Assembly: GCA_030648295.1 (NCBI GenBank)
Contig: JAUSID010000167.1
Coordinates: 1-64,000 of the forward strand
Direction of reading: 5' to 3'
DNA length: 64,000 nucleotides
Source: Opitutaceae bacterium
Lineage (GTDB): Bacteria > Verrucomicrobiota > Verrucomicrobiia > Opitutales > Opitutaceae
Every line of letters begins with the position of its first letter. The stretch's first letter is position 1. The notes beneath the pieces are model-generated. The model was given only the letters and a program-made list of their open reading frames with translations. It was not told the DNA's origin and did not search any database. Positions 1 to 64,000 of this stretch are shown one piece after another. Made by a program: the position numbers and the translations under genes.

Positions 1-1791
1 CTTTATCTCACCGGGACGGGAACACTGACGAATCTGTCGGGCGGCCTGTGGGATCTCCAGAACAACACCGCGTTCTACAATGGGGGGACGTGGAGCTTCG
101 ACAATCAATCCGGCTCGACGCTGCGGAAATCGTCTGCGACCGGAACCCTCTCCTTCAATCTCCCGCTGACGAATGCGGGCACCGTCGACGTGGACGCCGG
201 GCTGTTCTCAATCGACGCGGGTGGCTCCGCCACCGGCACCTTCGACATCGCGTCGGGCGCGACGCTCAGGTTCAACTCCAATTTCACGCTGAATGCCGGG
301 TCGAGCTTCTCCACGACCGGAAGCGTGCAGCTGACCAATGGCACGCTCACGCTCGCACGTGGGTCGGCCTTCGTGCCGTCGACGAATTTCTCATTCTCCA
401 ATGGCACGCTGACGGGCGCGGATGATTTCAACACCGCGTCGGGTCTGGCGACGACGTGGACTGGCGGGACGATGAGCGGCGCCGGCCTAACGAAAGTACT
501 CACCGGCGGGACGATGACCTTCTCCGGCGGCAACCCCCAGCTCAACGGCCGGTCGCTTACAAACGCCGGAACCATCAATCACACGCCGCCCAACTATCTT
601 TATCTCACCGGAACGGGAACACTGACGAATCTGTCGGGCGGCCTGTGGGATCTCCAGAACAACACCGCGTTCTACAATGGGGGGACGTGGAGCTTCGACA
701 ATCAATCCGGCTCGACGCTGCGGAAATCATCCGCGACCGGCACCCTGTCCTTCAATCTTCCGCTGACGAATGCGGGCACGGTCGACGTGGATGCCGGGCT
801 GTTCTCGATCGACGCGGGCGGGTCCGCCACCGGGACCTTCGATATCGCGTCGGGCGCGACGCTCAGGTTCAACTCCAACTTCACGCTGAATGCCGGGTCG
901 AGCTTCTCCACGACGGGAAGCGTGGAGCTGACGAATGGCACGCTTACGCTCGCGCGCGGCTCGGCTTTCGTACCGACGACGAACTTTGCGTTTTCCAATG
1001 GCACGCTGACCGGCGCCGACGATTTCAATACCGGCTCGGGCCTGACGACGACGTGGACCGGCGGGACGATGAGCGGCGCCGGCCTAACGAAAGTACTCAC
1101 CGGCGGGACGATGACCTTCTCCGGCGGCAACCCGCAGCTCAATGGCCGGTCGCTCACCAATGCCGGAACCACCAATCACACGCCGCCCAACTATCTTTAT
1201 CTCACGGGGACGGGAACGCTGACGAACCTGTCGGGCGGGCTGTGGGATTTCCAGAACAACACCGCGTTCTACAATGGGGGGACGTGGAGTTTCGACAACC
1301 AGTCCGGCTCGACGCTGCGGAAATCATCCGCGACCGGAACTCTCTCCTTCAATCTCCCGCTGACGAATGCGGGCACGGTCGACGTGGATGCCGGGCTGTT
1401 TTCAATCGACGGGGGCGGGTCCGCCTCCGGGTCCTTCGACATCGCGTCGGGCGCGACGCTCAGGTTCAACTCGAACTTCACTCTGAACGCCGGGTCGAGC
1501 TTCTCCACCACCGGAAGCGTGCAGCTGACCAACGGCACGCTCACGCTCGCGCGTGGGTCGGCCTTCGTGCCTGCGACAAATTTTTCCATCACCAATGGCA
1601 CGCTCACAGGCGCGGACGACTTCAGCGTCGGCTCCGGCCTGACGACGACCTGGAGCGGGGGTACCATGAGCGGCACCGGCACCACGAAGGTACTCGCGGG
1701 CGGCACGCTGCTAGTTTCCGGCGGTAATCCGACGCTGAACGCCCGGCTGCTAACCAACGCCGGGACGGTCACCCACTCGCCGCCCAACTAT
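1..1791 (+). repeat. In-frame 597-bp (199-aa) tandem repeat, about 3 near-identical copies
   Basis: CTTTATCTCACCGG(G/A)ACGGGAAC recurs at 1, 598 and 1195 (exact 597-bp spacing); a diverged copy follows at 1792. Confidence 0.95.
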
Positions 1792-4700
1792 CTCATTCTC
1801 ACCGGCTCCGGCACGATCACGAATCTCTTTGGCGGGGTTTGGGACTTCATCAGCAACACCGCCTTTTACAACGCGGGGACCTGGAGTTTCGAAAATCAAG
1901 CCGGCGCGACCGTGAGCAAATCGTCGGGAACCGGGAGCCTATCCTTCGGTGTGCCACTCACCAATGCCGGGAGCATCGAAGTCAATGCGGGCACTCTGTC
2001 AGTCGATGCCGGTGGCAGCAGTACGGGCACATTCACGACGGTGGCTGGCGCGACCACCGCATTCACGAATAATTTCAGCATCAATAGCGGCAGTCTGGGT
2101 GGAGCCGGAACGTACCGTGTTACCGGCGGAACTCTGAGCGCCAACACCGCCCTGAACATCTCCAATTTCGCGATGTCCGGCGGCACGCTCTCGGGCAGTG
2201 GCGTGGTGGATGCAACGGCGTTCAATTGGACGGGAGGTTCGCTGGCCGGCACCGGCACAACGGCGATCGCCGCCACCGGTGCGCTCACGATCAATGGCTA
2301 CGTTTATCTGGACCGCACCCTGACCAACAACAGCACCGCCGGATCGGTGTGGACCGGCCCGGGTTATATTTATTCCAGTTCGGGCGGCGGAATTTTCAAC
2401 AACCCCGGCCTGCTCGACGTCCAAGGCGACAGCACCATCTACTACGCCACGTTCAACAACTCCGGCACGCTGACCAAGAGCGCGGGCACCGGGACGACTG
2501 CATTCAATTCCTATGGCGGCGCGTTCAACAACACTGGCACGGTCAATGTGAACTCCGGCACAATCGCGCTGCAAAACGGCGGGACGGACACGGGAACATT
2601 CAATATCGCTGCGGGTTCGACGCTGGTTTTTGGGGGCGGCACGCACCTGCTCAACGCCGGCAGCACAGTGGCCGGCGCCGGCACGGTGGAATTTAGCGGC
2701 GGCACGACGACCATTGCCGGCACCTATGGCCTGACCACGGGGATAAAGGTCAATGGAGGCACGGCGAACTTCAGCCCCAGCAGCGGCGCAATCAGCCCGG
2801 CCAGTGTCGTCGTTTCGGGTGGCGCGGCGAATTTCAACGTGAACGCGACCACGCCCTCGCTGGTCGTGTCGGGCGGCACGGTCGGCGGCAGCGGTGCGGT
2901 CGATGCCACCACTTTCAACTGGACGGGCGGTTCCCTGGCCGGGACCGGCACGACGGCGATCGCCGCCACCGGTGCGCTCACGATCAACGGCTACGTTTAT
3001 CTGGACCGCACCCTGACCAACAACAGCACGGCCGGCTCGGTCTGGACCGGCGCGGGCTACATCTATTCCAGTACCGGCGGCGGGGTGTTCAACAACCCCG
3101 GGCTTCTCGACATCCAAGGCGACAGCACCGTCTACTACGCCACGTTCAATAATTCCGGGACTCTGACCAAGAGCGCAGGAACCGGCACGACGTCATTCAA
3201 TTATTACGGCGGCGCATTTAACAATACCGGCACGGTCAACGTGAATTCCGGCACGATCGCGCTGCAAAATGGCGGGACGGACACGGGAACATTCAATATC
3301 GCGGCGGGTTCGACGCTGGTTTTTGGTGGCGGCACACACCTGCTCAACGCCGGCAGCAGTGTCTCCGGCGCCGGCACGGTCGCATTCAGCGGCGGCACGA
3401 CAACGCTGGCCGGTAGCTACGGACTGACCACCGCCATCACGGTCAATGGCGGCACGGCGAACTTCAGCCCCAGCAGCGGGGCGATCACGCCGGCGAGCAT
3501 CGGGGTTTCCAGCGGCGCGGCGAACTTCAACGTGAACGCGACCACGGCCTCGCTCGTCATGTCGGGCGGCACAGTCGGCGGCAGCAGCGCGGTTGACGCG
3601 ACGTCGTTCAACTGGACGGGTGGCACGTTGGGCGGCACGGGTACGACGACCGTCGGCGCGACGGGTGCGCTCACGATCAATGGTTATGTGTACCTCGACC
3701 GCACGCTGACCAACAACAGTACGGCCGGCTCGCTCTGGAGCGGCTCGGGCTACATTTACTCGAGCACCGGAGGGGGCATCTTCAACAACGCCGGACTGCT
3801 GGACATTCAAGGCGACAGCACCATCTACTACGCCACGTTCAACAATTCCGGCACGGTGACGAAGAGCGCAGGGACAGGCACGACGTCATTCAACTATTAC
3901 GGCGGCGCGTTCAACAACACCGGCACGGTTAACGTCAATTCCGGCACGCTCGCGCTGCAAAACGGAGGAACAGACACCGGCGCGTTCAACATCGGCCCGG
4001 GTGCAACGCTGGTATTTGGCGGCGGAACACACGCGCTCAATGCCGGCAGCAGCCTGGCGGGCGCCGGCACGGTGGCCTTCAGCAGCGGCGCGACGACCAT
4101 TGCCGGCAGCTACGGGCTGACCACGGCCATTACGGTCAACGGCGGCACGGCCAACTTCAGCCCGACCAGCGGCCCGATGAGCCCGGCCAGCGTCGTCGTT
4201 TCGGGTGGCGCAGCGAACTTCAACGTGAATGCGACGACGCCCTCGCTTGTCCTGTCCGGCGGCACCGTCGGCGGCAGCGGCATGGTGAATGCCACCGCGT
4301 TGAACTGGACCGGTGGCACCATGGCCGGGACCGGCACGACCACCGTCACCTCCGCCGGGGTGCTTACGATCAACGGTTATGTGTATCTCGATCGCACGCT
4401 GACGAACAACAGCACATCCGGCTCGGTCTGGAGCGGCCCGGGCTACATATATTCCGGTTCGGGTGGCGGGGTAATCAACAACGCCGGCCTTCTCGACATT
4501 CAAGGCGACAGCACCGTCTACTACGCCACGTTCAACAATTCGGGCACGCTGACCAAGAGCACGGGGACGGGCACGACGACATTCAACTACTACGGCGGAT
4601 CGTTCAACAACACGGGGACAGTGAACGCACAGTCGGGCAAGCTGACCTTCTCCGGTCCATTCACGAATACGGGAACGCTCATCGGCGCGGGCGGAGATTT

Positions 4701-5235
4701 TCAGTTCGGCACCGCCGTTAATCTCGGCACCGGTGCATTGAGAGGCATCGGCACAGTCACCGCCCCGTCGGTCACGACTGGCGGCATCGTGGCACCAGGC
4801 AACTCGGTCGGCACCCTCAATCTGGCAGCCAACCTGACGCTGCTTTCCACGAGCGCACTCCTCATCGAGCTGGGCGGGTCCACTCAGGGGACGGGCTACG
4901 ATTTCCTCAACGTCAGCGGCAACGCAGCCATGGGCGGCGCGCTGTCCGTCAGTTTCGTTGGTGGATTTCAGACCAGCGTCGGCCCGATCTCCACGTTCAC
5001 GATCCTGACCGGCAGCGCCGGATTGACGGGCGCGTTCGCCAACGTGGCGAACGGCGCCCGTCTGCTCACCAGCGACGGGGTGGGTACGTTTCTGGTGAAT
5101 TACGGGTCCGGCAGCACATTTGGCTTCAACAGCGTAGTGCTCTCGGAGTTCGTCGCGGTGCCCGAACCCTCGACGTGGGCCATGTTGGGAATCGGCGCGC
5201 TCGTCATGCTGCTGCAAATGCGGCGGCGGCGATAA
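1..5235 (+). CDS. Giant repeat-containing surface/extracellular protein with C-terminal PEP-CTERM sorting signal (5' end outside window)
   Basis: Frame is open from base 1 (LYLTGTGTLTNLSGG...). Repeats of 199 aa then 231 aa. C-terminus VPEPSTWAMLGIGALVMLLQMRRRR is a PEP-CTERM motif, TM helix and basic tail. Confidence 0.9.
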   Translation, partial: LYLTGTGTLTNLSGGLWDLQNNTAFYNGGTWSFDNQSGSTLRKSSATGTLSFNLPLTNAGTVDVDAGLFSIDAGGSATGTFDIASGATLRFNSNFTLNAGSSFSTTGSVQLTNGTLTLARGSAFVPSTNFSFSNGTLTGADDFNTASGLATTWTGGTMSGAGLTKVLTGGTMTFSGGNPQLNGRSLTNAGTINHTPPNYLYLTGTGTLTNLSGGLWDLQNNTAFYNGGTWSFDNQSGSTLRKSSATGTLSFNLPLTNAGTVDVDAGLFSIDAGGSATGTFDIASGATLRFNSNFTLNAGSSFSTTGSVELTNGTLTLARGSAFVPTTNFAFSNGTLTGADDFNTGSGLTTTWTGGTMSGAGLTKVLTGGTMTFSGGNPQLNGRSLTNAGTTNHTPPNYLYLTGTGTLTNLSGGLWDFQNNTAFYNGGTWSFDNQSGSTLRKSSATGTLSFNLPLTNAGTVDVDAGLFSIDGGGSASGSFDIASGATLRFNSNFTLNAGSSFSTTGSVQLTNGTLTLARGSAFVPATNFSITNGTLTGADDFSVGSGLTTTWSGGTMSGTGTTKVLAGGTLLVSGGNPTLNARLLTNAGTVTHSPPNYLILTGSGTITNLFGGVWDFISNTAFYNAGTWSFENQAGATVSKSSGTGSLSFGVPLTNAGSIEVNAGTLSVDAGGSSTGTFTTVAGATTAFTNNFSINSGSLGGAGTYRVTGGTLSANTALNISNFAMSGGTLSGSGVVDATAFNWTGGSLAGTGTTAIAATGALTINGYVYLDRTLTNNSTAGSVWTGPGYIYSSSGGGIFNNPGLLDVQGDSTIYYATFNNSGTLTKSAGTGTTAFNSYGGAFNNTGTVNVNSGTIALQNGGTDTGTFNIAAGSTLVFGGGTHLLNAGSTVAGAGTVEFSGGTTTIAGTYGLTTGIKVNGGTANFSPSSGAISPASVVVSGGAANFNVNATTPSLVVSGGTVGGSGAVDATTFNWTGGSLAGTGTTAIAATGALTINGYVYLDRTLTNNSTAGSVWTGAGYIYSSTGGGVFNNPGLLDIQGDSTVYYATFNNSGTLTKSAGTGTTSFNYYGGAFNNTGTVNVNSGTIALQNGGTDTGTFNIAAGSTLVFGGGTHLLNAGSSVSGAGTVAFSGGTTTLAGSYGLTTAITVNGGTANFSPSSGAITPASIGVSSGAANFNVNATTASLVMSGGTVGGSSAVDATSFNWTGGTLGGTGTTTVGATGALTINGYVYLDRTLTNNSTAGSLWSGSGYIYSSTGGGIFNNAGLLDIQGDSTIYYATFNNSGTVTKSAGTGTTSFNYYGGAFNNTGTVNVNSGTLALQNGGTDTGAFNIGPGATLVFGGGTHALNAGSSLAGAGTVAFSSGATTIAGSYGLTTAITVNGGTANFSPTSGPMSPASVVVSGGAANFNVNATTPSLVLSGGTVGGSGMVNATALNWTGGTMAGTGTTTVTSAGVLTINGYVYLDRTLTNNSTSGSVWSGPGYIYSGSGGGVINNAGLLDIQGDSTVYYATFNNSGTLTKSTGTGTTTFNYYGGSFNNTGTVNAQSGKLTFSGPFTNTGTLIGAGGDFQFGTAVNLGTGALRGIGTVTAPSVTTGGIVAPGNSVGTLNLAANLTLLSTSALLIELGGSTQGTGYDFLNVSGNAAMGGALSVSFVGGFQTSVGPISTFTILTGSAGLTGAFANVANGARLLTSDGVGTFLVNYGSGSTFGFNSVVLSEFVAVPEPSTWAMLGIGALVMLLQMRRRR
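2230..4640 (+). repeat. In-frame 693-bp (231-aa) tandem repeat, 4 copies
   Basis: GG(C/T)TA(C/T)GT(T/G)TA(T/C)CT(G/C)GA(C/T)CGCAC recurs at 2296, 2989, 3682 and 4375 (exact 693-bp spacing). Confidence 0.93.
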
Positions 5236-5260
5236 CGACTCGGAGGCGCAGCCCGCTCCG

Positions 5261-5510
5261 GTGGCATGGGGGTCCCCCATGGACACCAATTCTGAACTGC
5301 ACTTCACGGGCGGGACGCCCGTGCCCTTCGAGCAATCCTTCCTTGGCCTGAAAGTGGCAAGGGCGTCTCGCCCGTGATGGGGCCTGAAATCACGGGCAAG
5401 ATGCCCGTGCCACTTCGAGCATTCCGTGCCGGGGTCTGAATGTGGCATGGGCGTCCCACCCATGAATACCAATCCTGTGCCGCACTTCACGGGCAAGACA
5501 CCCGTGCCAC
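5261..5510. repeat. Cluster of three REPIN-like paired palindromes (family B)
   Basis: Units 5261-5325, 5354-5413 and 5442-5510, each GTGGCA(T/A)GGG.GTC...GGG(C)..GAC.CCCGTGCC(AC), with inverted arms. Confidence 0.85.
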
Positions 5511-5565
5511 CCAAGCCACTTCTTTCTCGTTCTCGCCCGGCCTTCGCGTTCTCCTCGCTGCCGGC

Positions 5566-6894
5566 ATGAAGAAATCGCGCAACCATTTCAACGGCATCGA
5601 CCGGATCAATTACGAAGGTCCCGCGACGGAAAACCCGCTGGCGTTTCGTCATTACAATCCGGACGAACTGATCGACGGCAAACCGCTGGCCGAACACCTG
5701 CGGTTCTCGATCGCGTACTGGCATGCGTTTCGCGGCACGGGCGGTGATCCGTTTGGACCCGGCACCATCGTGCGGCCGTGGGAACAGGGCCGTGATCCCG
5801 TTTCCGTCGCGAAAACGCGGATGGATGCCGCGTTCGAGTTTTTCCAAAAAATCCGTGCGCCGTTCTACTGTTTCCACGATCGCGACATCGCGCCGGAAGG
5901 CCGAACGCTGGCGGAATCGAACCGGAACCTGGATGCGCTGGTGACGCATGCCTACGAACTGCAAAAATCCACGGGCGTACGGTTGCTGTGGGGCACGGCG
6001 AATCTCTTCTCGAACCCGCGCTACATGGCCGGTGCGGCGACGAACCCCGACGCACACGTATTCGCCTACGCGGCGGCGCAGGTGAAGAAGGCGCTCGAGG
6101 TCACGAAGCAACTCGGCGGCGAAAACTACGTGTTCTGGGGCGGCCGCGAAGGCTACGAGACGCTGCTCAACACGAACTTGAAGCGCGAACAGGATCACCT
6201 CGCCGCGTTTCTCCACCTTGCGGTCGATTACGCGAAGTCGATCGGGTTCAAGGGCCAGTTCCTGATCGAGCCGAAGCCAAGGGAGCCGACGAAGCACCAG
6301 TACGATTTTGACGTCGCGAGTGGCATCGCATTCCTGCGCACCTACGGGCTGGAAAAGCATTTCAAGTTCAACATCGAGACCAATCACGCGACGCTTGCCG
6401 GCCACACCTTCCAGCACGAAATCGAGGTCGCGGCCGCCGCCGGCATGCTCGGCTCAATCGATGCCAACGCCGGCGACCTCCTCCTCGGATGGGACACCGA
6501 TCAATTCAACACCGACGTGCGCGAGCTCACGCTGGCGATGGTTTCAATCCTGCGCGCCGGCGGGCTCGGCTCAGGCGGGTTCAACTTCGACGCCAAGCTG
6601 CGCCGACCGTCGATCGATCCGGAGGATCTTTTCCACGCGCATATCGGCGGGATGGATGCCTACGCGCTCGCGTTCAAAATCGCCCGCCGGATCCTGGCGG
6701 ACGGAAAGCTGGACCAGTTTGTACAGGAGCGCTACGCCAGCTACGACACCGGTTATGGCCGCGAGATCGAAACGGGCCGGGTTGGATTCCGACAGCTGGA
6801 AAAGCTGGTGTTGAGGAAACTGGGCGAGCCGACTCCGCGCAGCGGGCGGCAGGAATACCTCGAGAACCTCTTCAGCCGTTATCTCTATCGTTAG
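5566..6894 (+). CDS. xylA: Xylose isomerase
   Basis: [77 protein letters not shown] are hallmark XylA motifs. Start set at ATG 5566 (MKKSRNHF). Confidence 0.95.
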
Positions 6895-7310
6895 CCCGCA
6901 TTTTTCACCGTCTGCATGCCATTCAGCATTCCTTTGTCTTCGGCCATGATGTCGGCCATCGCAGCGCTCAAGCGCATGCGGGCTAAAAGCAAAATGCGCC
7001 GGAGGCGCACAAGCCGCCGCGGTTTACCCGCCTGCGGCGGGTTTTGCGTAAGCCGGGAAATGCTCAGGGCTGCAGCGGCGGGTGTTACCCACGAACAGGC
7101 CGTGTTGTCGGCGCAGAGTGGAGTGTGCTAATTCCCCGGCTAGTCCCCGGTCCGCCGGGGCAAGCGAAGAATTTGAGCACCGCGCGACCGGAATCGGGTA
7201 AGAGCGGGAGGCGCATGGGTTTTGGGCCGACCCGGCCAGTGGCGGTAGACCCCACGACGGCGGTCTGCAATCACCGGCACAAGCGACGCTGCCGATGGTC
7301 TACATCTCGC

Positions 7311-8234
7311 ATGCCCCGTTCAACGCTTCAACGCGTCCACATGCTTGCGAGCATCGCGGCACTGTTGGCCGCGGTTCCCTTGGGTGCGGCCAACAAGACG
7401 ATTGATCGCATGCAGGAGAATGTTCTCCGGATGACGGAGTTTTTCGACACGATGCTGCCTGGTGTGCTCGAGGAGAATAACATGACGGTGCATTTCCGCC
7501 CGAAACTCGGCGACTTGCGGGACGAGGAGTACATGAGGCTGCCGTTCGAGCTCCGGTACGGTCTGACCTCACGCTGGGAACTTTACGGCGGCCTGACACC
7601 TTTCGTACCCAACCCATGGAACTCGGGACGCGATCACCGGTGGGGTCCGGGTGAGATCAAGTTCGGCGCCCGGCACGACGTGGGTGCGATTCTTAATTTC
7701 TTCGACGAGTCGACGGTCGGCGTCGAGACGCGTGTGCCCTGGGGCAAACCGCCGGTGGAGTTGAACGACCATTACACCCACGTGAAGCCGTATGTTTCAG
7801 TGGCGCGAACGCTGGTGCGACTGCCGTCCGCCACGTTCTACGCGAACGTGAGTTATGATCGCAGCGTGAAGCTGGTGCGCCGCGAGGCCCCTCCGCCGGA
7901 GGTGATCCGCCGGCACATCATTGAAGTCGCGCCCGGCCTGCTATACCGGCCCTCCGAGTTTGGCTACTTTGCGGAGTATCGGTTTCGGCACATTGCCCAC
8001 GAACACGACTGGCGGCTCGGCCATGAGATTCAGTTCGGAACGATTTGGGATATCCCGATTGCGCGGACGGAAAAATGGAATCTGCCGGGCAAGTGGCAGC
8101 TGGAGCTGGCATACAAACTCGGGCATGAAGAAGGCGGCGATTTCGACCAGGGAGTTTCGGCACGGGTGAACTGGCGCACGACCCTCCGCGAAGTGCTGGC
8201 GAAGACGAGCGGCCCGTTCTCGAAACTGTGGTGA
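7311..8234 (+). CDS. Putative outer-membrane/secreted protein (transporter-like beta-barrel)
   Basis: Signal peptide MLASIAALLAAVPLGAA, then amphipathic beta-rich sequence. Family not recognised. Confidence 0.65.
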   Translation: MPRSTLQRVHMLASIAALLAAVPLGAANKTIDRMQENVLRMTEFFDTMLPGVLEENNMTVHFRPKLGDLRDEEYMRLPFELRYGLTSRWELYGGLTPFVPNPWNSGRDHRWGPGEIKFGARHDVGAILNFFDESTVGVETRVPWGKPPVELNDHYTHVKPYVSVARTLVRLPSATFYANVSYDRSVKLVRREAPPPEVIRRHIIEVAPGLLYRPSEFGYFAEYRFRHIAHEHDWRLGHEIQFGTIWDIPIARTEKWNLPGKWQLELAYKLGHEEGGDFDQGVSARVNWRTTLREVLAKTSGPFSKLW

Positions 8235-8248
8235 GCAGCGCGGCCGTG

Positions 8249-8272
8249 TAGCAGCCGAGGTCACGAGGCTGA
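8249..8272 (-). repeat. Family E dispersed palindrome
   Basis: GTAGCAGCCGAGGTCACGAGGCTG; reverse-complement copies at 19950-19973 and 56072-56095 (CAGCCTCGTTACCTCGGCTGCTAC). Confidence 0.8.
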
Positions 8273-8378
8273 CGCGAAACGCCGCTTCTGGAGGCGGAGC
8301 GATCACGCGTACGTCGAGCCTAGCGCGGCGGAGCCGCAACCGAAGCTAAACAGAGCGTCACAAACAATTAGACATAAG

Positions 8379-8528
8379 ATGGAGGGTCGACCTCTGCGTC
8401 GTCCGCTCCCGGGTCAACACCCATTCCGACTTTTCCGAGTGGAATGTCCTGCGGAAAGCGACCGGCCCTGCCAAAGGCAGGCAAGCCGCGCCGCATGCCC
8501 GCCTGCGGCGGGGAGGCTGGCCCTCCAT
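8379..8528. repeat. Family H paired palindrome
   Basis: ATGGAGGGTCGACCTCTGCGTCGTCCGC ... GGCCCTCCAT; related copy GGAGGGACGACCTCCGCGTCGCCCGC at 42428-42541. Confidence 0.65.
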
Positions 8529-8635
8529 CAATTTCCGAAAAAACAGACAGATGGCCCGCCGGGAAGGTGGGGGCCTGCGAGGCCGCGCGCTTGAAAAGAT
8601 TGCGACCCCGCGTCTGGAGCTGCGTTATCAGGGCG

Positions 8636-9046
8636 TTGAAATCATTCCTGATATTGTTCGCGCTCACACTGCTCACGGGGTGCGCGTCGGTATCGGCGCG
8701 CAAGGTGACGCCGATCGAACCGTTTCAGCACATTTTCGTGGTCGAGCGCTTGAACGACAATTACCGCGTGCACGAATTTCTCGTGGCGGAACTCCGGCGA
8801 CATGGATACGACGCATCCTCGGGACCGCTCACCATGATGCCGGAGAATGCGCAGGCTCTGCTCACCTATGACGCCCGCTGGGAGTGGGATTTCCAGAATT
8901 ACCTGATCGAGCTTTACCTCGAGATCCACACCACGCACAGCCAGAAAAAACTCGCCGAGGCGCGCTACTACCAGCCGTCAATCCGGCCGAACCCCGTCTC
9001 GGTGGTGGCCCGGCGGGTGATCGATAAGCTGCTCGCTAAACCGTGA
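8636..9046 (+). CDS. Putative lipoprotein
   Basis: LKSFLILFALTLLTGCASV lipobox. Start codon uncertain (TTG 8636 proposed); the annotated ORF extends upstream through repeat sequence. Confidence 0.6.
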   Translation: MKSFLILFALTLLTGCASVSARKVTPIEPFQHIFVVERLNDNYRVHEFLVAELRRHGYDASSGPLTMMPENAQALLTYDARWEWDFQNYLIELYLEIHTTHSQKKLAEARYYQPSIRPNPVSVVARRVIDKLLAKP

Positions 9047-9261
9047 CCCTGGGAGCGCGGGCGTCTCGCCCGCACTGTCTTGGAGGGCCGGCGAAAGCCG
9101 CGCTTTGCAGGGAAGCCGCGGAATGATCGAGCGAGCGATGCCAGCGTCGTCACCTCCGCTGCTACGGGTGCGCGTCTGTCACACCTTCTGCGTCTTCCAG
9201 TTTCTTCTTTCCCTCTTTTCCGTCCCCGTCTTCCCCGTCTTCCCCGTCTTCCCGTCTTCGA

Positions 9262-10224
9262 TTACTTCTTCGGCTTCGCGTCACCGGGCGCGAGGCCGAG
9301 CGCCCACAGGATTCCGCCGAGCACGTGCTGCTGAAATTGCTTCGCGATCTCGGGCGGATTCTTCCGCGCCCCATTGTTGTCCTTGTAGTTCGGATCCCAG
9401 ACGTCCTCACGGTGGCCAAGCGCGGTGTAAAAGACGCGGCCTTTGCCATGCATCTTATTCCAGGCGATCCCGTGGTAACCCGGCGCCTTGTTCTGGGGAT
9501 GCTTGTCGAGTGACAGGAGGCCGTGGACCTTCGAGCGCTCGAATTCCTTGAACTCGTAAATCTCATCGAAAAGCGTCCACGTCTTCGGCAGGTGTTTGCA
9601 GGCCGCGTGCGCCGGGTCCTCGTTGTTGCAGTCGACGGAAACCTGCGGTCCATGCGTCATGAACGCGCCGCCGAGCATCGTGATGTAGGGCGGAAAACCG
9701 GCAAAACGCGCCGTCTTCTCGAACGTATCCGCCGCGGCGTGTACGCCGATGAAACCCTTGCCGGAGGCGATCCAGTCGACGAACCCCTGCTTGTCCGGCA
9801 GCGGCAGATCACCGGTCGTGCTGGCGAAAATCACGGCGTCGTAATTCTTCAGGTTCGCGGGACTGAGTTTTTGCAGCGCCTGCGCGAGCTTCGGCATCAA
9901 CGCCGCCTGGTACACCTTTTCATCCGCCGCGTATTTTTCCATCGCCGCCTTCGCCGCCGCGTCCTCGCCCTTGGCCTGGCGCGGCCGCGCCGGCGGTTTT
10001 GGCAGGTCTGCGGGCTGCCGCACGAAATCGACGGTGAATTTGCCGCTTTCCTTCGCCAGCTGGGTGACGATCTCCTCGGACAGCGGGATGCAGCTGTGAC
10101 GGAAACCAGCCGTGACCGTCACCATCAAAACCTTCTTCGGCGCCGTGGCAGCGGCGGCGGGTAGCGCGCACAGCAAGGCCAGCGTGAGCGCGGTCAAACG
10201 CGAAAGAGGGCGGTGTGTTTTCAT
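9262..10224 (-). CDS. ThuA-like domain protein (secreted)
   Basis: KKVLMVTVTAGFRHSCIPLSEE, FVDWIASGKGFIGVHAAADTF, GLLSLDKHPQNKAPGYHGIAWNKMHGKGRVFYTALGHREDVW. Confidence 0.85.
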   Translation of the reverse strand: MKTHRPLSRLTALTLALLCALPAAAATAPKKVLMVTVTAGFRHSCIPLSEEIVTQLAKESGKFTVDFVRQPADLPKPPARPRQAKGEDAAAKAAMEKYAADEKVYQAALMPKLAQALQKLSPANLKNYDAVIFASTTGDLPLPDKQGFVDWIASGKGFIGVHAAADTFEKTARFAGFPPYITMLGGAFMTHGPQVSVDCNNEDPAHAACKHLPKTWTLFDEIYEFKEFERSKVHGLLSLDKHPQNKAPGYHGIAWNKMHGKGRVFYTALGHREDVWDPNYKDNNGARKNPPEIAKQFQQHVLGGILWALGLAPGDAKPKK

Positions 10225-10339
10225 GGAGTAAGCGTTGGAAATCAGGTGCGTAATCAGCCGCCGACGCACGCCAAAACTGCGAGATGATGGTCCGTTTCAG
10301 GTTTGCTGGAGCGCGCGTGGCTTCCAATGTCGCGGCTGC

Positions 10340-11860
10340 ATGAGTGTTGCCGATCCGAATCCGCCGCCCAACCCGATCGAAACGGAAGCACCCTTCCCCA
10401 CCCATCCCCAATGGCTCGGCCACCCTCGGCCGTTGTATACACTGTTCTTCGCGGAGCTGTGGGAGCGATTCTCGTATTACGGGATGCGGGCGCTGCTCAC
10501 CCTGTTCATGACCCTGCCGCTGGCGGCGGGCGGGCTCGGTTACGCGGATGCGCGGGCCTCGTTGGTCTACGGCACGTACACGATGTCGGTTTACATGATG
10601 TCGATCCCGGGCGGGACGATCGCCGACAGCCTAATCGGCTCGCACCGCGCGGTGCTCGTCGGCGGGATCGTGATCGCGTGCGGTCACTTCTGCATGGCGT
10701 TTCCGACGGAATGGACGTTTTTCCTCGGACTCTTGCTGGTCGTGCTCGGCACCGGCCTGCTAAAGCCGAACATCAGCGCCATGGTGGGCGGCCTGTATGC
10801 CACCGGTGATGTGCGCCGGGACGCGGGCTTCTCGATTTTCTACATGGGCATCAACGTCGGCGCGTTCATCGCTCCGCTCGTTACCGGTTTTCTGGCGAAA
10901 CACAGCTGGTTCAAGGCGTGGCTGGAGGGGCACGGGTTCAATCCCCAGCACTCGTGGCATTGGGGGTTCGCGGCCGCCGGCGTGGGAATGGTGCTCGGGC
11001 TGATCGTGTTTGTCGGTTTCGGCGGGGCGTTGAAACGCGTCGGGCCACCACCGATACGAACTCCCGACTCGTGGAAAAAACCGGTGCTCACGCTCCTCGG
11101 CACACTGGTGCTGTGGGGCTTTGCCTGGCTGACCGATCGTCCGGGCTTCACCTGGCTGCGCTCGTTCTTCCTCATCGGGCCAATCGCGTTGATGTTGTGG
11201 TTCGGCTTTTCGAAGGAGGTCGAAACGCGGCGGCTCGGGGCGGTGTTTTTCTTCTTTATCGGCGCATTCATCTTCTGGGCGCTCTTCGAGCAGGCGGGCA
11301 CCTCGCTGAATCTTTTCGCCGATCGCTTCACGGCGACGCACGTGCTCGGGTTCGAATTTCCCTCACCGTGGTACCAGTCGGCCAATCCGCTGTTCGTCAT
11401 CGTGCTCGCGCCGCTCTTCGCGATCCTGTGGGTGAAGCTCGGCGACCGGCAGCCTTCGAGCCCGATGAAATTCACCATTGGACTGATGCTGCTGGCGCTG
11501 GCGTTTGCCGTCATGGTGCCGGCGGCGCGGCTGGCGATGGAGGGGCGCGTGAGCCCGCTCTGGCTGCTGGCGCTGTATTTCCTCCAGACCTGCGGCGAAC
11601 TTTGCCTGAGCCCGGTGGGCCTGAGCACGTTCACCAAATTGTCGCCGGCCAAATATGTCGGTGCGATGCTGGGCGTCTGGTTCCTCGCGGCTGCGTTCGG
11701 CAACAAGTTCGCGGGGGTTCTCGCGAGCGCGTTCGGCGAGGGCGAAGCATCGAGCCTCGATCATTTTTTTGGCCAGCAATCGATCGCGGTGTTCGCGATC
11801 GCGGGCGTGTTTTTCGCGCTCGTGCCGTGGGTGAGACGCCGGATGGGCGGAGTGCGGTAG
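10340..11860 (+). CDS. POT-family proton-dependent oligopeptide transporter
   Basis: FFAELWERFSYYGMRALLTLFM and GTGLLKPNISAMVGGLY are POT/PTR2 signatures; about 12 TM segments. Confidence 0.92.
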   Translation: MSVADPNPPPNPIETEAPFPTHPQWLGHPRPLYTLFFAELWERFSYYGMRALLTLFMTLPLAAGGLGYADARASLVYGTYTMSVYMMSIPGGTIADSLIGSHRAVLVGGIVIACGHFCMAFPTEWTFFLGLLLVVLGTGLLKPNISAMVGGLYATGDVRRDAGFSIFYMGINVGAFIAPLVTGFLAKHSWFKAWLEGHGFNPQHSWHWGFAAAGVGMVLGLIVFVGFGGALKRVGPPPIRTPDSWKKPVLTLLGTLVLWGFAWLTDRPGFTWLRSFFLIGPIALMLWFGFSKEVETRRLGAVFFFFIGAFIFWALFEQAGTSLNLFADRFTATHVLGFEFPSPWYQSANPLFVIVLAPLFAILWVKLGDRQPSSPMKFTIGLMLLALAFAVMVPAARLAMEGRVSPLWLLALYFLQTCGELCLSPVGLSTFTKLSPAKYVGAMLGVWFLAAAFGNKFAGVLASAFGEGEASSLDHFFGQQSIAVFAIAGVFFALVPWVRRRMGGVR

Positions 11861-11866
11861 CAGCCC

Positions 11867-12184
11867 ATGCACTGGACACTCCTGTTTCTCGCCGCGGGCT
11901 TCGAAATCGCGTGGGCGGTCGGCTTGAAATACACCGGGGGCTTCACCCGATTGTGGCCCACCACCGGCGTGGTGATCGCGCTGCTCGCGAGCGTGGGTTT
12001 GCTTGCCCTCGCCGCCCGTGGGCTGCCCATCGGCACCGCGTACGCCGTGTGGACGGGCATCGGCGCCGCCGGCACCGCCATCGCGGGCATCATCCTGTTC
12101 GGTGAAAGTGCGTCCGCCGCGCGGCTCGCGTGTCTCACGCTGATCGTGGCCGGAGTTGTCGGATTGAAGTTTTTCGGCAAGTGA
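11867..12184 (+). CDS. Small multidrug resistance (SMR) family protein, SugE/Gdx-like
   Basis: 105 aa with 4 TM segments: [48 protein letters not shown]. Confidence 0.88.
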
Positions 12185-12198
12185 GGCTCGCTCGCGGG

Positions 12199-12816
12199 AT
12201 GCCGATTCGCGCATGGTTTCCGACCTTCATCTACTGCGAACCACTGCAGAAATCCGGGCTGGCGCGGCGGAATGAAGAACTGGCGGACGAGTGCCGCCGG
12301 TTGCGCGAATTCGATGCGGCTGGCCGGCGGTGGTCGGAAAAAAACTATCCCGGCGGCTACACGAGCTACGCCTCGATGAACGAGCTGCACCGGTTCTCGA
12401 GCACGTTTGCCGACCTGGAGAAGAAACTCGGACGACATGTCCGCGCCTTCGCCCGGGCGCTCGACATGGATCTGCGCAAACGCGAAATCCGGCTCAGCGA
12501 TATCTGGGTCAACATCATGCCGCCGTCCGCGGCGCACTCGCTGCATCTGCATCCGCTCTCGTTCATCAGCGGCACGTATTACGTCGTGACGCCGAAAGGC
12601 TGCCCCGGACTCAAGTTCGAGGACCCGCGGCTCGACCGGTTCATGGCAGCGCCACCGAAGTTGCCGCGGGCCCGCCGTGAGAACCAGGTGCACATCACCT
12701 ACCCTGCCGACGCCGGAAACGTGATCCTGTTCGAAAGCTGGCTGCGGCACGAAGTCGCCGCCAATCGCGTCGACGAGGAGAGAATCAGCATCAGCTTCAA
12801 TTTCCACTGGTCGTAA
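12199..12816 (+). CDS. Putative 2-oxoglutarate/Fe(II)-type oxygenase family protein
   Basis: HLHPLSFISGTYYV...GNVILFESWLRHEVAAN...ISFNFHWS. H-x-D/H-type core seen; family assignment from pattern only. Confidence 0.7.
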   Translation: MPIRAWFPTFIYCEPLQKSGLARRNEELADECRRLREFDAAGRRWSEKNYPGGYTSYASMNELHRFSSTFADLEKKLGRHVRAFARALDMDLRKREIRLSDIWVNIMPPSAAHSLHLHPLSFISGTYYVVTPKGCPGLKFEDPRLDRFMAAPPKLPRARRENQVHITYPADAGNVILFESWLRHEVAANRVDEERISISFNFHWS

Positions 12817-12919
12817 ACCGGCCGCGATTCCGGGTGTGGTCAGTGATGAGCTTCGGTAATTGCGAAACTGAGACAGGGCACGGAGCGGTTTGTGATTTCG
12901 GCCTGCAAAATGATCTTCC

Positions 12920-12987
12920 GTAGCGGAACGCGTGAGCGTTTCGCCGAAAGGCATTCCGGAACACGAAACGCTTACGCGTTCCGCTAC
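12920..12987. repeat. Family F paired palindrome (REPIN-like), 24-bp arms
   Basis: GTAGCGGAACGCGTGAGCGTTTCG ... CGAAACGCTTACGCGTTCCGCTAC. Confidence 0.85.
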
Positions 12988-13151
12988 ACCGCTGGTCATC
13001 AGGAGCGTCAGCAAAGGATCCAACTGGCGCGACCGATTGCGTGAATCCTTGATTCTTCGCGGCACTGGCCACGAGTGGCGGAAGCGAGTAATTCAGCTGC
13101 CCGCTCCTGGTTGCGCCCAGTCGGCTGCCGCGTAAGGTCGGCTTCTTTTCC

Positions 13152-13709
13152 ATGCCGTCCGAGCGCATGTTCATCGCCCTGATGCTGCCGTTGCCGGTGC
13201 GCGACACCGTGGCGGCACTCGCCCAGCCGCTCACCGGTCTTACCTGGACTCGCACGGAGCAACTGCACCTCACATTGCGTTTTCTCGGCGATGTCAGCGA
13301 TGAACAGCGGCCGCGAATGCGGGAGCGGCTGAGCACAGTGCACGTGGAGCCGTTCGTCCTGCCGATCGAGGGCATGGGTACATTTCCGCCGAACCGGCCG
13401 CCGCGAATCGTGTTTGTCGGCGTCGGCTCCGGACATCCCCGGCTCTACCAGTTGCGACAGCGGCTCGACGACGCGGTGCTGGCGAGCGGGCTGCCGCTCG
13501 ATGTGCGGACATTTCATCCGCACATCACCATCGCCCGCGCCGGGGAAAACCTGAACCCGGCCGTGATGCGCTGGCTGCACACGCATCGCGAGTTCGCCGC
13601 GCCGCCGTTTCGCGTCGAGGCATTCGATTTGTACGCGAGTGAACTTCGGCCGAACGGGGCGGTACATACCCTGAAGCAGCGGTTCCCGCTGAAAGTGCCG
13701 GGGGAGTGA
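13152..13709 (+). CDS. thpR: RNA 2',3'-cyclic phosphodiesterase (2'-5' RNA ligase family)
   Basis: Two HxTx motifs: HLTLRFLGD and HPHITIARA. Confidence 0.92.
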   Translation: MPSERMFIALMLPLPVRDTVAALAQPLTGLTWTRTEQLHLTLRFLGDVSDEQRPRMRERLSTVHVEPFVLPIEGMGTFPPNRPPRIVFVGVGSGHPRLYQLRQRLDDAVLASGLPLDVRTFHPHITIARAGENLNPAVMRWLHTHREFAAPPFRVEAFDLYASELRPNGAVHTLKQRFPLKVPGE

Positions 13710-13713
13710 TCTC

Positions 13714-13777
13714 AGCGAGGCACAGCCTCAGACCGGGTGATTTCGGAAATCGTGAAATCGGGCATCGGGCATCTAAA
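13714..13777. repeat. Family G dispersed repeat
   Basis: GCGAGGCACAGCCTCAGACCGGGTGATTTCGGAAATCGTGAAATCGGGCATCGGGCATCTAAA; inverted copy at 53301-53364. Confidence 0.85.
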
Positions 13778-13864
13778 GGGTTTCGCAGCAGCGAAACTCT
13801 TCGGCTCGCTGGCGCTCGCCGCTAGACAGTGCGGGCCAGAAGCCCGCGCTCCCAAGAAATCGAC

Positions 13865-13894
13865 AAAAAAGCCCGCCGCGGTGATGCGGCGGGC
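13865..13894 (-). terminator. Rho-independent terminator of the glycine-zipper gene
   Basis: Minus strand GCCCGCCGCATCACCGCGGCGGGCTTTTTT. Confidence 0.8.
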
Positions 13895-13918
13895 GAGGGA
13901 AAACCCAGAATCAAATAA

Positions 13919-14551
13919 TCAACGGCGGCCGTGGCCGCGGGAGTTGGAGTGGCCGCCCGAATAACCACGATAACCATTGTAGCGACCCGAGCTGTAGTGC
14001 GGATTGTACCGCGGGCCCGAGTATTGACCGAACCCGATTACGACGGACGAGCGCGGGTAGTAAACCACCGGTGGCGCCGGAACGTAAATGACGCGGGGCG
14101 CTTGCTCGACGTAGACGACTTCCTGTTGCGGAGCCGGCGCGTACACGACCTGGGGAGCCGATTGATAAACCTGCGGAGCCGGTTGATAGATGGTCGGGGC
14201 GTTGGCCACGGTCAGCGCATTCGGGATGGTCGGCGCCTGGATGACCGTGGTCGGCTGGCCATTGATCACCTGCGGCTGCGACTGGTAAACACCGTAGCTG
14301 GGCGCCTGATACACGGGCGGCGCCGGCTGATAGACCGGCTCCTGCGGCGCGACGGCCGAACCAATCAAGCCACCCGTGACCGCACCGATCACCATGCCTT
14401 CGGCCCAACGATCGCCATTGTGGCCGCCAATCAGGCCGCCGGCGACGGCGCCGAGGACCGCGCCCGTCGTGGTGGACGGGCGGAACATCTGCGCCTGCGC
14501 GGTGCCGGCACCGGCGAGCGCGAGCGAAAGAGTGACGAGAAGGGTTTTCAT
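13919..14551 (-). CDS. Glycine-zipper outer-membrane-type protein with repetitive Pro/Tyr/Gln C-terminal region
   Basis: MKTLLVTLSLALAGAGTAQAQ signal; TGAVLGAVAGGLIGGHNGDRWAEGMVIGAVTGGLIGSAVA glycine zipper; VYQPAPPVYQ-type repeats. Confidence 0.8.
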   Translation of the reverse strand: MKTLLVTLSLALAGAGTAQAQMFRPSTTTGAVLGAVAGGLIGGHNGDRWAEGMVIGAVTGGLIGSAVAPQEPVYQPAPPVYQAPSYGVYQSQPQVINGQPTTVIQAPTIPNALTVANAPTIYQPAPQVYQSAPQVVYAPAPQQEVVYVEQAPRVIYVPAPPVVYYPRSSVVIGFGQYSGPRYNPHYSSGRYNGYRGYSGGHSNSRGHGRR

Positions 14552-14753
14552 TTCGGTGATGAGACGAATGTCGGGTCGCTGAAATTCAGTCAAATTCACG
14601 TCGCGTGCGGGAAACTATTTCGGAACCGCCCGGGCAAGTGCCGGTCTCGCGCGGGCCTCGTTCGGCGCAGTCGCCGGGCCCTTCGCCGCGCCCGGCACGC
14701 GACTGGTCGCGGCAGGCTCGCCACACCGGGTAAACCGGTTCAAGTTGCGGGCC

Positions 14754-15266
14754 ATGAAAAGGATCGGCGTGAGCGACGAGGTCTTCGAGGCCTTGCAGCG
14801 GCTCGCCACCGGGTTTCATCGCACGCCCGACGAGGTACTCGCGGCGCTGCTGAAGGTTCCGCATGCGTCGCCCGAGGCCGCCGAACCAATCGCAGCTTTC
14901 ATCCTGAGTTCGGAATTTCGCGCAAGGTTTTCCGCTGCCGACAAATACCTCGCGCTGCTGGGCTGGATTGCGACGCAGCATCCAGCGGAGTTCGGTGAAT
15001 TCATCCGCAGCCTCTCCGGCGGTCGCCGTTATCTGGCGCTGGGCCGGGAGGAAATCCTCGAAACCTGCCGACACAATCAGGCCCGGCAAATCGACGGCAC
15101 TCAATACTGGGCCATCATGAACATCGACACGCCGACGAAGCGCCGCTTCCTCGCCCGGGTGCTCGAGTTCATCGGCTACCGCGACGCCGTGATCGAGTTC
15201 GTGTGCAGCGCGATCGGAATGCGCGGCGCCGTGAGACGGAGCCGGCTCTCGACGCTCGTCGCGTGA
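14754..15266 (+). CDS. SeqA-like protein (putative hemimethylated-GATC-binding replication regulator)
   Basis: N-terminal MKRIGVSDEVFEALQRLATGFHRTPDEVLAALL resembles SeqA [33 protein letters not shown]. C-terminal GTQYWAIMNIDTPTKRRFLARVLEFIGYRDAVIEFVCSAIG aligns without gaps to SeqA GTPYWVITNTNTGRKCSMIEHIMQSMQFPAELIEKVCGTI. Comparison is from memory. Confidence 0.82.
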   Translation: MKRIGVSDEVFEALQRLATGFHRTPDEVLAALLKVPHASPEAAEPIAAFILSSEFRARFSAADKYLALLGWIATQHPAEFGEFIRSLSGGRRYLALGREEILETCRHNQARQIDGTQYWAIMNIDTPTKRRFLARVLEFIGYRDAVIEFVCSAIGMRGAVRRSRLSTLVA

Positions 15267-15415
15267 CTTCGTCCGATTGCCTTTGAAGGTGGAGCCGCTC
15301 GACCTCAAGCGGCTGGTCTGACGGCAACCATGTTTAATGGCTGCGACTGCCTCCCTGCCGCCGAGCCATTTTCAGGAATTGCGCGGGCCACTGGTTCGCG
15401 TGAAAACTTCGGGCC

Positions 15416-16198
15416 GTGTCGAAACCTTTGCGCGTTCACGCCCTCGTCACTGGCGCATCCCGCGGGATTGGTCGCGCGATCGCGCTGCATCTGGCCGCCC
15501 GTGGCTGTCGCGTCGCCGTACACTATGCGCATCAACGCGCGGCGGCGAACGACACGCTGGCCGCGTTACCCGGCCAGGGTCATGCCACGTTTGCCGCGGA
15601 TGCCGCGGATCCCGGCGAACTCAAACGGCTCTGGCAGGAAGTGGTCCACGCGTTCGGCCGGATCGATCTGCTCGTCAACAACGCGGGCGTCTATTCCGAT
15701 CATCCGCCGCTGGAGACCACGTCGGATCGGTGGGAGGCCGAATGGGAGCGCACGCTGGCGGTAAACCTGCTCGCGCCGGCGCGGCTCGCCCACCTCGCCG
15801 CCCGGCACATGGCGGCGGCCGAGCTTCGCGATGAGGACTTTGGACGCGGCCGGATCGTGAACATATCGTCGCGCGGCGCATTCCGCGGTGAGCCGCACTC
15901 GCCGGCCTACGGGGCGAGCAAGGCGGGACTCAACTCGCTCAGCCAGTCGCTCGCCAAGGCGCTGGCGCGAAATTCAATTTTCGTCTTCTGCCTCGCGCCG
16001 GGATGGGTCGAGACCGAGATGGCGGCCCGTTACCTCGAAGGGCCGCGGGGAACCGAAATTCTCTCTGAACATCCGCTCGGTCGCGTCGCTCGCGCCGAAG
16101 AAATCGCCCGCACCGCCGTGTTCTGCGCGTTGGACGCGCCCGCCGCCATGACCGGTTCCATCATCGACGTGAACGGAGCGAGCTATCTGCGGACGTGA
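15416..16198 (+). CDS. Short-chain dehydrogenase/reductase (GTG start)
   Basis: TGASRGIGRAIA, LVNNAGVY, YGASKAGLNSLSQSLAK, PGWVETEM. Confidence 0.92.
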   Translation: MSKPLRVHALVTGASRGIGRAIALHLAARGCRVAVHYAHQRAAANDTLAALPGQGHATFAADAADPGELKRLWQEVVHAFGRIDLLVNNAGVYSDHPPLETTSDRWEAEWERTLAVNLLAPARLAHLAARHMAAAELRDEDFGRGRIVNISSRGAFRGEPHSPAYGASKAGLNSLSQSLAKALARNSIFVFCLAPGWVETEMAARYLEGPRGTEILSEHPLGRVARAEEIARTAVFCALDAPAAMTGSIIDVNGASYLRT

Positions 16199-16239
16199 GG
16201 AGGAGGAGAAGTGAAAGTGAAAGTGAGAGTGGCTTCCTG

Positions 16240-16327
16240 AGTGGCTGCGGCTTCCAGCCGCAGAGCGGAAACGATGATCGTTCCGAACTCCCGTCCTCAC
16301 CATCTGCGGCTGGATGCCGCCGCCACT
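16240..16327. repeat. Family D paired palindrome (REPIN-like)
   Basis: AGTGGCTGCGGCTTCCAGCCGCAGA ... TCTGCGGCTGGATGCCGCCGCCACT; single arm again at 50696-50722. Confidence 0.8.
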
Positions 16328-16342
16328 GGCGCCGCCACTTCA

Positions 16343-17179
16343 TCACAACGCCTGCTTCAGCAGCGCCGCGATCCGCTCGTGGTAACCGCGGCTCAGCTTC
16401 AACTTCGTTCCGTCATGGAGCACCACGGCGTATTCGCCGGCGAAGGACGGGCTTAGTTTTCGCAGCCGGTCGATGTTCACGATGGTGGAGCGGTGAATGC
16501 GAATGAACCGCGTCGGGTCGAGCCGCGCCTCCAGCCGCGCCATCGTCTCGCGCATCAAGTGGCTGCGGCCGTTGACATGGAACTTCATGTAGTCGCCCTC
16601 GGCCTCGATCCAGTCGATCTCCTCGGGCTTCAGGAAGAATATCTCCCCCGATGACTTGATCAGGATCCGCTCCGCCGCGCTCTCGTCCTTCGCCGCCTGC
16701 TCCCCATGCTGCTGGAGGTAATCGAGCAATTGCACCAGGCGCGCGTTCACGGTGTCGCTCCGCCGCCGGCGGACTTCCTCCTTGGCCCGCTGCAAGGCGG
16801 CGCTGAATCGGGCATCGTCGTAAGGTTTCAGCAAATAATCGATCGCGTTCACCTCGAACGCACGCAACGCGTGCTCGTCATACGCCGTGACGAATACCAC
16901 CGCCGGCGCCGCGGCGGACCCCACCTGCGTGAGCGCCTCGAACCCATCGCAGCCGGGCATCTGCACATCGAGAAACGCGAGATCCGGTTTCTCGCGCCGA
17001 ATCAACTCGGCCGCCTCGACCCCGCCGCTGGCTTCGCCCACGATGTCGACCGCGTGGTCGCGTTCGAGCAACAGCCGGACGCCACGCCGCGCCGCCGGTT
17101 CGTCGTCGACGATGACGGTTCGATAACGCGAGGTGCCATTGGTGACAGGTTCGGGGCGGGGGCCGGGGTGGGTTTTCAT
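16343..17179 (-). CDS. LytTR-family response regulator
   Basis: Receiver VIVDDEPAARRGVRLLL...LAFLDVQMPGCDGF; LytTR FIRIHRSTIVNIDRLRKLSP...LKLSRGYHERIAALL. Confidence 0.95.
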   Translation of the reverse strand: MKTHPGPRPEPVTNGTSRYRTVIVDDEPAARRGVRLLLERDHAVDIVGEASGGVEAAELIRREKPDLAFLDVQMPGCDGFEALTQVGSAAAPAVVFVTAYDEHALRAFEVNAIDYLLKPYDDARFSAALQRAKEEVRRRRSDTVNARLVQLLDYLQQHGEQAAKDESAAERILIKSSGEIFFLKPEEIDWIEAEGDYMKFHVNGRSHLMRETMARLEARLDPTRFIRIHRSTIVNIDRLRKLSPSFAGEYAVVLHDGTKLKLSRGYHERIAALLKQAL

Positions 17180-18084
17180 CTTCGACAGGGAAGGACGATT
17201 TGCACGGTCACGCCCCGGCCGGGCTCGCTGCGCAGCGACAGATGGCCCTGCGCGCCGTAGATTTTCGCCAGCCGCTCGCGTGTATTCGAAAGTCCGATGC
17301 CCTCCTTCGCGCGATGGCGGCCATGGCCGAGGCCCGGGCCATCGTCCCGGACCTCGAGGTGCAACCGGCCATTTTTCACCGTTGCGGCGACCTCCACCCG
17401 GCCGGGACCCGACTTCGGCACGATGCCGTGCAGAATCGCGTTCTCCACCAGCGGCTGAAGCAGCAGATTCGGGATCCGTGCGTCCATTGCCGCCGGCTCA
17501 ATCGCGATCCCGACGCTCAGCCGATCCGAGAAGCGCGCCTTTTGGATGTTGAGGTACCGCTCGAGGAAATCCATTTCCTGCCGCAGCGTCACTTCGGGCG
17601 TGCGGGTCTGCTCGAGCGACATCCGGAGCAGCGAGCTCAACCGCGCGATGAGCGTCACCGCCTCGTCGTTCTTCTGTTCGCGCACCAGGACCGCGATCGT
17701 GTTCAGCGTGTTGAACAGGAAATGCGGCCGCATCTGTTCGCGCAGCGCCTTGAGCTCGGTCTCGATCAGCCGCGACTCGAGCTGGGCCGCCTTTAGTTCC
17801 TCGCTCTTGTAACGATGGTAAATCTCCAGGCTGTAGCCGAACGCGAGCACTGCCCAGTAATACGCCATGTCGATCATGTTCCGCCCGTAGAAGCTTTTCC
17901 ACGACACGACCCAGAACGGGTCGACCGGCTCGATGAACAGATTGTACGAAAACATCCGTCCCAAGTAGTAGGTGGCCATCACGACAAAGCTCACGAACGG
18001 ACGGTTTTCTGCGACGAACGGAGGGATTTTTGCGACGAAGCTCGGGCGGCGCAGCGATACAAATGGATTACGGGTCATGGCCAT
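17176..18084 (-). CDS. LytS-type sensor histidine kinase (His_kinase/HATPase), short N-terminus
   Basis: LREQMRPHFLFNTLNTIAVLVREQ, LLLQPLVENAILHGI, GIGLSNTRERL. Start assigned to MAMTRNP at 18084 because the longer ORF reads through interspersed repeats. Confidence 0.88.
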   Translation of the reverse strand: MAMTRNPFVSLRRPSFVAKIPPFVAENRPFVSFVVMATYYLGRMFSYNLFIEPVDPFWVVSWKSFYGRNMIDMAYYWAVLAFGYSLEIYHRYKSEELKAAQLESRLIETELKALREQMRPHFLFNTLNTIAVLVREQKNDEAVTLIARLSSLLRMSLEQTRTPEVTLRQEMDFLERYLNIQKARFSDRLSVGIAIEPAAMDARIPNLLLQPLVENAILHGIVPKSGPGRVEVAATVKNGRLHLEVRDDGPGLGHGRHRAKEGIGLSNTRERLAKIYGAQGHLSLRSEPGRGVTVQIVLPCRR

Positions 18085-18150
18085 ATGCGCCGCGGAGAAG
18101 GGGCAAGAAGGCTCGCAGCAACGGAGGCAACGACGGCGGGTGGCTTGGGC

Positions 18151-18219
18151 GTGGCATGGGCGTCCCGCCCATGGAAACGAATTCAGAAACGCACTACACG
18201 GCCGGAACGGCCGTGCCAC
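18151..18219. repeat. Family B paired palindrome (REPIN-like)
   Basis: GTGGCATGGGCGTCCCGCCCATGGAAACGAATTCAGAAACGCACTACACGGCCGGAACGGCCGTGCCAC; same architecture as 5442-5510. Confidence 0.88.
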
Positions 18220-18221
18220 TG

Positions 18222-18248
18222 GCGGGCGAGACGCCCGCGCTCCCAGGA
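18222..18248 (-). repeat. Family A palindrome, one of about 8 copies
   Basis: CCTGGGAGCGCGGGCGTCTCGCCCGC. Other copies near 9047, 13831, 35835, 40688, 50664, 50784 and 54087, the 13831 and 50664 copies diverged. Confidence 0.88.
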
Positions 18249-18259
18249 AATACGCCGCG

Positions 18260-19021
18260 TCAGGAATGACGCCGGCTCGAACGCTTGCCTTCGACGGCCC
18301 ACATGGCCGCGCCGGCAATCCCGGCCTGATTGAAGAATTCCGCCGGCACCAGCTTCGCCCGCGCATCGAGATACTTGAAAAATTTCTCGTGCTTCGAACT
18401 GATGCCACCACCAACGATGATCAGTTCGGGCCAGAGCAGCCGCTCGAGCACCACGATGTAGTCGTGCAGTCTCTCGCCCCACTCTTTCCACGAGAGATCC
18501 TGGTCGTCGCGAACCGATGCGGCGACGTACTTCTCCGCTGATTTGCCACCCTTCCAGGGAAAGTGCCCGAGTTCCAGCGGGACGACGACGCCCTGATACG
18601 CGAGCGCCGTCCCCACGCCGGTCCCGAGGGTGAGCAGCAGCGCCTTGCCCATGAAACCACGGCCGGCGCCGAATCACATCTCCGCGATGCCGGCCGCTGC
18701 GGCGTCATTAATCATGGCCACACGGCATCCGGTCGCCCGGCCGAACAGCTTGGCGCCATCCACGCCGATGAATTTCGGGTGCAAGTTGGCCGATGTCATG
18801 ATGCGGCAGCCCTCCTCAATCACGCCGGGAAATCCGATTCCAATCGGGCCACGCCAGCGAAAATGTCGCGCGAGTTCCGCGACCTTTCGCGCCATTCGCG
18901 CCGGCGAGAGCGGTTCCGGCGTTGCGATGCGAAGTCGATCCGCCAGCAGCCGGCCGGTCTCCGTATCCACCGGCGCGCCCTTCAATGCGGAGCCGCCAAT
19001 ATCGATGCCAAGGGCTTTCAT
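18260..19021 (-). pseudogene. Polyphosphate glucokinase/ROK-like kinase interrupted by one in-frame TGA
   Basis: ORFs 18674-19090 and 18260-18652 lie in the same frame: ...[35 protein letters not shown].... Stop at 18674-18676, where R is expected in AEM-R-FGAG. Confidence 0.8.
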
Positions 19022-19126
19022 CGGTTTACTCGACCCACGCACACCGATTGCACACCAGCGCGCCAGACTCAAGGCGCGCGATCGATCCACTATCCCGAAC
19101 GAAATGTGGATGCCACTGGTTGGGCA

Positions 19127-19231
19127 GTGGCACGGGCATCCCTGGTCGCCTTCGGCGCCGCCAGAGGCGGGTAAACTTGCCCGTGATGGTCGTCATCGAA
19201 CATCGCATCATGGGCGAGACGCCCATGCCAC
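19127..19231. repeat. Family B paired palindrome carrying a family C insert
   Basis: GTGGCACGGGCATC [CCTGGTCGCCTTCGGCGCCGCCAGAGGCGGGTAAAC] TTGCCCGTG...ATGGGCGAGACGCCCATGCCAC; the family C segment recurs at 35884-35920 and inverted near 50905-50941. Confidence 0.8.
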
Positions 19232-19239
19232 GCTCAGAC

Positions 19240-19713
19240 TCAGTGCCCGCCGCAACCGTCGGCGCCGTGCGCGTGTCCGTGCTCGAGTTCCTGCGCCGTC
19301 GGTTCACGCACCGCGACGACTTCAACGTCAAACGCAAGGTCGACGCCGGCGAGCGGATGATTCGCATCGAGCACGACTTCGTCGCCCTCGATTGCGCGCA
19401 CCGTGACAATCGGCGCGTGACGATCGGCATCGGTCCGGAACTGATCGCCGATTTTCAGCTCGCCGTCCACCGGCAGCATGCCGCGATTCACCCGCTGTAC
19501 CTGGTCCGGATCGAGTTCGCCGTACGCTTTCGCGGCCGGCACGTGGACCTGCGCTTTCTCGCCCACCGCCGCAAACCGCAACTGCTCATCGAGCCCCTCG
19601 ATAATCTGTCCGGCGCCCTCGAGGTAGGTCACGGGATCCCCGCCAATGGAGGTGTCGAGGACGCGACCGGCAGGATCGCGCAAGGTATAGTGAAAAGTGA
19701 CAACGCGAGGCAT
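19240..19713 (-). CDS. FKBP-type peptidyl-prolyl isomerase, SlyD-like with His/Cys tail
   Basis: [18 protein letters not shown], ...[28 protein letters not shown]-terminus [14 protein letters not shown]. Confidence 0.9.
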
Positions 19714-20045
19714 GAAGGGTGATAAGTGGTCGCGAGCAAATGACGGTGGCAAGTGGGATCCGTGAAATTCTCCGTTCGGACAAATCCGCGGTGCGACTGG
19801 CGGATTTGGTCCCATCGGCTGTCATTACATCGCTCCGCCTCGATTCGATTCCGATCCAGCCACGCCGGCGTGGCCCTGGCCGAACTGTACACGAATGTAG
19901 AATACGAAATCGTCCGGCCGTGAGCTGGTGACTGAACACCCCGAAGGCCCAGCCTCGTTACCTCGGCTGCTACGTGCGGCAGCCGCTTCCGGAGAGCGAG
20001 CGTCTCGCCGGCAACGCGCTGAAATCTCCCGCTGATCGCCGGGCC

Positions 20046-20116
20046 TCTGCCTCCCCGATCATCTGAGCATCCGACCATCTGCGCATCCGACCTTCCGCCC
20101 CTCCGTCCCTCAGCTC
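20046..20116. repeat. Degenerate octamer array (CGATCATC-type)
   Basis: CGATCATC TGAGCATC CGACCATC TGCGCATC CGACCTTC CGCCCCTC CGTCCCTC AGCTCCTC. Confidence 0.75.
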
Positions 20117-20133
20117 CTCGGATCCTCGCCACT

Positions 20134-21375
20134 CTAGCGATCGCGGCCGTACTCCAGCGCCGTGTCGAACAGGGCCACGATGTTTTCCGGCGGCACGTTC
20201 GCCTGGATGTTATGGACCGACGCAAACACGTGACCGCTGCCGGGCGACAGCGCGTCGAGATGCGCTCGCGTTTCCACCGCCACCTGCTCGGGTGTGCCGC
20301 GGGTCAGCGTGCCCTGGCAGTCGCAAGACCCGCCCCAGAAAGCGAGCTGCCGGCCAAAGTCCGCCTTCAGCCGCCGTGGGTCCATTCCGGCCGCGGTGGT
20401 CTGGATTGGATTCAGGATGTCCACCCCCATTTCGATAATCGACGGCAACAAAGGCACGAGCGCGCCGTCGGAATGGAACAACACTTTCCAGGACGTGCGC
20501 TGATGAATCCAGTCGAGCCCACGCTTGTAGGCCGGCAGCAGCAGTTCCCGGAATGCGCGCACGGACAGGAACGGCGCCGCCTGGGTACCAAAGTCATCGC
20601 AGAGCTGCAGAATCTGAATCCGGTCGCCTACGGCGTGGTGAAATGCCTCGAGGTTCTCCAGCCACGCGTCGGTGACTTTCCGATACAACGCGGATACGTA
20701 CTCCGGCTCGCTCGCAAACGTCACCATCCAGTCCTCGAACCCGCCCGTGCCGAGGCCAAAGAACAATTCGAACGGGGGCCCGAACGCGGCGATGACGGCC
20801 TGGTCGGTCGTGTGGTACAGCCGTTCCGCCTCCGTGCGGTAATGCCGGAGGTCGGCCGCGCTCACCCGCGGCGCCTCCCACGCATCGAGGTCCGGGTGCA
20901 AGGCGCCCGGGTATTTCTCGAGGCGGTCGAAATAGAATCCGCGAGCCGGCATTTGGGCCACGACTTCGCCGCCGCGGCGCAGCACCAGGTCGCCATCCGG
21001 CAACGGCTCGGGCGCGAAACTGTCGGGCACCTCGACGTCCGTGCCATCATGCAGCCGCCACGGCTTCCACTCGTCGTTGAAAATGCCGAAGGCAACGCTC
21101 GGGCGATTCACGAGAACGCAATCGCTGCCGAACCGCGCCGAGATCGCGGGCTCCACCTCGGCGAGCATTTGATATAAATCGAAAATCCGCGGCGCATGCA
21201 TCGCGAGAAGCAAGGCGGCGCCGGCGCCCCGCGGTTCATTCCTCGCGAGGAAGGCTCGCAACCGCGCGTACGCGAAAACCGAGATTCCCGTCTGGCGCGT
21301 GCCACCGAAATCAATGGGCACGCGATCGACCGGCGCATGGGTGACAGCGGAAAGAATGCGTTCACGCGAGGTCAT
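20134..21375 (-). CDS. Uroporphyrinogen decarboxylase (URO-D) family protein / methyltransferase-like
   Basis: MTSRERILSAVTHAPVDRVPIDFGGT, VLFHSDGALVPLLPSIIEMGVDILNPIQTTAAGMDP, FWGGSCDCQGTL, ASVHNIQANVPPENI. Confidence 0.88.
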   Translation of the reverse strand: MTSRERILSAVTHAPVDRVPIDFGGTRQTGISVFAYARLRAFLARNEPRGAGAALLLAMHAPRIFDLYQMLAEVEPAISARFGSDCVLVNRPSVAFGIFNDEWKPWRLHDGTDVEVPDSFAPEPLPDGDLVLRRGGEVVAQMPARGFYFDRLEKYPGALHPDLDAWEAPRVSAADLRHYRTEAERLYHTTDQAVIAAFGPPFELFFGLGTGGFEDWMVTFASEPEYVSALYRKVTDAWLENLEAFHHAVGDRIQILQLCDDFGTQAAPFLSVRAFRELLLPAYKRGLDWIHQRTSWKVLFHSDGALVPLLPSIIEMGVDILNPIQTTAAGMDPRRLKADFGRQLAFWGGSCDCQGTLTRGTPEQVAVETRAHLDALSPGSGHVFASVHNIQANVPPENIVALFDTALEYGRDR

Positions 21376-21658
21376 GGAAGCTGGGCGACGTGCTAATCGT
21401 GATAACGCCGCGAACGCGAAGGTATTCCACCACGGCAGTGTTGTTCGCGTCCGGTCGCGGCCCCTCGGCGGCCGATCGCTGCGCGAAAATTGTCCCGCAC
21501 GGCCACACCCGAGCGGCAGCCGTGGCGGATTCATTATTATCAATCGTCGCGCAATTCTGGCCAATGCATGCGCAGGCGAGTGAGCGCGAAACCGGCATAA
21601 AGAGCGCTTACCCGGCACAGCTGTTCCCGCTACCCAAGCAAACTCAACCTGAACCATC

Positions 21659-22435
21659 ATGACGTTTCGACCGCGTCTTAATAAAAATACACTCGTCTTC
21701 GGAGGAGTGGCGGCCTGGGGCCTGCTACTCATCTCCTGCGTGGCGGTAAATCGCACCATGCTCGCGCCGCCGTACATCGCCGGCGCGAACCTCGTGGGCA
21801 ACAAGGGGTGCGCCGAATGCCATTCCGAGGTCACCGACCATTTCAGCTCCTCCACGCACGCCAAGGTTGCCCTCGCCGAGGGCAACGTTGGCAGCACGGG
21901 CTGCGAGGCCTGTCACGGCGCGGGCAGCCTGCACGTGAAAGCCGGCGGCACCAGGAGCACAATTGTCAATCCGGGCAAGTCCCCGGAGGCGTGCTTCCAG
22001 TGCCACCTCGACAAGCGTGGTCAGTTCAATCTGCCCAATGCGCACGCCGTCGCCACCGGCCAGATGAGCTGCAGCGAGTGCCACGACCCGCACCGGGGCA
22101 ATGCCATCAAGGGCACGGGCGCTTCACTGCACACCCAGAATGAGTCGTGCACCGAGTGCCACACGGCGCAAAAGGGGCCGTTCATCTTCAAGCATAATGC
22201 CATGAAGGAAGGCTGCACCTCGTGCCACAACCCGCACGGTTCGGTGAACCAGAAGATGCTCAACGCGCCTGATTCGAATCTGTGCTTGCAGTGCCATGCC
22301 ACCGGTTCGAGCCCCGGCCAGCTCTTCGCGGGTGGACGCGACCACGCCGGCAATCCGGTCAACGGCTCCTGTTGGGCAGCCGGCTGCCACGAGGGAATCC
22401 ATGGCTCCAACGTCAGCCACGCGCTGCGCTACTAA
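21659..22435 (+). CDS. Multiheme c-type cytochrome (MtrA/DmsE-like, about 8 hemes), putative lipoprotein/periplasmic
   Basis: CAECH, CEACH, CFQCH, CSECH, CTECH, CTSCH, CLQCH plus CWAAGCH (CX4CH); N-terminal LLLISCVAV. Confidence 0.92.
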   Translation: MTFRPRLNKNTLVFGGVAAWGLLLISCVAVNRTMLAPPYIAGANLVGNKGCAECHSEVTDHFSSSTHAKVALAEGNVGSTGCEACHGAGSLHVKAGGTRSTIVNPGKSPEACFQCHLDKRGQFNLPNAHAVATGQMSCSECHDPHRGNAIKGTGASLHTQNESCTECHTAQKGPFIFKHNAMKEGCTSCHNPHGSVNQKMLNAPDSNLCLQCHATGSSPGQLFAGGRDHAGNPVNGSCWAAGCHEGIHGSNVSHALRY

Positions 22436-22453
22436 CCCGGCAACCGATCGACC

Positions 22454-24667
22454 ATGAAATCACTCAATTTTGTACTACGCACCGCCGGCCTGGCTTCCGG
22501 CATGGCGCTCCTGTCCATTCCCGTCGCAGCCGCGGAAGCAGATGCGTTCCCGGCGTTCGATACCAACTACATCACGTTCTCGGCCGGTGGCGCCGATATC
22601 GATGGCAGCAAGGCCGCCTACCAGGCCAGGACCCGCAATGCGAAGACCGGCGCGGCGGGCATCGAGGACATGCGCTTCGATTACGATCTGAAGGACAAGA
22701 CCACCCTGTCGGTCAACGGTCGAGCCCTCGCTGGCCAGGAAGACTACCTGCTCAGCTTCAAGCTGACCAAGGAGGAAGTCGGCTCGGTTGAGGTCGGGTA
22801 TAAGACGTTCCGCACGTTCTACGACGGCGCGGGCGGCTTCTTCCCGATCGGAAATGTGTGGATGCCCCTGTTCAGCCGTCCGCTTTATGTCGATCGTGGC
22901 CAGCTTTTCGTGCAGGGCACCATCGTCATGCCGAAAGCGCCGGTGATCTCGTTCAAATACACGCACAGCACCCGCGACGGCCGCAAGGATAGCACGATCT
23001 GGGGCGACACCAATCTGACCGGCATTCCGATCCTCGCTGGCCCAGGCGCCGTGAATCCGATCGCCGCCTCGCGCAAGCTGCTTCCCACCTACGTGGATCT
23101 CGATGAGACGAACGACGCGTGGGAGGTCAGCGTCCGTCACAAGGTGGGTAACACCTCGTTGGTCGTGTCGGTCGGTGGCAATTCCATCGAAAACCGAAAC
23201 GTCCGCGAGATGCAGCAGAACATCGGCGAACTCGCCCCGTTCCCCGCGCCCGTCTTCACGGCGCCGACGGTGAACAACGAACGCGCCGGCAGCCCGCGCC
23301 GCACGACCATGACGCAGCGCCATGAGGAGGACGGCTACCACGCGTCCGCGACATTCGAAACGGCGATGAACGACAAGGTCACCCTGTTTGGTGGCCTCCA
23401 GTATCACACGGCCGACGTCGAAATCGGGCTTTCGCGCAACTTCAGGGCAACCATCGCCTCGGCGACCGGCGTCCGTGAGTATGCCGGCGGCTTCGTCAAC
23501 ACCGGCGCCACCGCCCGTGCTCCCTATCACGTGGTGGCGCAGGGTGACCTGGAATTCGATGTGCTCACCGGCAATTTTGGCGCGCGGTTCACCCCGTCTC
23601 CGAACCTTGCCATCGAGACCGCCCTCCGCGGTGAGCGGTGGGAGGATTCCGGCCGCAACCTGGCCGACTACTCGTCGCAAGGCGTGACGCTCGCCACCGG
23701 CGCCGTCACCTCTTATGCCGCCCAGGGCCAGCACGGCGTGAACAACGTCGAGAAGCCGTGGACTCCCACGTTGGACGTCCGCTACACCGGCATCAAGAAC
23801 GTGGCGCTCTACGCGAGCTGGGAATATCGCACCGCCAAGCAGAACGAGCACGTGCGTTACGAGGGGCTGAACGGCCAGACCAAGCGCACCGAGCTTGATC
23901 TGATCGGCAAGAACATCGAGGAGACGCATTCCAACGCGAAGGTCGGATTTTCGTGGGCGATCAACCCGGCGTTGAACCTTCGGGCCGAGCTGTTCACCAA
24001 GGATCACGAGAACGACTTCGCCGGCTACGACGACGTCGTCGGTCGTGACTACGCGCTGAACTACGATATCTACGGAACGAAGCTCACCGCGGTGGTGAAA
24101 CCGACCAATGCAGTGAGCCTGACCTCCCGCTACGTGCTCCAACGCGGCAAGTCGGCAATCTTCCACAGCGGCCTGACCACAAACGGCGTCATCAACGGCA
24201 CGGTCGATGGCAACGACTCCACCCGCCACAACTTCTCCGAGGGCGTCACATGGAACGTCTCCAAGGCCGTCTACGTCCAGGCGAACGGCTCGGTGGTGTT
24301 CGACCAGATTCAGACGATGTATCCGTGGATCAGCGGCAATGCGAAGCGCAATTTGCGCAACTCCGACAACAACTATGTCACGGCCGATGCGGCGGTGGGC
24401 TTCAGCATCGACCGGAACACGTCCGGGCTGATCCAAGGCACCTATTACCGGGCCAATAATTACGATGCGTCGTATGCGGCCGTCGGCATGCCCCTCGGCG
24501 CCAGCGCACAGGAGACGACCGTTAGCGTCGGCGTCCGGCGCAAGCTGACCGAGAAGACGGTGCTCAGCGCCAAGCTGGGTTACGTTGACAGCAAGAACGC
24601 CACGCGCGGCGGGTATGCGGACTTCCGCGGACCACTCGCCTACGTGTCGGTGCAGCACGCGTTCTGA
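22454..24667 (+). CDS. MtrB/PioB-family outer-membrane beta-barrel (porin partner of multiheme cytochrome)
   Basis: Directly follows the cytochrome gene. Signal peptide; about 700-aa amphipathic beta-strand pattern (VTLFGGLQYHTADVEIG, LYASWEYRTAKQNEHV, VSVGVRRKLTEKTVLSAKLGYVDSKN...YVSVQHAF). Confidence 0.82.
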   Translation: MKSLNFVLRTAGLASGMALLSIPVAAAEADAFPAFDTNYITFSAGGADIDGSKAAYQARTRNAKTGAAGIEDMRFDYDLKDKTTLSVNGRALAGQEDYLLSFKLTKEEVGSVEVGYKTFRTFYDGAGGFFPIGNVWMPLFSRPLYVDRGQLFVQGTIVMPKAPVISFKYTHSTRDGRKDSTIWGDTNLTGIPILAGPGAVNPIAASRKLLPTYVDLDETNDAWEVSVRHKVGNTSLVVSVGGNSIENRNVREMQQNIGELAPFPAPVFTAPTVNNERAGSPRRTTMTQRHEEDGYHASATFETAMNDKVTLFGGLQYHTADVEIGLSRNFRATIASATGVREYAGGFVNTGATARAPYHVVAQGDLEFDVLTGNFGARFTPSPNLAIETALRGERWEDSGRNLADYSSQGVTLATGAVTSYAAQGQHGVNNVEKPWTPTLDVRYTGIKNVALYASWEYRTAKQNEHVRYEGLNGQTKRTELDLIGKNIEETHSNAKVGFSWAINPALNLRAELFTKDHENDFAGYDDVVGRDYALNYDIYGTKLTAVVKPTNAVSLTSRYVLQRGKSAIFHSGLTTNGVINGTVDGNDSTRHNFSEGVTWNVSKAVYVQANGSVVFDQIQTMYPWISGNAKRNLRNSDNNYVTADAAVGFSIDRNTSGLIQGTYYRANNYDASYAAVGMPLGASAQETTVSVGVRRKLTEKTVLSAKLGYVDSKNATRGGYADFRGPLAYVSVQHAF

Positions 24668-24692
24668 TTCGCGTTTGTTATCCCAAAATCAA

Positions 24693-24735
24693 GTCCGGCC
24701 GCGGTGCATGTGGGTGCGCCGCGGCCGGCATCTTT
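24693..24735 (+). terminator. Rho-independent-like terminator after the MtrB-like gene
   Basis: CCGGCCGCGG...CCGCGGCCGG followed by CATCTTTTC. Confidence 0.7.
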
Positions 24736-24850
24736 TCGGGCCTCGCGTTGAAAGCGAGGGGAGCGGCGGCGGGCTGTAGGAGCTTACTTGCGGGCAGCTG
24801 CGGCCGCGGGTGTCGTCTCGGGGGCTGTTCGTTTCTTCGCTCCGGCCGCA

Positions 24851-27487
24851 CTACGTTTCCTGCCGCAGTACTTCCAGCGGCGGATGATCGGTGATGCCGC
24901 GACTCGTCAGCATGCCGGCAATCACCGTCACGATGCACACGCCGACACCGCCGGCGAACACGAGGAGCAATGGGGTCGAGGGCGTGATCCGGAAAATGAA
25001 TTTCGCGAGCAGCGCGTTGCCGGCGATCGAAAGCGCGCAGCCCACGACCGCCGCGAGCACGCCGAGGATCGCGTACTCGACGAGCTGAATCTGCACGAGC
25101 TGCCGGCGGTTCGCCCCCAGCGTGCGCAGTAAGACAGTTTCACGAATCCGCTGGTAGCGGCCGGTCATGACCGCGCTCACCAGTACGATGAGTCCCGTCA
25201 GCACGGTGAAGAGCGCCATGAATTGGATCACGAAAGCGACCTTGCTGAAAATTCCGTCGACCGTCTGCATGACGAGCGCGAGATCGATCGCGGTGACGCT
25301 CGGCAGCGCGTCGACCACGGCGCGCTGCACCCGTGCCGAGTGCTCGCTGTTTTCGGCGCGCACCGCCGCGACGTGAAACTTCGGTGCGGGCTCGAGGACA
25401 CCTTCCGGGAAAACGACGAAAAAATTCGGCTCGAGGCGCCGCCACTCCACGGCGCGGACGCTCATCACGCGCGAGCGCATCGGCACGCCCTGCACGTCCC
25501 ACTCGATCTCGTCACCCAGTTTCAGGCCCATCTGGCGAAACAATCCTTCCTCGACGGAAATGGGGATGACGGCCTCGCCCGGACTGACCCGTCCGGTAAA
25601 GGTCCCGCTCACGAGCCGCTCCGTGCCCTCGAGTTTGCCGCGGTAGGTGGAGCGGTATTCGCGCCGCAACGCCCAGGAGGGCATCGTCGTTTCGCCGCCG
25701 CCCGTTTTCCGATCGGCCTTTCCCGGTGGAGCAGCATCCGCGTCCCGGCGATCGCGGGGCGAATTTCGCAGCCATTCATCGACCTTGCGGCCTTTCAGCG
25801 CCGAGATGCGCATCGTCACAATCGGAGCGTGCACCAGCACGGGCGCGCCGTTTGCCGCCGTGATCTTCGTCAGCGGTTCGATTTGATCATCCTGGATGTC
25901 GAAGAACAGCAGGTTCGGCCGGCCTCCGCCGCTCGTGAACTCGATTTCCTTCAGCAGCGTCGTGCGGGTGAGGAAAAGCGTCAGCATCAGGAACGTCCCG
26001 AGCCCCAGCGAAACCAGCAGCAGGACAGTGCGATTGTTCGGCCGGTAAAGATTGGCCACGCCCTGGCGCACGACGTAGGGCAACCGCGGCAGCGACCAGC
26101 GGCGCGACAGGCCGGCGCCGCGGCCAAGGCTCGCGCGGCGCGCGGCCCAGGCGACGAGCTTCGCGAGCCCGGCGAGGATTCCGAATCCGGCGATCAGCAC
26201 GCCGGCGAAACCGAACCCGTCGCGCAGGCGGTTGGTTTGCCAGATCGAGAACCCGACCACGGCCACGACGATGAACACGCCGATCGCGATTCGCCATGGG
26301 TCGGTCCCGGCCCCCACCCGCTCCGCAAACGCGGAACGCAACGCGACCAGGGGTGAAACCTTTCGCACCGACAGCAACGGAAGCAGCGTGAACAGCACGC
26401 AGATCACGAGCCCCGCGCCCATGCCGCGCAGCACCGCCGCCCAAGCGAGGCTGAAATTCACGTCGAACGGAAGCACTCCTTCAAGCAGGGGGGGCAGCGA
26501 AAGTTGCACCGCAATGCCCAGCACCGCGCCGACGACCGCGCCAAAAATCCCGAGGGCGAGGCCCTGCACGAGGTACACCGCGAAGCTCTGCCACGCAGTG
26601 GCGCCAATGCAGCGCAGAACCGCGACCGTCGTGATCTTCTGCCGCACGTACACGTGAATCGCGCTGGCGATGCCGATGCCGCCCAGGAACAGCGCGACGA
26701 AACCGACGAGGCTGAGGAAGCCTTCGATATTCTCGAGGACACGACCAAGATCGCGTTTCCGTTCCGCGACGGTGTCGAATCCGAGCCGCTCCCCGCGAAA
26801 TCGGCGCCGCATGTCCGACTCGACCGCACCCGGCTCCTTGTCCGCCGGCAGCTTGAGCATGAGCCGGTGCCGGATGAGGACATTGCGATCGGCGAGGCCC
26901 GTCGCCTCGAGGGAGGACATCGGAATCAAGGCGCGCGGCGCGATGGTGGCGCTGATGGCGGAGGACTCGCCCGGCAGCTTCTGCAATGCGCCCACGATCG
27001 TGAACACGCTGTTGCCGAGCTTGACCGCGTCACCGACCCGGGCGTCGAACTGCCGCAGGAGCGTTTCCTCGATGATGGCAACCGCGCCGCCCGCCTTGAA
27101 CCTGGCGGCGGCATCGGCCGGGTCGGTGGTGAAGTCGCCGTAGAACGGGAAATTGCCCTCGAGCGCCCGGACATTGACCAGCCGGGTCTGATTGGCCGCG
27201 CCGGGGAATGCGATCATCGATGAAAAGCTGAACTCGCGCGCGACTTCGGCGCCGAGTTCCGTGGCATGGCGTTGGACCTCCGCGCTGGGTTCGTTGCGGC
27301 CGGTAATGATCAGATCGGCGCCGAGCAGCCCGAGCGCCTGTTCATCGATGCTGCGTTCGAGATTGGCGCCGAGCGACCCGATGGCCACGAGCGCGGCGAT
27401 CCCGAGGACCACGGAAAGCGAAAACAGCAGCAACCGCCGCCGCGAAGCCCGCGAATCCCGCCACGCCATCTGTAGAATAAATTTCAT
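24851..27487 (-). CDS. ABC transporter permease, FtsX/YbbP-like
   Basis: MAWRDSRASRRRLLLFSLSVVLGIAALVAIGSL..., two FtsX-type domains, e.g. VLTGLIVLVSAVMTGRYQRIRETVLLRTLGANRRQL. Confidence 0.92.
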   Translation of the reverse strand: MKFILQMAWRDSRASRRRLLLFSLSVVLGIAALVAIGSLGANLERSIDEQALGLLGADLIITGRNEPSAEVQRHATELGAEVAREFSFSSMIAFPGAANQTRLVNVRALEGNFPFYGDFTTDPADAAARFKAGGAVAIIEETLLRQFDARVGDAVKLGNSVFTIVGALQKLPGESSAISATIAPRALIPMSSLEATGLADRNVLIRHRLMLKLPADKEPGAVESDMRRRFRGERLGFDTVAERKRDLGRVLENIEGFLSLVGFVALFLGGIGIASAIHVYVRQKITTVAVLRCIGATAWQSFAVYLVQGLALGIFGAVVGAVLGIAVQLSLPPLLEGVLPFDVNFSLAWAAVLRGMGAGLVICVLFTLLPLLSVRKVSPLVALRSAFAERVGAGTDPWRIAIGVFIVVAVVGFSIWQTNRLRDGFGFAGVLIAGFGILAGLAKLVAWAARRASLGRGAGLSRRWSLPRLPYVVRQGVANLYRPNNRTVLLLVSLGLGTFLMLTLFLTRTTLLKEIEFTSGGGRPNLLFFDIQDDQIEPLTKITAANGAPVLVHAPIVTMRISALKGRKVDEWLRNSPRDRRDADAAPPGKADRKTGGGETTMPSWALRREYRSTYRGKLEGTERLVSGTFTGRVSPGEAVIPISVEEGLFRQMGLKLGDEIEWDVQGVPMRSRVMSVRAVEWRRLEPNFFVVFPEGVLEPAPKFHVAAVRAENSEHSARVQRAVVDALPSVTAIDLALVMQTVDGIFSKVAFVIQFMALFTVLTGLIVLVSAVMTGRYQRIRETVLLRTLGANRRQLVQIQLVEYAILGVLAAVVGCALSIAGNALLAKFIFRITPSTPLLLVFAGGVGVCIVTVIAGMLTSRGITDHPPLEVLRQET

Positions 27488-27552
27488 GATTTGCCCGCAA
27501 GCTGGATCGGGTGATCGCCCAAAAGTGGGGCTGAAGTGCGCGCGGCAGAAGA

Positions 27553-27646
27553 TCCAAGCTCCAAGCACCAAGATCCAGAGAACCTCCAAAATCCAAACTC
27601 CAATTGGTGATTCATGATTGATCGTTCTCTGGTGCTTGGAGCTTGG
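27553..27646. repeat. Family J paired inverted repeat
   Basis: CCAAGCTCCAAGCACCAAGATCCAGAGAAC ... GTTCTCTGGTGCTTGGAGCTTGG. Confidence 0.8.
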
Positions 27647-27664
27647 CGCTTCCGCGGCGGCGGG

Positions 27665-28414
27665 CTAACGTGCGCGGCCGGGAAGCGCGTCGCCGGACTT
27701 CGCCGCGGAATCGCTGACCACGGCGCCGCCGCGGAGCCGGATGATTCGCTGGCAGCGCTTCGCCAGTTCCAGGTCGTGCGTCACGAGCACCAGCGTCGTC
27801 GCCTTTTCGTGGTTCAGCCCGAAGATCAACTCCACCATCGCGTGCGCGGTGTCGCTATCGAGGTTTCCCGTCGGCTCATCGCAGAACAGGATCTTTGGCC
27901 GGTTCACGAACGCCCGGGCGAGCGCAACGCGCTGCTGCTCGCCGCCCGAAAGCTGCACGGGATAATGATCGTAGCGCTCACCCAGCCCGACGCGCGCGAG
28001 CAGCTGGCACGCGGCCGCCTCTGTATCCGCGCCGCCCTCGCCCCGAAGCTCCAGCGGCACCATCACGTTTTCCACCGCCGTCAGCGTTGGCACCAGCTGG
28101 AAATTCTGAAACACGAACCCGACATGCTCGTTGCGGACCTGCGCCCGCGCATCCTCGCTGAGTTCGCCAATCGAACGCCCGGCCAGGACCACCGTGCCGC
28201 TGCTCGGTTGATCGAGCCCGGCGCACAGCCCGAGCAGCGTCGTCTTGCCACTGCCGCTTGGACCCACGACGGCGACGCTGCCGCCCGCGCCCACCCCGAA
28301 GCTCACTTCCTTCAAGACCGTGAGCTGCCGGCCCCCGGCCGCATCGTACGTTTTCGTCAGCCGCTCGACTTTCAGCATGGATTGACCACTCATGTTACGT
28401 TGCCCACCAAACAC
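27665..28414 (-). CDS. ABC transporter ATP-binding protein, YbbA-like
   Basis: Walker A GPSGSGKTT; signature LSGGEQQRVALARAF; ILFCDEPTGNLD. Confidence 0.95.
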   Translation of the reverse strand: MFGGQRNMSGQSMLKVERLTKTYDAAGGRQLTVLKEVSFGVGAGGSVAVVGPSGSGKTTLLGLCAGLDQPSSGTVVLAGRSIGELSEDARAQVRNEHVGFVFQNFQLVPTLTAVENVMVPLELRGEGGADTEAAACQLLARVGLGERYDHYPVQLSGGEQQRVALARAFVNRPKILFCDEPTGNLDSDTAHAMVELIFGLNHEKATTLVLVTHDLELAKRCQRIIRLRGGAVVSDSAAKSGDALPGRAR

Positions 28415-28440
28415 ACGATTCCGACGAAAGGAAGCTCACG

Positions 28441-29079
28441 ATGCTGAGAGGCGGAATCGCATCCGTTGTTGTGGCCGGCCTGCTCCCGTGGCTGGGCCTG
28501 GCGGTTTCCGCCCGCGGCACGGAGCCGCGAACCATTGTTTTCTTTGGCGACAGCCTGACGGCCGGCTACGGACTCGCCGATCCCTCGACGCAGGCGTATC
28601 CGGCGCTCATCCAGCGCAAAATCGACGCGGAGCATCTTGCGTGGCGCACCGTGAACGCCGGGCTCAGCGGCGAAACGACCGCGGGAGGGCTGCGGCGGGT
28701 CAACTGGATCCTCCGTCAGCCCGTCGATATTTTCGTGCTCGCGCTCGGTGCCAACGACGGGCTGCGCGGCATCAGTCCCGCCGTCTCGCGCCAAAACCTC
28801 CAGCAAATCATCGCCCGCGTGCAGGCGAAGAATCCACGCGTTCGAATCGTCGTTGCCGGCATGCAAATGCCCGCCGCGATGGGCGCCGATTACACGGAGG
28901 AGTTTCAAGCGATGTTTCCGGCGGTCGCCGAAAAAAACGACGCGGTGCTCATTCCCTTCCTGCTCGAAGGCGTCGGCGGCCGGCTTGAATTGAATCAACC
29001 CGACCGCATTCATCCCAATCCCTCCGGCCACGAACGCGTCGCGGAAACAGTCTGGGCGATTTTGAAAACCCTCCTCTAA
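28441..29079 (+). CDS. GDSL-family arylesterase/lysophospholipase, TesA-like
   Basis: FFGDSLTAGYGL, LALGANDGLRG, HPNPSGHERVAE; divergent from ybbA-like gene. Confidence 0.93.
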   Translation: MLRGGIASVVVAGLLPWLGLAVSARGTEPRTIVFFGDSLTAGYGLADPSTQAYPALIQRKIDAEHLAWRTVNAGLSGETTAGGLRRVNWILRQPVDIFVLALGANDGLRGISPAVSRQNLQQIIARVQAKNPRVRIVVAGMQMPAAMGADYTEEFQAMFPAVAEKNDAVLIPFLLEGVGGRLELNQPDRIHPNPSGHERVAETVWAILKTLL

Positions 29080-29082
29080 TCC

Positions 29083-29952
29083 ATGCTTGCAATTCGACGC
29101 CCGAGGTTGTGGCCGCAGCTTGTCCGGCTAATCGCGCTCGCGTACGCCGCTATTCCCGCCGGGATTCAGGCGCAGGACTGGGCGCCGAATCTCACCCTCA
29201 CGTCGACGTGGCACGACAACGCCACGAACGCGAAACCGGCCGCGGATCAGATCAGCGCCCTGCAATTCGAAGCGGATATGGTCGCGTCGAAACGTTTCTC
29301 GGTCGGGCGTGACGACTCGCTGCATCCGACCGCCCATTTCGCCGGCGAATGGTGGCCTCGTTTCAACGGCCTGAACCGCGCGGCCGCCGGTGCCCGGCTC
29401 GAGTGGAGGCATAAGTTCGGCCTCGGTGCGCTCGCACCCGTTTTCTCCATCGAAGGTGGTGCAAACGTCGTGGCCGCCCGCGAATCCGAACGGCGCGGAA
29501 CGTCCACCGTGCTGCTCGCGACGATTCGCAAGCGGATCAACCACGCGCTGCGGTTCGCGCTCACCCAGGAGTTCTCGGATTACAATGCCCGTGCCGCCGT
29601 GTTCGATCGGCAGGGCGCGGAAACGGCGGTCGAAGTGGGGCGCGATGTCACGACCTCGTCGCGCGTCACGCTGCGGTTCAGTTATCGCGATGGCGATGTG
29701 CTGTCGCACGCGACACCGCCACGGCCTGACCTCGTGGCATTGGCGCCGAACCGGGTCAGCATCGGCACGTTTGGCCGGGAGTTGACCGCGTATTCGATCG
29801 AGGCGCGGACATTCGGTGCGCGCCTCGGCGTGGTTCACGCGGTCGACACCGACACGGCGTTGATGGCCGTTTATGAGGTCCGGCAGACGCGACGCGAACC
29901 GCTCCGTTACTTGAACCAACTTGTCTCGGTCGCGATCGTCCACCAGTTCTAA
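29083..29952 (+). CDS. Putative outer-membrane beta-barrel protein
   Basis: Signal-like N-terminus ...AAIPAGIQAQD, beta-strand periodicity, terminal aromatic F (HQF). First gene of a 3-gene operon. Confidence 0.7.
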   Translation: MLAIRRPRLWPQLVRLIALAYAAIPAGIQAQDWAPNLTLTSTWHDNATNAKPAADQISALQFEADMVASKRFSVGRDDSLHPTAHFAGEWWPRFNGLNRAAAGARLEWRHKFGLGALAPVFSIEGGANVVAARESERRGTSTVLLATIRKRINHALRFALTQEFSDYNARAAVFDRQGAETAVEVGRDVTTSSRVTLRFSYRDGDVLSHATPPRPDLVALAPNRVSIGTFGRELTAYSIEARTFGARLGVVHAVDTDTALMAVYEVRQTRREPLRYLNQLVSVAIVHQF

Positions 29953-29955
29953 GGC

Positions 29956-30687
29956 GTGCCCCACCCCACGCCTTGGAATGTCACTTCGGCCCGTCGACGA
30001 GCAGCGGCCCCACCAGCACCCGCATCGTCACCGTTCCGCGCGGGCATGTTGCTTGGATTCGCCTTCGCCTTCCTAGGCGTCGCGCTCCCGGCGGCCGAGG
30101 TCGCGTTCAAGGTTGTGGATCAAAAAAACCAGCCGGTGGTCGACGCGGTGGTTTCACTTGTCCCGCTCGACGGCACGGCTCCGCCGGCGGTGGCGTCAAC
30201 CTCCCCGCCGCTGGAGATCGAACAGAAACGCCAGGAGTTCATCCCTTACGTCACCGCGATTCGCGCCGGCACCGCGATCCGTTTTCCGAATCGCGACACG
30301 GTTGAACACCACGCGTATTCGCAGTCACCGGCGCGAAAATTCGAGCTGCCGCTCTACAAACCGGGCCGCGCGGAAACGTTGCTCTTCGAGCGTCCAGGCG
30401 TCGTCACTGTTGGCTGCAACATTCACGACTGGATGATCGCGTACGTCGTGGTGCTGAGCACGCCGTGGCTCGCGCTCACCCCGGCCCCGGGCGAGATCAC
30501 GCTCGGAAACGTCCCCGCTGGCCGTTATCGCGCCGAGGTGTGGCATCCGCGGCTCGCGAAAGTCCAAACCCGGGAAATCACCGTCGCACCGTCGGCGAAC
30601 CCCGCCCCGGTGTCCTTCCAGCTCACGCTGAAAGCCGACCAACGCGTCCGCCGCGCGCCAGATGCTTCCGGTCGCGGCTACCGTTAG
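29956..30687 (+). CDS. Cupredoxin-like (methylamine-utilisation-type) periplasmic protein
   Basis: IRFPNRDTVEHHAYSQSPARKFELPLY...PGVVTVGCNIHDWMIAYVVV: His...Cys-X2-His-X2-Met type 1 copper ligand pattern. Confidence 0.83.
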   Translation: MPHPTPWNVTSARRRAAAPPAPASSPFRAGMLLGFAFAFLGVALPAAEVAFKVVDQKNQPVVDAVVSLVPLDGTAPPAVASTSPPLEIEQKRQEFIPYVTAIRAGTAIRFPNRDTVEHHAYSQSPARKFELPLYKPGRAETLLFERPGVVTVGCNIHDWMIAYVVVLSTPWLALTPAPGEITLGNVPAGRYRAEVWHPRLAKVQTREITVAPSANPAPVSFQLTLKADQRVRRAPDASGRGYR

Positions 30688-30692
30688 CCCGC

Positions 30693-32360
30693 ATGTTTCG
30701 CTTTCGCTCCTATCGCCTCCGGCTGCTGTTTCTGATCCTGGCGCTCACCGGATCGGCGCAGTTGCTCGCGTTCCTGATTGTCGCGCGGGTACACCGCACC
30801 ATGGCGGAGCGCGAAATTCAGCGGCAGCTCGACGTCGCGGCGGTCCAGCTCGCGCGCGTCGTAAAGCAACGCAATGCCGACCTCGCACGCGGTGCGTCGG
30901 TCCTTTCTTACGACGCAGGGTTGCGCGAGACGTTATCCTCCACCGATGACATCGGAACGCTCCGCTCGGTCCTCGAGAATTTTCAGGGCCGCGTTGGCGC
31001 CGGGCTCGTCGCGCTCCTCTCCACCGAAGGCTCACTCCTCGCTGAAACCCGCCGTGGTCTGCCCGCCGCGAATGCCTACCAGCCCTTGCAGCAGGCGGCC
31101 GATGAAGCGGAGAACGCGCAGGCTTCGGGTTACGCCGTGGTCGATGACATCCTGCACTCGCTCGTCGTCGTGCCGTTGCGGGCACCCAACATCGTCGCCT
31201 GGGTGGTGGTGGGCTTTCCGCTCGATCAACAGTTCATTGCCGCGCTGAAGGAAACCACCGGCGTTGAGGTCACGTTGCGGCATGGCTCGCGCACGCTCGC
31301 CACCACGAACCCGAATCGCGGCGAGTATCTCACGAGAGCGCTCGAGCGCCCGACGACCGATGGCGGCACGGCGTCGATTCTGCTGCAATATTCGCTCGAT
31401 GAGAAACTCGCGCCGGCCCGGCGGCTCCAGCGTGTGCTCGGGTTCGTGTTCGCCGGCAGCCTCGTCCTCGCGGCGCTGCTCGCGATGGGGATTGCGCGCA
31501 ACGTGAGCGAGCCGGTGCAACACCTCGCCGCGCACACGCGCAAGATCGCCGCTGGTGATTACGAGACGCGGGTCGATTTGCATCGAGAGGACGAACTCGG
31601 ACAGCTCGCCGCATCGTTCAACGCCATGGCGGCCGGCCTCGCCGAACGCGATCGCGTGCGCGATTTGCTGGACAAGAACGTCTCGCCCGAAGTCGCGGCC
31701 CAGCTGCTGCGCGACGGTGCCGCGCTGGGGGGGGACGAACGCGAAGTCACGATCCTCTTCGCCGATCTTCGCGGGTTCACGACTCTCAGCGAGAAGCTCG
31801 CGCCGCGCGATTTGCTGGCGCTGTTGAATCGCTATCTCGATCGCATGAGCGGCGAAATCGAACGCCAGGGCGGCGTGATCGACAAGTTCATCGGGGACGC
31901 GATCATGGCGCTGTTCGGAGCGCCCGTGCCCCAGCCCGATGCGGCCGATCGAGCACTCGCGGCCGCCGTGGCAATGGAACATGCGCTCGCCGAACTGAAC
32001 CTGGAGCTCGCACGCGACGGGCATCCCCCGCTCGCCCTCGGCATTGGCGTGAACACGGCCCGGGTGATTGCCGGCAACATCGGCTCACATCGGCGGCTGA
32101 ATTATTCCGTGCTCGGGGACGGCGTGAATGTGGCGTCGCGACTCCAGTCGCTCACCCGCACGCCGGAATTCGATACGAACGTGATCACCAGTGCCGCAAC
32201 GATCGCGGCGTTGCGGGACCCTTCGGCTCACGGGCTGCGTCCTCTCGGCCGGGTGCAGGTGAAGGGCCGCTCGGAGCCGGTGGAAATCTTCGCCGCCGGC
32301 AGTCCCAGCGCTGACGCCGCGTCAGCGATTGGTGGCGTCGGCGTTGGACCGGGAAGTTGA
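30693..32360 (+). CDS. Membrane class III adenylate/guanylate cyclase with periplasmic sensor domain and HAMP
   Basis: HAMP NVSEPVQHLAAHTRKIAAGDYETRV; cyclase VTILFADLRGFTTLSE, IDKFIGDAIMALFGAP, YSVLGDGVNVASRLQ. Confidence 0.95.
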   Translation: MFRFRSYRLRLLFLILALTGSAQLLAFLIVARVHRTMAEREIQRQLDVAAVQLARVVKQRNADLARGASVLSYDAGLRETLSSTDDIGTLRSVLENFQGRVGAGLVALLSTEGSLLAETRRGLPAANAYQPLQQAADEAENAQASGYAVVDDILHSLVVVPLRAPNIVAWVVVGFPLDQQFIAALKETTGVEVTLRHGSRTLATTNPNRGEYLTRALERPTTDGGTASILLQYSLDEKLAPARRLQRVLGFVFAGSLVLAALLAMGIARNVSEPVQHLAAHTRKIAAGDYETRVDLHREDELGQLAASFNAMAAGLAERDRVRDLLDKNVSPEVAAQLLRDGAALGGDEREVTILFADLRGFTTLSEKLAPRDLLALLNRYLDRMSGEIERQGGVIDKFIGDAIMALFGAPVPQPDAADRALAAAVAMEHALAELNLELARDGHPPLALGIGVNTARVIAGNIGSHRRLNYSVLGDGVNVASRLQSLTRTPEFDTNVITSAATIAALRDPSAHGLRPLGRVQVKGRSEPVEIFAAGSPSADAASAIGGVGVGPGS

Positions 32361-32490
32361 GCCAGGATAATTTGCCTGCCCTTTACGAAGGGTTTTTCGA
32401 CCGCCCAGAACAGGCGCCAGCGCGCGCGCTTGAGTTCGGCGGGAATGGTCCCCAGTTGTGGGATTCGGCCGGCTTGCGGCCGCTGGAACC

Positions 32491-33954
32491 ATGCCACTGC
32501 TCCCTTTACCTCGGCCCAGACTGTTCGCAACACTGTCCGCAGCCGTGCGTCCCCTCACTTCTTCCCCGCGCCATCTGGGCCGTCAATTCGCCGGGCTGCT
32601 CGCCGCCATTGCCGGGCTGTTCGCGACCGCCGTTGCTGGCGCGGCTGCCAGCAAGCCGAACATTGTCTACATCATTGCTGATGATTTGGGGTATGGCGAT
32701 GTGGGCTGTTATGGCCAGAAACTCATTCGCACCCCGCGGATTGATCGGATGGCGAAGGAAGGGATGCGTTTCACGCAGCATTATGCCGGGGCGCCATTGT
32801 GCGCGCCATCGCGCAGCGTGTTGATGACCGGCCTGCACACCGGCCACACGCGGGTCCGAAGCAACGCCAAGAAAGCGCTCGAACCCGACGATCACACGAT
32901 CGCCGAGGTTCTCAAGGGGGCCGGATATGCCACCGCCGGCGTGGGGAAATGGGGACTCGGTGATGCGGACACGACCGGCGCGCCATGGAAAAAAGGCTTC
33001 GACCTGTTTTTCGGTTACCTCGATCAGACGCACGCCCACAATCACTACCCGGAGTTTCTGTGGCGAAACGAGCAGCGGGTGGAGATTTCCGAGAACAAGG
33101 GCGGGCAGATGCGCGTCTACTCGCCCGACCTCATGGCGAAGGAAGCGCTCGCGTTCATTCGCGCGAACCGCGACCGGCCGTTTTTTCTTTATGGCGCGTT
33201 CACGCCGCCGCATGCGGAGGTGGCGGCGCCGCCGGATTCGGTGGCCGAGTATCACGGCAAATGGCCGGAACCGAATAAATTCAAGGGCAGCGCGACCTAT
33301 CGTGCTCAGGATGAACCCCGCGCCGTTCGCGCCGCCATGATCACGCGGCTCGATCGCTACGTGGGCAGCATCCTGGATCTGCTCGACGAACTGAACCTGG
33401 CGCAAAACACCCTCGTAATTTTCACGAGCGACAACGGCCCCATCACGGCGGGAGGACAGGACCCGGAATTCTTCGACAGCAACGGCCCGCTGCGCGACCT
33501 GAAGTTCACCCTCTACGAAGGTGGCATCCGGGTGCCGTTCATTGCGCGCTGGCCGGGACGGATCGCAGCCGGGACGACCGAGAACCTCGTATCCGATTTT
33601 GCGGACATGTTTCCCACCTTTGCGGAACTCACCGGCACGAAGCCACCCGGCGGACTCGACGGCGTTTCGATTGCGCCGACGCTGCTCGGCCAGCGCGGCA
33701 AACAGGCACGGCGCGATCATTTCTATTGGGAGTACGCGCCGCAACAGGCGGTCCGGCAAGGCGACTGGAAAGCATATCGCGGCGAACCGAACGGCCCGAT
33801 CGAACTGTACCATCTGGCGGAAGATATCGGCGAAACGAAAAACGTCGCGGCGCGTCATCCCGACATTGTGGCCCGCCTCGAGAAACTCCTCACCACCTCG
33901 CACGTCGATTCGCCCGATTTTCCGCTCAAGAAAAAACAGAAGCAGGCCAAGTAA
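32491..33954 (+). CDS. Sulfatase (arylsulfatase A-like)
   Basis: KPNIVYIIADDLGYGDVGCYG; fGly motif CAPSRSVLMTG; IFTSDNGP. Confidence 0.94.
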   Translation: MPLLPLPRPRLFATLSAAVRPLTSSPRHLGRQFAGLLAAIAGLFATAVAGAAASKPNIVYIIADDLGYGDVGCYGQKLIRTPRIDRMAKEGMRFTQHYAGAPLCAPSRSVLMTGLHTGHTRVRSNAKKALEPDDHTIAEVLKGAGYATAGVGKWGLGDADTTGAPWKKGFDLFFGYLDQTHAHNHYPEFLWRNEQRVEISENKGGQMRVYSPDLMAKEALAFIRANRDRPFFLYGAFTPPHAEVAAPPDSVAEYHGKWPEPNKFKGSATYRAQDEPRAVRAAMITRLDRYVGSILDLLDELNLAQNTLVIFTSDNGPITAGGQDPEFFDSNGPLRDLKFTLYEGGIRVPFIARWPGRIAAGTTENLVSDFADMFPTFAELTGTKPPGGLDGVSIAPTLLGQRGKQARRDHFYWEYAPQQAVRQGDWKAYRGEPNGPIELYHLAEDIGETKNVAARHPDIVARLEKLLTTSHVDSPDFPLKKKQKQAK

Positions 33955-34033
33955 TGCACTCCGGCGGTCGTTGCCTTGGCCTTGCTCCCGTCTGCGTGCC
34001 CCCTTCTCTTACGCCAACTACCGCCCCTCGCTT

Positions 34034-35611
34034 ATGACCACGTTCCGCCTCATCCGTTCGTTGCTCTTCCTCGCACTGGCCGCCTTCGTATCCGTGACGC
34101 TGCCGGCGTCGCGTGCGGCGGCTCCGGCCGCCGGCAGTTCGCGTCCGAATATTCTCTTTATCATCTTCGACGACTGGGGCGGGAGCACGCATTCCAGCAT
34201 CGCTGGAAACCCGTGGATCAAGACGCCGAACTTCGATCGCGTCGCGCGCGAAGGCATCCTGTTCAAGAATGCCTTCACCTCGAACCCGAAGTGCAGCCCA
34301 TGCCGCGCGAGCATCCTGACCGGTCGCAACACCTGGCAGCTGCGCGAGGCGGTTTCGCACGGCGGCTACTTTCCGCCCGGGTTTGAAGTCTACCCCGACC
34401 TGCTGGAGCAGGCCGGTTATTTTGTGGGGCTTACCGGCAAGGGCTGGGGTCCGGGCGACTTCAAAACGCTCGCCAAACGCACGCGCAATCCCGCGGGGCC
34501 GAGCTTCGACTCGAAACGGCAATCGCCCCCGGCCTCGGGCATCGGGAGCAACGACTACCCGTCAAACTTGGAGGACTTCCTCAAGCAGCGGCCGGTCGGA
34601 AAGCCATTCTGTTTCTGGATGGGATTCAACGAGCCGCACCGTGGTTATGAGCGCGGCTCGGGCGTGCGGCTCGGCAAGAGTACCGAGAGCGTGAAGGTGC
34701 CCGCCTACCTGCCCGACAACGAGGTCGTCCGCGGCGATTTGCTGGACTACGCGGTCGAAGTCGAATGGGCCGATGCGCAAATCGGCCGCGCACTGAAAGC
34801 GCTCGAGGCCAGTGGCGAACTCGATAACACGCTCGTCATCGTCACCTCCGACCACGGCATGCCGTTCCCCTATGTGAAGGGCCAGATTTTCGAGGACGCG
34901 TTTCACCTGCCGCTCGCGATGCGCTGGGGCAGGGCGATCAAGCCCGGCCGCGTGGTCGAGGACTTCGTCAATGTGCGCGACTTCGCTCCAACCTACATGG
35001 AACTCGCGGGCCTCAAGCCGCACGCGCAGATGACCGGTCGCAGTCTGGTGAATATCCTGCGCTCGGAGAAATCCGGGTTTATTGAAAATCGCGACGTGAT
35101 GCTCGCGGGCAAGGAGCGGCACGACATCGGCCGGCCGAATGATCTCGGCTATCCCGTGCGCGCACTGCGCACCAGGGAATTCCTGTACGTGCACAATTTT
35201 TTCCCGGATCGCTGGCCGGCCGGAAATCCCGAAACGGATTTCGGCAACGTCGACCCGAGCCCGACCAAGGAAGTAATCAAGAAACTCGGCGGACATTACT
35301 ACGATCTCACGCTCGGCAAGCGGCCGCCGGATGCACTCTACCGGTTGAAGGACGACCCCGAGTGCGTCCGAAACCTGGTGCACGATCTGGCGTTTGCGCC
35401 GGTGCTCGAGGAGATGCGTACTCGCCTGATGAAGATGCTGCGCGAAGAGCAGGATCCGCGGGCGCTGGGCCACGGCGAAATTTTCGACACCTACGAATAC
35501 CAGGGCGGCCGCGGCAAAGGCTACGAGACATGGCTCAAGGCGCAGCAAATCACGCTGCCGGACCCCGCGCCGCAGAAGAAAGCGAATCCACGGAAGGAAC
35601 GGACGAAGTAG
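34034..35611 (+). CDS. Sulfatase (N-sulfoglucosamine sulfohydrolase-like)
   Basis: RPNILFIIFDDWGG; motif CSPCRASILTGR; TSDHGMPFPYVKG. Confidence 0.93.
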   Translation: MTTFRLIRSLLFLALAAFVSVTLPASRAAAPAAGSSRPNILFIIFDDWGGSTHSSIAGNPWIKTPNFDRVAREGILFKNAFTSNPKCSPCRASILTGRNTWQLREAVSHGGYFPPGFEVYPDLLEQAGYFVGLTGKGWGPGDFKTLAKRTRNPAGPSFDSKRQSPPASGIGSNDYPSNLEDFLKQRPVGKPFCFWMGFNEPHRGYERGSGVRLGKSTESVKVPAYLPDNEVVRGDLLDYAVEVEWADAQIGRALKALEASGELDNTLVIVTSDHGMPFPYVKGQIFEDAFHLPLAMRWGRAIKPGRVVEDFVNVRDFAPTYMELAGLKPHAQMTGRSLVNILRSEKSGFIENRDVMLAGKERHDIGRPNDLGYPVRALRTREFLYVHNFFPDRWPAGNPETDFGNVDPSPTKEVIKKLGGHYYDLTLGKRPPDALYRLKDDPECVRNLVHDLAFAPVLEEMRTRLMKMLREEQDPRALGHGEIFDTYEYQGGRGKGYETWLKAQQITLPDPAPQKKANPRKERTK

Positions 35612-35643
35612 GCACGAATTCGAAATTCGCGCGGCGATCATTC

Positions 35644-35722
35644 AGTGGAGACGCGGCGCCCTCGCCGCGTCCGACTACAAAACGTCGTGCTCACGTCCGC
35701 GGCGGGGGCGCCGCGGCTCCAT
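35644..35722. repeat. Family I paired palindrome
   Basis: AGTGGAGACGCGGCGCCCTCGCCGCGTCC ... CGCGGCGGGGGCGCCGCGGCTCCATT. Confidence 0.65.
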
Positions 35723-35870
35723 TGACTGGCTGATGAACCGGAAGATCCAGTGCCCGTGAATCGGTCGGTGGTCCCGGCTCATCGGCCTCTCCTCATTTGC
35801 GTCCATTCGCGTTCATTCGCGGTTAAGCTGCCTTCCTGGGAGCGCGGGCGTCTCGCCCGCATGGATCGAA

Positions 35871-35968
35871 GTGGCACGGGAATCCCTGGTCGCCTTCGGC
35901 GCCGCCAGAGGCGGGTAAACCCTGGCCGCCTACGGCGCCGCCGAAGGCGGGCAAGCTTGCCCGTGCAC
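35871..35968. repeat. Family B arms enclosing two family C units
   Basis: GTGGCACGGGAATC CCTGGTCGCCTTCGGCGCCGCCAGAGGCGGGTAAAC CCTGGCCGCCTACGGCGCCGCCGAAGGCGGGCAAG CTTGCCCGTGCAC. Confidence 0.8.
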
Positions 35969-36054
35969 GGCGCGAAAGCGCGGCAAGTGTCAATTCGCGT
36001 GATTCGCGGGCGGTCTTCTGCATGCTCCCGCTGGTTATCCTGCCCCGATACTCC

Positions 36055-39000
36055 ATGAAAGTACTCTCAGCTGCCCTTGGCGTTACTATTTTCGGTGCTG
36101 CCGTTTTTGCCGCCGATATCCCGCCCACCCGCAACACGTACACGGCGGCGTATGGCGAAACCAAGAACCCCGTCACGATCGATCCGGCGAAAGACCTGCC
36201 GCACTACCCCGCCGTCGAGGTCAAGGACGCCGTCGCGACGTGGAAGGTGAAGCGCGGTTTCAAGGTCGAACTCGCCGCGCACGAACCGCAGGTGCGCGAT
36301 CCGATCGCCGTGAGCTTCGATGAAAACGGCCGGATGTTCGTGTGCGAAATGATCGACTACTCGGAGGAGCGTGAACACGACCCGCACTGGGGCCGCATCT
36401 CCGTGCTCGAGGACAAGGACGGCGACGGCCGCTACGAAACCAGCCGCGTATTCGCCGACAACCTCCCCTGGCCCACCGGCTTGATTTGGGCGAACGGCGG
36501 GCTTTTCGTCGGCGCCACGCCCGACATCTGGCGGTTCGAAGATCGTGATGGCGACGGCCGCGCCGAAGTGCGCGAGAAGGTTTTCACCGGATTCGGAACA
36601 GCGCTCGCACGACTGAACGTGCAGTCACTGATGAATAGTTTCCAGTGGGGCCCCGACAACCGCGTGCACGTTCAGACCGGCAACAGCTCGCGGGGAAAAA
36701 TCAAAGGACTCAAATCGCCGGCCGTGGGCGAGGTTGAACTCGCCGGCCGCAATTTCTGGTTTGATCCGACGACGTATGAGTTCGGATTCGAAGCCCCGGG
36801 CGGACAATACGGGATGAGCTTCGACGATTTCGGCCGGAAGTTCACCTGCTCGAACTCGGACCACCTCCAAATGTGGGTCTACGACGATCGCTACGCGCGG
36901 AATCCGTTTTTCAATCCGCCGCCCGCGAAGCAGAGCATCGCCGCTGATGGCGGCGCGGCGGAGGTGTTTCGAATCAGTCCGGATGAGCCGTGGCGGATCA
37001 TCCGCACGCGCTGGCGGATCGGCGGCGTGGTTCGCGGGCCGGTCGAGGGCGGCGGCCGCGTCAGCGGCTACTTCACGGGTGCGTCCGGCACGATGATTTT
37101 CCGGGGCGATGCCTATGGCGCCGACTTCGCGAACAACAGCTTCAGCGCCGACTCGGGGGGGCAGCTGGTGCACCGGAAGAAACTTTACCCCGATGGCGCG
37201 AGCATGATCGGCCGCCGGCCCGACGACGAGCAGGGCTACGAATTCGCCGCGAGCCGGGACACGTGGGTCCGGATCGTCAACTTCGCGAACGCGCCGGACG
37301 GCTGCCTGCACATCTGCGACATGTATCGCGAGATCATCGAGCACCCGTGGAGTCTGCCCGAGGAAATAAAGAAGTACCTGGATCTGAACAACGGCAACGA
37401 CCGCGGCCGGGTTTACCGGCTGGTGCCGGACAATCCCGCCTGGCGCCGGCGCAACCAGGTGCAGCTTGGCAAGGCCGGTATCGCCGAATTGGTGACAACG
37501 CTCGGTCATCCGAACGGCTGGCACCGCGATACGGCGTCGCGGCTGCTGTACGAACGAAAGGATCGGGCGGCGATTCCGCTGCTGGCGAAGCTGGGGCGCG
37601 AAAGCGGATCGCCGCTCGCGAAGCTGCATGCGCTCCGCGTGCTCGACGGGCTCGGCGCTCTCGACGAAGCGGCCGTAACCAGCGCGCTCGGTGACGCCGA
37701 CGCCCACGTGCGTGAGCGCGCCATTGCCATGGCGGAGAAACTGATTGAGCGCGGCACGCCGGCGAGCCGGTTCGCGGATCGATTCGCGGTGCTGGTGGAT
37801 GATCCCGACGATCGCGTGCGGATGCAGCTGGCGTTCACCCTCGAATCCGCTCTTGCCGGTGCGAAGGGTGGAGCGGCGCCGACCCCACTCACCACCGCCT
37901 ACACGCGTCTCGCCCAGCGGGACGCGACCAACAAATGGGTTTCGGCCGCGCTGCTGAGCGGACCACCCGAGATCGTCAACGGTATACTGTTTCCCGCGAT
38001 GACGCGCGACCTCGGACAGGCAAAAAAATCCGCCGCATTTGTCGCCAAACTGATTGAGATTCGGGCGGCATCGAAGCCCGCCGAGGGCTATGGTTCATTG
38101 ATCGATTTCGTGGCGCAGGCCGGGACGAGCCCCGCCTGGCTCCGCGCGCTCGGAGAGGGGCTGCGTCGCGCCGGCACCTCGATCGAGAAGGTCGACACGG
38201 GCAATAAGCTCGCCGCCGTTTTTGGCCGCGCGGCGGCAACCGCGGCCGACAGCAAAGCCGCGGCCCCAGCCCGGCTCGAGGCGATCGAACTCCTCGCCGT
38301 CGCGTCGCTGCCGAATTCACGCGAGGCGCTCGCCGCGGGCATGGCCAGCGGCCAGCCGGAAGCGGTGCAAACCGCGGCCATCAAGACGCTGGCGCAACAT
38401 CACTCGCCGGACGTCACCTCGACCCTGATTCGTTCGTGGCCGAATTTGTCCGGCAAGGCGAAAGACAGTGCACTCGCCGCATTGATTTCGCGCGAGGATC
38501 GCGCGACGGCGCTGCTCAAATCGATCGAGGCCGGGAGCATCAAGGCGGCGGATCTTCCGGCGATGGAGGTGCAGAGTCTCGTGCAGAACAAGAGCACGAA
38601 GGTGGCGGCGCTCGCGCGGACCGCGTTGGCCTCGGTCATCCCGCCGTCGCGCGAAGAAGTGGCGGCAAAATTCCAGCCGGCGGCCAGTTTGCCGGGGAAT
38701 GCGGCACGCGGCAAAACGCATTACACCGGTCGATGCAGCGTGTGTCACCGCGCGGCCGGCGAAGGCATGGAGTTCGGACCTGATCTGATCACGGTGAAAA
38801 CCAAAGGCCGCGATGCGTTGCTCACGGCGATCCTGAATCCGCACCAGGAGGTCGCGCCACAATTCATCGCCTTCGATGTGATGACCAAGGACGGCAACGC
38901 CTACACCGGCATGATTGAGAAGGATGACGCCACCAGCCTTTCCCTGAAAATCATGGGCGGAGCCCAGATCACGATCCCGCGCACGAACATCAAGGGCAGC

Positions 39001-39099
39001 ACCTCGTCCGGGAAGAGCATCATGCCCGAGGGCCTGGAAGCCGGCATGACCGTCCAGGAAATGGCGGACCTGCTGACGTTCATCGAGGAACTGAGGTAG
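36055..39099 (+). CDS. PVC-type membrane-bound dehydrogenase with HEAT-like repeats and C-terminal c-type cytochrome domain
   Basis: FKVELAAHEPQVRDPIAVSFDENGRMFVCEMIDYSEER, ISVLEDKDGDGRYE, C-terminal GKTHYTGRCSVCHRAAGEGMEFGPDL. Confidence 0.92.
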   Translation: MKVLSAALGVTIFGAAVFAADIPPTRNTYTAAYGETKNPVTIDPAKDLPHYPAVEVKDAVATWKVKRGFKVELAAHEPQVRDPIAVSFDENGRMFVCEMIDYSEEREHDPHWGRISVLEDKDGDGRYETSRVFADNLPWPTGLIWANGGLFVGATPDIWRFEDRDGDGRAEVREKVFTGFGTALARLNVQSLMNSFQWGPDNRVHVQTGNSSRGKIKGLKSPAVGEVELAGRNFWFDPTTYEFGFEAPGGQYGMSFDDFGRKFTCSNSDHLQMWVYDDRYARNPFFNPPPAKQSIAADGGAAEVFRISPDEPWRIIRTRWRIGGVVRGPVEGGGRVSGYFTGASGTMIFRGDAYGADFANNSFSADSGGQLVHRKKLYPDGASMIGRRPDDEQGYEFAASRDTWVRIVNFANAPDGCLHICDMYREIIEHPWSLPEEIKKYLDLNNGNDRGRVYRLVPDNPAWRRRNQVQLGKAGIAELVTTLGHPNGWHRDTASRLLYERKDRAAIPLLAKLGRESGSPLAKLHALRVLDGLGALDEAAVTSALGDADAHVRERAIAMAEKLIERGTPASRFADRFAVLVDDPDDRVRMQLAFTLESALAGAKGGAAPTPLTTAYTRLAQRDATNKWVSAALLSGPPEIVNGILFPAMTRDLGQAKKSAAFVAKLIEIRAASKPAEGYGSLIDFVAQAGTSPAWLRALGEGLRRAGTSIEKVDTGNKLAAVFGRAAATAADSKAAAPARLEAIELLAVASLPNSREALAAGMASGQPEAVQTAAIKTLAQHHSPDVTSTLIRSWPNLSGKAKDSALAALISREDRATALLKSIEAGSIKAADLPAMEVQSLVQNKSTKVAALARTALASVIPPSREEVAAKFQPAASLPGNAARGKTHYTGRCSVCHRAAGEGMEFGPDLITVKTKGRDALLTAILNPHQEVAPQFIAFDVMTKDGNAYTGMIEKDDATSLSLKIMGGAQITIPRTNIKGSTSSGKSIMPEGLEAGMTVQEMADLLTFIEELR

Positions 39100-39116
39100 C
39101 GCGCTGCGCGCGCGGT

Positions 39117-39370
39117 TTCTGGTTTCGCGTTTCGGGTTTCGGGTTTCGAATTCTGGGTTCTGGGTTTTGGGTTCTGAGTTCAGAGTTCTGAGTATCGCGT
39201 TCCTCCGATCATCCGATCATCCGATCATCCGATCATCCGATCATCCGATCATCCGATCATCCGATCATCCGACCATCCGCTCCTCCGCTCCTCCGCTCCT
39301 CCGCTCCTCCGCTCCTCCGCTCCTCCGCGCCTCCGTCCCTCCGCGCCTCCGCTCCTCCACTCCTCCGTCC
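39117..39370. repeat. Composite heptamer ((TTCTGGG)-type) then octamer (CCGATCAT / CCGCTCCT) tandem array
   Basis: 39117-39196 degenerate heptamers; 39201-39370 octamers with 8 consecutive GATC. Confidence 0.93.
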
Positions 39371-39453
39371 GCCACCCACGGATTGCGCGTCGCGCGCAAT
39401 CCGGAAGAAAGGAGTTGCGGCCGTTTTTTTCGTCCGCCGATACTCACCCTCTC

Positions 39454-40617
39454 ATGAAACACGTTCGTCTCGGCATCGTTGGACTGGGCAACATCGGCAA
39501 GTTTCACACCAGTTACCTGCTCGATAACAAAATCAAGCGGTGCAAGCTGACGGCCGTCAGCGATGCGTTTGCGCCGAGCCTGGAAGCCTTCAAGGGCCGC
39601 GGCGACCTGAAGACCTTCGCGAACTGCGAGGAGATGATTCGCTCGGGGGAAATCGATGCGCTGGTCATCGCGACACCGCACTTTCTCCACACCACGATCG
39701 GCATCGACGCGCTGAAGAACGGGCTGCACATCATGGTCGAGAAGCCGATTTCGGCCCACAAGGCCGACGCCGAGCGTCTAATCGCAACGGCGAAGCAGCA
39801 CCCGAAACAGGTTTTCGCGGGAATGTTCCAGATGCGCGTCGAACCGCGTTACCAGAAGATTCGAACGCTGATCCAGACGGGCGAGATCGGTGACCTGGTC
39901 CGGATTAACTGGATCATCACGGACTGGTTCCGCACCGAAGCGTACTACGCGAGCGGCGGCTGGCGGGCGACGTGGAAGGGCGAAGGCGGCGGCGTCTTGC
40001 TCAACCAGTGCCTGCACCAGCTCGACATGCTGCAATGGCTCTGCGGGATGCCCGACAAGGTCCGCGGCTTCTGCCAGCTCGGCCGCTTCCACAACATCGA
40101 GGTCGAGGACAACATCACCACCTACCTGGAGTGGAAGAACAAGGCCACGGGCGTGTTCATCTCTTCGACGGGAGAGGCCCCCGGCACCAACCGGCTCGAA
40201 TTGTGCGGCACGCGTGGAAAGCTCGTACTCGAAAACAACAAGCTTACCTTCACGCGGAACGACGCCGACATGATCGAGTTCAGCAAGACGTCGGCGAGTG
40301 GGTTCGCGAAGCCCGACGTCTGGAACGTCGACATCCCGCTGGAAAATGCAGCCAACCCGCACGCGGTGCTGATTCAGAACTTTGTCGATGCAATCCTCGA
40401 TGGCACGCCGCTGATCGCGCCGGGTGAACAGGGCATGGGCTCCGTCGAGTTGGCGAACGTGCTCCTCTACTCCTCGCTCATCGACGACACCGTGCAGCTG
40501 CCGATGGACAGCGAGGCGTGGGAAAAGAAATTGAACCAGCTGATCGCGGAGTCGCGCCATGAGAAAAAAGTGATTCAGACGACGGCCGAAGATTTCACGA
40601 AATCGTTCAACCGGTAG
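39454..40617 (+). CDS. Gfo/Idh/MocA family oxidoreductase
   Basis: VRLGIVGLGNIGKFHTSYL, HIMVEKPISAHKADAERLI. Confidence 0.95.
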   Translation: MKHVRLGIVGLGNIGKFHTSYLLDNKIKRCKLTAVSDAFAPSLEAFKGRGDLKTFANCEEMIRSGEIDALVIATPHFLHTTIGIDALKNGLHIMVEKPISAHKADAERLIATAKQHPKQVFAGMFQMRVEPRYQKIRTLIQTGEIGDLVRINWIITDWFRTEAYYASGGWRATWKGEGGGVLLNQCLHQLDMLQWLCGMPDKVRGFCQLGRFHNIEVEDNITTYLEWKNKATGVFISSTGEAPGTNRLELCGTRGKLVLENNKLTFTRNDADMIEFSKTSASGFAKPDVWNVDIPLENAANPHAVLIQNFVDAILDGTPLIAPGEQGMGSVELANVLLYSSLIDDTVQLPMDSEAWEKKLNQLIAESRHEKKVIQTTAEDFTKSFNR

Positions 40618-40739
40618 GTCCGGCCTTCGGCCTGACCTAAGCGATGCTGCGGCAACCGCAGCATCGTGGAGCCAGGCGCAACCCGTGGCACGGGCGAGAC
40701 GCCCGCGCTCCCAGGAAGCAGCACCACTTGAGCCACGCC

Positions 40740-42305
40740 CTACGGTGATTCCAATACCAGCACCCAATCATCGCCGCCGGATGGCGGCGTGAGATTCTGT
40801 CCGTCGTGTGTCGTACCAGCGCCCTGACGCCGGCCGCTCCGCGCGTCGATCCAGGTCATCGAGAACCCGCGCCGTGCGGCCACGGCCGCCTCGTCGAGCT
40901 GAACGGAGACCGGGGCGCTGCGGTCGAGGTACACCGCGTAGTACTTTCCCGGATCGGCCAGGCAGAACGCGTGTTCGCCGATCAACAGATCATGGCGCGG
41001 TCGCAATCGGCCGAACGGGAGCGTCGCGCATACATCCCACGCGCGCTTGATCACGTCGTGCCGGTCCTGCCGGCAGTCCTTCGAATCGAGCGTGCCGCTG
41101 AACCCGGTGGACGAGTCGCCGTTGTTGTCGGCGAACACCAGCGCCGCCGCGGAAAAGTGAATCACGAAGGTGTTCTTTCGCAGTTCGTCGTCGGAGTAGT
41201 CCCGCTGGTTCGCGCGAATGTGGTTCACGTTGCCGGACCAGAGCGTCTCCTGCGCCAGCAGCGGTTTTTCCGGATGATGGCTGGCGAGCAGCCCCCGGCT
41301 CAACCGCACCCGATCGAGCGTCTTCGGCCCCTGCAACGTGCCGAATGTCGTCCACGGTTCGTCGCGATATTCATCAGCCCCGGTGCGGTTGTGCACCGAA
41401 ACCGGATGCCTGAAAACATTCAGCCGTTGGAGCTCGCCGCCAACTCGCGCCAGCTCCGGAAGGGTGTAAAACGGTCTGCCGCGCAGCAGCGGTTCCGGCC
41501 CGGCGACATTCAGCAGCACATTCCAATAGGCACCAAGCCGGGCATACGTGTAACGAAGGTACACGTCTTGGTCCGCCGGTTCGCGCGGAAAGCTCGCATC
41601 GCGACCGAAGAAGCCCGCGAACGGAAACACCATGACGCCGCGTCGCGCGAGCTCATCGAGGATTATTTCCATCCGCCGGTATTCCGCTGGATCGAGGGGC
41701 CAGAGCCGCGGCGTGTCCCAACCCGCACCTCGGCCGCTGCTGGTGCGATTCAAATAGTGGCTCGCGATCGAAAGCAGGTTGTAGCCCTGTCGCTGCGCCC
41801 AATCGAGGAATGCCGCGCGCTTTCCCCCATCGCGTGGATCCACCGCGTCATCCCAGTTCCGGGCAAAAAATCGATCACCGATGTGCAGCCCGCGGATGAG
41901 CGCCGCGTCGCCTCCATTGAATCCAAACCACATCGGGTTGGTCGCGTGGACCGTCAGCATGCCGGGTCGGTCAGAGCGCGTGCACTCGAACGTCCCTTCG
42001 GCGCCGCGCGCCCCGTCGGAAAACGTGGCGACATATCGCCAGGTGCCAACCAGGTCCGGCATGAACCGCAGCCGCCACGTCGTGCCGCCGTCGTAAAAGC
42101 CCCAGAACGTCTGTCGTCTGCCGTCGGGTGCCGTAAACGCCGCGTCGAGTGAGACGTCGCGATACGGGTCGCCGTAAGTGCGACGGTTCTCGATCGCGAT
42201 CTCGAAGCGGTCCCACTGTTTGACGACCGGCGGCGAAGTGGCGGCATGCGCCAGCCCGAACGTGATGAAGCCAATGAGCGCAGCGAGAGAGAGGCGGCGT
42301 TTCAT
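40740..42305 (-). CDS. DUF5060-containing putative glycoside hydrolase
   Basis: N-terminal VKQWDRFEIAIENRRTYGDPYRDVSLDAAFTAPDGR...WRLRFMPDLVGTWRY; GH-like FNGGDAALIRGLHIGDRFFARNWDD core. Confidence 0.82.
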   Translation of the reverse strand: MKRRLSLAALIGFITFGLAHAATSPPVVKQWDRFEIAIENRRTYGDPYRDVSLDAAFTAPDGRRQTFWGFYDGGTTWRLRFMPDLVGTWRYVATFSDGARGAEGTFECTRSDRPGMLTVHATNPMWFGFNGGDAALIRGLHIGDRFFARNWDDAVDPRDGGKRAAFLDWAQRQGYNLLSIASHYLNRTSSGRGAGWDTPRLWPLDPAEYRRMEIILDELARRGVMVFPFAGFFGRDASFPREPADQDVYLRYTYARLGAYWNVLLNVAGPEPLLRGRPFYTLPELARVGGELQRLNVFRHPVSVHNRTGADEYRDEPWTTFGTLQGPKTLDRVRLSRGLLASHHPEKPLLAQETLWSGNVNHIRANQRDYSDDELRKNTFVIHFSAAALVFADNNGDSSTGFSGTLDSKDCRQDRHDVIKRAWDVCATLPFGRLRPRHDLLIGEHAFCLADPGKYYAVYLDRSAPVSVQLDEAAVAARRGFSMTWIDARSGRRQGAGTTHDGQNLTPPSGGDDWVLVLESP

Positions 42306-42427
42306 ACGACCCACAGGGTGCACGCGCCGGGGCACGTGACCAGCCTTTGGAAGAGACCCGCCGCCCACGCGTACCGGGCGGAGCCGGCCCCTCCATGAAT
42401 GCACACCGATTATTTCGGACCCTCGTA

Positions 42428-42541
42428 CCTGGAGGGACGACCTCCGCGTCGCCCGCTACACTTCGGCATGGTTTCCCGATTTTCAGCACCACGATGTGCT
42501 TTTTCTCACGCCCGCGGACCGGGCGGAGCCCGTCCCTCCAT
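42428..42541. repeat. Family H paired palindrome, overlapping the 3' end of the Tm-1-like CDS
   Basis: CCTGGAGGGACGACCTCCGCGTCGCCCGC ... GGACCGGGCGGAGCCCGTCCCTCCAT. Confidence 0.7.
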
Positions 42542-43786
42542 GAATGCACTCTCACTCCGCGGTGCATCGATATTCCGCAACAACGCGTCCGCACACGCGC
42601 GGGCAAAAACCGGATCATTAATCTCCAGTTCCATCTCCACGACTGGAATCCCGGGGCGCAGAGATTTGCGTACCGCCGCGAACAGCGCCTCGTCCGCCTC
42701 CGGATCGTGGAACGGCTGCCCGGGCGCGCTGATGATACTGATGGCGCGACGCGGCAGCAGCACGGTGACGGGAGCGAGGTAGCGGTTCACCTTTTCCGCG
42801 ATGATTCGTCCGAGTTCGGCGCATTCCGCCGGCGTCGTCCGCATCAACGTGACCTGCGGGTTGTGCTGATAAAAACGGCGGTCGGAAAATCTGGCCGGCA
42901 CGCTCGCGCGTTCGCCGAAGTTCACCATGTCGAGGCAACCCGGCGCGATGATCGCCGGCACCCTCGCCTTCGCCGCCGCGTCGAGCCGCTCGCGTCCGGC
43001 CCCAAGGATGCCACCGACTAGTTCGTCCGCCCATTCGGTGGTCGTGATGTCGAGCACGCCCGCCACCAGGCCGCTCGCAATCAGCGCCTCCATGCCCCGG
43101 CCGCCCGTTCCGGTGGCGTGAAACACGAGGACCTCGTAGCCCGCGGCCTCGATGATGCGCTTCGCCTCGGTCACGCACGCCGTGGTGTTGCCAAACATGC
43201 TCGCGACGACGAGCGGTTTGTCGGATGACGTGCGGCCGCGGCGTTTCTCCGCGGCCGCCACCATCCCGCAGATCGCGCCCGCCGCGTTTTCGAAAATGGC
43301 GCGCGACACGCGATTGATGCCGGCGACGTCCACGACCGCGGGAAACATCACCAGATCCGAGGTTCCGACATACGCGGCCGTGTTTCCACTCGCGAGCGTC
43401 GACACCATCAGCTTGGGAAACCCAAGCGGCAGCGCCCGCATCGCAGCAGTTGCGATGGCCGTACCGCCTCCTCCGCCCAGCGAAATAATGCCGTGGATTT
43501 TTCCCTCGGCCGCGAGTCCCGCAACGACGCACGCCGCACCGCGGCCCATCAGTGCCACGCACTCGCCCCGATCCTTGCGCGCGAGAATCTCGCGCCAGTT
43601 ATCATCTCCGGTCGCAGCCACCTGCGCCGCCGGAATGTCTGCCGCGAGCGCCGGCGTGCCCATGCTGCCCGCGTCAATCAACTTCGTGTCGAAACCCTGC
43701 CGGCGGATGGCGTCCGCGATGAACGCATGCTCCGGCCCCTTGGTATCGAACGTGCCGAGAATCGCGATGGTCGGGGGTGACGGCAT
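42506..43786 (-). CDS. Tm-1-like ATP-binding domain protein (UPF0261)
   Basis: MPSPPTIAILGTFDTKGPEHAFIADAIRRQG, ISLGGGGGTAIATAAMRALPLGFPKLMVSTLASGNTAAYVG, VLVFHATGTGGRGMEALI. Confidence 0.93.
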   Translation of the reverse strand: MPSPPTIAILGTFDTKGPEHAFIADAIRRQGFDTKLIDAGSMGTPALAADIPAAQVAATGDDNWREILARKDRGECVALMGRGAACVVAGLAAEGKIHGIISLGGGGGTAIATAAMRALPLGFPKLMVSTLASGNTAAYVGTSDLVMFPAVVDVAGINRVSRAIFENAAGAICGMVAAAEKRRGRTSSDKPLVVASMFGNTTACVTEAKRIIEAAGYEVLVFHATGTGGRGMEALIASGLVAGVLDITTTEWADELVGGILGAGRERLDAAAKARVPAIIAPGCLDMVNFGERASVPARFSDRRFYQHNPQVTLMRTTPAECAELGRIIAEKVNRYLAPVTVLLPRRAISIISAPGQPFHDPEADEALFAAVRKSLRPGIPVVEMELEINDPVFARACADALLRNIDAPRSESAFMEGRAPPGPRA

Positions 43787-43795
43787 GCGGGTTTT

Positions 43796-43978
43796 GAGTT
43801 TTGGGTTTTGAGTTTTGGGTTCTGGGTTCTGGGTTCTGGGTTTGGCGTTCTTCTGACCTCTGGCCTCTGACCTCTGTCCTCTGGCCTCTGGCTTCTGGCT
43901 TCTGGCTTCTGTCCCTCCGACCCTCCGCGCCTCCGACCCTCCGTCCCCCCGTCCCTCCGCCCCTCAGCCCCTCCGCTA
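43796..43978. repeat. Composite heptamer ((TTCTGGG)/(CTCTGGC)) then octamer (CCGNCCCT) tandem array
   Basis: GGGTTCTGGGTTCTGGGTTCTGGG...CCTCTGGCCTCTGGCTTCTGGCTTCTGG...CCCTCCGACCCTCCGCGCCTCCGACCCTCCG. Confidence 0.88.
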
Positions 43979-46900
43979 CTTCCCGCCCGCCCATTTCACC
44001 GCGTTCGCGAGGAGTGTCTTGTACGCATCCATATCGTGGACACGCTGGTCGTGGCCGATCGTGATGCCGACGATCCGCGCCTTCTCGTGCCCGGTGATCC
44101 ACACCGCGGGGTGCGGCTGCTTGAACCTCAGGCTCGGCGACGTCTCGGCCAGCACCGTGATTGGCGACGTGCCGGGCGGAATCTTGTCCGGCTCCGCGTT
44201 GATATAGTACAGCTCATCCTCGACCTCGAAGCTCGCCGGCACGCCTTTGAGAATCGGATGCTCCGGCCTTAGGGCGTTCACGGTATAGCTTGCGATCTTG
44301 TCGTGTCCGCGCGCTCCACCGCCGACGATCTTCGCGTTAAGCTCGGGCCATTGCGGAAAACCGTACCACGTGCCGGGGTGCAGCATGATGATTCCCTTCC
44401 CCGCCGCTGCGAAATCGAAAACCGCTCTCCGATACTGCGGTGTGTCGAAGAATTTTCGGTTCACGCTTATGACCGCCACATCGGCCTCGCGCAGCGCGGT
44501 CGCCGCCTGATCCCGATCTTCCGTATAATTCACGCTGAAGCCGGCCGCCTTCAGCGTCGCGGTGTCGGTCTCCCCGAAGAACTTCGCGAAATTGTGCGAA
44601 CTGCCGCCGGTGACAATCAGCACCTTCGTCTTGCCCGACTCCCACCGGATGGCCGTGGGATCCGGCAATGGAGCGTCACCGCGCCCGCCCTCCTTCGGAC
44701 CCTCCGCTGCGGCGGATTGCGCAGCCGCCGCGGTCGCCGCGCCCGGACTCGCAGAGGCAGAGCGGGAAGCCTGCGCCATGACCGCTCGCTCGCCCACGCC
44801 CACAACTGAATTGGCGGCCCGCAGCCCGGCTCGGGTCGGCTCGCTGGCGATCGCTGCTACCGCGGCGGAAGCGGGCTCCGCGCCCGCCGTGATCGCGACG
44901 GTGCACGGCACGATGTCGTTGTCGAAGCTCTCCAGCGCGACTTTCGCCAGCGCGCCACGCCTCCCGAGGTTCAGCGCAAAATAGCGAAGCTGCCCGCGCT
45001 TGGTGAAATCGCCCGCGTCCACGCTCTGCGGCACGTTGGCCCGGCCAATGTAGTCCGCGAAATGTTCGCCGTTCTTCAGCACGTGCTCCTCGGTGGTTCC
45101 ATCCGCGAACGTCACGATGACTTTCAGCGCCGGCCGGCCGCGCCCGGCATCACCGCCATACGGCCACGCCCATCCGCCCACCCCGCCGAGGAAATGCAGG
45201 CTTGCCGTCGTCATGCGCGTGTTGATCTCGACGTGTCGCGGAAACTGTTCCGAAACATTGTTCCGGCCGGGTCCGCCCTTCAGCGCGATGAAATTCATTC
45301 CGTTCGGCGCCTTCGCCGGATCCATGACGAAGAAGGGAACGCCCGCGACCGTCACGTTGCCGAACTTGTGCAACGTGATGGTCTCGTCGCGCTCGTCCTC
45401 GCGCCGAAACGCACCGCGCCGGCTGTCCGCCGTGTAGGCATCGCGCAAATCCAGCACGCGGAATTTCTGGTCCGCGCCGCACATGAATGCGAGCAGGTCG
45501 CGCAAGCCTTCGGATCCGAGACCCTCGAGCCCCTCCGGCATCAGCGATCGCCGCGTGTTTTCGCGCGACGCGATGTCATCCTTCCGGATTTCGATCTCCC
45601 CGCCGGCATGGCGCAACGTCATCGACGCGGCGTTCTCGCTCGCGACGATGCCGCTGTGAATTTCGCCCTTCTTCGTCGTGACGTTCCACTGGAAGAAGCT
45701 CGCGTCGACCTCGCGGTTGGGATCGACGATGTGAACCAGAAGTTCGCTCGGCCCGTGCGCGCCCATGCCGTGCAACGGTGGCCCGACGTCGCTCAAACCG
45801 AGATCGCCAAATTTGTGGCAGGCCGAACAGGCCGCCGTGAATAGCGTCCGGCCCTTCGCCGGGTCACCGGGTTTTTCAACTTCGGCCGTCAGCCGCGCGA
45901 TCAGTTCGTTCTTTTGTTTCGTCTGCGGATTCAGCGTTTCGAGCAACGCGGCCGCCTGCCTCGCCACCTGCCGGCTCGGATGCGTGCGCAGACGCGACAG
46001 GTTTGCCGGTCCAAGCTTCGCCGGATTCACCCGCCCATCCTTGATCGCGACGAGGAGCGCAAGAGCAGATTCCGCGCGTTTGACGAGCTGATCGAGTGCC
46101 ACGGCCGAATTCGTCCGCGCCAGGACATCGACGAGCACCGCGGCGACGTCCGGCCCGGCATCATCGCCCAGCGCAGTGATCAGCCGGCCCGAGAGTCCCT
46201 CGGTTGTGCCTGGCGCTGCCAGGATCGTCGCAATGCCTTTCAGCGTTTCGACGCGCAGCGAAGAAATTCCGAGCAGGCTCATTGCGATCTCGGCGCGACG
46301 CTCATCGGAAATTCGCGAATCTGAAACCTCGCGCAGCAGCTCGCGCCCGCGACGGTTCGCCCGCCCGGCCAGGGCGCCAGACTTGTCCCACTGGCCTATA
46401 AGCGGCAGCACCGCGGCCGCTGTGCGCGGCTCCTGGAGCAACCGCTCGAGCGCGGCGGCCAGCGCATTGTCCACCGCCGGTGCGCTACCGCCGCCCTGTC
46501 CCAATCCGCGCAGGATCGTAATCTTCAACTCCGCCGCCGTCACAGGTGCGGCAGCGCACGCCCGCACGAGTTGCGCTGCGTCCGTCGCCGCGTTACCGGA
46601 AAACAGCGCGGTGGCGAATGGCGCCAGCGACGCACTCTTCTCGTGCACCAGCGCATCGGTCAGAAACTCCGTCGCGTGCCCGCTTGCTGCCGCCACCACG
46701 GCGGACTTGGTCCACGCATCGTCGGCTTCGGCAAACCGGGTCAACCACTGCCGTCGGTCGTCGGTTCTGGCGGCATGGCTGGCCTGCTCGAAAACCTGGA
46801 GCGCCTTGCTGCCCATCGGCCGCTTCAGCTGCACGACGCGCGGATTCGAAGCATGATTTTCCTGCGCCAGCCGCCATGCGGTCTGCTTCACCTGCGCGTT

Positions 46901-49060
46901 CGGACTCGTTTCGATCGCGCGGATCAATCCCGCGATGTCGGTTCGATGAAGCACCGGCACTTCGAGCTTCTTCGCGTCCTTGTGCTGCACTTTCCAAATC
47001 CGGCTGAAAAAGTGATCGCGATCCGGCCGGATGGCGGCGTTCGCCGGTCCATGCTGCGGTCCGCGCGTGTCGTTGTGAATCACGGCCTGGTTGTAGAAAT
47101 CGATCACGTAGAGCGCACCATCGGGTCCGACACGCGTTTCGATCGGACGGAACCACAGGTCGCGGCTGCGAATGAACTCGGTCTGCTCGCGGCCTTTTTC
47201 CTTTTCGGTCGTGTAGGTGACTCCCGCGGGTCGGACGAACTGGTGATGCACGAGGTTGATCGTGGGTTCGCCCGTAAAATAGCTGTACCGCCATTTCTCG
47301 GGCCAGGCGCCGCCATCATACACCGCGCAGCCCGACGCAGCCGTGAACTGGCCGACCTGATCGATCTGCACGTACGCCTGCTCCGTCCACGTCATCAGCG
47401 GATATGATTTCTCCCGCGTGATCATTCCATTCGCCGACGTCGTGCCCGCGATTTTCCCCTTCGCCAGCACGTACTCCGGCAGCACGGTGTGGAAGAACAC
47501 GGTTCCGCTCGTCGGCTGCGTCCAGAAAACCTGCCCGTCCCAGGTGATATCCAAACCCCAGGTGTTGCCATTCCGGCTGCTGTATTGCTCGAAGGCACTG
47601 CCATCCGGCTTGAATCGCACCACGCCGCTGCCGTCCGGCCCGAACGTTTTTGTCCCGTCGGCCGAGGTCACATTGCCGCGGCTGTAGCCGTGCGTCGCAT
47701 AAATCCACCCGTCGAGACCCCACCGCAGGTTGTTGATCACCGCGTGCGTGTCCGTCGTGCCGAGACCGGTGTAGAGCTTCGTGCGCTGGTCGGCGACCTG
47801 ATCGCCATTCGTGTCCTCGAGGAACCAGATGTCAGGCGCGCTGCACGCGACGACGCCATTGCGGTGGAAGACGAATCCGGTGACGAGTTCGAGCTTGTCC
47901 GCGAAAACATGTTTTCGGTCCATCACCCCGTCACCGTTCGTGTCACTGAGAATGGAAATTCGATCCTCGGGTTCACGGTCATGCCGTTGCGGATACAGCG
48001 AACCGCTGTCCTTCCACGGCGCCGTGTTGGGAACCCGCCGGCCGTTGGGATACTCTGGTGTTTCCGCCACCCACAACCGGCCTTTTTCATCCCAATCCAT
48101 CGCGATGGCCTTGTGGATCAGCGGCTCGGCTGCAACGAGCGAGAGATTGAACTCGGGATGCACCTCGATCTTCGCGGCGGCGAGATCGGGGCGCGTCGGA
48201 CCGCCCTCGACATAGCGGAGATTGTCGCCCAGCTCATCGGGCCGGCAAAGCACGTCCACGTTCGCGTGCCGGCCGGCCCAGGCGATGCCGCGGAGCAGAA
48301 TCGCGCGGTAGTTCGGCCGGTTGAAATTTTCGTAGAGGTGACCGGGGATCGAGACAAACGCGCGGTACGGTGATGTCGCGCCCTCAATCGTACGCTCGTA
48401 CATCCACATCTGCGGCTGAATATCATAGATGCTGACCTTCTTGCCGCCACCGGTCAGCTCGTCGGCGCGCTTCTGGGATGCGTCGTTGCGCGCGCCGGCG
48501 GCTTTCGGCGTATACGCCGTGGCGAGAACGCGCGCCTGCGGCAGCAAATCCAGGTCGTAATAAATCTCGTCGTTCATCGCCCAGTTTGAGCAGTCCTTCG
48601 TGATCGGGCTGTCCCGGTCGGCGAAATACAGGTGCATCGGCCCTTCCAGCCACTTGGTCGTCCCCTGGCGCCAAGTGCCGCCGACGATGCCCTTGAACCA
48701 CTCCGGATTGCGCGAGACGACGCCGGCGTGAATCGCGACCAATCCGCCGCCGCGTTTGAGAAACTCATCGAGGTTCCGGCGATCCTCGGCCGCGGAAATG
48801 TTGCCGGCCTCCTGCGCGTGCAGGATCAAAACATCCGTTTGCTCCAACTGCGCCCGGGTGGGAAACGCGTCCGCGCCAGTGGCGCGCGCGCCGCGATCGT
48901 TCAGCATCGGCACCCACTCGCGCAGGAAACGAGGATAATCGTGTGCTCCCGGCCCGTGCGATTTGGGACCGGAGCGAATGAACACACGCAATGGTGCATC
49001 CGCCGCCGCGACGAGAAGGGGAGCGGCAAAAAACAATGCGATCAGCAGAAACCGTTTCAT
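43976..49060 (-). CDS. 1694-aa multidomain protein: ThuA-like / PVC-type dehydrogenase / HEAT / c-type cytochrome / beta-sandwich / second ThuA-like
   Basis: N-term SGPKSHGPGAHDYPRFLREW...LILHAQEAGN...GGGLVAIHAGV; dehydrogenase IAMDWDEKGRLWVAETPEYP...RISILSDTNGDGVMD; CSACH; C-term KVLIVTGGSSHNFAKFF...GKGIIMLHPGTWYG. Confidence 0.9.
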   Translation of the reverse strand: MKRFLLIALFFAAPLLVAAADAPLRVFIRSGPKSHGPGAHDYPRFLREWVPMLNDRGARATGADAFPTRAQLEQTDVLILHAQEAGNISAAEDRRNLDEFLKRGGGLVAIHAGVVSRNPEWFKGIVGGTWRQGTTKWLEGPMHLYFADRDSPITKDCSNWAMNDEIYYDLDLLPQARVLATAYTPKAAGARNDASQKRADELTGGGKKVSIYDIQPQMWMYERTIEGATSPYRAFVSIPGHLYENFNRPNYRAILLRGIAWAGRHANVDVLCRPDELGDNLRYVEGGPTRPDLAAAKIEVHPEFNLSLVAAEPLIHKAIAMDWDEKGRLWVAETPEYPNGRRVPNTAPWKDSGSLYPQRHDREPEDRISILSDTNGDGVMDRKHVFADKLELVTGFVFHRNGVVACSAPDIWFLEDTNGDQVADQRTKLYTGLGTTDTHAVINNLRWGLDGWIYATHGYSRGNVTSADGTKTFGPDGSGVVRFKPDGSAFEQYSSRNGNTWGLDITWDGQVFWTQPTSGTVFFHTVLPEYVLAKGKIAGTTSANGMITREKSYPLMTWTEQAYVQIDQVGQFTAASGCAVYDGGAWPEKWRYSYFTGEPTINLVHHQFVRPAGVTYTTEKEKGREQTEFIRSRDLWFRPIETRVGPDGALYVIDFYNQAVIHNDTRGPQHGPANAAIRPDRDHFFSRIWKVQHKDAKKLEVPVLHRTDIAGLIRAIETSPNAQVKQTAWRLAQENHASNPRVVQLKRPMGSKALQVFEQASHAARTDDRRQWLTRFAEADDAWTKSAVVAAASGHATEFLTDALVHEKSASLAPFATALFSGNAATDAAQLVRACAAAPVTAAELKITILRGLGQGGGSAPAVDNALAAALERLLQEPRTAAAVLPLIGQWDKSGALAGRANRRGRELLREVSDSRISDERRAEIAMSLLGISSLRVETLKGIATILAAPGTTEGLSGRLITALGDDAGPDVAAVLVDVLARTNSAVALDQLVKRAESALALLVAIKDGRVNPAKLGPANLSRLRTHPSRQVARQAAALLETLNPQTKQKNELIARLTAEVEKPGDPAKGRTLFTAACSACHKFGDLGLSDVGPPLHGMGAHGPSELLVHIVDPNREVDASFFQWNVTTKKGEIHSGIVASENAASMTLRHAGGEIEIRKDDIASRENTRRSLMPEGLEGLGSEGLRDLLAFMCGADQKFRVLDLRDAYTADSRRGAFRREDERDETITLHKFGNVTVAGVPFFVMDPAKAPNGMNFIALKGGPGRNNVSEQFPRHVEINTRMTTASLHFLGGVGGWAWPYGGDAGRGRPALKVIVTFADGTTEEHVLKNGEHFADYIGRANVPQSVDAGDFTKRGQLRYFALNLGRRGALAKVALESFDNDIVPCTVAITAGAEPASAAVAAIASEPTRAGLRAANSVVGVGERAVMAQASRSASASPGAATAAAAQSAAAEGPKEGGRGDAPLPDPTAIRWESGKTKVLIVTGGSSHNFAKFFGETDTATLKAAGFSVNYTEDRDQAATALREADVAVISVNRKFFDTPQYRRAVFDFAAAGKGIIMLHPGTWYGFPQWPELNAKIVGGGARGHDKIASYTVNALRPEHPILKGVPASFEVEDELYYINAEPDKIPPGTSPITVLAETSPSLRFKQPHPAVWITGHEKARIVGITIGHDQRVHDMDAYKTLLANAVKWAGGK

Positions 49061-49120
49061 GGGGTAAAGTTGGTTCGAGACTCCGTTCGAAATCGATTAT
49101 CGCGCGAAACTCACTCGTCA

Positions 49121-49570
49121 TCACGCCACCGTCACGCACGGCAGCATGCCCTGTCGCAATGAAGACCACGGCTCCTGCGCCGACACGTCGAATGGATCCG
49201 GGACCGCAGCCAGATCGTCCGGCAGCTTGGCGGGCGACAGCATGGCCAGGAACACGAGTGGTTCGGCATGCGGGTTATAAGTGGCGTGTACCATCCCGGG
49301 CGGAATGTGCGCAATCTCGCCGGCGTTCAGGCTCCGGTGCTCCCGGCCGACCCACTGCTCGGCGCGGCCATAAAGCACGTAGATGATCTCCTCGCGATGC
49401 GGATGGTAGTGAAACGGATGGCAGTGCATCGGTGCCATGTTCGCCCGCACGAGCAGCAGCTTTTCCGCTGCGACCAAATCCGGCCGGCAGAGCCATTCGT
49501 TGTTCGTCCACGCGTTCTTCTCGCGCAGCGCGTCGGCAATCTTGATGAAGCGGCGATCGGCGGGAGTCAT
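49121..49570 (-). CDS. Cupin-domain protein
   Basis: MHCHPFHYHPHREEIIYVLYGRAEQWVGREHRSLNAGEIAHIPPGMVHATYN. Confidence 0.9.
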   Translation of the reverse strand: MTPADRRFIKIADALREKNAWTNNEWLCRPDLVAAEKLLLVRANMAPMHCHPFHYHPHREEIIYVLYGRAEQWVGREHRSLNAGEIAHIPPGMVHATYNPHAEPLVFLAMLSPAKLPDDLAAVPDPFDVSAQEPWSSLRQGMLPCVTVA

Positions 49571-49603
49571 CGGAAAAGAAACCGCGGAATAAACGCGAAA
49601 GAG

Positions 49604-49706
49604 TTTAACCGCGAATGAACGCGAATGGACGCGAAGGAAGACAATCCAGACGTGGGGCGCCTTGGCTCGGGCTATTCGCGTTCATTAGCGTTCATTCGCG
49701 GTTAAA
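49604..49706. repeat. Family K paired inverted repeat (REPIN-like)
   Basis: TTTAACCGCGAATGAACGCGAATGGACGCGAA ... TTCGCGTTCATTAGCGTTCATTCGCGGTTAAA; single arm at 35797-35827. Confidence 0.88.
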
Positions 49707-49715
49707 ATCTCCGTA

Positions 49716-50588
49716 TCAGCGGTTCGCCGCAGGAACTTTCAGCGATTTGAATTCCCGCGTCAGGTTGGTCAGCGACTCCTCGACGCCCATGCGCTCGAGG
49801 CTGCTCGCGCCGACGAAACCGACCGCCTTCGTGTTCTGCAGCACACGCCCGGCGTCCTTCGGTGTGTTGATCGGGCCGCCATGGCATAGAAAATAAATGT
49901 CGTTCCGGACCTGGCTGGCGGCCGCGATGATCTGCTGCGTCGTTTTCAGCGTGTGCTCCCAGCTGACGACGGCGCTCTTCACGCCGACGCTGCCGCCGAC
50001 GGTCGTCCCGGCATGCGCGATGATGGCGTCTGCTCCGGCCTTCGCCATTTCCACCGCCTCCTCCGGGCTGCCCACATAGACGATCGAAAACAGATCCATC
50101 CGGCGTGCGAGCGCCACCATTTCATATTCCTTCGTCACGCTCATGCCCGTCTCCTCGAGCACGGCACGAAAGTGGCCGTCCACGATCGTGTGGGTTGGAA
50201 AATTGTTCACTCCGGAAAAGCCCATTTCCTTCACCTGTCCGAGCCAGTGCCACATCCGCCGCCGCGGATCGGTTGCATGGACGCCGCAGATGACGGGAAC
50301 TTCCTCGACGACCGGCAGCACCTCGAACTCGCCAATCTCCATCGCGATCGCGTTCGCGTCGCCGTACGCCATCATGCCGCAGGTCGACCCATGGCCCATC
50401 ATCCGAAACCGGCCGGAATTATAGATGATGATGAGATCGGCGCCGCCCTTCTCGATGAACTTCGCGCTGATGCCCGTGCCCGCACCAGCGGCAATGATCG
50501 CATCGCCTTTCTTCAATGTCGCATCAAGGCGGGCGCGCACTTCTTCGCGAGTGTAGGGGTTTCCTTTTCCGGTCCAGGGATTCGGCAT
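49716..50588 (-). CDS. Phosphoenolpyruvate hydrolase-like TIM-barrel protein (Tm-1 partner family)
   Basis: GAGTGISAKFIEKGGADLIIIYNSGRFRMMGHGSTCGMMAYGDANAIAMEIG, NFPTHTIVDGHFRAVLEETGM. Confidence 0.9.
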   Translation of the reverse strand: MPNPWTGKGNPYTREEVRARLDATLKKGDAIIAAGAGTGISAKFIEKGGADLIIIYNSGRFRMMGHGSTCGMMAYGDANAIAMEIGEFEVLPVVEEVPVICGVHATDPRRRMWHWLGQVKEMGFSGVNNFPTHTIVDGHFRAVLEETGMSVTKEYEMVALARRMDLFSIVYVGSPEEAVEMAKAGADAIIAHAGTTVGGSVGVKSAVVSWEHTLKTTQQIIAAASQVRNDIYFLCHGGPINTPKDAGRVLQNTKAVGFVGASSLERMGVEESLTNLTREFKSLKVPAANR

Positions 50589-50663
50589 GGGTTCGGGGGA
50601 ATCGGGGACGGAGAGCGTCGGAAAGGAAACACTTCTCGACAAGACTAAGCGTAGGCGACCGGC

Positions 50664-50945
50664 CCGGGAGCGCGGGCCTCCGGCCCGCATGATCGAGTGG
50701 CTGCGGCTTCCAGCCGCAGATCACGGGGGGATGAGGGCGATCTTTCCTTTCGGCCGGGGCAGCCGCATTGCCCGGCGAAAGCTGGCGGGCGAGACGCCCG
50801 CGCTCCCAGGGAAGCCACCGAATGCAAATCCAGTGCGGGCTGAAGCTACAAACCGACGGCCCGCGGTCGGACTCGTCGTTCAGTCCCGGGAGAGAAAGAG
50901 AAAGTTTACCCGCCTTTGGCGGCGCCGTAGGCGACCAGGGATTAA
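50664..50945. repeat. Dense repeat cluster (families A, D, A inverted, C)
   Basis: GGGAGCGCGGGCCTCCGGCCCGC (50664), AGTGGCTGCGGCTTCCAGCCGCAGA (50696), GCGGGCGAGACGCCCGCGCTCCCAGG (50784), TTTACCCGCCTTTGGCGGCGCCGTAGGCGACCAGG (50905). Confidence 0.8.
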
Positions 50946-50978
50946 GAGGACGAGAAAGAGGAAATCCGGGGCGGTGTT

Positions 50979-51135
50979 ATACCGCACCGACAATCAGCGC
51001 CCTCATTCCCTGCCGCGTGATGGGATGATCGTCCACCAGCAGGACCCGCGTTTTCACGATCGGATTGGACGCGGTCGGAAGCGGAGGCGCCAGATTGGCG
51101 CGTACCGGAAGCGTCGAAGAAGTCGGAACTTTCAT
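50979..51135 (-). pseudogene. Truncated response-regulator receiver (N-terminal fragment only)
   Basis: MKVPTSSTLPVRANLAPPLPTASNPIVKTRVLLVDDHPITRQGMRALIVGAV*: NarL/FixJ-type start, then stop before the phospho-acceptor Asp; abuts the repeat cluster. Confidence 0.7.
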
Positions 51136-51327
51136 GAGGAGCGGAATGGTTCCGATGCGGAGGTCCGGGTTCTCCCGAGGGCGGAATGATGCGGAAAATC
51201 CTGACAAGCACGTCCGAGAAAGGAGCAAACGTCTTCCCGGTGAGGCTGGCTCGATAACCCCGGGACCCGATCCTCGATCCTGGGTCGCGGTTTCGCCTGC
51301 CTGGCCAAGGCCTGTCGGCAAACGGGG

Positions 51328-51359
51328 GAAAAAAACGAGGCGCCCCACAGGGCGCCTCG
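51328..51359 (-). terminator. Rho-independent terminator of the Gfo/Idh/MocA gene
   Basis: Minus strand GAGGCGCCCTGTGGGGCGCCTCGTTTTTTT. Confidence 0.85.
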
Positions 51360-51381
51360 CGACAACTCAATAAACTGGCGT

Positions 51382-52899
51382 TCAGGAAACCGCCACGGTC
51401 CCGGACTGAATCTGAGGAATCTTGAATGCCCCGCGGCCTTCGCGCTTCACGAGCGGGTTCTTGTTCGCCGCTTTGACGAATTCCTCGCTGCCGACGAACA
51501 GTTCCTTCTTCGCGTCGATCTTGAGCAGTGGACCGAGAACGGTCGAGGTGCTGTCGACATTGACCTCGTTGGCCTTGAGGTGCTCGAGCATCCGGCCGAA
51601 CGATTCCTTCGTGTTTGCGTCCGACCTGATCGCCTCGGCGACGGCGGCATTGGATTTCTCCGCCCCCACGCGATACGATATGTTGGCCAGGTGGCAGAGA
51701 GCGGTCGAGTAATGACACTCGACCACCACGCCCTGGACCACTTTGCGGGTCTGGACGGCTTTCACGAAGTTGGCGCGATGCGCCTTGGTCGTGCTCTTGG
51801 CGAATTGCGTCACCTTCTGGTTGGCATTGTCGAACACGTTCACCGTGCCGGACTCGCTGATCGTGAGATAGCCGCTGTCGCACTGGACCACGACACCCAC
51901 GCGCGCACCACGGTAGTTGTCCATCGCCTTCATTCCCTTTTTCATCGGCAGACCGCGCACTTCGAAGATCAGGGGCGCCTTTTGGTACCCCAGGACCGAG
52001 ACGAGCGTGTTCGGCGTTTCGGCGTCATCGTCGTATCCGAAGCGTCCGCCAAAGCTCATCACCGTCGGCGGCAGACCCGGCTCGCCGAGCATCCAGCGCG
52101 CGACGTCCATCTGGTGGATGCCTTGGTTGCTGATGTCGCCGCCACCGTAATTCCAGAACCAGTGCCAGTCGTAATGAATCGGACCCTTGTTGCCGTTGCG
52201 GCGCGGGGGCGTGAGCGGGGCCGGACCCGTCCACAAATCATAATCGACGCTCGCCGGCACCAGCTGCGGACCCGTGGTCTTGCCGATGCTCAGCCGTTCC
52301 TTGTAGCAAAGGGCGCGGGCCCACTTGATTTTGCCGAGCTTGCCGGAGCGGACATACTCAATCGCCTCCATGATGTCCTCGGACGACCGGTTCTGCGTGC
52401 CGGCAACGACGATGTTCTTGGTGTACTTCTTCGAGGCTTCGACCGCCTGGCGGCCCTCCCAAATGTTGTGCGAAAGTGGCTTTTCGCAATAGACGTCCTT
52501 CCCGGCCTGAAGGCCCGCGATGGTCATGATCGAATGCTGGTGATTCGGCGTGCCGATCACGATCGCATCGATGTTCGGGTTCTCGAGCAGCTTCCGATAG
52601 TCCTTGTAGGTCTCGACCTTGCCGCCCCCCTTTTCGCATTCCTTCTTGCGCATTTCGAGGACCTCACTATCGCAATCGCAAATCGCCACCAGCTTCGCGC
52701 CGGGCAATTTGTCGAGATAGTCTTTCATGTGGCTCGCGCCTTGCGCGTGAATGCCAATGACTGCGACGCGGACATCGCCATTGGCGCTGCCGCTGCGCTT
52801 GGGCGCAGCGCCATAAAGCCGGCTATGGCCGGCGAACATTGCGGCGCCGCCGCCAACGAACGACGCTTTCAGGAACTCTTTTCGGGTCCAGTTTTTCAT
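51382..52899 (-). CDS. Gfo/Idh/MocA family oxidoreductase with signal sequence
   Basis: MKNWTRKEFLKASFVGGGAAMFAG; VRVAVIGIHAQGASHM; GKDVYCEKPLSHNIWEGRQAVEA. Confidence 0.95.
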   Translation of the reverse strand: MKNWTRKEFLKASFVGGGAAMFAGHSRLYGAAPKRSGSANGDVRVAVIGIHAQGASHMKDYLDKLPGAKLVAICDCDSEVLEMRKKECEKGGGKVETYKDYRKLLENPNIDAIVIGTPNHQHSIMTIAGLQAGKDVYCEKPLSHNIWEGRQAVEASKKYTKNIVVAGTQNRSSEDIMEAIEYVRSGKLGKIKWARALCYKERLSIGKTTGPQLVPASVDYDLWTGPAPLTPPRRNGNKGPIHYDWHWFWNYGGGDISNQGIHQMDVARWMLGEPGLPPTVMSFGGRFGYDDDAETPNTLVSVLGYQKAPLIFEVRGLPMKKGMKAMDNYRGARVGVVVQCDSGYLTISESGTVNVFDNANQKVTQFAKSTTKAHRANFVKAVQTRKVVQGVVVECHYSTALCHLANISYRVGAEKSNAAVAEAIRSDANTKESFGRMLEHLKANEVNVDSTSTVLGPLLKIDAKKELFVGSEEFVKAANKNPLVKREGRGAFKIPQIQSGTVAVS

Positions 52900-53233
52900 G
52901 AGGTTTCGGGGAGGTTTACGTACGGGGGAGCTGCGCCGGAACGGGCAGAAATGGTGACAGAAGCGCAAAACTTTACCACAGCAGCGCCGAGGTCAATCTC
53001 TGGTTCCTCAATCCGCCGGGGGACAAGGGTGCCGGCATCGGACCGACCGAAGCCGGCCGACGCTGGATGATTGACGCCGGCCGGTCGCGGAAGATGCGCG
53101 TTTGCTGCGAAATACGGCCGAAATCAGAGCAGCGCGTGGACTCAGACTAAAGGTCGCTGCTTCCCGGGCGGTTTCCGCCCCGGCCAAGAATATTCTCACC
53201 GCAGGCCCACGGTTCTCTCAACGGCACCAAGTT

Positions 53234-53364
53234 GCGGGCATCGGGCATCTTGAAATTGGAAAACTGCATCGAACACCAATGGTTTGGAAATTCTCAAATT
53301 TTAGATGCCCGATGCCAGATTTCACGATTTCCGAAATCACACGGTCTGAGGCTGCGCCTCGCTA
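53234..53364. repeat. Family G paired element
   Basis: GGGCATCGGGCATCTTGAAATTGGAAAA...TTCTCAAATTTTAGATGCCCGATGCC plus CAGATTTCACGATTTCCGAAATCACACGGTCTGAGGCTGCGCCTCGC (inverted copy of 13714-13777). Confidence 0.82.
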
Positions 53365-53427
53365 GTCCCTGGTCCCTGGTCCCTGGCCCCTGGCTTCTGG
53401 CCTCCGGCCTCCGGTCCTCCTTCGCCG

Positions 53428-53555
53428 TCAATGCGTCATCAGATAGAACACGATGTTGAGCGCGAAGGGATACGCGCGCGTTTCGGAAAAAGTGCGGAAG
53501 TATTCACCGTTCTCACCTTCGCGTTCCCAGCCGTCGCCCAAATCCGTGTTGTGCG
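53428..53555 (-). pseudogene. 3' (C-terminal) remnant of a DUF4159-like gene
   Basis: HNTDLGDGWEREGENGEYFRTFSETRAYPFALNIVFYLMTH* resembles DUF4159 C-termini; sequence beyond the junction is unrelated. Confidence 0.72.
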
Positions 53556-53996
53556 CACGGCACGATCGCCGGTGTCCTGCTGACTGACTTGATTCTCGGC
53601 CGCGAGCACGCGTGGGCCACCTTGTACAATCCGTCACGCGTGACGCTGAAATCCGCGAAGGAGTTTGCGCGCGAAACCGTGAACATGGCGGCACAGTATT
53701 TCGACTGGCTCACGGCGGACGACGTGGAGAAGGAAAACCTCGTGCCGCGCGGCGGCGGAGCGGTGGTGCGTCACGGCCTGACCAAGGCCGCCGTGTTTCG
53801 CGATCTCGATGGCACGTTTCACGAATGCTCGGCGATGTGCCCGCATCTTGGCGCCGTCGTGTGCTGGAACCACGCGGAGAAAACGTGGGACTGCCCGGCG
53901 CACGGTTCGCGCTATGATCGTTACGGGAAAGTGCTCAATGGCCCGGCGAACTCCAACCTGAAGCCCATCGACGCACACGTGCCCCACTCGCACTGA
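53556..53996 (+). pseudogene. 3' remnant of a FAD-dependent oxidoreductase-Rieske fusion gene
   Basis: HGTIAGVLLTDLILGREHAWATLYNPSRVT (end of DAO domain), then Rieske CPHLGAVVCWNHAEKTWDCPAHGSRYDRYGKVLNGPA; no N-terminal DAO sequence upstream. Confidence 0.78.
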
Positions 53997-54584
53997 CGCG
54001 TCTTCCCTGGGCTCGCCCGCATCCCGCCGGCCCATGGCGAACATGAAGGTGGAACCGGTCGACGCGCAGTGACGTGTCCGTCTTCCCTGGGAGCGCGGGC
54101 GTCTCGCCCGCAACGCGCTTACTTTCAATCCGCCAGTTTGTCCGCCGCGTTCAATGACGTTCCCCTGGTGACGAAGCCAGCGGTGATTCTGCAGTGGTCA
54201 TTCGTAGATCCCGCACGCACGAGATGCGAATCGTCGCATGCGGGAAGAATCTGTGATGGACAACTCCGTGTCCGTGACGCCATCGGAAACGATGCCAGCC
54301 GCCGCGAGCGTCCGGGTGACGGCGGGCTGAACACCAGCGATCCGGATTCCTTAAGGATGCGCGGAGCGCATCCTCGCCAGCTTGTCCGCCGAAGCTGCTC
54401 GGAGCGAAGGCGGATGGGTGCACTACGCCGTGCCGCCGCCCGCACTTGTCCAATCCCGGGAGGTAGACGTCAGACCGGGAAGTTCCAAACCGCGGCTGGG
54501 TTCACCATTGTCATGCGACCGCGCAGCGCTCAACCATTCCGCCGTCACCCGCGCGACGCGGATTTAGCGAACCCCTTTTTCTTC

Positions 54585-55946
54585 ATGTCATCCACCCCGA
54601 TCAACCGGCGCGTCAGCCGCCGCCACTTTCTTCAAATCGCCACCGCCGGCGCCGGCGTCCTCGGCTTTCCCGCCATCGTGCGGAGCCAGTCACCCGGCAA
54701 CCGGCTCAACGTCGCCGTGATCGGCTGCGGCGGCCGCGGCGCCTCCAACTGGGGCGAGGTCTTCAAGGAAAAGGAAAACATCGTCGCGTTCTGCGACGTG
54801 AACGAGAAGAACCTCCAGGCGGCAGCCGCGAAGGTGCCGGGCGCGAAACATTATCGCGACTACCGGAAAATGTACGATGCGCTGAAGGACTCCGAGTTCG
54901 ACGCGGTGGTGGTGTCGACGACGGAGCACACGCACGCGTTCGCCACGCTGCCGGCGTTGAAGCGCAAGAAACACGTTTATTGCGAGAAACCGCTTACCCG
55001 CGACGTGCACGAGGCGCGGATCATCACCGAGGCGGCGCGGGCGGCCGGGGTTGCGACCCAGATGGGCACGCAGATTCACCCGACCACGAATCCCCGGCGC
55101 GTGGTCGAGCTCGTGCAAAGCGGCGCGATCGGCCCGGTGCGCGAGGTGCACGTATGGGTGAATCGCACCTGGGGCTGGCAGTCGCCGGAGGATGCGCAGA
55201 AATACCAGGATCGCGTCAGCACGCAGGAACGCCCGAAAATCGAGGAGCCGGTTCCGCCGGAGCTCGACTGGGATTTGTGGATCGGGCCCGCGCCGTGGCG
55301 GCCGTTCAACAGCATCTACATCCCGGGCAACAAGTGGTACCGCTGGTGGGACTTCGGCAACGGGACGATGAGCGATCTCGGCTCGCACTACAATGACCTG
55401 CCCTTCTGGGCGCTCAACCTCGACGCGCCGCTCACGATCGAGGCCAGCGGACCGCCGGCCCATCCGGAGATCGCGCCCGCGACGATGAACGCCACGTATC
55501 ATTATGGCGCGCGCGGCAATCGTCCCGCGGTGAAGCTGGTCTGGTATCAGGGCCAGATGAAACCACCGGCGTGGATGGAAAAGAAAATCCCGCAATGGCC
55601 GGACGGGCATCTTTTCATCGGCGACAAGGGCATGCTGCTGTCGAACTACAGCAAGCACGTGCTGCTGCCCGAAAAACAATTCGAGGGCTTCACGCCGCCG
55701 CCACGGACGATTCCCGATTCCATCGGGCATCACAAGGAGTGGCTGCACGCGTGCAAGACGGGCGCCCCGACGACGTGCCATTTTGGATACAGCGGGCCGC
55801 TGACCGAGGCGAATCACCTGGGCAACGTCGCCTACCGTGCCGGCAAAAAGCTCGAGTGGGACGCGAAGACCATGCGGATCCGCAACGCGCCCGACGCGGA
55901 ACGTTTTCTCCGTCGCAGCTATCGCAAGGGCTGGAGCCTCGCGTGA
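54585..55946 (+). CDS. Gfo/Idh/MocA family oxidoreductase with Tat signal
   Basis: [58 protein letters not shown]. Confidence 0.95.
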
Positions 55947-55972
55947 CCCGCCGCACCATTTGTCGCTGAACC

Positions 55973-56005
55973 AAAAGCGCGACCCCTCCCCGGGCCGCGC
56001 TTTTG
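55973..56005 (+). terminator. Rho-independent terminator
   Basis: AAAAGCGCGACCCCTCCCCGGGCCGCGCTTTTGTTG. Confidence 0.8.
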
Positions 56006-56398
56006 TTGCATCCATGCAGTCGAGCTTAGCAGCCGCCGTAAGGAGGCTGTCGACCGGCGAGTCGAATACTCCAGCCTCGTTACCTCGGCTGCTACGGAGC
56101 ACGATCGAATTCGACTACATCGTTGGGACTCTTGCCGAGGTGGCTCACCGGCTGCCGCCCGGGCTCTTCGTGGTCGGCGACTGTGTCGATTGTTCGGTCG
56201 AGCTGCCGCTCGTGCTACGGGAAACCGATCCGGACAAACCTTTCTCCGCGCCGGCGATCCGGCGGCGCCGCCGCGGCCGGAGCCGCCGCGCTGCGCAAAA
56301 CCACCCCTCCGTTTTCTATTGCCCTTCCCCCGGGTGTCGCGTTTTCCCTTCACGGCACCAGGGGTTTCTCGCTTCGGTTGCCGCGTCTCATCGCAACC

Positions 56399-57940
56399 AT
56401 GTCCCTTCTTCCGTTTTCCAGCCAGCTTATCGCTGATGTGGGCATTTCCTTCGGCGACGAGGGCAAAGGCCGACTTATTCCCGAGATTGCCGACGAACTG
56501 CGCGGCACCGGCACGCCCGTCTCGGTCGTGCTAAAAGTGAACGGAGGCGCGAACTCCGGCCACACCGCGGGTGGCATCAAGCTCAACCTGCTTCCCGCCG
56601 GCGTGGTCGTGCACGATGCGGCGCATCTGTGCATCGGCAGCGGCGTCGTCGCCGACCCGCGAAAAATCTGGTGGGAGACACGCCCGCTCGAACGCAAGGG
56701 CTACGCCGTGCTTTCGCGGCTGCTGATCGATGAGCGCACCCTCGTGTCGGACCTCACCCACCGGCTGCTCGATCTCGCCTGGGAGGACTACCGCGTCAAT
56801 GTGCTCGCCGATGAGCCACGGGGCTCGACTGGCCGGGGCATCACCCCCGCGTACGCCGACGAGGTGAACCAGCAGCAGATTCATTTTTCCGACTTCCAGG
56901 CCGGCGCGAATTATTTCGCGCGCCGGCTCGCCCAGCGGGCCGAACGCGCCTGCCGCACCATCGAGCACGTGTGCCGAGTCAGCGCCACGACCTGGAATTC
57001 GTTCTTCGAAAAACTCACCGTCGCCGAGCAGCGCGCCAACCAGGAGGCGATCGAACTCGGCGTGTTCGGCAAGGACGAGTTCGACTTCACCCAGTTCCGC
57101 GGGCCGCAGCCGTTCTCGCTCAACCTCGAGGCGCTGACCGCCGCGTATTGGACGGCGGGAACCGCGCTGGCGAAAAACATCGGCGAGGTCCGCGAACTGG
57201 TCCGCGGCGAACTCCGGGCCGGACGCACCGTGATTGGCGAGTTCGGCCAGGCCTACTGGCTCGACAAGCGCCAGGGATTCACGCCGAACGTCACCGCGTC
57301 GCACACGTATGCCCCGGAGCTGTTCGAAAGCGCGGGCATACCCGTTCAGCGGATACACACGTTTGGCGTCGCCAAGGCCTACGACACGAAGGTCGGCACG
57401 CACACCTTTCTCACCCGGATGGACGACGCCCACCCGCTCGCGATCAAGCTCAAGCAGATCGAGTTTGGCACCAGCACGGGCCGCCAGCGGATGGTGGGCT
57501 GGTACGATGCGGTCGAGAAGGGCGATGCCCTCCGCTATGGCGGCTTCCAGGACGTGATGATCAACAAGCTCGACGCGTTGACGCACAGCGGCGACTGGCG
57601 CGGCGAGTTGCAGATCTGCATCGCGTACGAATCGGCCGATGGACGCCGTTACGCGCACGTGCCGCGCAACGAGGCCGTGCGCAAAACGCTGCGGCCGGTG
57701 TATGCGTCGTATCCCGGCTGGAGCGAGGACGTGTCCCATCTCCGGCGGTTCGCCGATCTGCCGCGCGCCGCCCAGCGCTACGCCGGTGCGATGGTCAAGG
57801 CGCTGCTCGACGTGGCTTACGCGGGCGAGTCGTGGCCGGCGGCCGGGCATTTGGCGAACTTGCGCTATCTCGGCGTCGGACCCAATCCGTCGCAGATCAT
57901 CAAGGATGTGCCGGCGACGGCCGAGTTGGTGAAGTTGTAG
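56399..57940 (+). CDS. purA: Divergent adenylosuccinate synthetase
   Basis: [60 protein letters not shown]; 513 aa, longer than typical PurA. Confidence 0.85.
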
Positions 57941-58017
57941 CCCGCACTCGAAATAAGCCGCTTCGGGGCGGAAATCAGATTATCGCCGGCCGAGACGGAC
58001 CGGGGCATATTCCGCGG

Positions 58018-59283
58018 CTATTGGAGCCGGGCCATCACTTCACCGAGCAGATAAATTGATCCGGTCACGACGACGACATCGTCGGGGCCGCCAGCGGTGC
58101 ATCGATCCGGCGTGGGAAACAATCTTTCCACGTGGTTTCGAATCACGCGGCCGCGAAAATCCGACGGCAGCAGAGACTCCAGTTCCTCATGGGAACACGC
58201 CCGCGGCTGGTGGGGAACCACCAGATGAACTTCCTTCGCGTGCCGCGCGACCGTTTCGAGCAACGGCCGGGCCCGGGCTGCGCCCAGCATGCCGGTGATC
58301 ACAATGGGCGCGCGGCCGGTCTCCGCGACCAGGTGCGTGAGGTTTGAATCCAGCACCTGCGCCCCCTCGGGGTTGTGCGAGGCGTCGAGAATGGTGAGCC
58401 GCCCGGCGAGCCGCACGCGCTGCCATCGTCCCGGCCAGTCGACGTGCGCGAGCCCGCGCTCGATCGCCTCGGGAGTTATCCGCCACCGCGGGCCAAGGAC
58501 GCGTGCCGCCAGCGTCGCGGTGGCGGCATTCCAGCGCTGGTAGTCGCCCTCGAGATTCGTATGCGGATAATTCGTCAGGTCGTGACCGAAATGCTGGGCC
58601 ACCGACAGAACCTCGGCACCCTCCTGGGCCGCGATGGCGCGGATGCGCCACTCGGCCTCGCGCGACATCCGGCCAATGATCACTGGCCGGCCGGGTTTCA
58701 CGATTCCCGCTTTCTCGGTCGCGATTTGCTCGATCTCGTCACCCAGGATCTCGCAATGGTCCATCGCGATCGAGGTGATGATGCTCACCTCGGGCGTGAT
58801 GATGTTCGTCGCATCGAGCCGGCCGCCCAGCCCGACTTCAATCACGGCGATTTCGCACTGCTGGCGCGCGAATTGCAGGAACGCCATCGCCGTCATGAAC
58901 TCGAAAAAACTCGGGTGATCGTCCGGATTCGCCGCGCCGAGCTGGTCCGCCAGCGGCCGCAGGTCGCGCAGGTAGCGGACGATTTCCTCCTCCGTCAGCA
59001 TCGTGCGATCGACCTGCACGCGCTCGCCGAGGTGGACGAGGTGCGGGGAGGTGTAGAGCCCCGTCCTCCAGCCGGCGGCATGCAATATCGCGTCCAGCAT
59101 CGCGGCCACGGATCCCTTGCCGTTCGTACCCGCCACGTGGACCCATGGCACCGCACGCTCGGGATGACCCAGGCGCGCCGACAGCACCCTCATCCGGTCG
59201 ATGCCGTACTTGGTTCCGTGCGCCTTCTGGGCGAACAGATATTCGATGACCGCCGCGTATTCCGGCGGCTCGCGGGTCGACAT
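58018..59283 (-). CDS. folC: Folylpolyglutamate/dihydrofolate synthase
   Basis: VHVAGTNGKGSVAAMLDAIL, TGLYTSPHLVHLGERVQVD, LDASHNPEGAQVL. Confidence 0.95.
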   Translation of the reverse strand: MSTREPPEYAAVIEYLFAQKAHGTKYGIDRMRVLSARLGHPERAVPWVHVAGTNGKGSVAAMLDAILHAAGWRTGLYTSPHLVHLGERVQVDRTMLTEEEIVRYLRDLRPLADQLGAANPDDHPSFFEFMTAMAFLQFARQQCEIAVIEVGLGGRLDATNIITPEVSIITSIAMDHCEILGDEIEQIATEKAGIVKPGRPVIIGRMSREAEWRIRAIAAQEGAEVLSVAQHFGHDLTNYPHTNLEGDYQRWNAATATLAARVLGPRWRITPEAIERGLAHVDWPGRWQRVRLAGRLTILDASHNPEGAQVLDSNLTHLVAETGRAPIVITGMLGAARARPLLETVARHAKEVHLVVPHQPRACSHEELESLLPSDFRGRVIRNHVERLFPTPDRCTAGGPDDVVVVTGSIYLLGEVMARLQ

Positions 59284-59299
59284 GGCGGAGGGAAAGCGG

Positions 59300-60169
59300 T
59301 CACCCCGCGGCCCGCGCGGCCGGTTTCTTCCGCAGGTGCAGCGCCGTCAGGATCGCGGCGAGCCGGTCGCGCAACTCGAGCCGGCTGACGATTTGATCGA
59401 TCAGCCCGTGCTTCAGGAGAAACTCCGCGGTTTGAAAGCCGGCCGGCAGCGTCTGCTTCGTCGTGTCCTTGATCACCCGGGCGCCGGCAAAGCCAATCAG
59501 CGCGCCTGGCTCGGCGATGATCACATCACCCAGGGTTGCGAAGCTGGCGGTGACGCCGCCCATCGTGGGGTGGGTCAAAATCGAAATGAACGGGAGTCGC
59601 GCCGCTGCGAGCCGGCCCAGCGCGGCGCTTGTTTTCGCCATCTGCATGAGCGAATAGATTCCCTCCTGCATGCGCGCGCCCCCGGAGGCGCTGAAAATCA
59701 GGCATGGGATTTTTTTCCGCACGGCGGTCTCGATCACGCGAGTGATTTTTTCTCCCGCCGCCGCGCCCATCGCGCCGCCGCAAAACCGAAAGTCCATCAC
59801 CGCTGCCGACACCTCGATGCCGTGGATTTTCCCCGTGCCGCACACGACGGCTTCCGGCAGTCCGCTCTCCTTTTCGTAGCGTTTGATCCGCTCAGGATAG
59901 GGCTGCGAATCGACGAAGTTCAGGGGATCACCCGACTTCACCGTCGCGTCGACCTCGACGAAGGTGCCCTCGTCGAAAAGTTTCGCGATGCGAGCCCGGG
60001 CGCCGATCGGGAAATGGTGGCCGCTCTTCGGGACCACCATCTGGTTGTCCTCGACCTCCTTGTTGAACACGATGTCGCCGCTGACCGGGTCCTTCGTGTA
60101 AAGGCCCTTCGGAATGTCTTTTTTCCGGGAGGCTTTGCGAACCGCGTAGGTCGGTTTGTCGAAATGCAT
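59300..60169 (-). CDS. accD: Acetyl-CoA carboxylase carboxyltransferase subunit beta (zinc-finger cysteines missing)
   Basis: FCGGAMGAAAGEKITRVIE, FSASGGARMQEGIYSLMQMAKTSAAL, HPTMGGVTASFATLGDVIIAEPGALIGFAG. Confidence 0.95.
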   Translation of the reverse strand: MHFDKPTYAVRKASRKKDIPKGLYTKDPVSGDIVFNKEVEDNQMVVPKSGHHFPIGARARIAKLFDEGTFVEVDATVKSGDPLNFVDSQPYPERIKRYEKESGLPEAVVCGTGKIHGIEVSAAVMDFRFCGGAMGAAAGEKITRVIETAVRKKIPCLIFSASGGARMQEGIYSLMQMAKTSAALGRLAAARLPFISILTHPTMGGVTASFATLGDVIIAEPGALIGFAGARVIKDTTKQTLPAGFQTAEFLLKHGLIDQIVSRLELRDRLAAILTALHLRKKPAARAAG

Positions 60170-60173
60170 GGCG

Positions 60174-60941
60174 TCAGCCGTGGCCGAATGTGACGACGTC
60201 GACGATCAGACCGCCCGCGCGCCGTAGCGTGCGAGCGCAACCGTTGAGCGTGGAGCCCGTAGTGAAGACATCGTCGACCAGGATGTAATGAAGCGAAGGA
60301 TTAAGTGCCGCGCCCGGAGCCAGTGCAAAGGCATTTTTGAGGTTCGCGATTCGCGTCTTCCGATCGAGCGCGGTCTGCGTGGAGGTGTCGACGCTCCGAC
60401 GCAACAAGAACTTGACGCAGGTGCCGCCGCCCGCCGCCGCCGCGAGGGAATCGGCGAGCAGCGCGGCCTGGTTGTAGCCGCGCTCCCGCTCCTTGCGCGC
60501 ATGCAACGGCACCGGCACGAGGGTCGCGCCGCGCACGTGCGCGAGCAGATCGGGCAGGCGCCGGAACACCGCCTGCATGTCGTGCAATACGTGCAGTCCG
60601 CGATGATATTTCAATTCGATCACCAGCGAACGCGCCGGGCCCTTGAACAACACCGCCGTCCGGCCCTCGCGAAACGCCGGATTCAAACCCTCGCAATGCG
60701 GGCAAACTCGATCGCCCTCGACCACGCCATAAAACGGATGGCCGCACGTGAGGCAGTGCGGCGCGTGCACGAAATCCAGTTGCGCGACACAACGCGTGCA
60801 CAGGTGCCGAAACCCGCCCTCACTCCCGCGGGCGGGTCTGCCATCGGCCGGATTCGAATCGACGATCGCGCGGCAGTGCACGCAGGACGGCGGAAAAACC
60901 ACGTCGCTGAAGCCGCGGGCCAGCTCGCGCAGCGGGTTCAT
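60174..60941 (-). CDS. ComF-family phosphoribosyltransferase
   Basis: CVHCRAIVD, HCLTCGHPF, LVPVPLHARKERERGYNQAALLA, YILVDDVFTTGSTLNGCARTL. Confidence 0.93.
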   Translation of the reverse strand: MNPLRELARGFSDVVFPPSCVHCRAIVDSNPADGRPARGSEGGFRHLCTRCVAQLDFVHAPHCLTCGHPFYGVVEGDRVCPHCEGLNPAFREGRTAVLFKGPARSLVIELKYHRGLHVLHDMQAVFRRLPDLLAHVRGATLVPVPLHARKERERGYNQAALLADSLAAAAGGGTCVKFLLRRSVDTSTQTALDRKTRIANLKNAFALAPGAALNPSLHYILVDDVFTTGSTLNGCARTLRRAGGLIVDVVTFGHG

Positions 60942-61038
60942 CGGCGTGGCGCGCGCGGGCGGGCCGAGCCAGCTCCGCCGCGTGTTTGACGATTGGGCAT
61001 TTGCTCGCGGCCTGCGCGGGGTTGCAGTCGCGGGCTCA

Positions 61039-61797
61039 TCAATAAAACACCTTCTCCAGAAACAGTCCCTGGGCCGGTGCGGTTTGGACGATCGCGGTGC
61101 GCGTCTTCGAATGCAGAATCGCGCGGACCTGCGTCGCCGGGAGTTTCCCCTCGCCCACCGATTCCAAGACCCCGGCGAGGCTCCGCACCATTTTGTAGAG
61201 AAACCCGTTGGCCTCCGCCGTGATTCGGATGGTGCGGCCACGTTGAAGGACATCGAGCCGCCGCAAGTCCCGCACCGTGTCCTCGCGCTCCGGGCCATTC
61301 AGCGCGGTGAACGCCCGAAAATCGTGCCGGCCGCGCAGGGCGTCGGCCGCGGCGCGCATGGCCGCGACATCGAGCGGCCTGAACACGGCCCAGCAATACG
61401 GCCGCGTGAACGGATCCGGATCGCCGAGGAAAATTCGATAGGTGTATCGCTTTCCCGTGGCGTCGAACCGCGCGTGAAAATCGGCCCGGGCCGCGCGGAT
61501 GTTTTTGATTTGGATGCTGGGCGGCAGCCCAATCCGAAACGCCGCCAGCAATTTTTCCGCGCCATGCCGCCACCCGGCGTCGAAATGAAACACCTGTCCG
61601 AGCGCGTGGACGCCCGCGTCGGTGCGGCCGCTGCCGTGGATCCGCGTCGGTGCTTTCAGGATCGTGCCGAGTCGCGCTTCAATCACGTCCTGGATCGCCT
61701 GGCCGCCGGCCTGGCTTTGCCAGCCGGCAAACGCCGTGCCGTCATAGGCGCACACGCACCTCCACCGGCAGTTTGCGGGCGGTGTGACGGTGTTCAT
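61039..61797 (-). CDS. truA: tRNA pseudouridine(38-40) synthase
   Basis: AYDGTAFAGWQSQ, GSGRTDAGVHALGQVFHFD, FDATGKRYTYRI, FLYKMVRSLAGVL. Confidence 0.95.
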   Translation of the reverse strand: MNTVTPPANCRWRCVCAYDGTAFAGWQSQAGGQAIQDVIEARLGTILKAPTRIHGSGRTDAGVHALGQVFHFDAGWRHGAEKLLAAFRIGLPPSIQIKNIRAARADFHARFDATGKRYTYRIFLGDPDPFTRPYCWAVFRPLDVAAMRAAADALRGRHDFRAFTALNGPEREDTVRDLRRLDVLQRGRTIRITAEANGFLYKMVRSLAGVLESVGEGKLPATQVRAILHSKTRTAIVQTAPAQGLFLEKVFY

Positions 61798-62231
61798 CCG
61801 GGCGATTCGTTGCCGCCATCGAGCGGAAATTTCTGGTTCAGGAAATCCTGGAGGATGAGCGTCGCCGCCCGCGAGTCGATGATCCCGCTCGCCCGCACCT
61901 CGCGGCGCTTGGTTTTCGCGATCGTCGACTCCGCCTCGTAACTCGTCAGCCGCTCGTCCACGAGGTGTACCGGCAGCCCGAATTCGGCGCGCAGCTTCGT
62001 CGCGTAAGCGTCGACCTCCCTGGCCTTGAAGCCCGGCGTCCCGTCCATGTTCAGCGGATAACCAATCACGATGTCGGTAATCCGCCGTTGTTTCAGGATC
62101 GCGGCGAGTTCCGCCCACCGCCTGGGCTCGTCCGCGCTGACGAGTGCCGGCAGCGGCGTGGCCACCCCAAGGTCGTCACCAAAACTCAGCCCGATGCGAC
62201 GGGCGCCGTAATCGATGCCAAGGCAGCGCAT
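61794..62231 (-). CDS. ruvX: Putative pre-16S rRNA nuclease / Holliday junction resolvase-like (YqgF)
   Basis: MRCLGIDYGARRIGLSFGDDLGVATPL, IVIGYPLNMDGTPG, VDERLTSYEAES; ATGA overlap with truA. Confidence 0.93.
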   Translation of the reverse strand: MRCLGIDYGARRIGLSFGDDLGVATPLPALVSADEPRRWAELAAILKQRRITDIVIGYPLNMDGTPGFKAREVDAYATKLRAEFGLPVHLVDERLTSYEAESTIAKTKRREVRASGIIDSRAATLILQDFLNQKFPLDGGNESPG

Positions 62232-62308
62232 CGCGGAATTCCGGCGCGGCCGGTTCGGCAGCGCAATTTCAATTGCGGCGCGTGGCGTTCGGGCTCTGTT
62301 TCGCCGCC

Positions 62309-63481
62309 ATGTCGGATCCGTTGCCGAATCTCTCGCCCGCCGAGCTTGCGCGCTACAGCCGGCACATCCTGCTCGAGGAGGTGGGCCTGGAAGGCCAGCG
62401 GAAGCTCGCCGCCGCGCGGGTGCTCGTCATCGGCGCCGGCGGCCTTGGCAGTCCGGCGGCGCTGTATCTCGCGGCCGCCGGGATCGGCACAATCGGCATC
62501 GCGGATTTTGATCGGGTCGAGCTGCACAACCTCCACCGCCAGTTGCTCCATGGCGACGACACGGTCGGCCAGCTGAAGGTCGAGTCCGCCGCGCGCCGGC
62601 TCCGTGCCACCAATCCGCACACGCGCGTGGTGACGCACCCGGACGGGATCACGCCGGCCAACGCGGTCGAACGATTTTCCGCATACGACGTGATCGTGGA
62701 CGGCACGGACAACTTTTCGTCGCGTTATCTCAACAACGATGCCGCCCATTTTTCGCGGCGGCCACTCGTGTATGGCAGTGTGTTCAAGTTCGACGGCCAG
62801 GTGGCGGTATTCGACACCGCGCGCGGCGGTCCCTGCTACCGGTGCCTTTTTCCCGAGCCGCCGGCCGCGGGCAGCGTGCCGGGTTGCGGAGAGGCGGGAG
62901 TGCTGGGCGCGTTGTGCGGCGTGATTGGCAGCCTCCAGGCGATCGAGGCGATCAAGTTGATCACCGGCCTCGGCGAACCGCTCCGCGGCCGCTTGATGGC
63001 GTACGACGCGCGCAAGACGGCGTTCCAGACCTTGACGCTGCCGCGGGATCCGCGCTGTCCCCTCTGCGGAACACAGCCGCGGATCCTCGAGTTGACGGCT
63101 GGCGAATATCGCGCAGCCGTATGCGCACCGCCACCCGCCATCATGACCGAGGCCGATTATCCTCTCGAATTATCCGTCGCCGAGGCCAGGCAGCGCCGCG
63201 ATGCCGCGCCGGCAGCCACCATGCTCGTCGATGTGCGCGAGCCCTACGAACTGGATATCTGCCGGATCGAAGGGGCGGAGCACATTCCGATGCGCCAGAT
63301 TCCCGAGCGGCTCGATGCGCTGCCCCGGGACAAACACCTGCTGATCCTGTGCCACGCGGGCGGGCGGAGCCGGCGCGTGACCGAGTTTCTGCGCGCGCGC
63401 GGATTCACGGCCGTGAGCAACGTGGCGGGCGGAATCGATGCCTGGGCGCAGGAGATCGAGCCGGGGATGCGTCGTTATTGA
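62309..63481 (+). CDS. moeB: ThiF/MoeB-type adenylyltransferase with C-terminal rhodanese domain
   Basis: RYSRHILLEEVGLEGQRKL, VIGAGGLGSPAALYLAAAG, CPLCG; rhodanese LVDVREPYELDICRIEGAEHIPM...LCHAGGRSRRV. Confidence 0.95.
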   Translation: MSDPLPNLSPAELARYSRHILLEEVGLEGQRKLAAARVLVIGAGGLGSPAALYLAAAGIGTIGIADFDRVELHNLHRQLLHGDDTVGQLKVESAARRLRATNPHTRVVTHPDGITPANAVERFSAYDVIVDGTDNFSSRYLNNDAAHFSRRPLVYGSVFKFDGQVAVFDTARGGPCYRCLFPEPPAAGSVPGCGEAGVLGALCGVIGSLQAIEAIKLITGLGEPLRGRLMAYDARKTAFQTLTLPRDPRCPLCGTQPRILELTAGEYRAAVCAPPPAIMTEADYPLELSVAEARQRRDAAPAATMLVDVREPYELDICRIEGAEHIPMRQIPERLDALPRDKHLLILCHAGGRSRRVTEFLRARGFTAVSNVAGGIDAWAQEIEPGMRRY

Positions 63482-63624
63482 GCGGTTACGGTTCGCGCTC
63501 CGAGCACGGCCGCGACGCCACTCGAAATCTTCGGCAAGGGGAATTAGTCGTCGTACGCCTCGTTCCTCCTTCTCGTCCCCCTTCTCCAAATCGTTCTCCG
63601 CACCCGCGCACCCCGCTCAACAAA

Positions 63625-63653
63625 CGCAAAAGCCCGCGGCGGACCGCGGACTC
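63625..63653 (-). terminator. Likely rho-independent terminator of the AT-hook/HTH gene
   Basis: Minus strand AGTCCGCGGTCCGCCGCGGGCTTTTGCGTTTG. Confidence 0.65.
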
Positions 63654-63744
63654 TTGATTCGGCCGGGCGTCTCCGCCAAGGCGGCCGATATGAAACTGCC
63701 GCGCGAGCGAAGGCGCCCGCAGGCGTTGAAACCAGACCTCGCCT

Positions 63745-64000
63745 TAGCGCTTCTTAACCAATCCGAGCGCTTTCTTGATATTCTGGACGCTCGGGAGCGA
63801 AATCTTGAGCGACTTGGCGATCTCACTGCCGGTCTTGCCGGCCTCGACCAGCTTCTTCAGCTGCGCGCGCGTCTCATCGGTGATCACGGCGCGACGGCGG
63901 CGTTTGCGGCCCGGACCGGCAGCAGCAGCGGCTTTCGCCGGCCGGCCTGGCGGACGACCCGGTGGACGGCCCGGTGGACGGCCGGGCGGGCGGCCACGAC
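63745..64000 (-). CDS. AT-hook-like (RGRPPGRPP)n plus helix-turn-helix protein (5' end outside window; absent from ORF track)
   Basis: Reverse frame reads RGRPPGRPPGRPPGRPPGRPAKAAAAAGPGRKRRRRAVITDETRAQLKKLVEAGKTGSEIAKSLKISLPSVQNIKKALGLVKKR*. Confidence 0.85.

Follow-up and report, generated by a model that had tools for sequence, protein, structure and literature searches.

The 64,000-nt stretch of Opitutaceae DNA analysed here (the window) carries, on its forward strand, a closely spaced gene pair that the initial annotation had read as an MtrAB/PioAB-like electron conduit. The features of this locus are as follows:

21659..22435, + strand: octaheme c-type cytochrome gene; 258 aa, seven CxxCH and a terminal CX4CH, predicted lipoprotein, MtrA/DmsE-related
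22436..22453, + strand: intergenic gap of 18 bp; operon-like spacing, similarly close in 54/54 relatives
22454..24667, + strand: outer-membrane beta-barrel gene; 737 aa, signal peptide, ~26 predicted strands, apparent remote MtrB relative
24695..24738, + strand: intrinsic terminator; G+C-rich 15-pair stem, 4-nt loop, T-rich tail

The cytochrome stop codon ends at 22435 and the barrel ATG lies at 22454, so that the initial description of an octaheme gene, an 18-bp gap and a 737-aa barrel agreed with our coordinates and motif counts. The terminator that had been placed after the barrel was likewise recovered, as a strong stem-loop at 24695-24728 (15 pairs, loop of 4) followed by CATCTTTTCG. A scan of all frames of the window found no further reading frame with two or more CxxCH motifs, and hence no MtrC/OmcA-like gene, as the initial annotation had also stated. 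The upstream neighbour of the pair is a URO-D-like gene on the opposite strand. The downstream neighbours, encoding an FtsX/MacB permease, an ABC ATPase and a GDSL lipase, are convergent with the pair; together they resemble what we take to be a tesA-ybbAP-type cluster and look separate from the putative conduit system. Elsewhere in the window, two large DUF7133 proteins are encoded at 36022-39099 (+) and 43976-49060 (-), one of them with a C-terminal cytochrome c domain and the other with a ThuA domain.

The cytochrome contains eight heme sites, consisting of seven CxxCH motifs and one CX4CH motif (CWAAGCH), and covalent heme binding to CX3-4CH motifs has been reported (PMC4245776). Its top-scoring NCBIfam model was NF041028 (GSU2203; 4.9e-46, 157 bits, below the cut-off), and the decaheme DmsE/MtrA model TIGR03508 matched at 3.8e-44 and 151.1 bits, below the curated cut-off of 192.2 bits. 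MtrA itself (PDB 6r2q_A, a chain that carries an odd molecule name) matched at E=5.9e-34. The eight sites fall short of the ten hemes of DmsE/MtrA, and in the alignment with the decaheme MtrA proteins of relatives the octaheme corresponded to MtrA minus one heme pair (~57 residues), the identity of the missing pair being uncertain because heme units are repeats. The lipobox of the window protein is WGLLLISC (LISC, Cys27), and this Cys was invariant across 55 distinct octahemes together with eight distal (non-motif) His residues. The heme Cys residues had served as selection criteria for these 55 sequences and thus provide no independent evidence, in contrast to the distal His residues and the lipobox. 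The presence of eight distal His for eight hemes throughout the set points to bis-His ligation, and the protein is most likely an all-bis-His lipoprotein wire, as judged from these conserved residues. The C-terminal heme of MtrA faces outward, which would make the CX4CH heme the outer one in the octaheme. An AlphaFold model of the cytochrome computed without hemes was useless (pLDDT 35).

The arrangement of the two genes was retained among relatives. Of the distinct full-length barrels whose contigs extend far enough upstream, 54/54 had an octaheme gene directly upstream (three other full-length barrels near contig edges are outside this count), indicating that the arrangement is not due to chance, and the upstream octahemes shared the layout of seven CxxCH and one CX4CH. 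Distance matrices of the cytochromes and the barrels correlated at r=0.84, with permutations reaching at most 0.13; the observed correlation is inflated by shared ancestry. Both trees showed the same split into a long-barrel subfamily (~730 aa), which includes the window protein, and a short one (~675 aa). The family was present in 24/390 sampled genomes of the phylum, mostly within Opitutaceae. One contig (G023:C36, L055) carries three octaheme-barrel pairs in tandem, and a stretch of ~10 kb on another (G008:C10, L060) holds both a canonical decaheme MtrAB and an octaheme-barrel pair. The pair is also encoded, at 77% barrel identity, on a 3.4-kb contig assigned to a Dechloromonas MAG (WBUO01000396.1, L035); this contig probably stems from an Opitutaceae genome and was misbinned.

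The window barrel has a signal-peptide-like start, contains no Cys and ends in VQHAF with an OMP-like Phe. It gave no Pfam, NCBIfam or PDB sequence match, including no match to PF11854 at E<=1 (Pfam cut-off, 23 bits) and none to NF041027, and a 35-member barrel profile found nothing in the PDB. A canonical MtrB of the same bacterial family matched 6r2q_B at 1.2e-21 in the PDB search. Comparison of the barrel-family profile with the canonical-MtrB profile by hhalign yielded E=5.9e-5 (for one comparison), a probability of 65% and a score of 49.8, versus 23-25 for the reversed-alignment controls; with the N-terminal part of the barrel alone the match was weak (E 0.02), and short motifs appeared alike by eye. 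One barrel-family member exceeded the PF11854 cut-off, with 39.6 bits, and four barrel relatives weakly matched NF041027 (best 1.6e-6), the model of GSU2204, which has been described as an MtrB/PioB-family protein (PMC13188914). The AlphaFold model of the window barrel, of low confidence (pLDDT 60.6, pTM 0.53), showed 26 strands, and in the Foldseek search with this model 6r2q_B had the highest TM-score (0.53/0.59) among the 50 listed matches. By E-value it was second in that list, behind a TonB receptor, and TonB receptors matched with strong E-values. Taken alone, the modelled fold match would be weak evidence for kinship to MtrB, since any large barrel would score. The CxxC motif of Shewanella MtrB was absent from the whole barrel family and from the local canonical MtrBs as well, and therefore does not discriminate between them. 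The data support the view that the window barrel looks like a remote MtrB relative in both homology and fold. Its initial designation as an MtrB/PioB-type barrel failed on direct sequence, by the very rule that the initial annotation had set for its refutation, as there was no profile match to PF11854 or an NCBIfam model; a remote relationship to MtrB is nonetheless supported by the hhalign comparison, the PF11854-passing relative and the TM-score.

A ~500-aa NapC/NirT-domain protein with six CxxCH and one CX3CH adjoins the pair in many relatives. The example at L059:3750-5264 has 504 aa, the same motif set and a PF03264 match; its membrane segments were read by eye, and its assignment as ImcH-type follows the published description rather than sequence. 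According to that description, ImcH proteins have 495-519 aa, three N-terminal membrane segments, a CX3CH followed by six CxxCH, and a NapC-like part; quinol oxidation is the only role so far connected with them, Fe(III) reducers are the only organisms in which they are known, and none had been seen beside mtrAB/mtoAB (PMC6295460). Strong matches to the ImcH-type gene occurred in 18/27 barrel-positive compared to 0/30 barrel-negative genomes (Fisher 1.5e-8, with phylogeny ignored), one genome with both the pair and the gene being G029; no full ImcH-type gene was detected in 9/27 barrel-positive genomes, and no ImcH-type gene adjoins the pair of the window. CbcL-type multiheme-cytochrome b561 fusions also occur in relatives, and such proteins have been implicated in both electron directions (PMC6295460). 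The linkage to ImcH-type genes favours outward electron flow.

The window belongs to a 9.1-Mb draft genome with 4% estimated contamination. This genome contains three further octaheme-barrel pairs, two of them in tandem at G000:C49 (L053), which are not strain variants of the window pair, as their barrels are only ~24-28% identical to the window barrel. Another contig carries a canonical decaheme MtrAB (G000:C95:24763-28232, L054) that is over both family cut-offs; a strong, near full-length PF11854 match was found in 16/142 genomes searched, this one included. The genome also has two CbcL-type genes, tetrahemes, and an ImcH-type gene split over the contig ends of G000:C54 and C211 (L125, L104), where the overlap differs at a few residues, which suggests a strain mixture or two copies. 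Quinol oxidases, which the initial annotation had proposed to seek as CymA/NapC-like proteins, are accordingly present as the ImcH and CbcL types and not as the CymA type. The search for extracellular multiheme proteins that it had also proposed came out negative for OmcA/MtrC-like proteins in a genome census of closely spaced CxxCH pairs, which could miss motifs of wide spacing or unusual form; the OmcA/MtrC search gave just two sub-threshold matches, an ActA-like pentaheme and a tetraheme. The same census returned a membrane-anchored ORF with ~7 CxxCH at G000:C92:161541-162008 (L158).

Our literature search on extracellular electron transfer in Opitutaceae yielded only one directly relevant study, that of He et al. 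2017, who described for Verrucomicrobia, with Opitutus terrae among the homologues, an 8-heme cytochrome next to a porin with 20 or more strands (PMC5615132; also PMC6344600) and proposed this verrucomicrobial porin-MHC as a novel extracellular-electron-transfer conduit (PMC5615132). The window pair fits the same description in its eight heme sites, its porin modelled with more than 20 strands and its phylum, and on the strength of that description would be a new member of this class, now tied to MtrAB. He et al. called the cytochrome periplasmic and without Shewanella homology, whereas the window cytochrome carries a lipoprotein signal and is clearly homologous to MtrA; and unlike their MAGs, from which Shewanella/Geobacter-homologous systems were reported absent (PMC5615132), the genome of the window carries a canonical MtrAB. 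The present analysis adds to their account the lipoprotein signal, the eight conserved distal ligands, the MtrA link, the remote MtrB link and the ImcH linkage.

With MtrAB, PioAB and MtoAB (TIGR03508 and PF11854; PDB 6R2Q) the window pair shares the cytochrome-then-barrel order, an MtrA-homologous, probably bis-His wire and, in the low-confidence model, ~26 strands, and PioAB and MtoAB are likewise without an outer cytochrome; it differs from all three in having 8 rather than 10 hemes, a terminal CX4CH, a predicted lipid anchor and a barrel below family detection. With Geobacter GSU2203-GSU2204 (NF041028/NF041027) it shares the best NCBIfam cytochrome score and the weak match in four barrel relatives, but GSU2203 is a decaheme, the window cytochrome is below the cut-off and the window barrel has no NF041027 match. 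Geobacter Pcc (OmbB-OmaB-OmcB) resembles it by description, as an octaheme cytochrome with a porin, and differs by its outer 12-heme cytochrome (PMC4245776).

Taken together, these observations lead us to read the pair, with a probability of roughly 0.78, as a two-subunit outer-membrane electron conduit with outward flow, a reading in which the complex, heme insertion, lipidation, topology, direction and acceptor are all predicted. The MtrAB/PioAB-like conduit of the initial annotation is therefore well supported as a porin-cytochrome conduit, and not as a formal family member: the cytochrome scores 151 bits where the DmsE/MtrA model requires 192, and the barrel lacks a PF11854 match. It may thus be likened to MtrAB in its working, yet lies outside the membership cut-offs of both MtrA/DmsE and MtrB/PioB. 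We know of no laboratory test of a verrucomicrobial octaheme-porin conduit of this kind. In the proposed mechanism, the cytochrome would be exported, loaded with eight bis-His hemes and held by its N-terminal lipid, probably on the periplasmic side of the outer membrane. The barrel of ~26 strands would enclose and insulate the C-terminal hemes of the cytochrome in the way that MtrB encloses MtrA, and the CX4CH heme would form the outer end of the wire. Inner-membrane quinol oxidases of the ImcH and CbcL types would feed the cytochrome, perhaps via periplasmic tetrahemes. Because no MtrC/OmcA was detected, either the terminal heme itself or an unrecognised partner would reduce the outside acceptor, for example humic quinones or Fe(III).

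Outward flow has to be weighed against electron uptake, in which a PioAB/MtoAB-like conduit would draw electrons from external donors such as Fe(II). Uptake would suit the failure to detect an MtrC/OmcA-like outer cytochrome, as in PioAB/MtoAB, and the CbcL-type proteins of this genome, a type implicated in both directions (PMC6295460); the link of the pair in relatives to ImcH-type genes, known only from Fe(III) reducers (PMC6295460), argues against it, and we consider it unlikely.

Two further explanations dispense with a general conduit. The barrel could be an ordinary transporter, such as a TonB-type receptor or a solute porin, with the cytochrome storing electrons in the periplasm independently of it. 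The strong E-values of TonB receptors in the Foldseek list and the missing direct MtrB family match would be in keeping with this, but the Pfam search matched neither a TonB plug nor a TonB receptor domain in the window barrel, all 54 barrels are paired with an octaheme, one barrel-family member passes PF11854 and the cytochrome is homologous to MtrA, which together make such a transporter highly improbable. Still less credible, in our view, is a DmsEF-like conduit that serves a particular outside enzyme, for example a molybdenum reductase, instead of general transfer: the cytochrome does match the DmsE model, but within the window the genes flanking the pair include no recognisable reductase, and the neighbourhoods in relatives, although not exhaustively annotated, show cytochromes.

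The preferred reading of an outward conduit can be taken further, to a possibility that we hold only tentatively and regard as rather doubtful. The octaheme-barrel pairs might constitute a self-sufficient, lipid-anchored class of conduit, in which an MtrA minus one heme pair is fed by ImcH and an exposed CX4CH heme acts as the terminal reductase, so that no outer cytochrome is needed; Opitutaceae might run several divergent copies beside a canonical MtrAB for different acceptors.

The predicted verrucomicrobial porin-cytochrome class is now linked to MtrAB by homology and to quinol oxidases of the ImcH and CbcL types by gene linkage, which gives a concrete, testable exit route for electrons from Opitutaceae cells. 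If the outward conduit is real, bacteria from a phylum known mainly for polysaccharide degradation could use humics or iron for respiration, with a bearing on carbon turnover in waterlogged soils and bog lakes.
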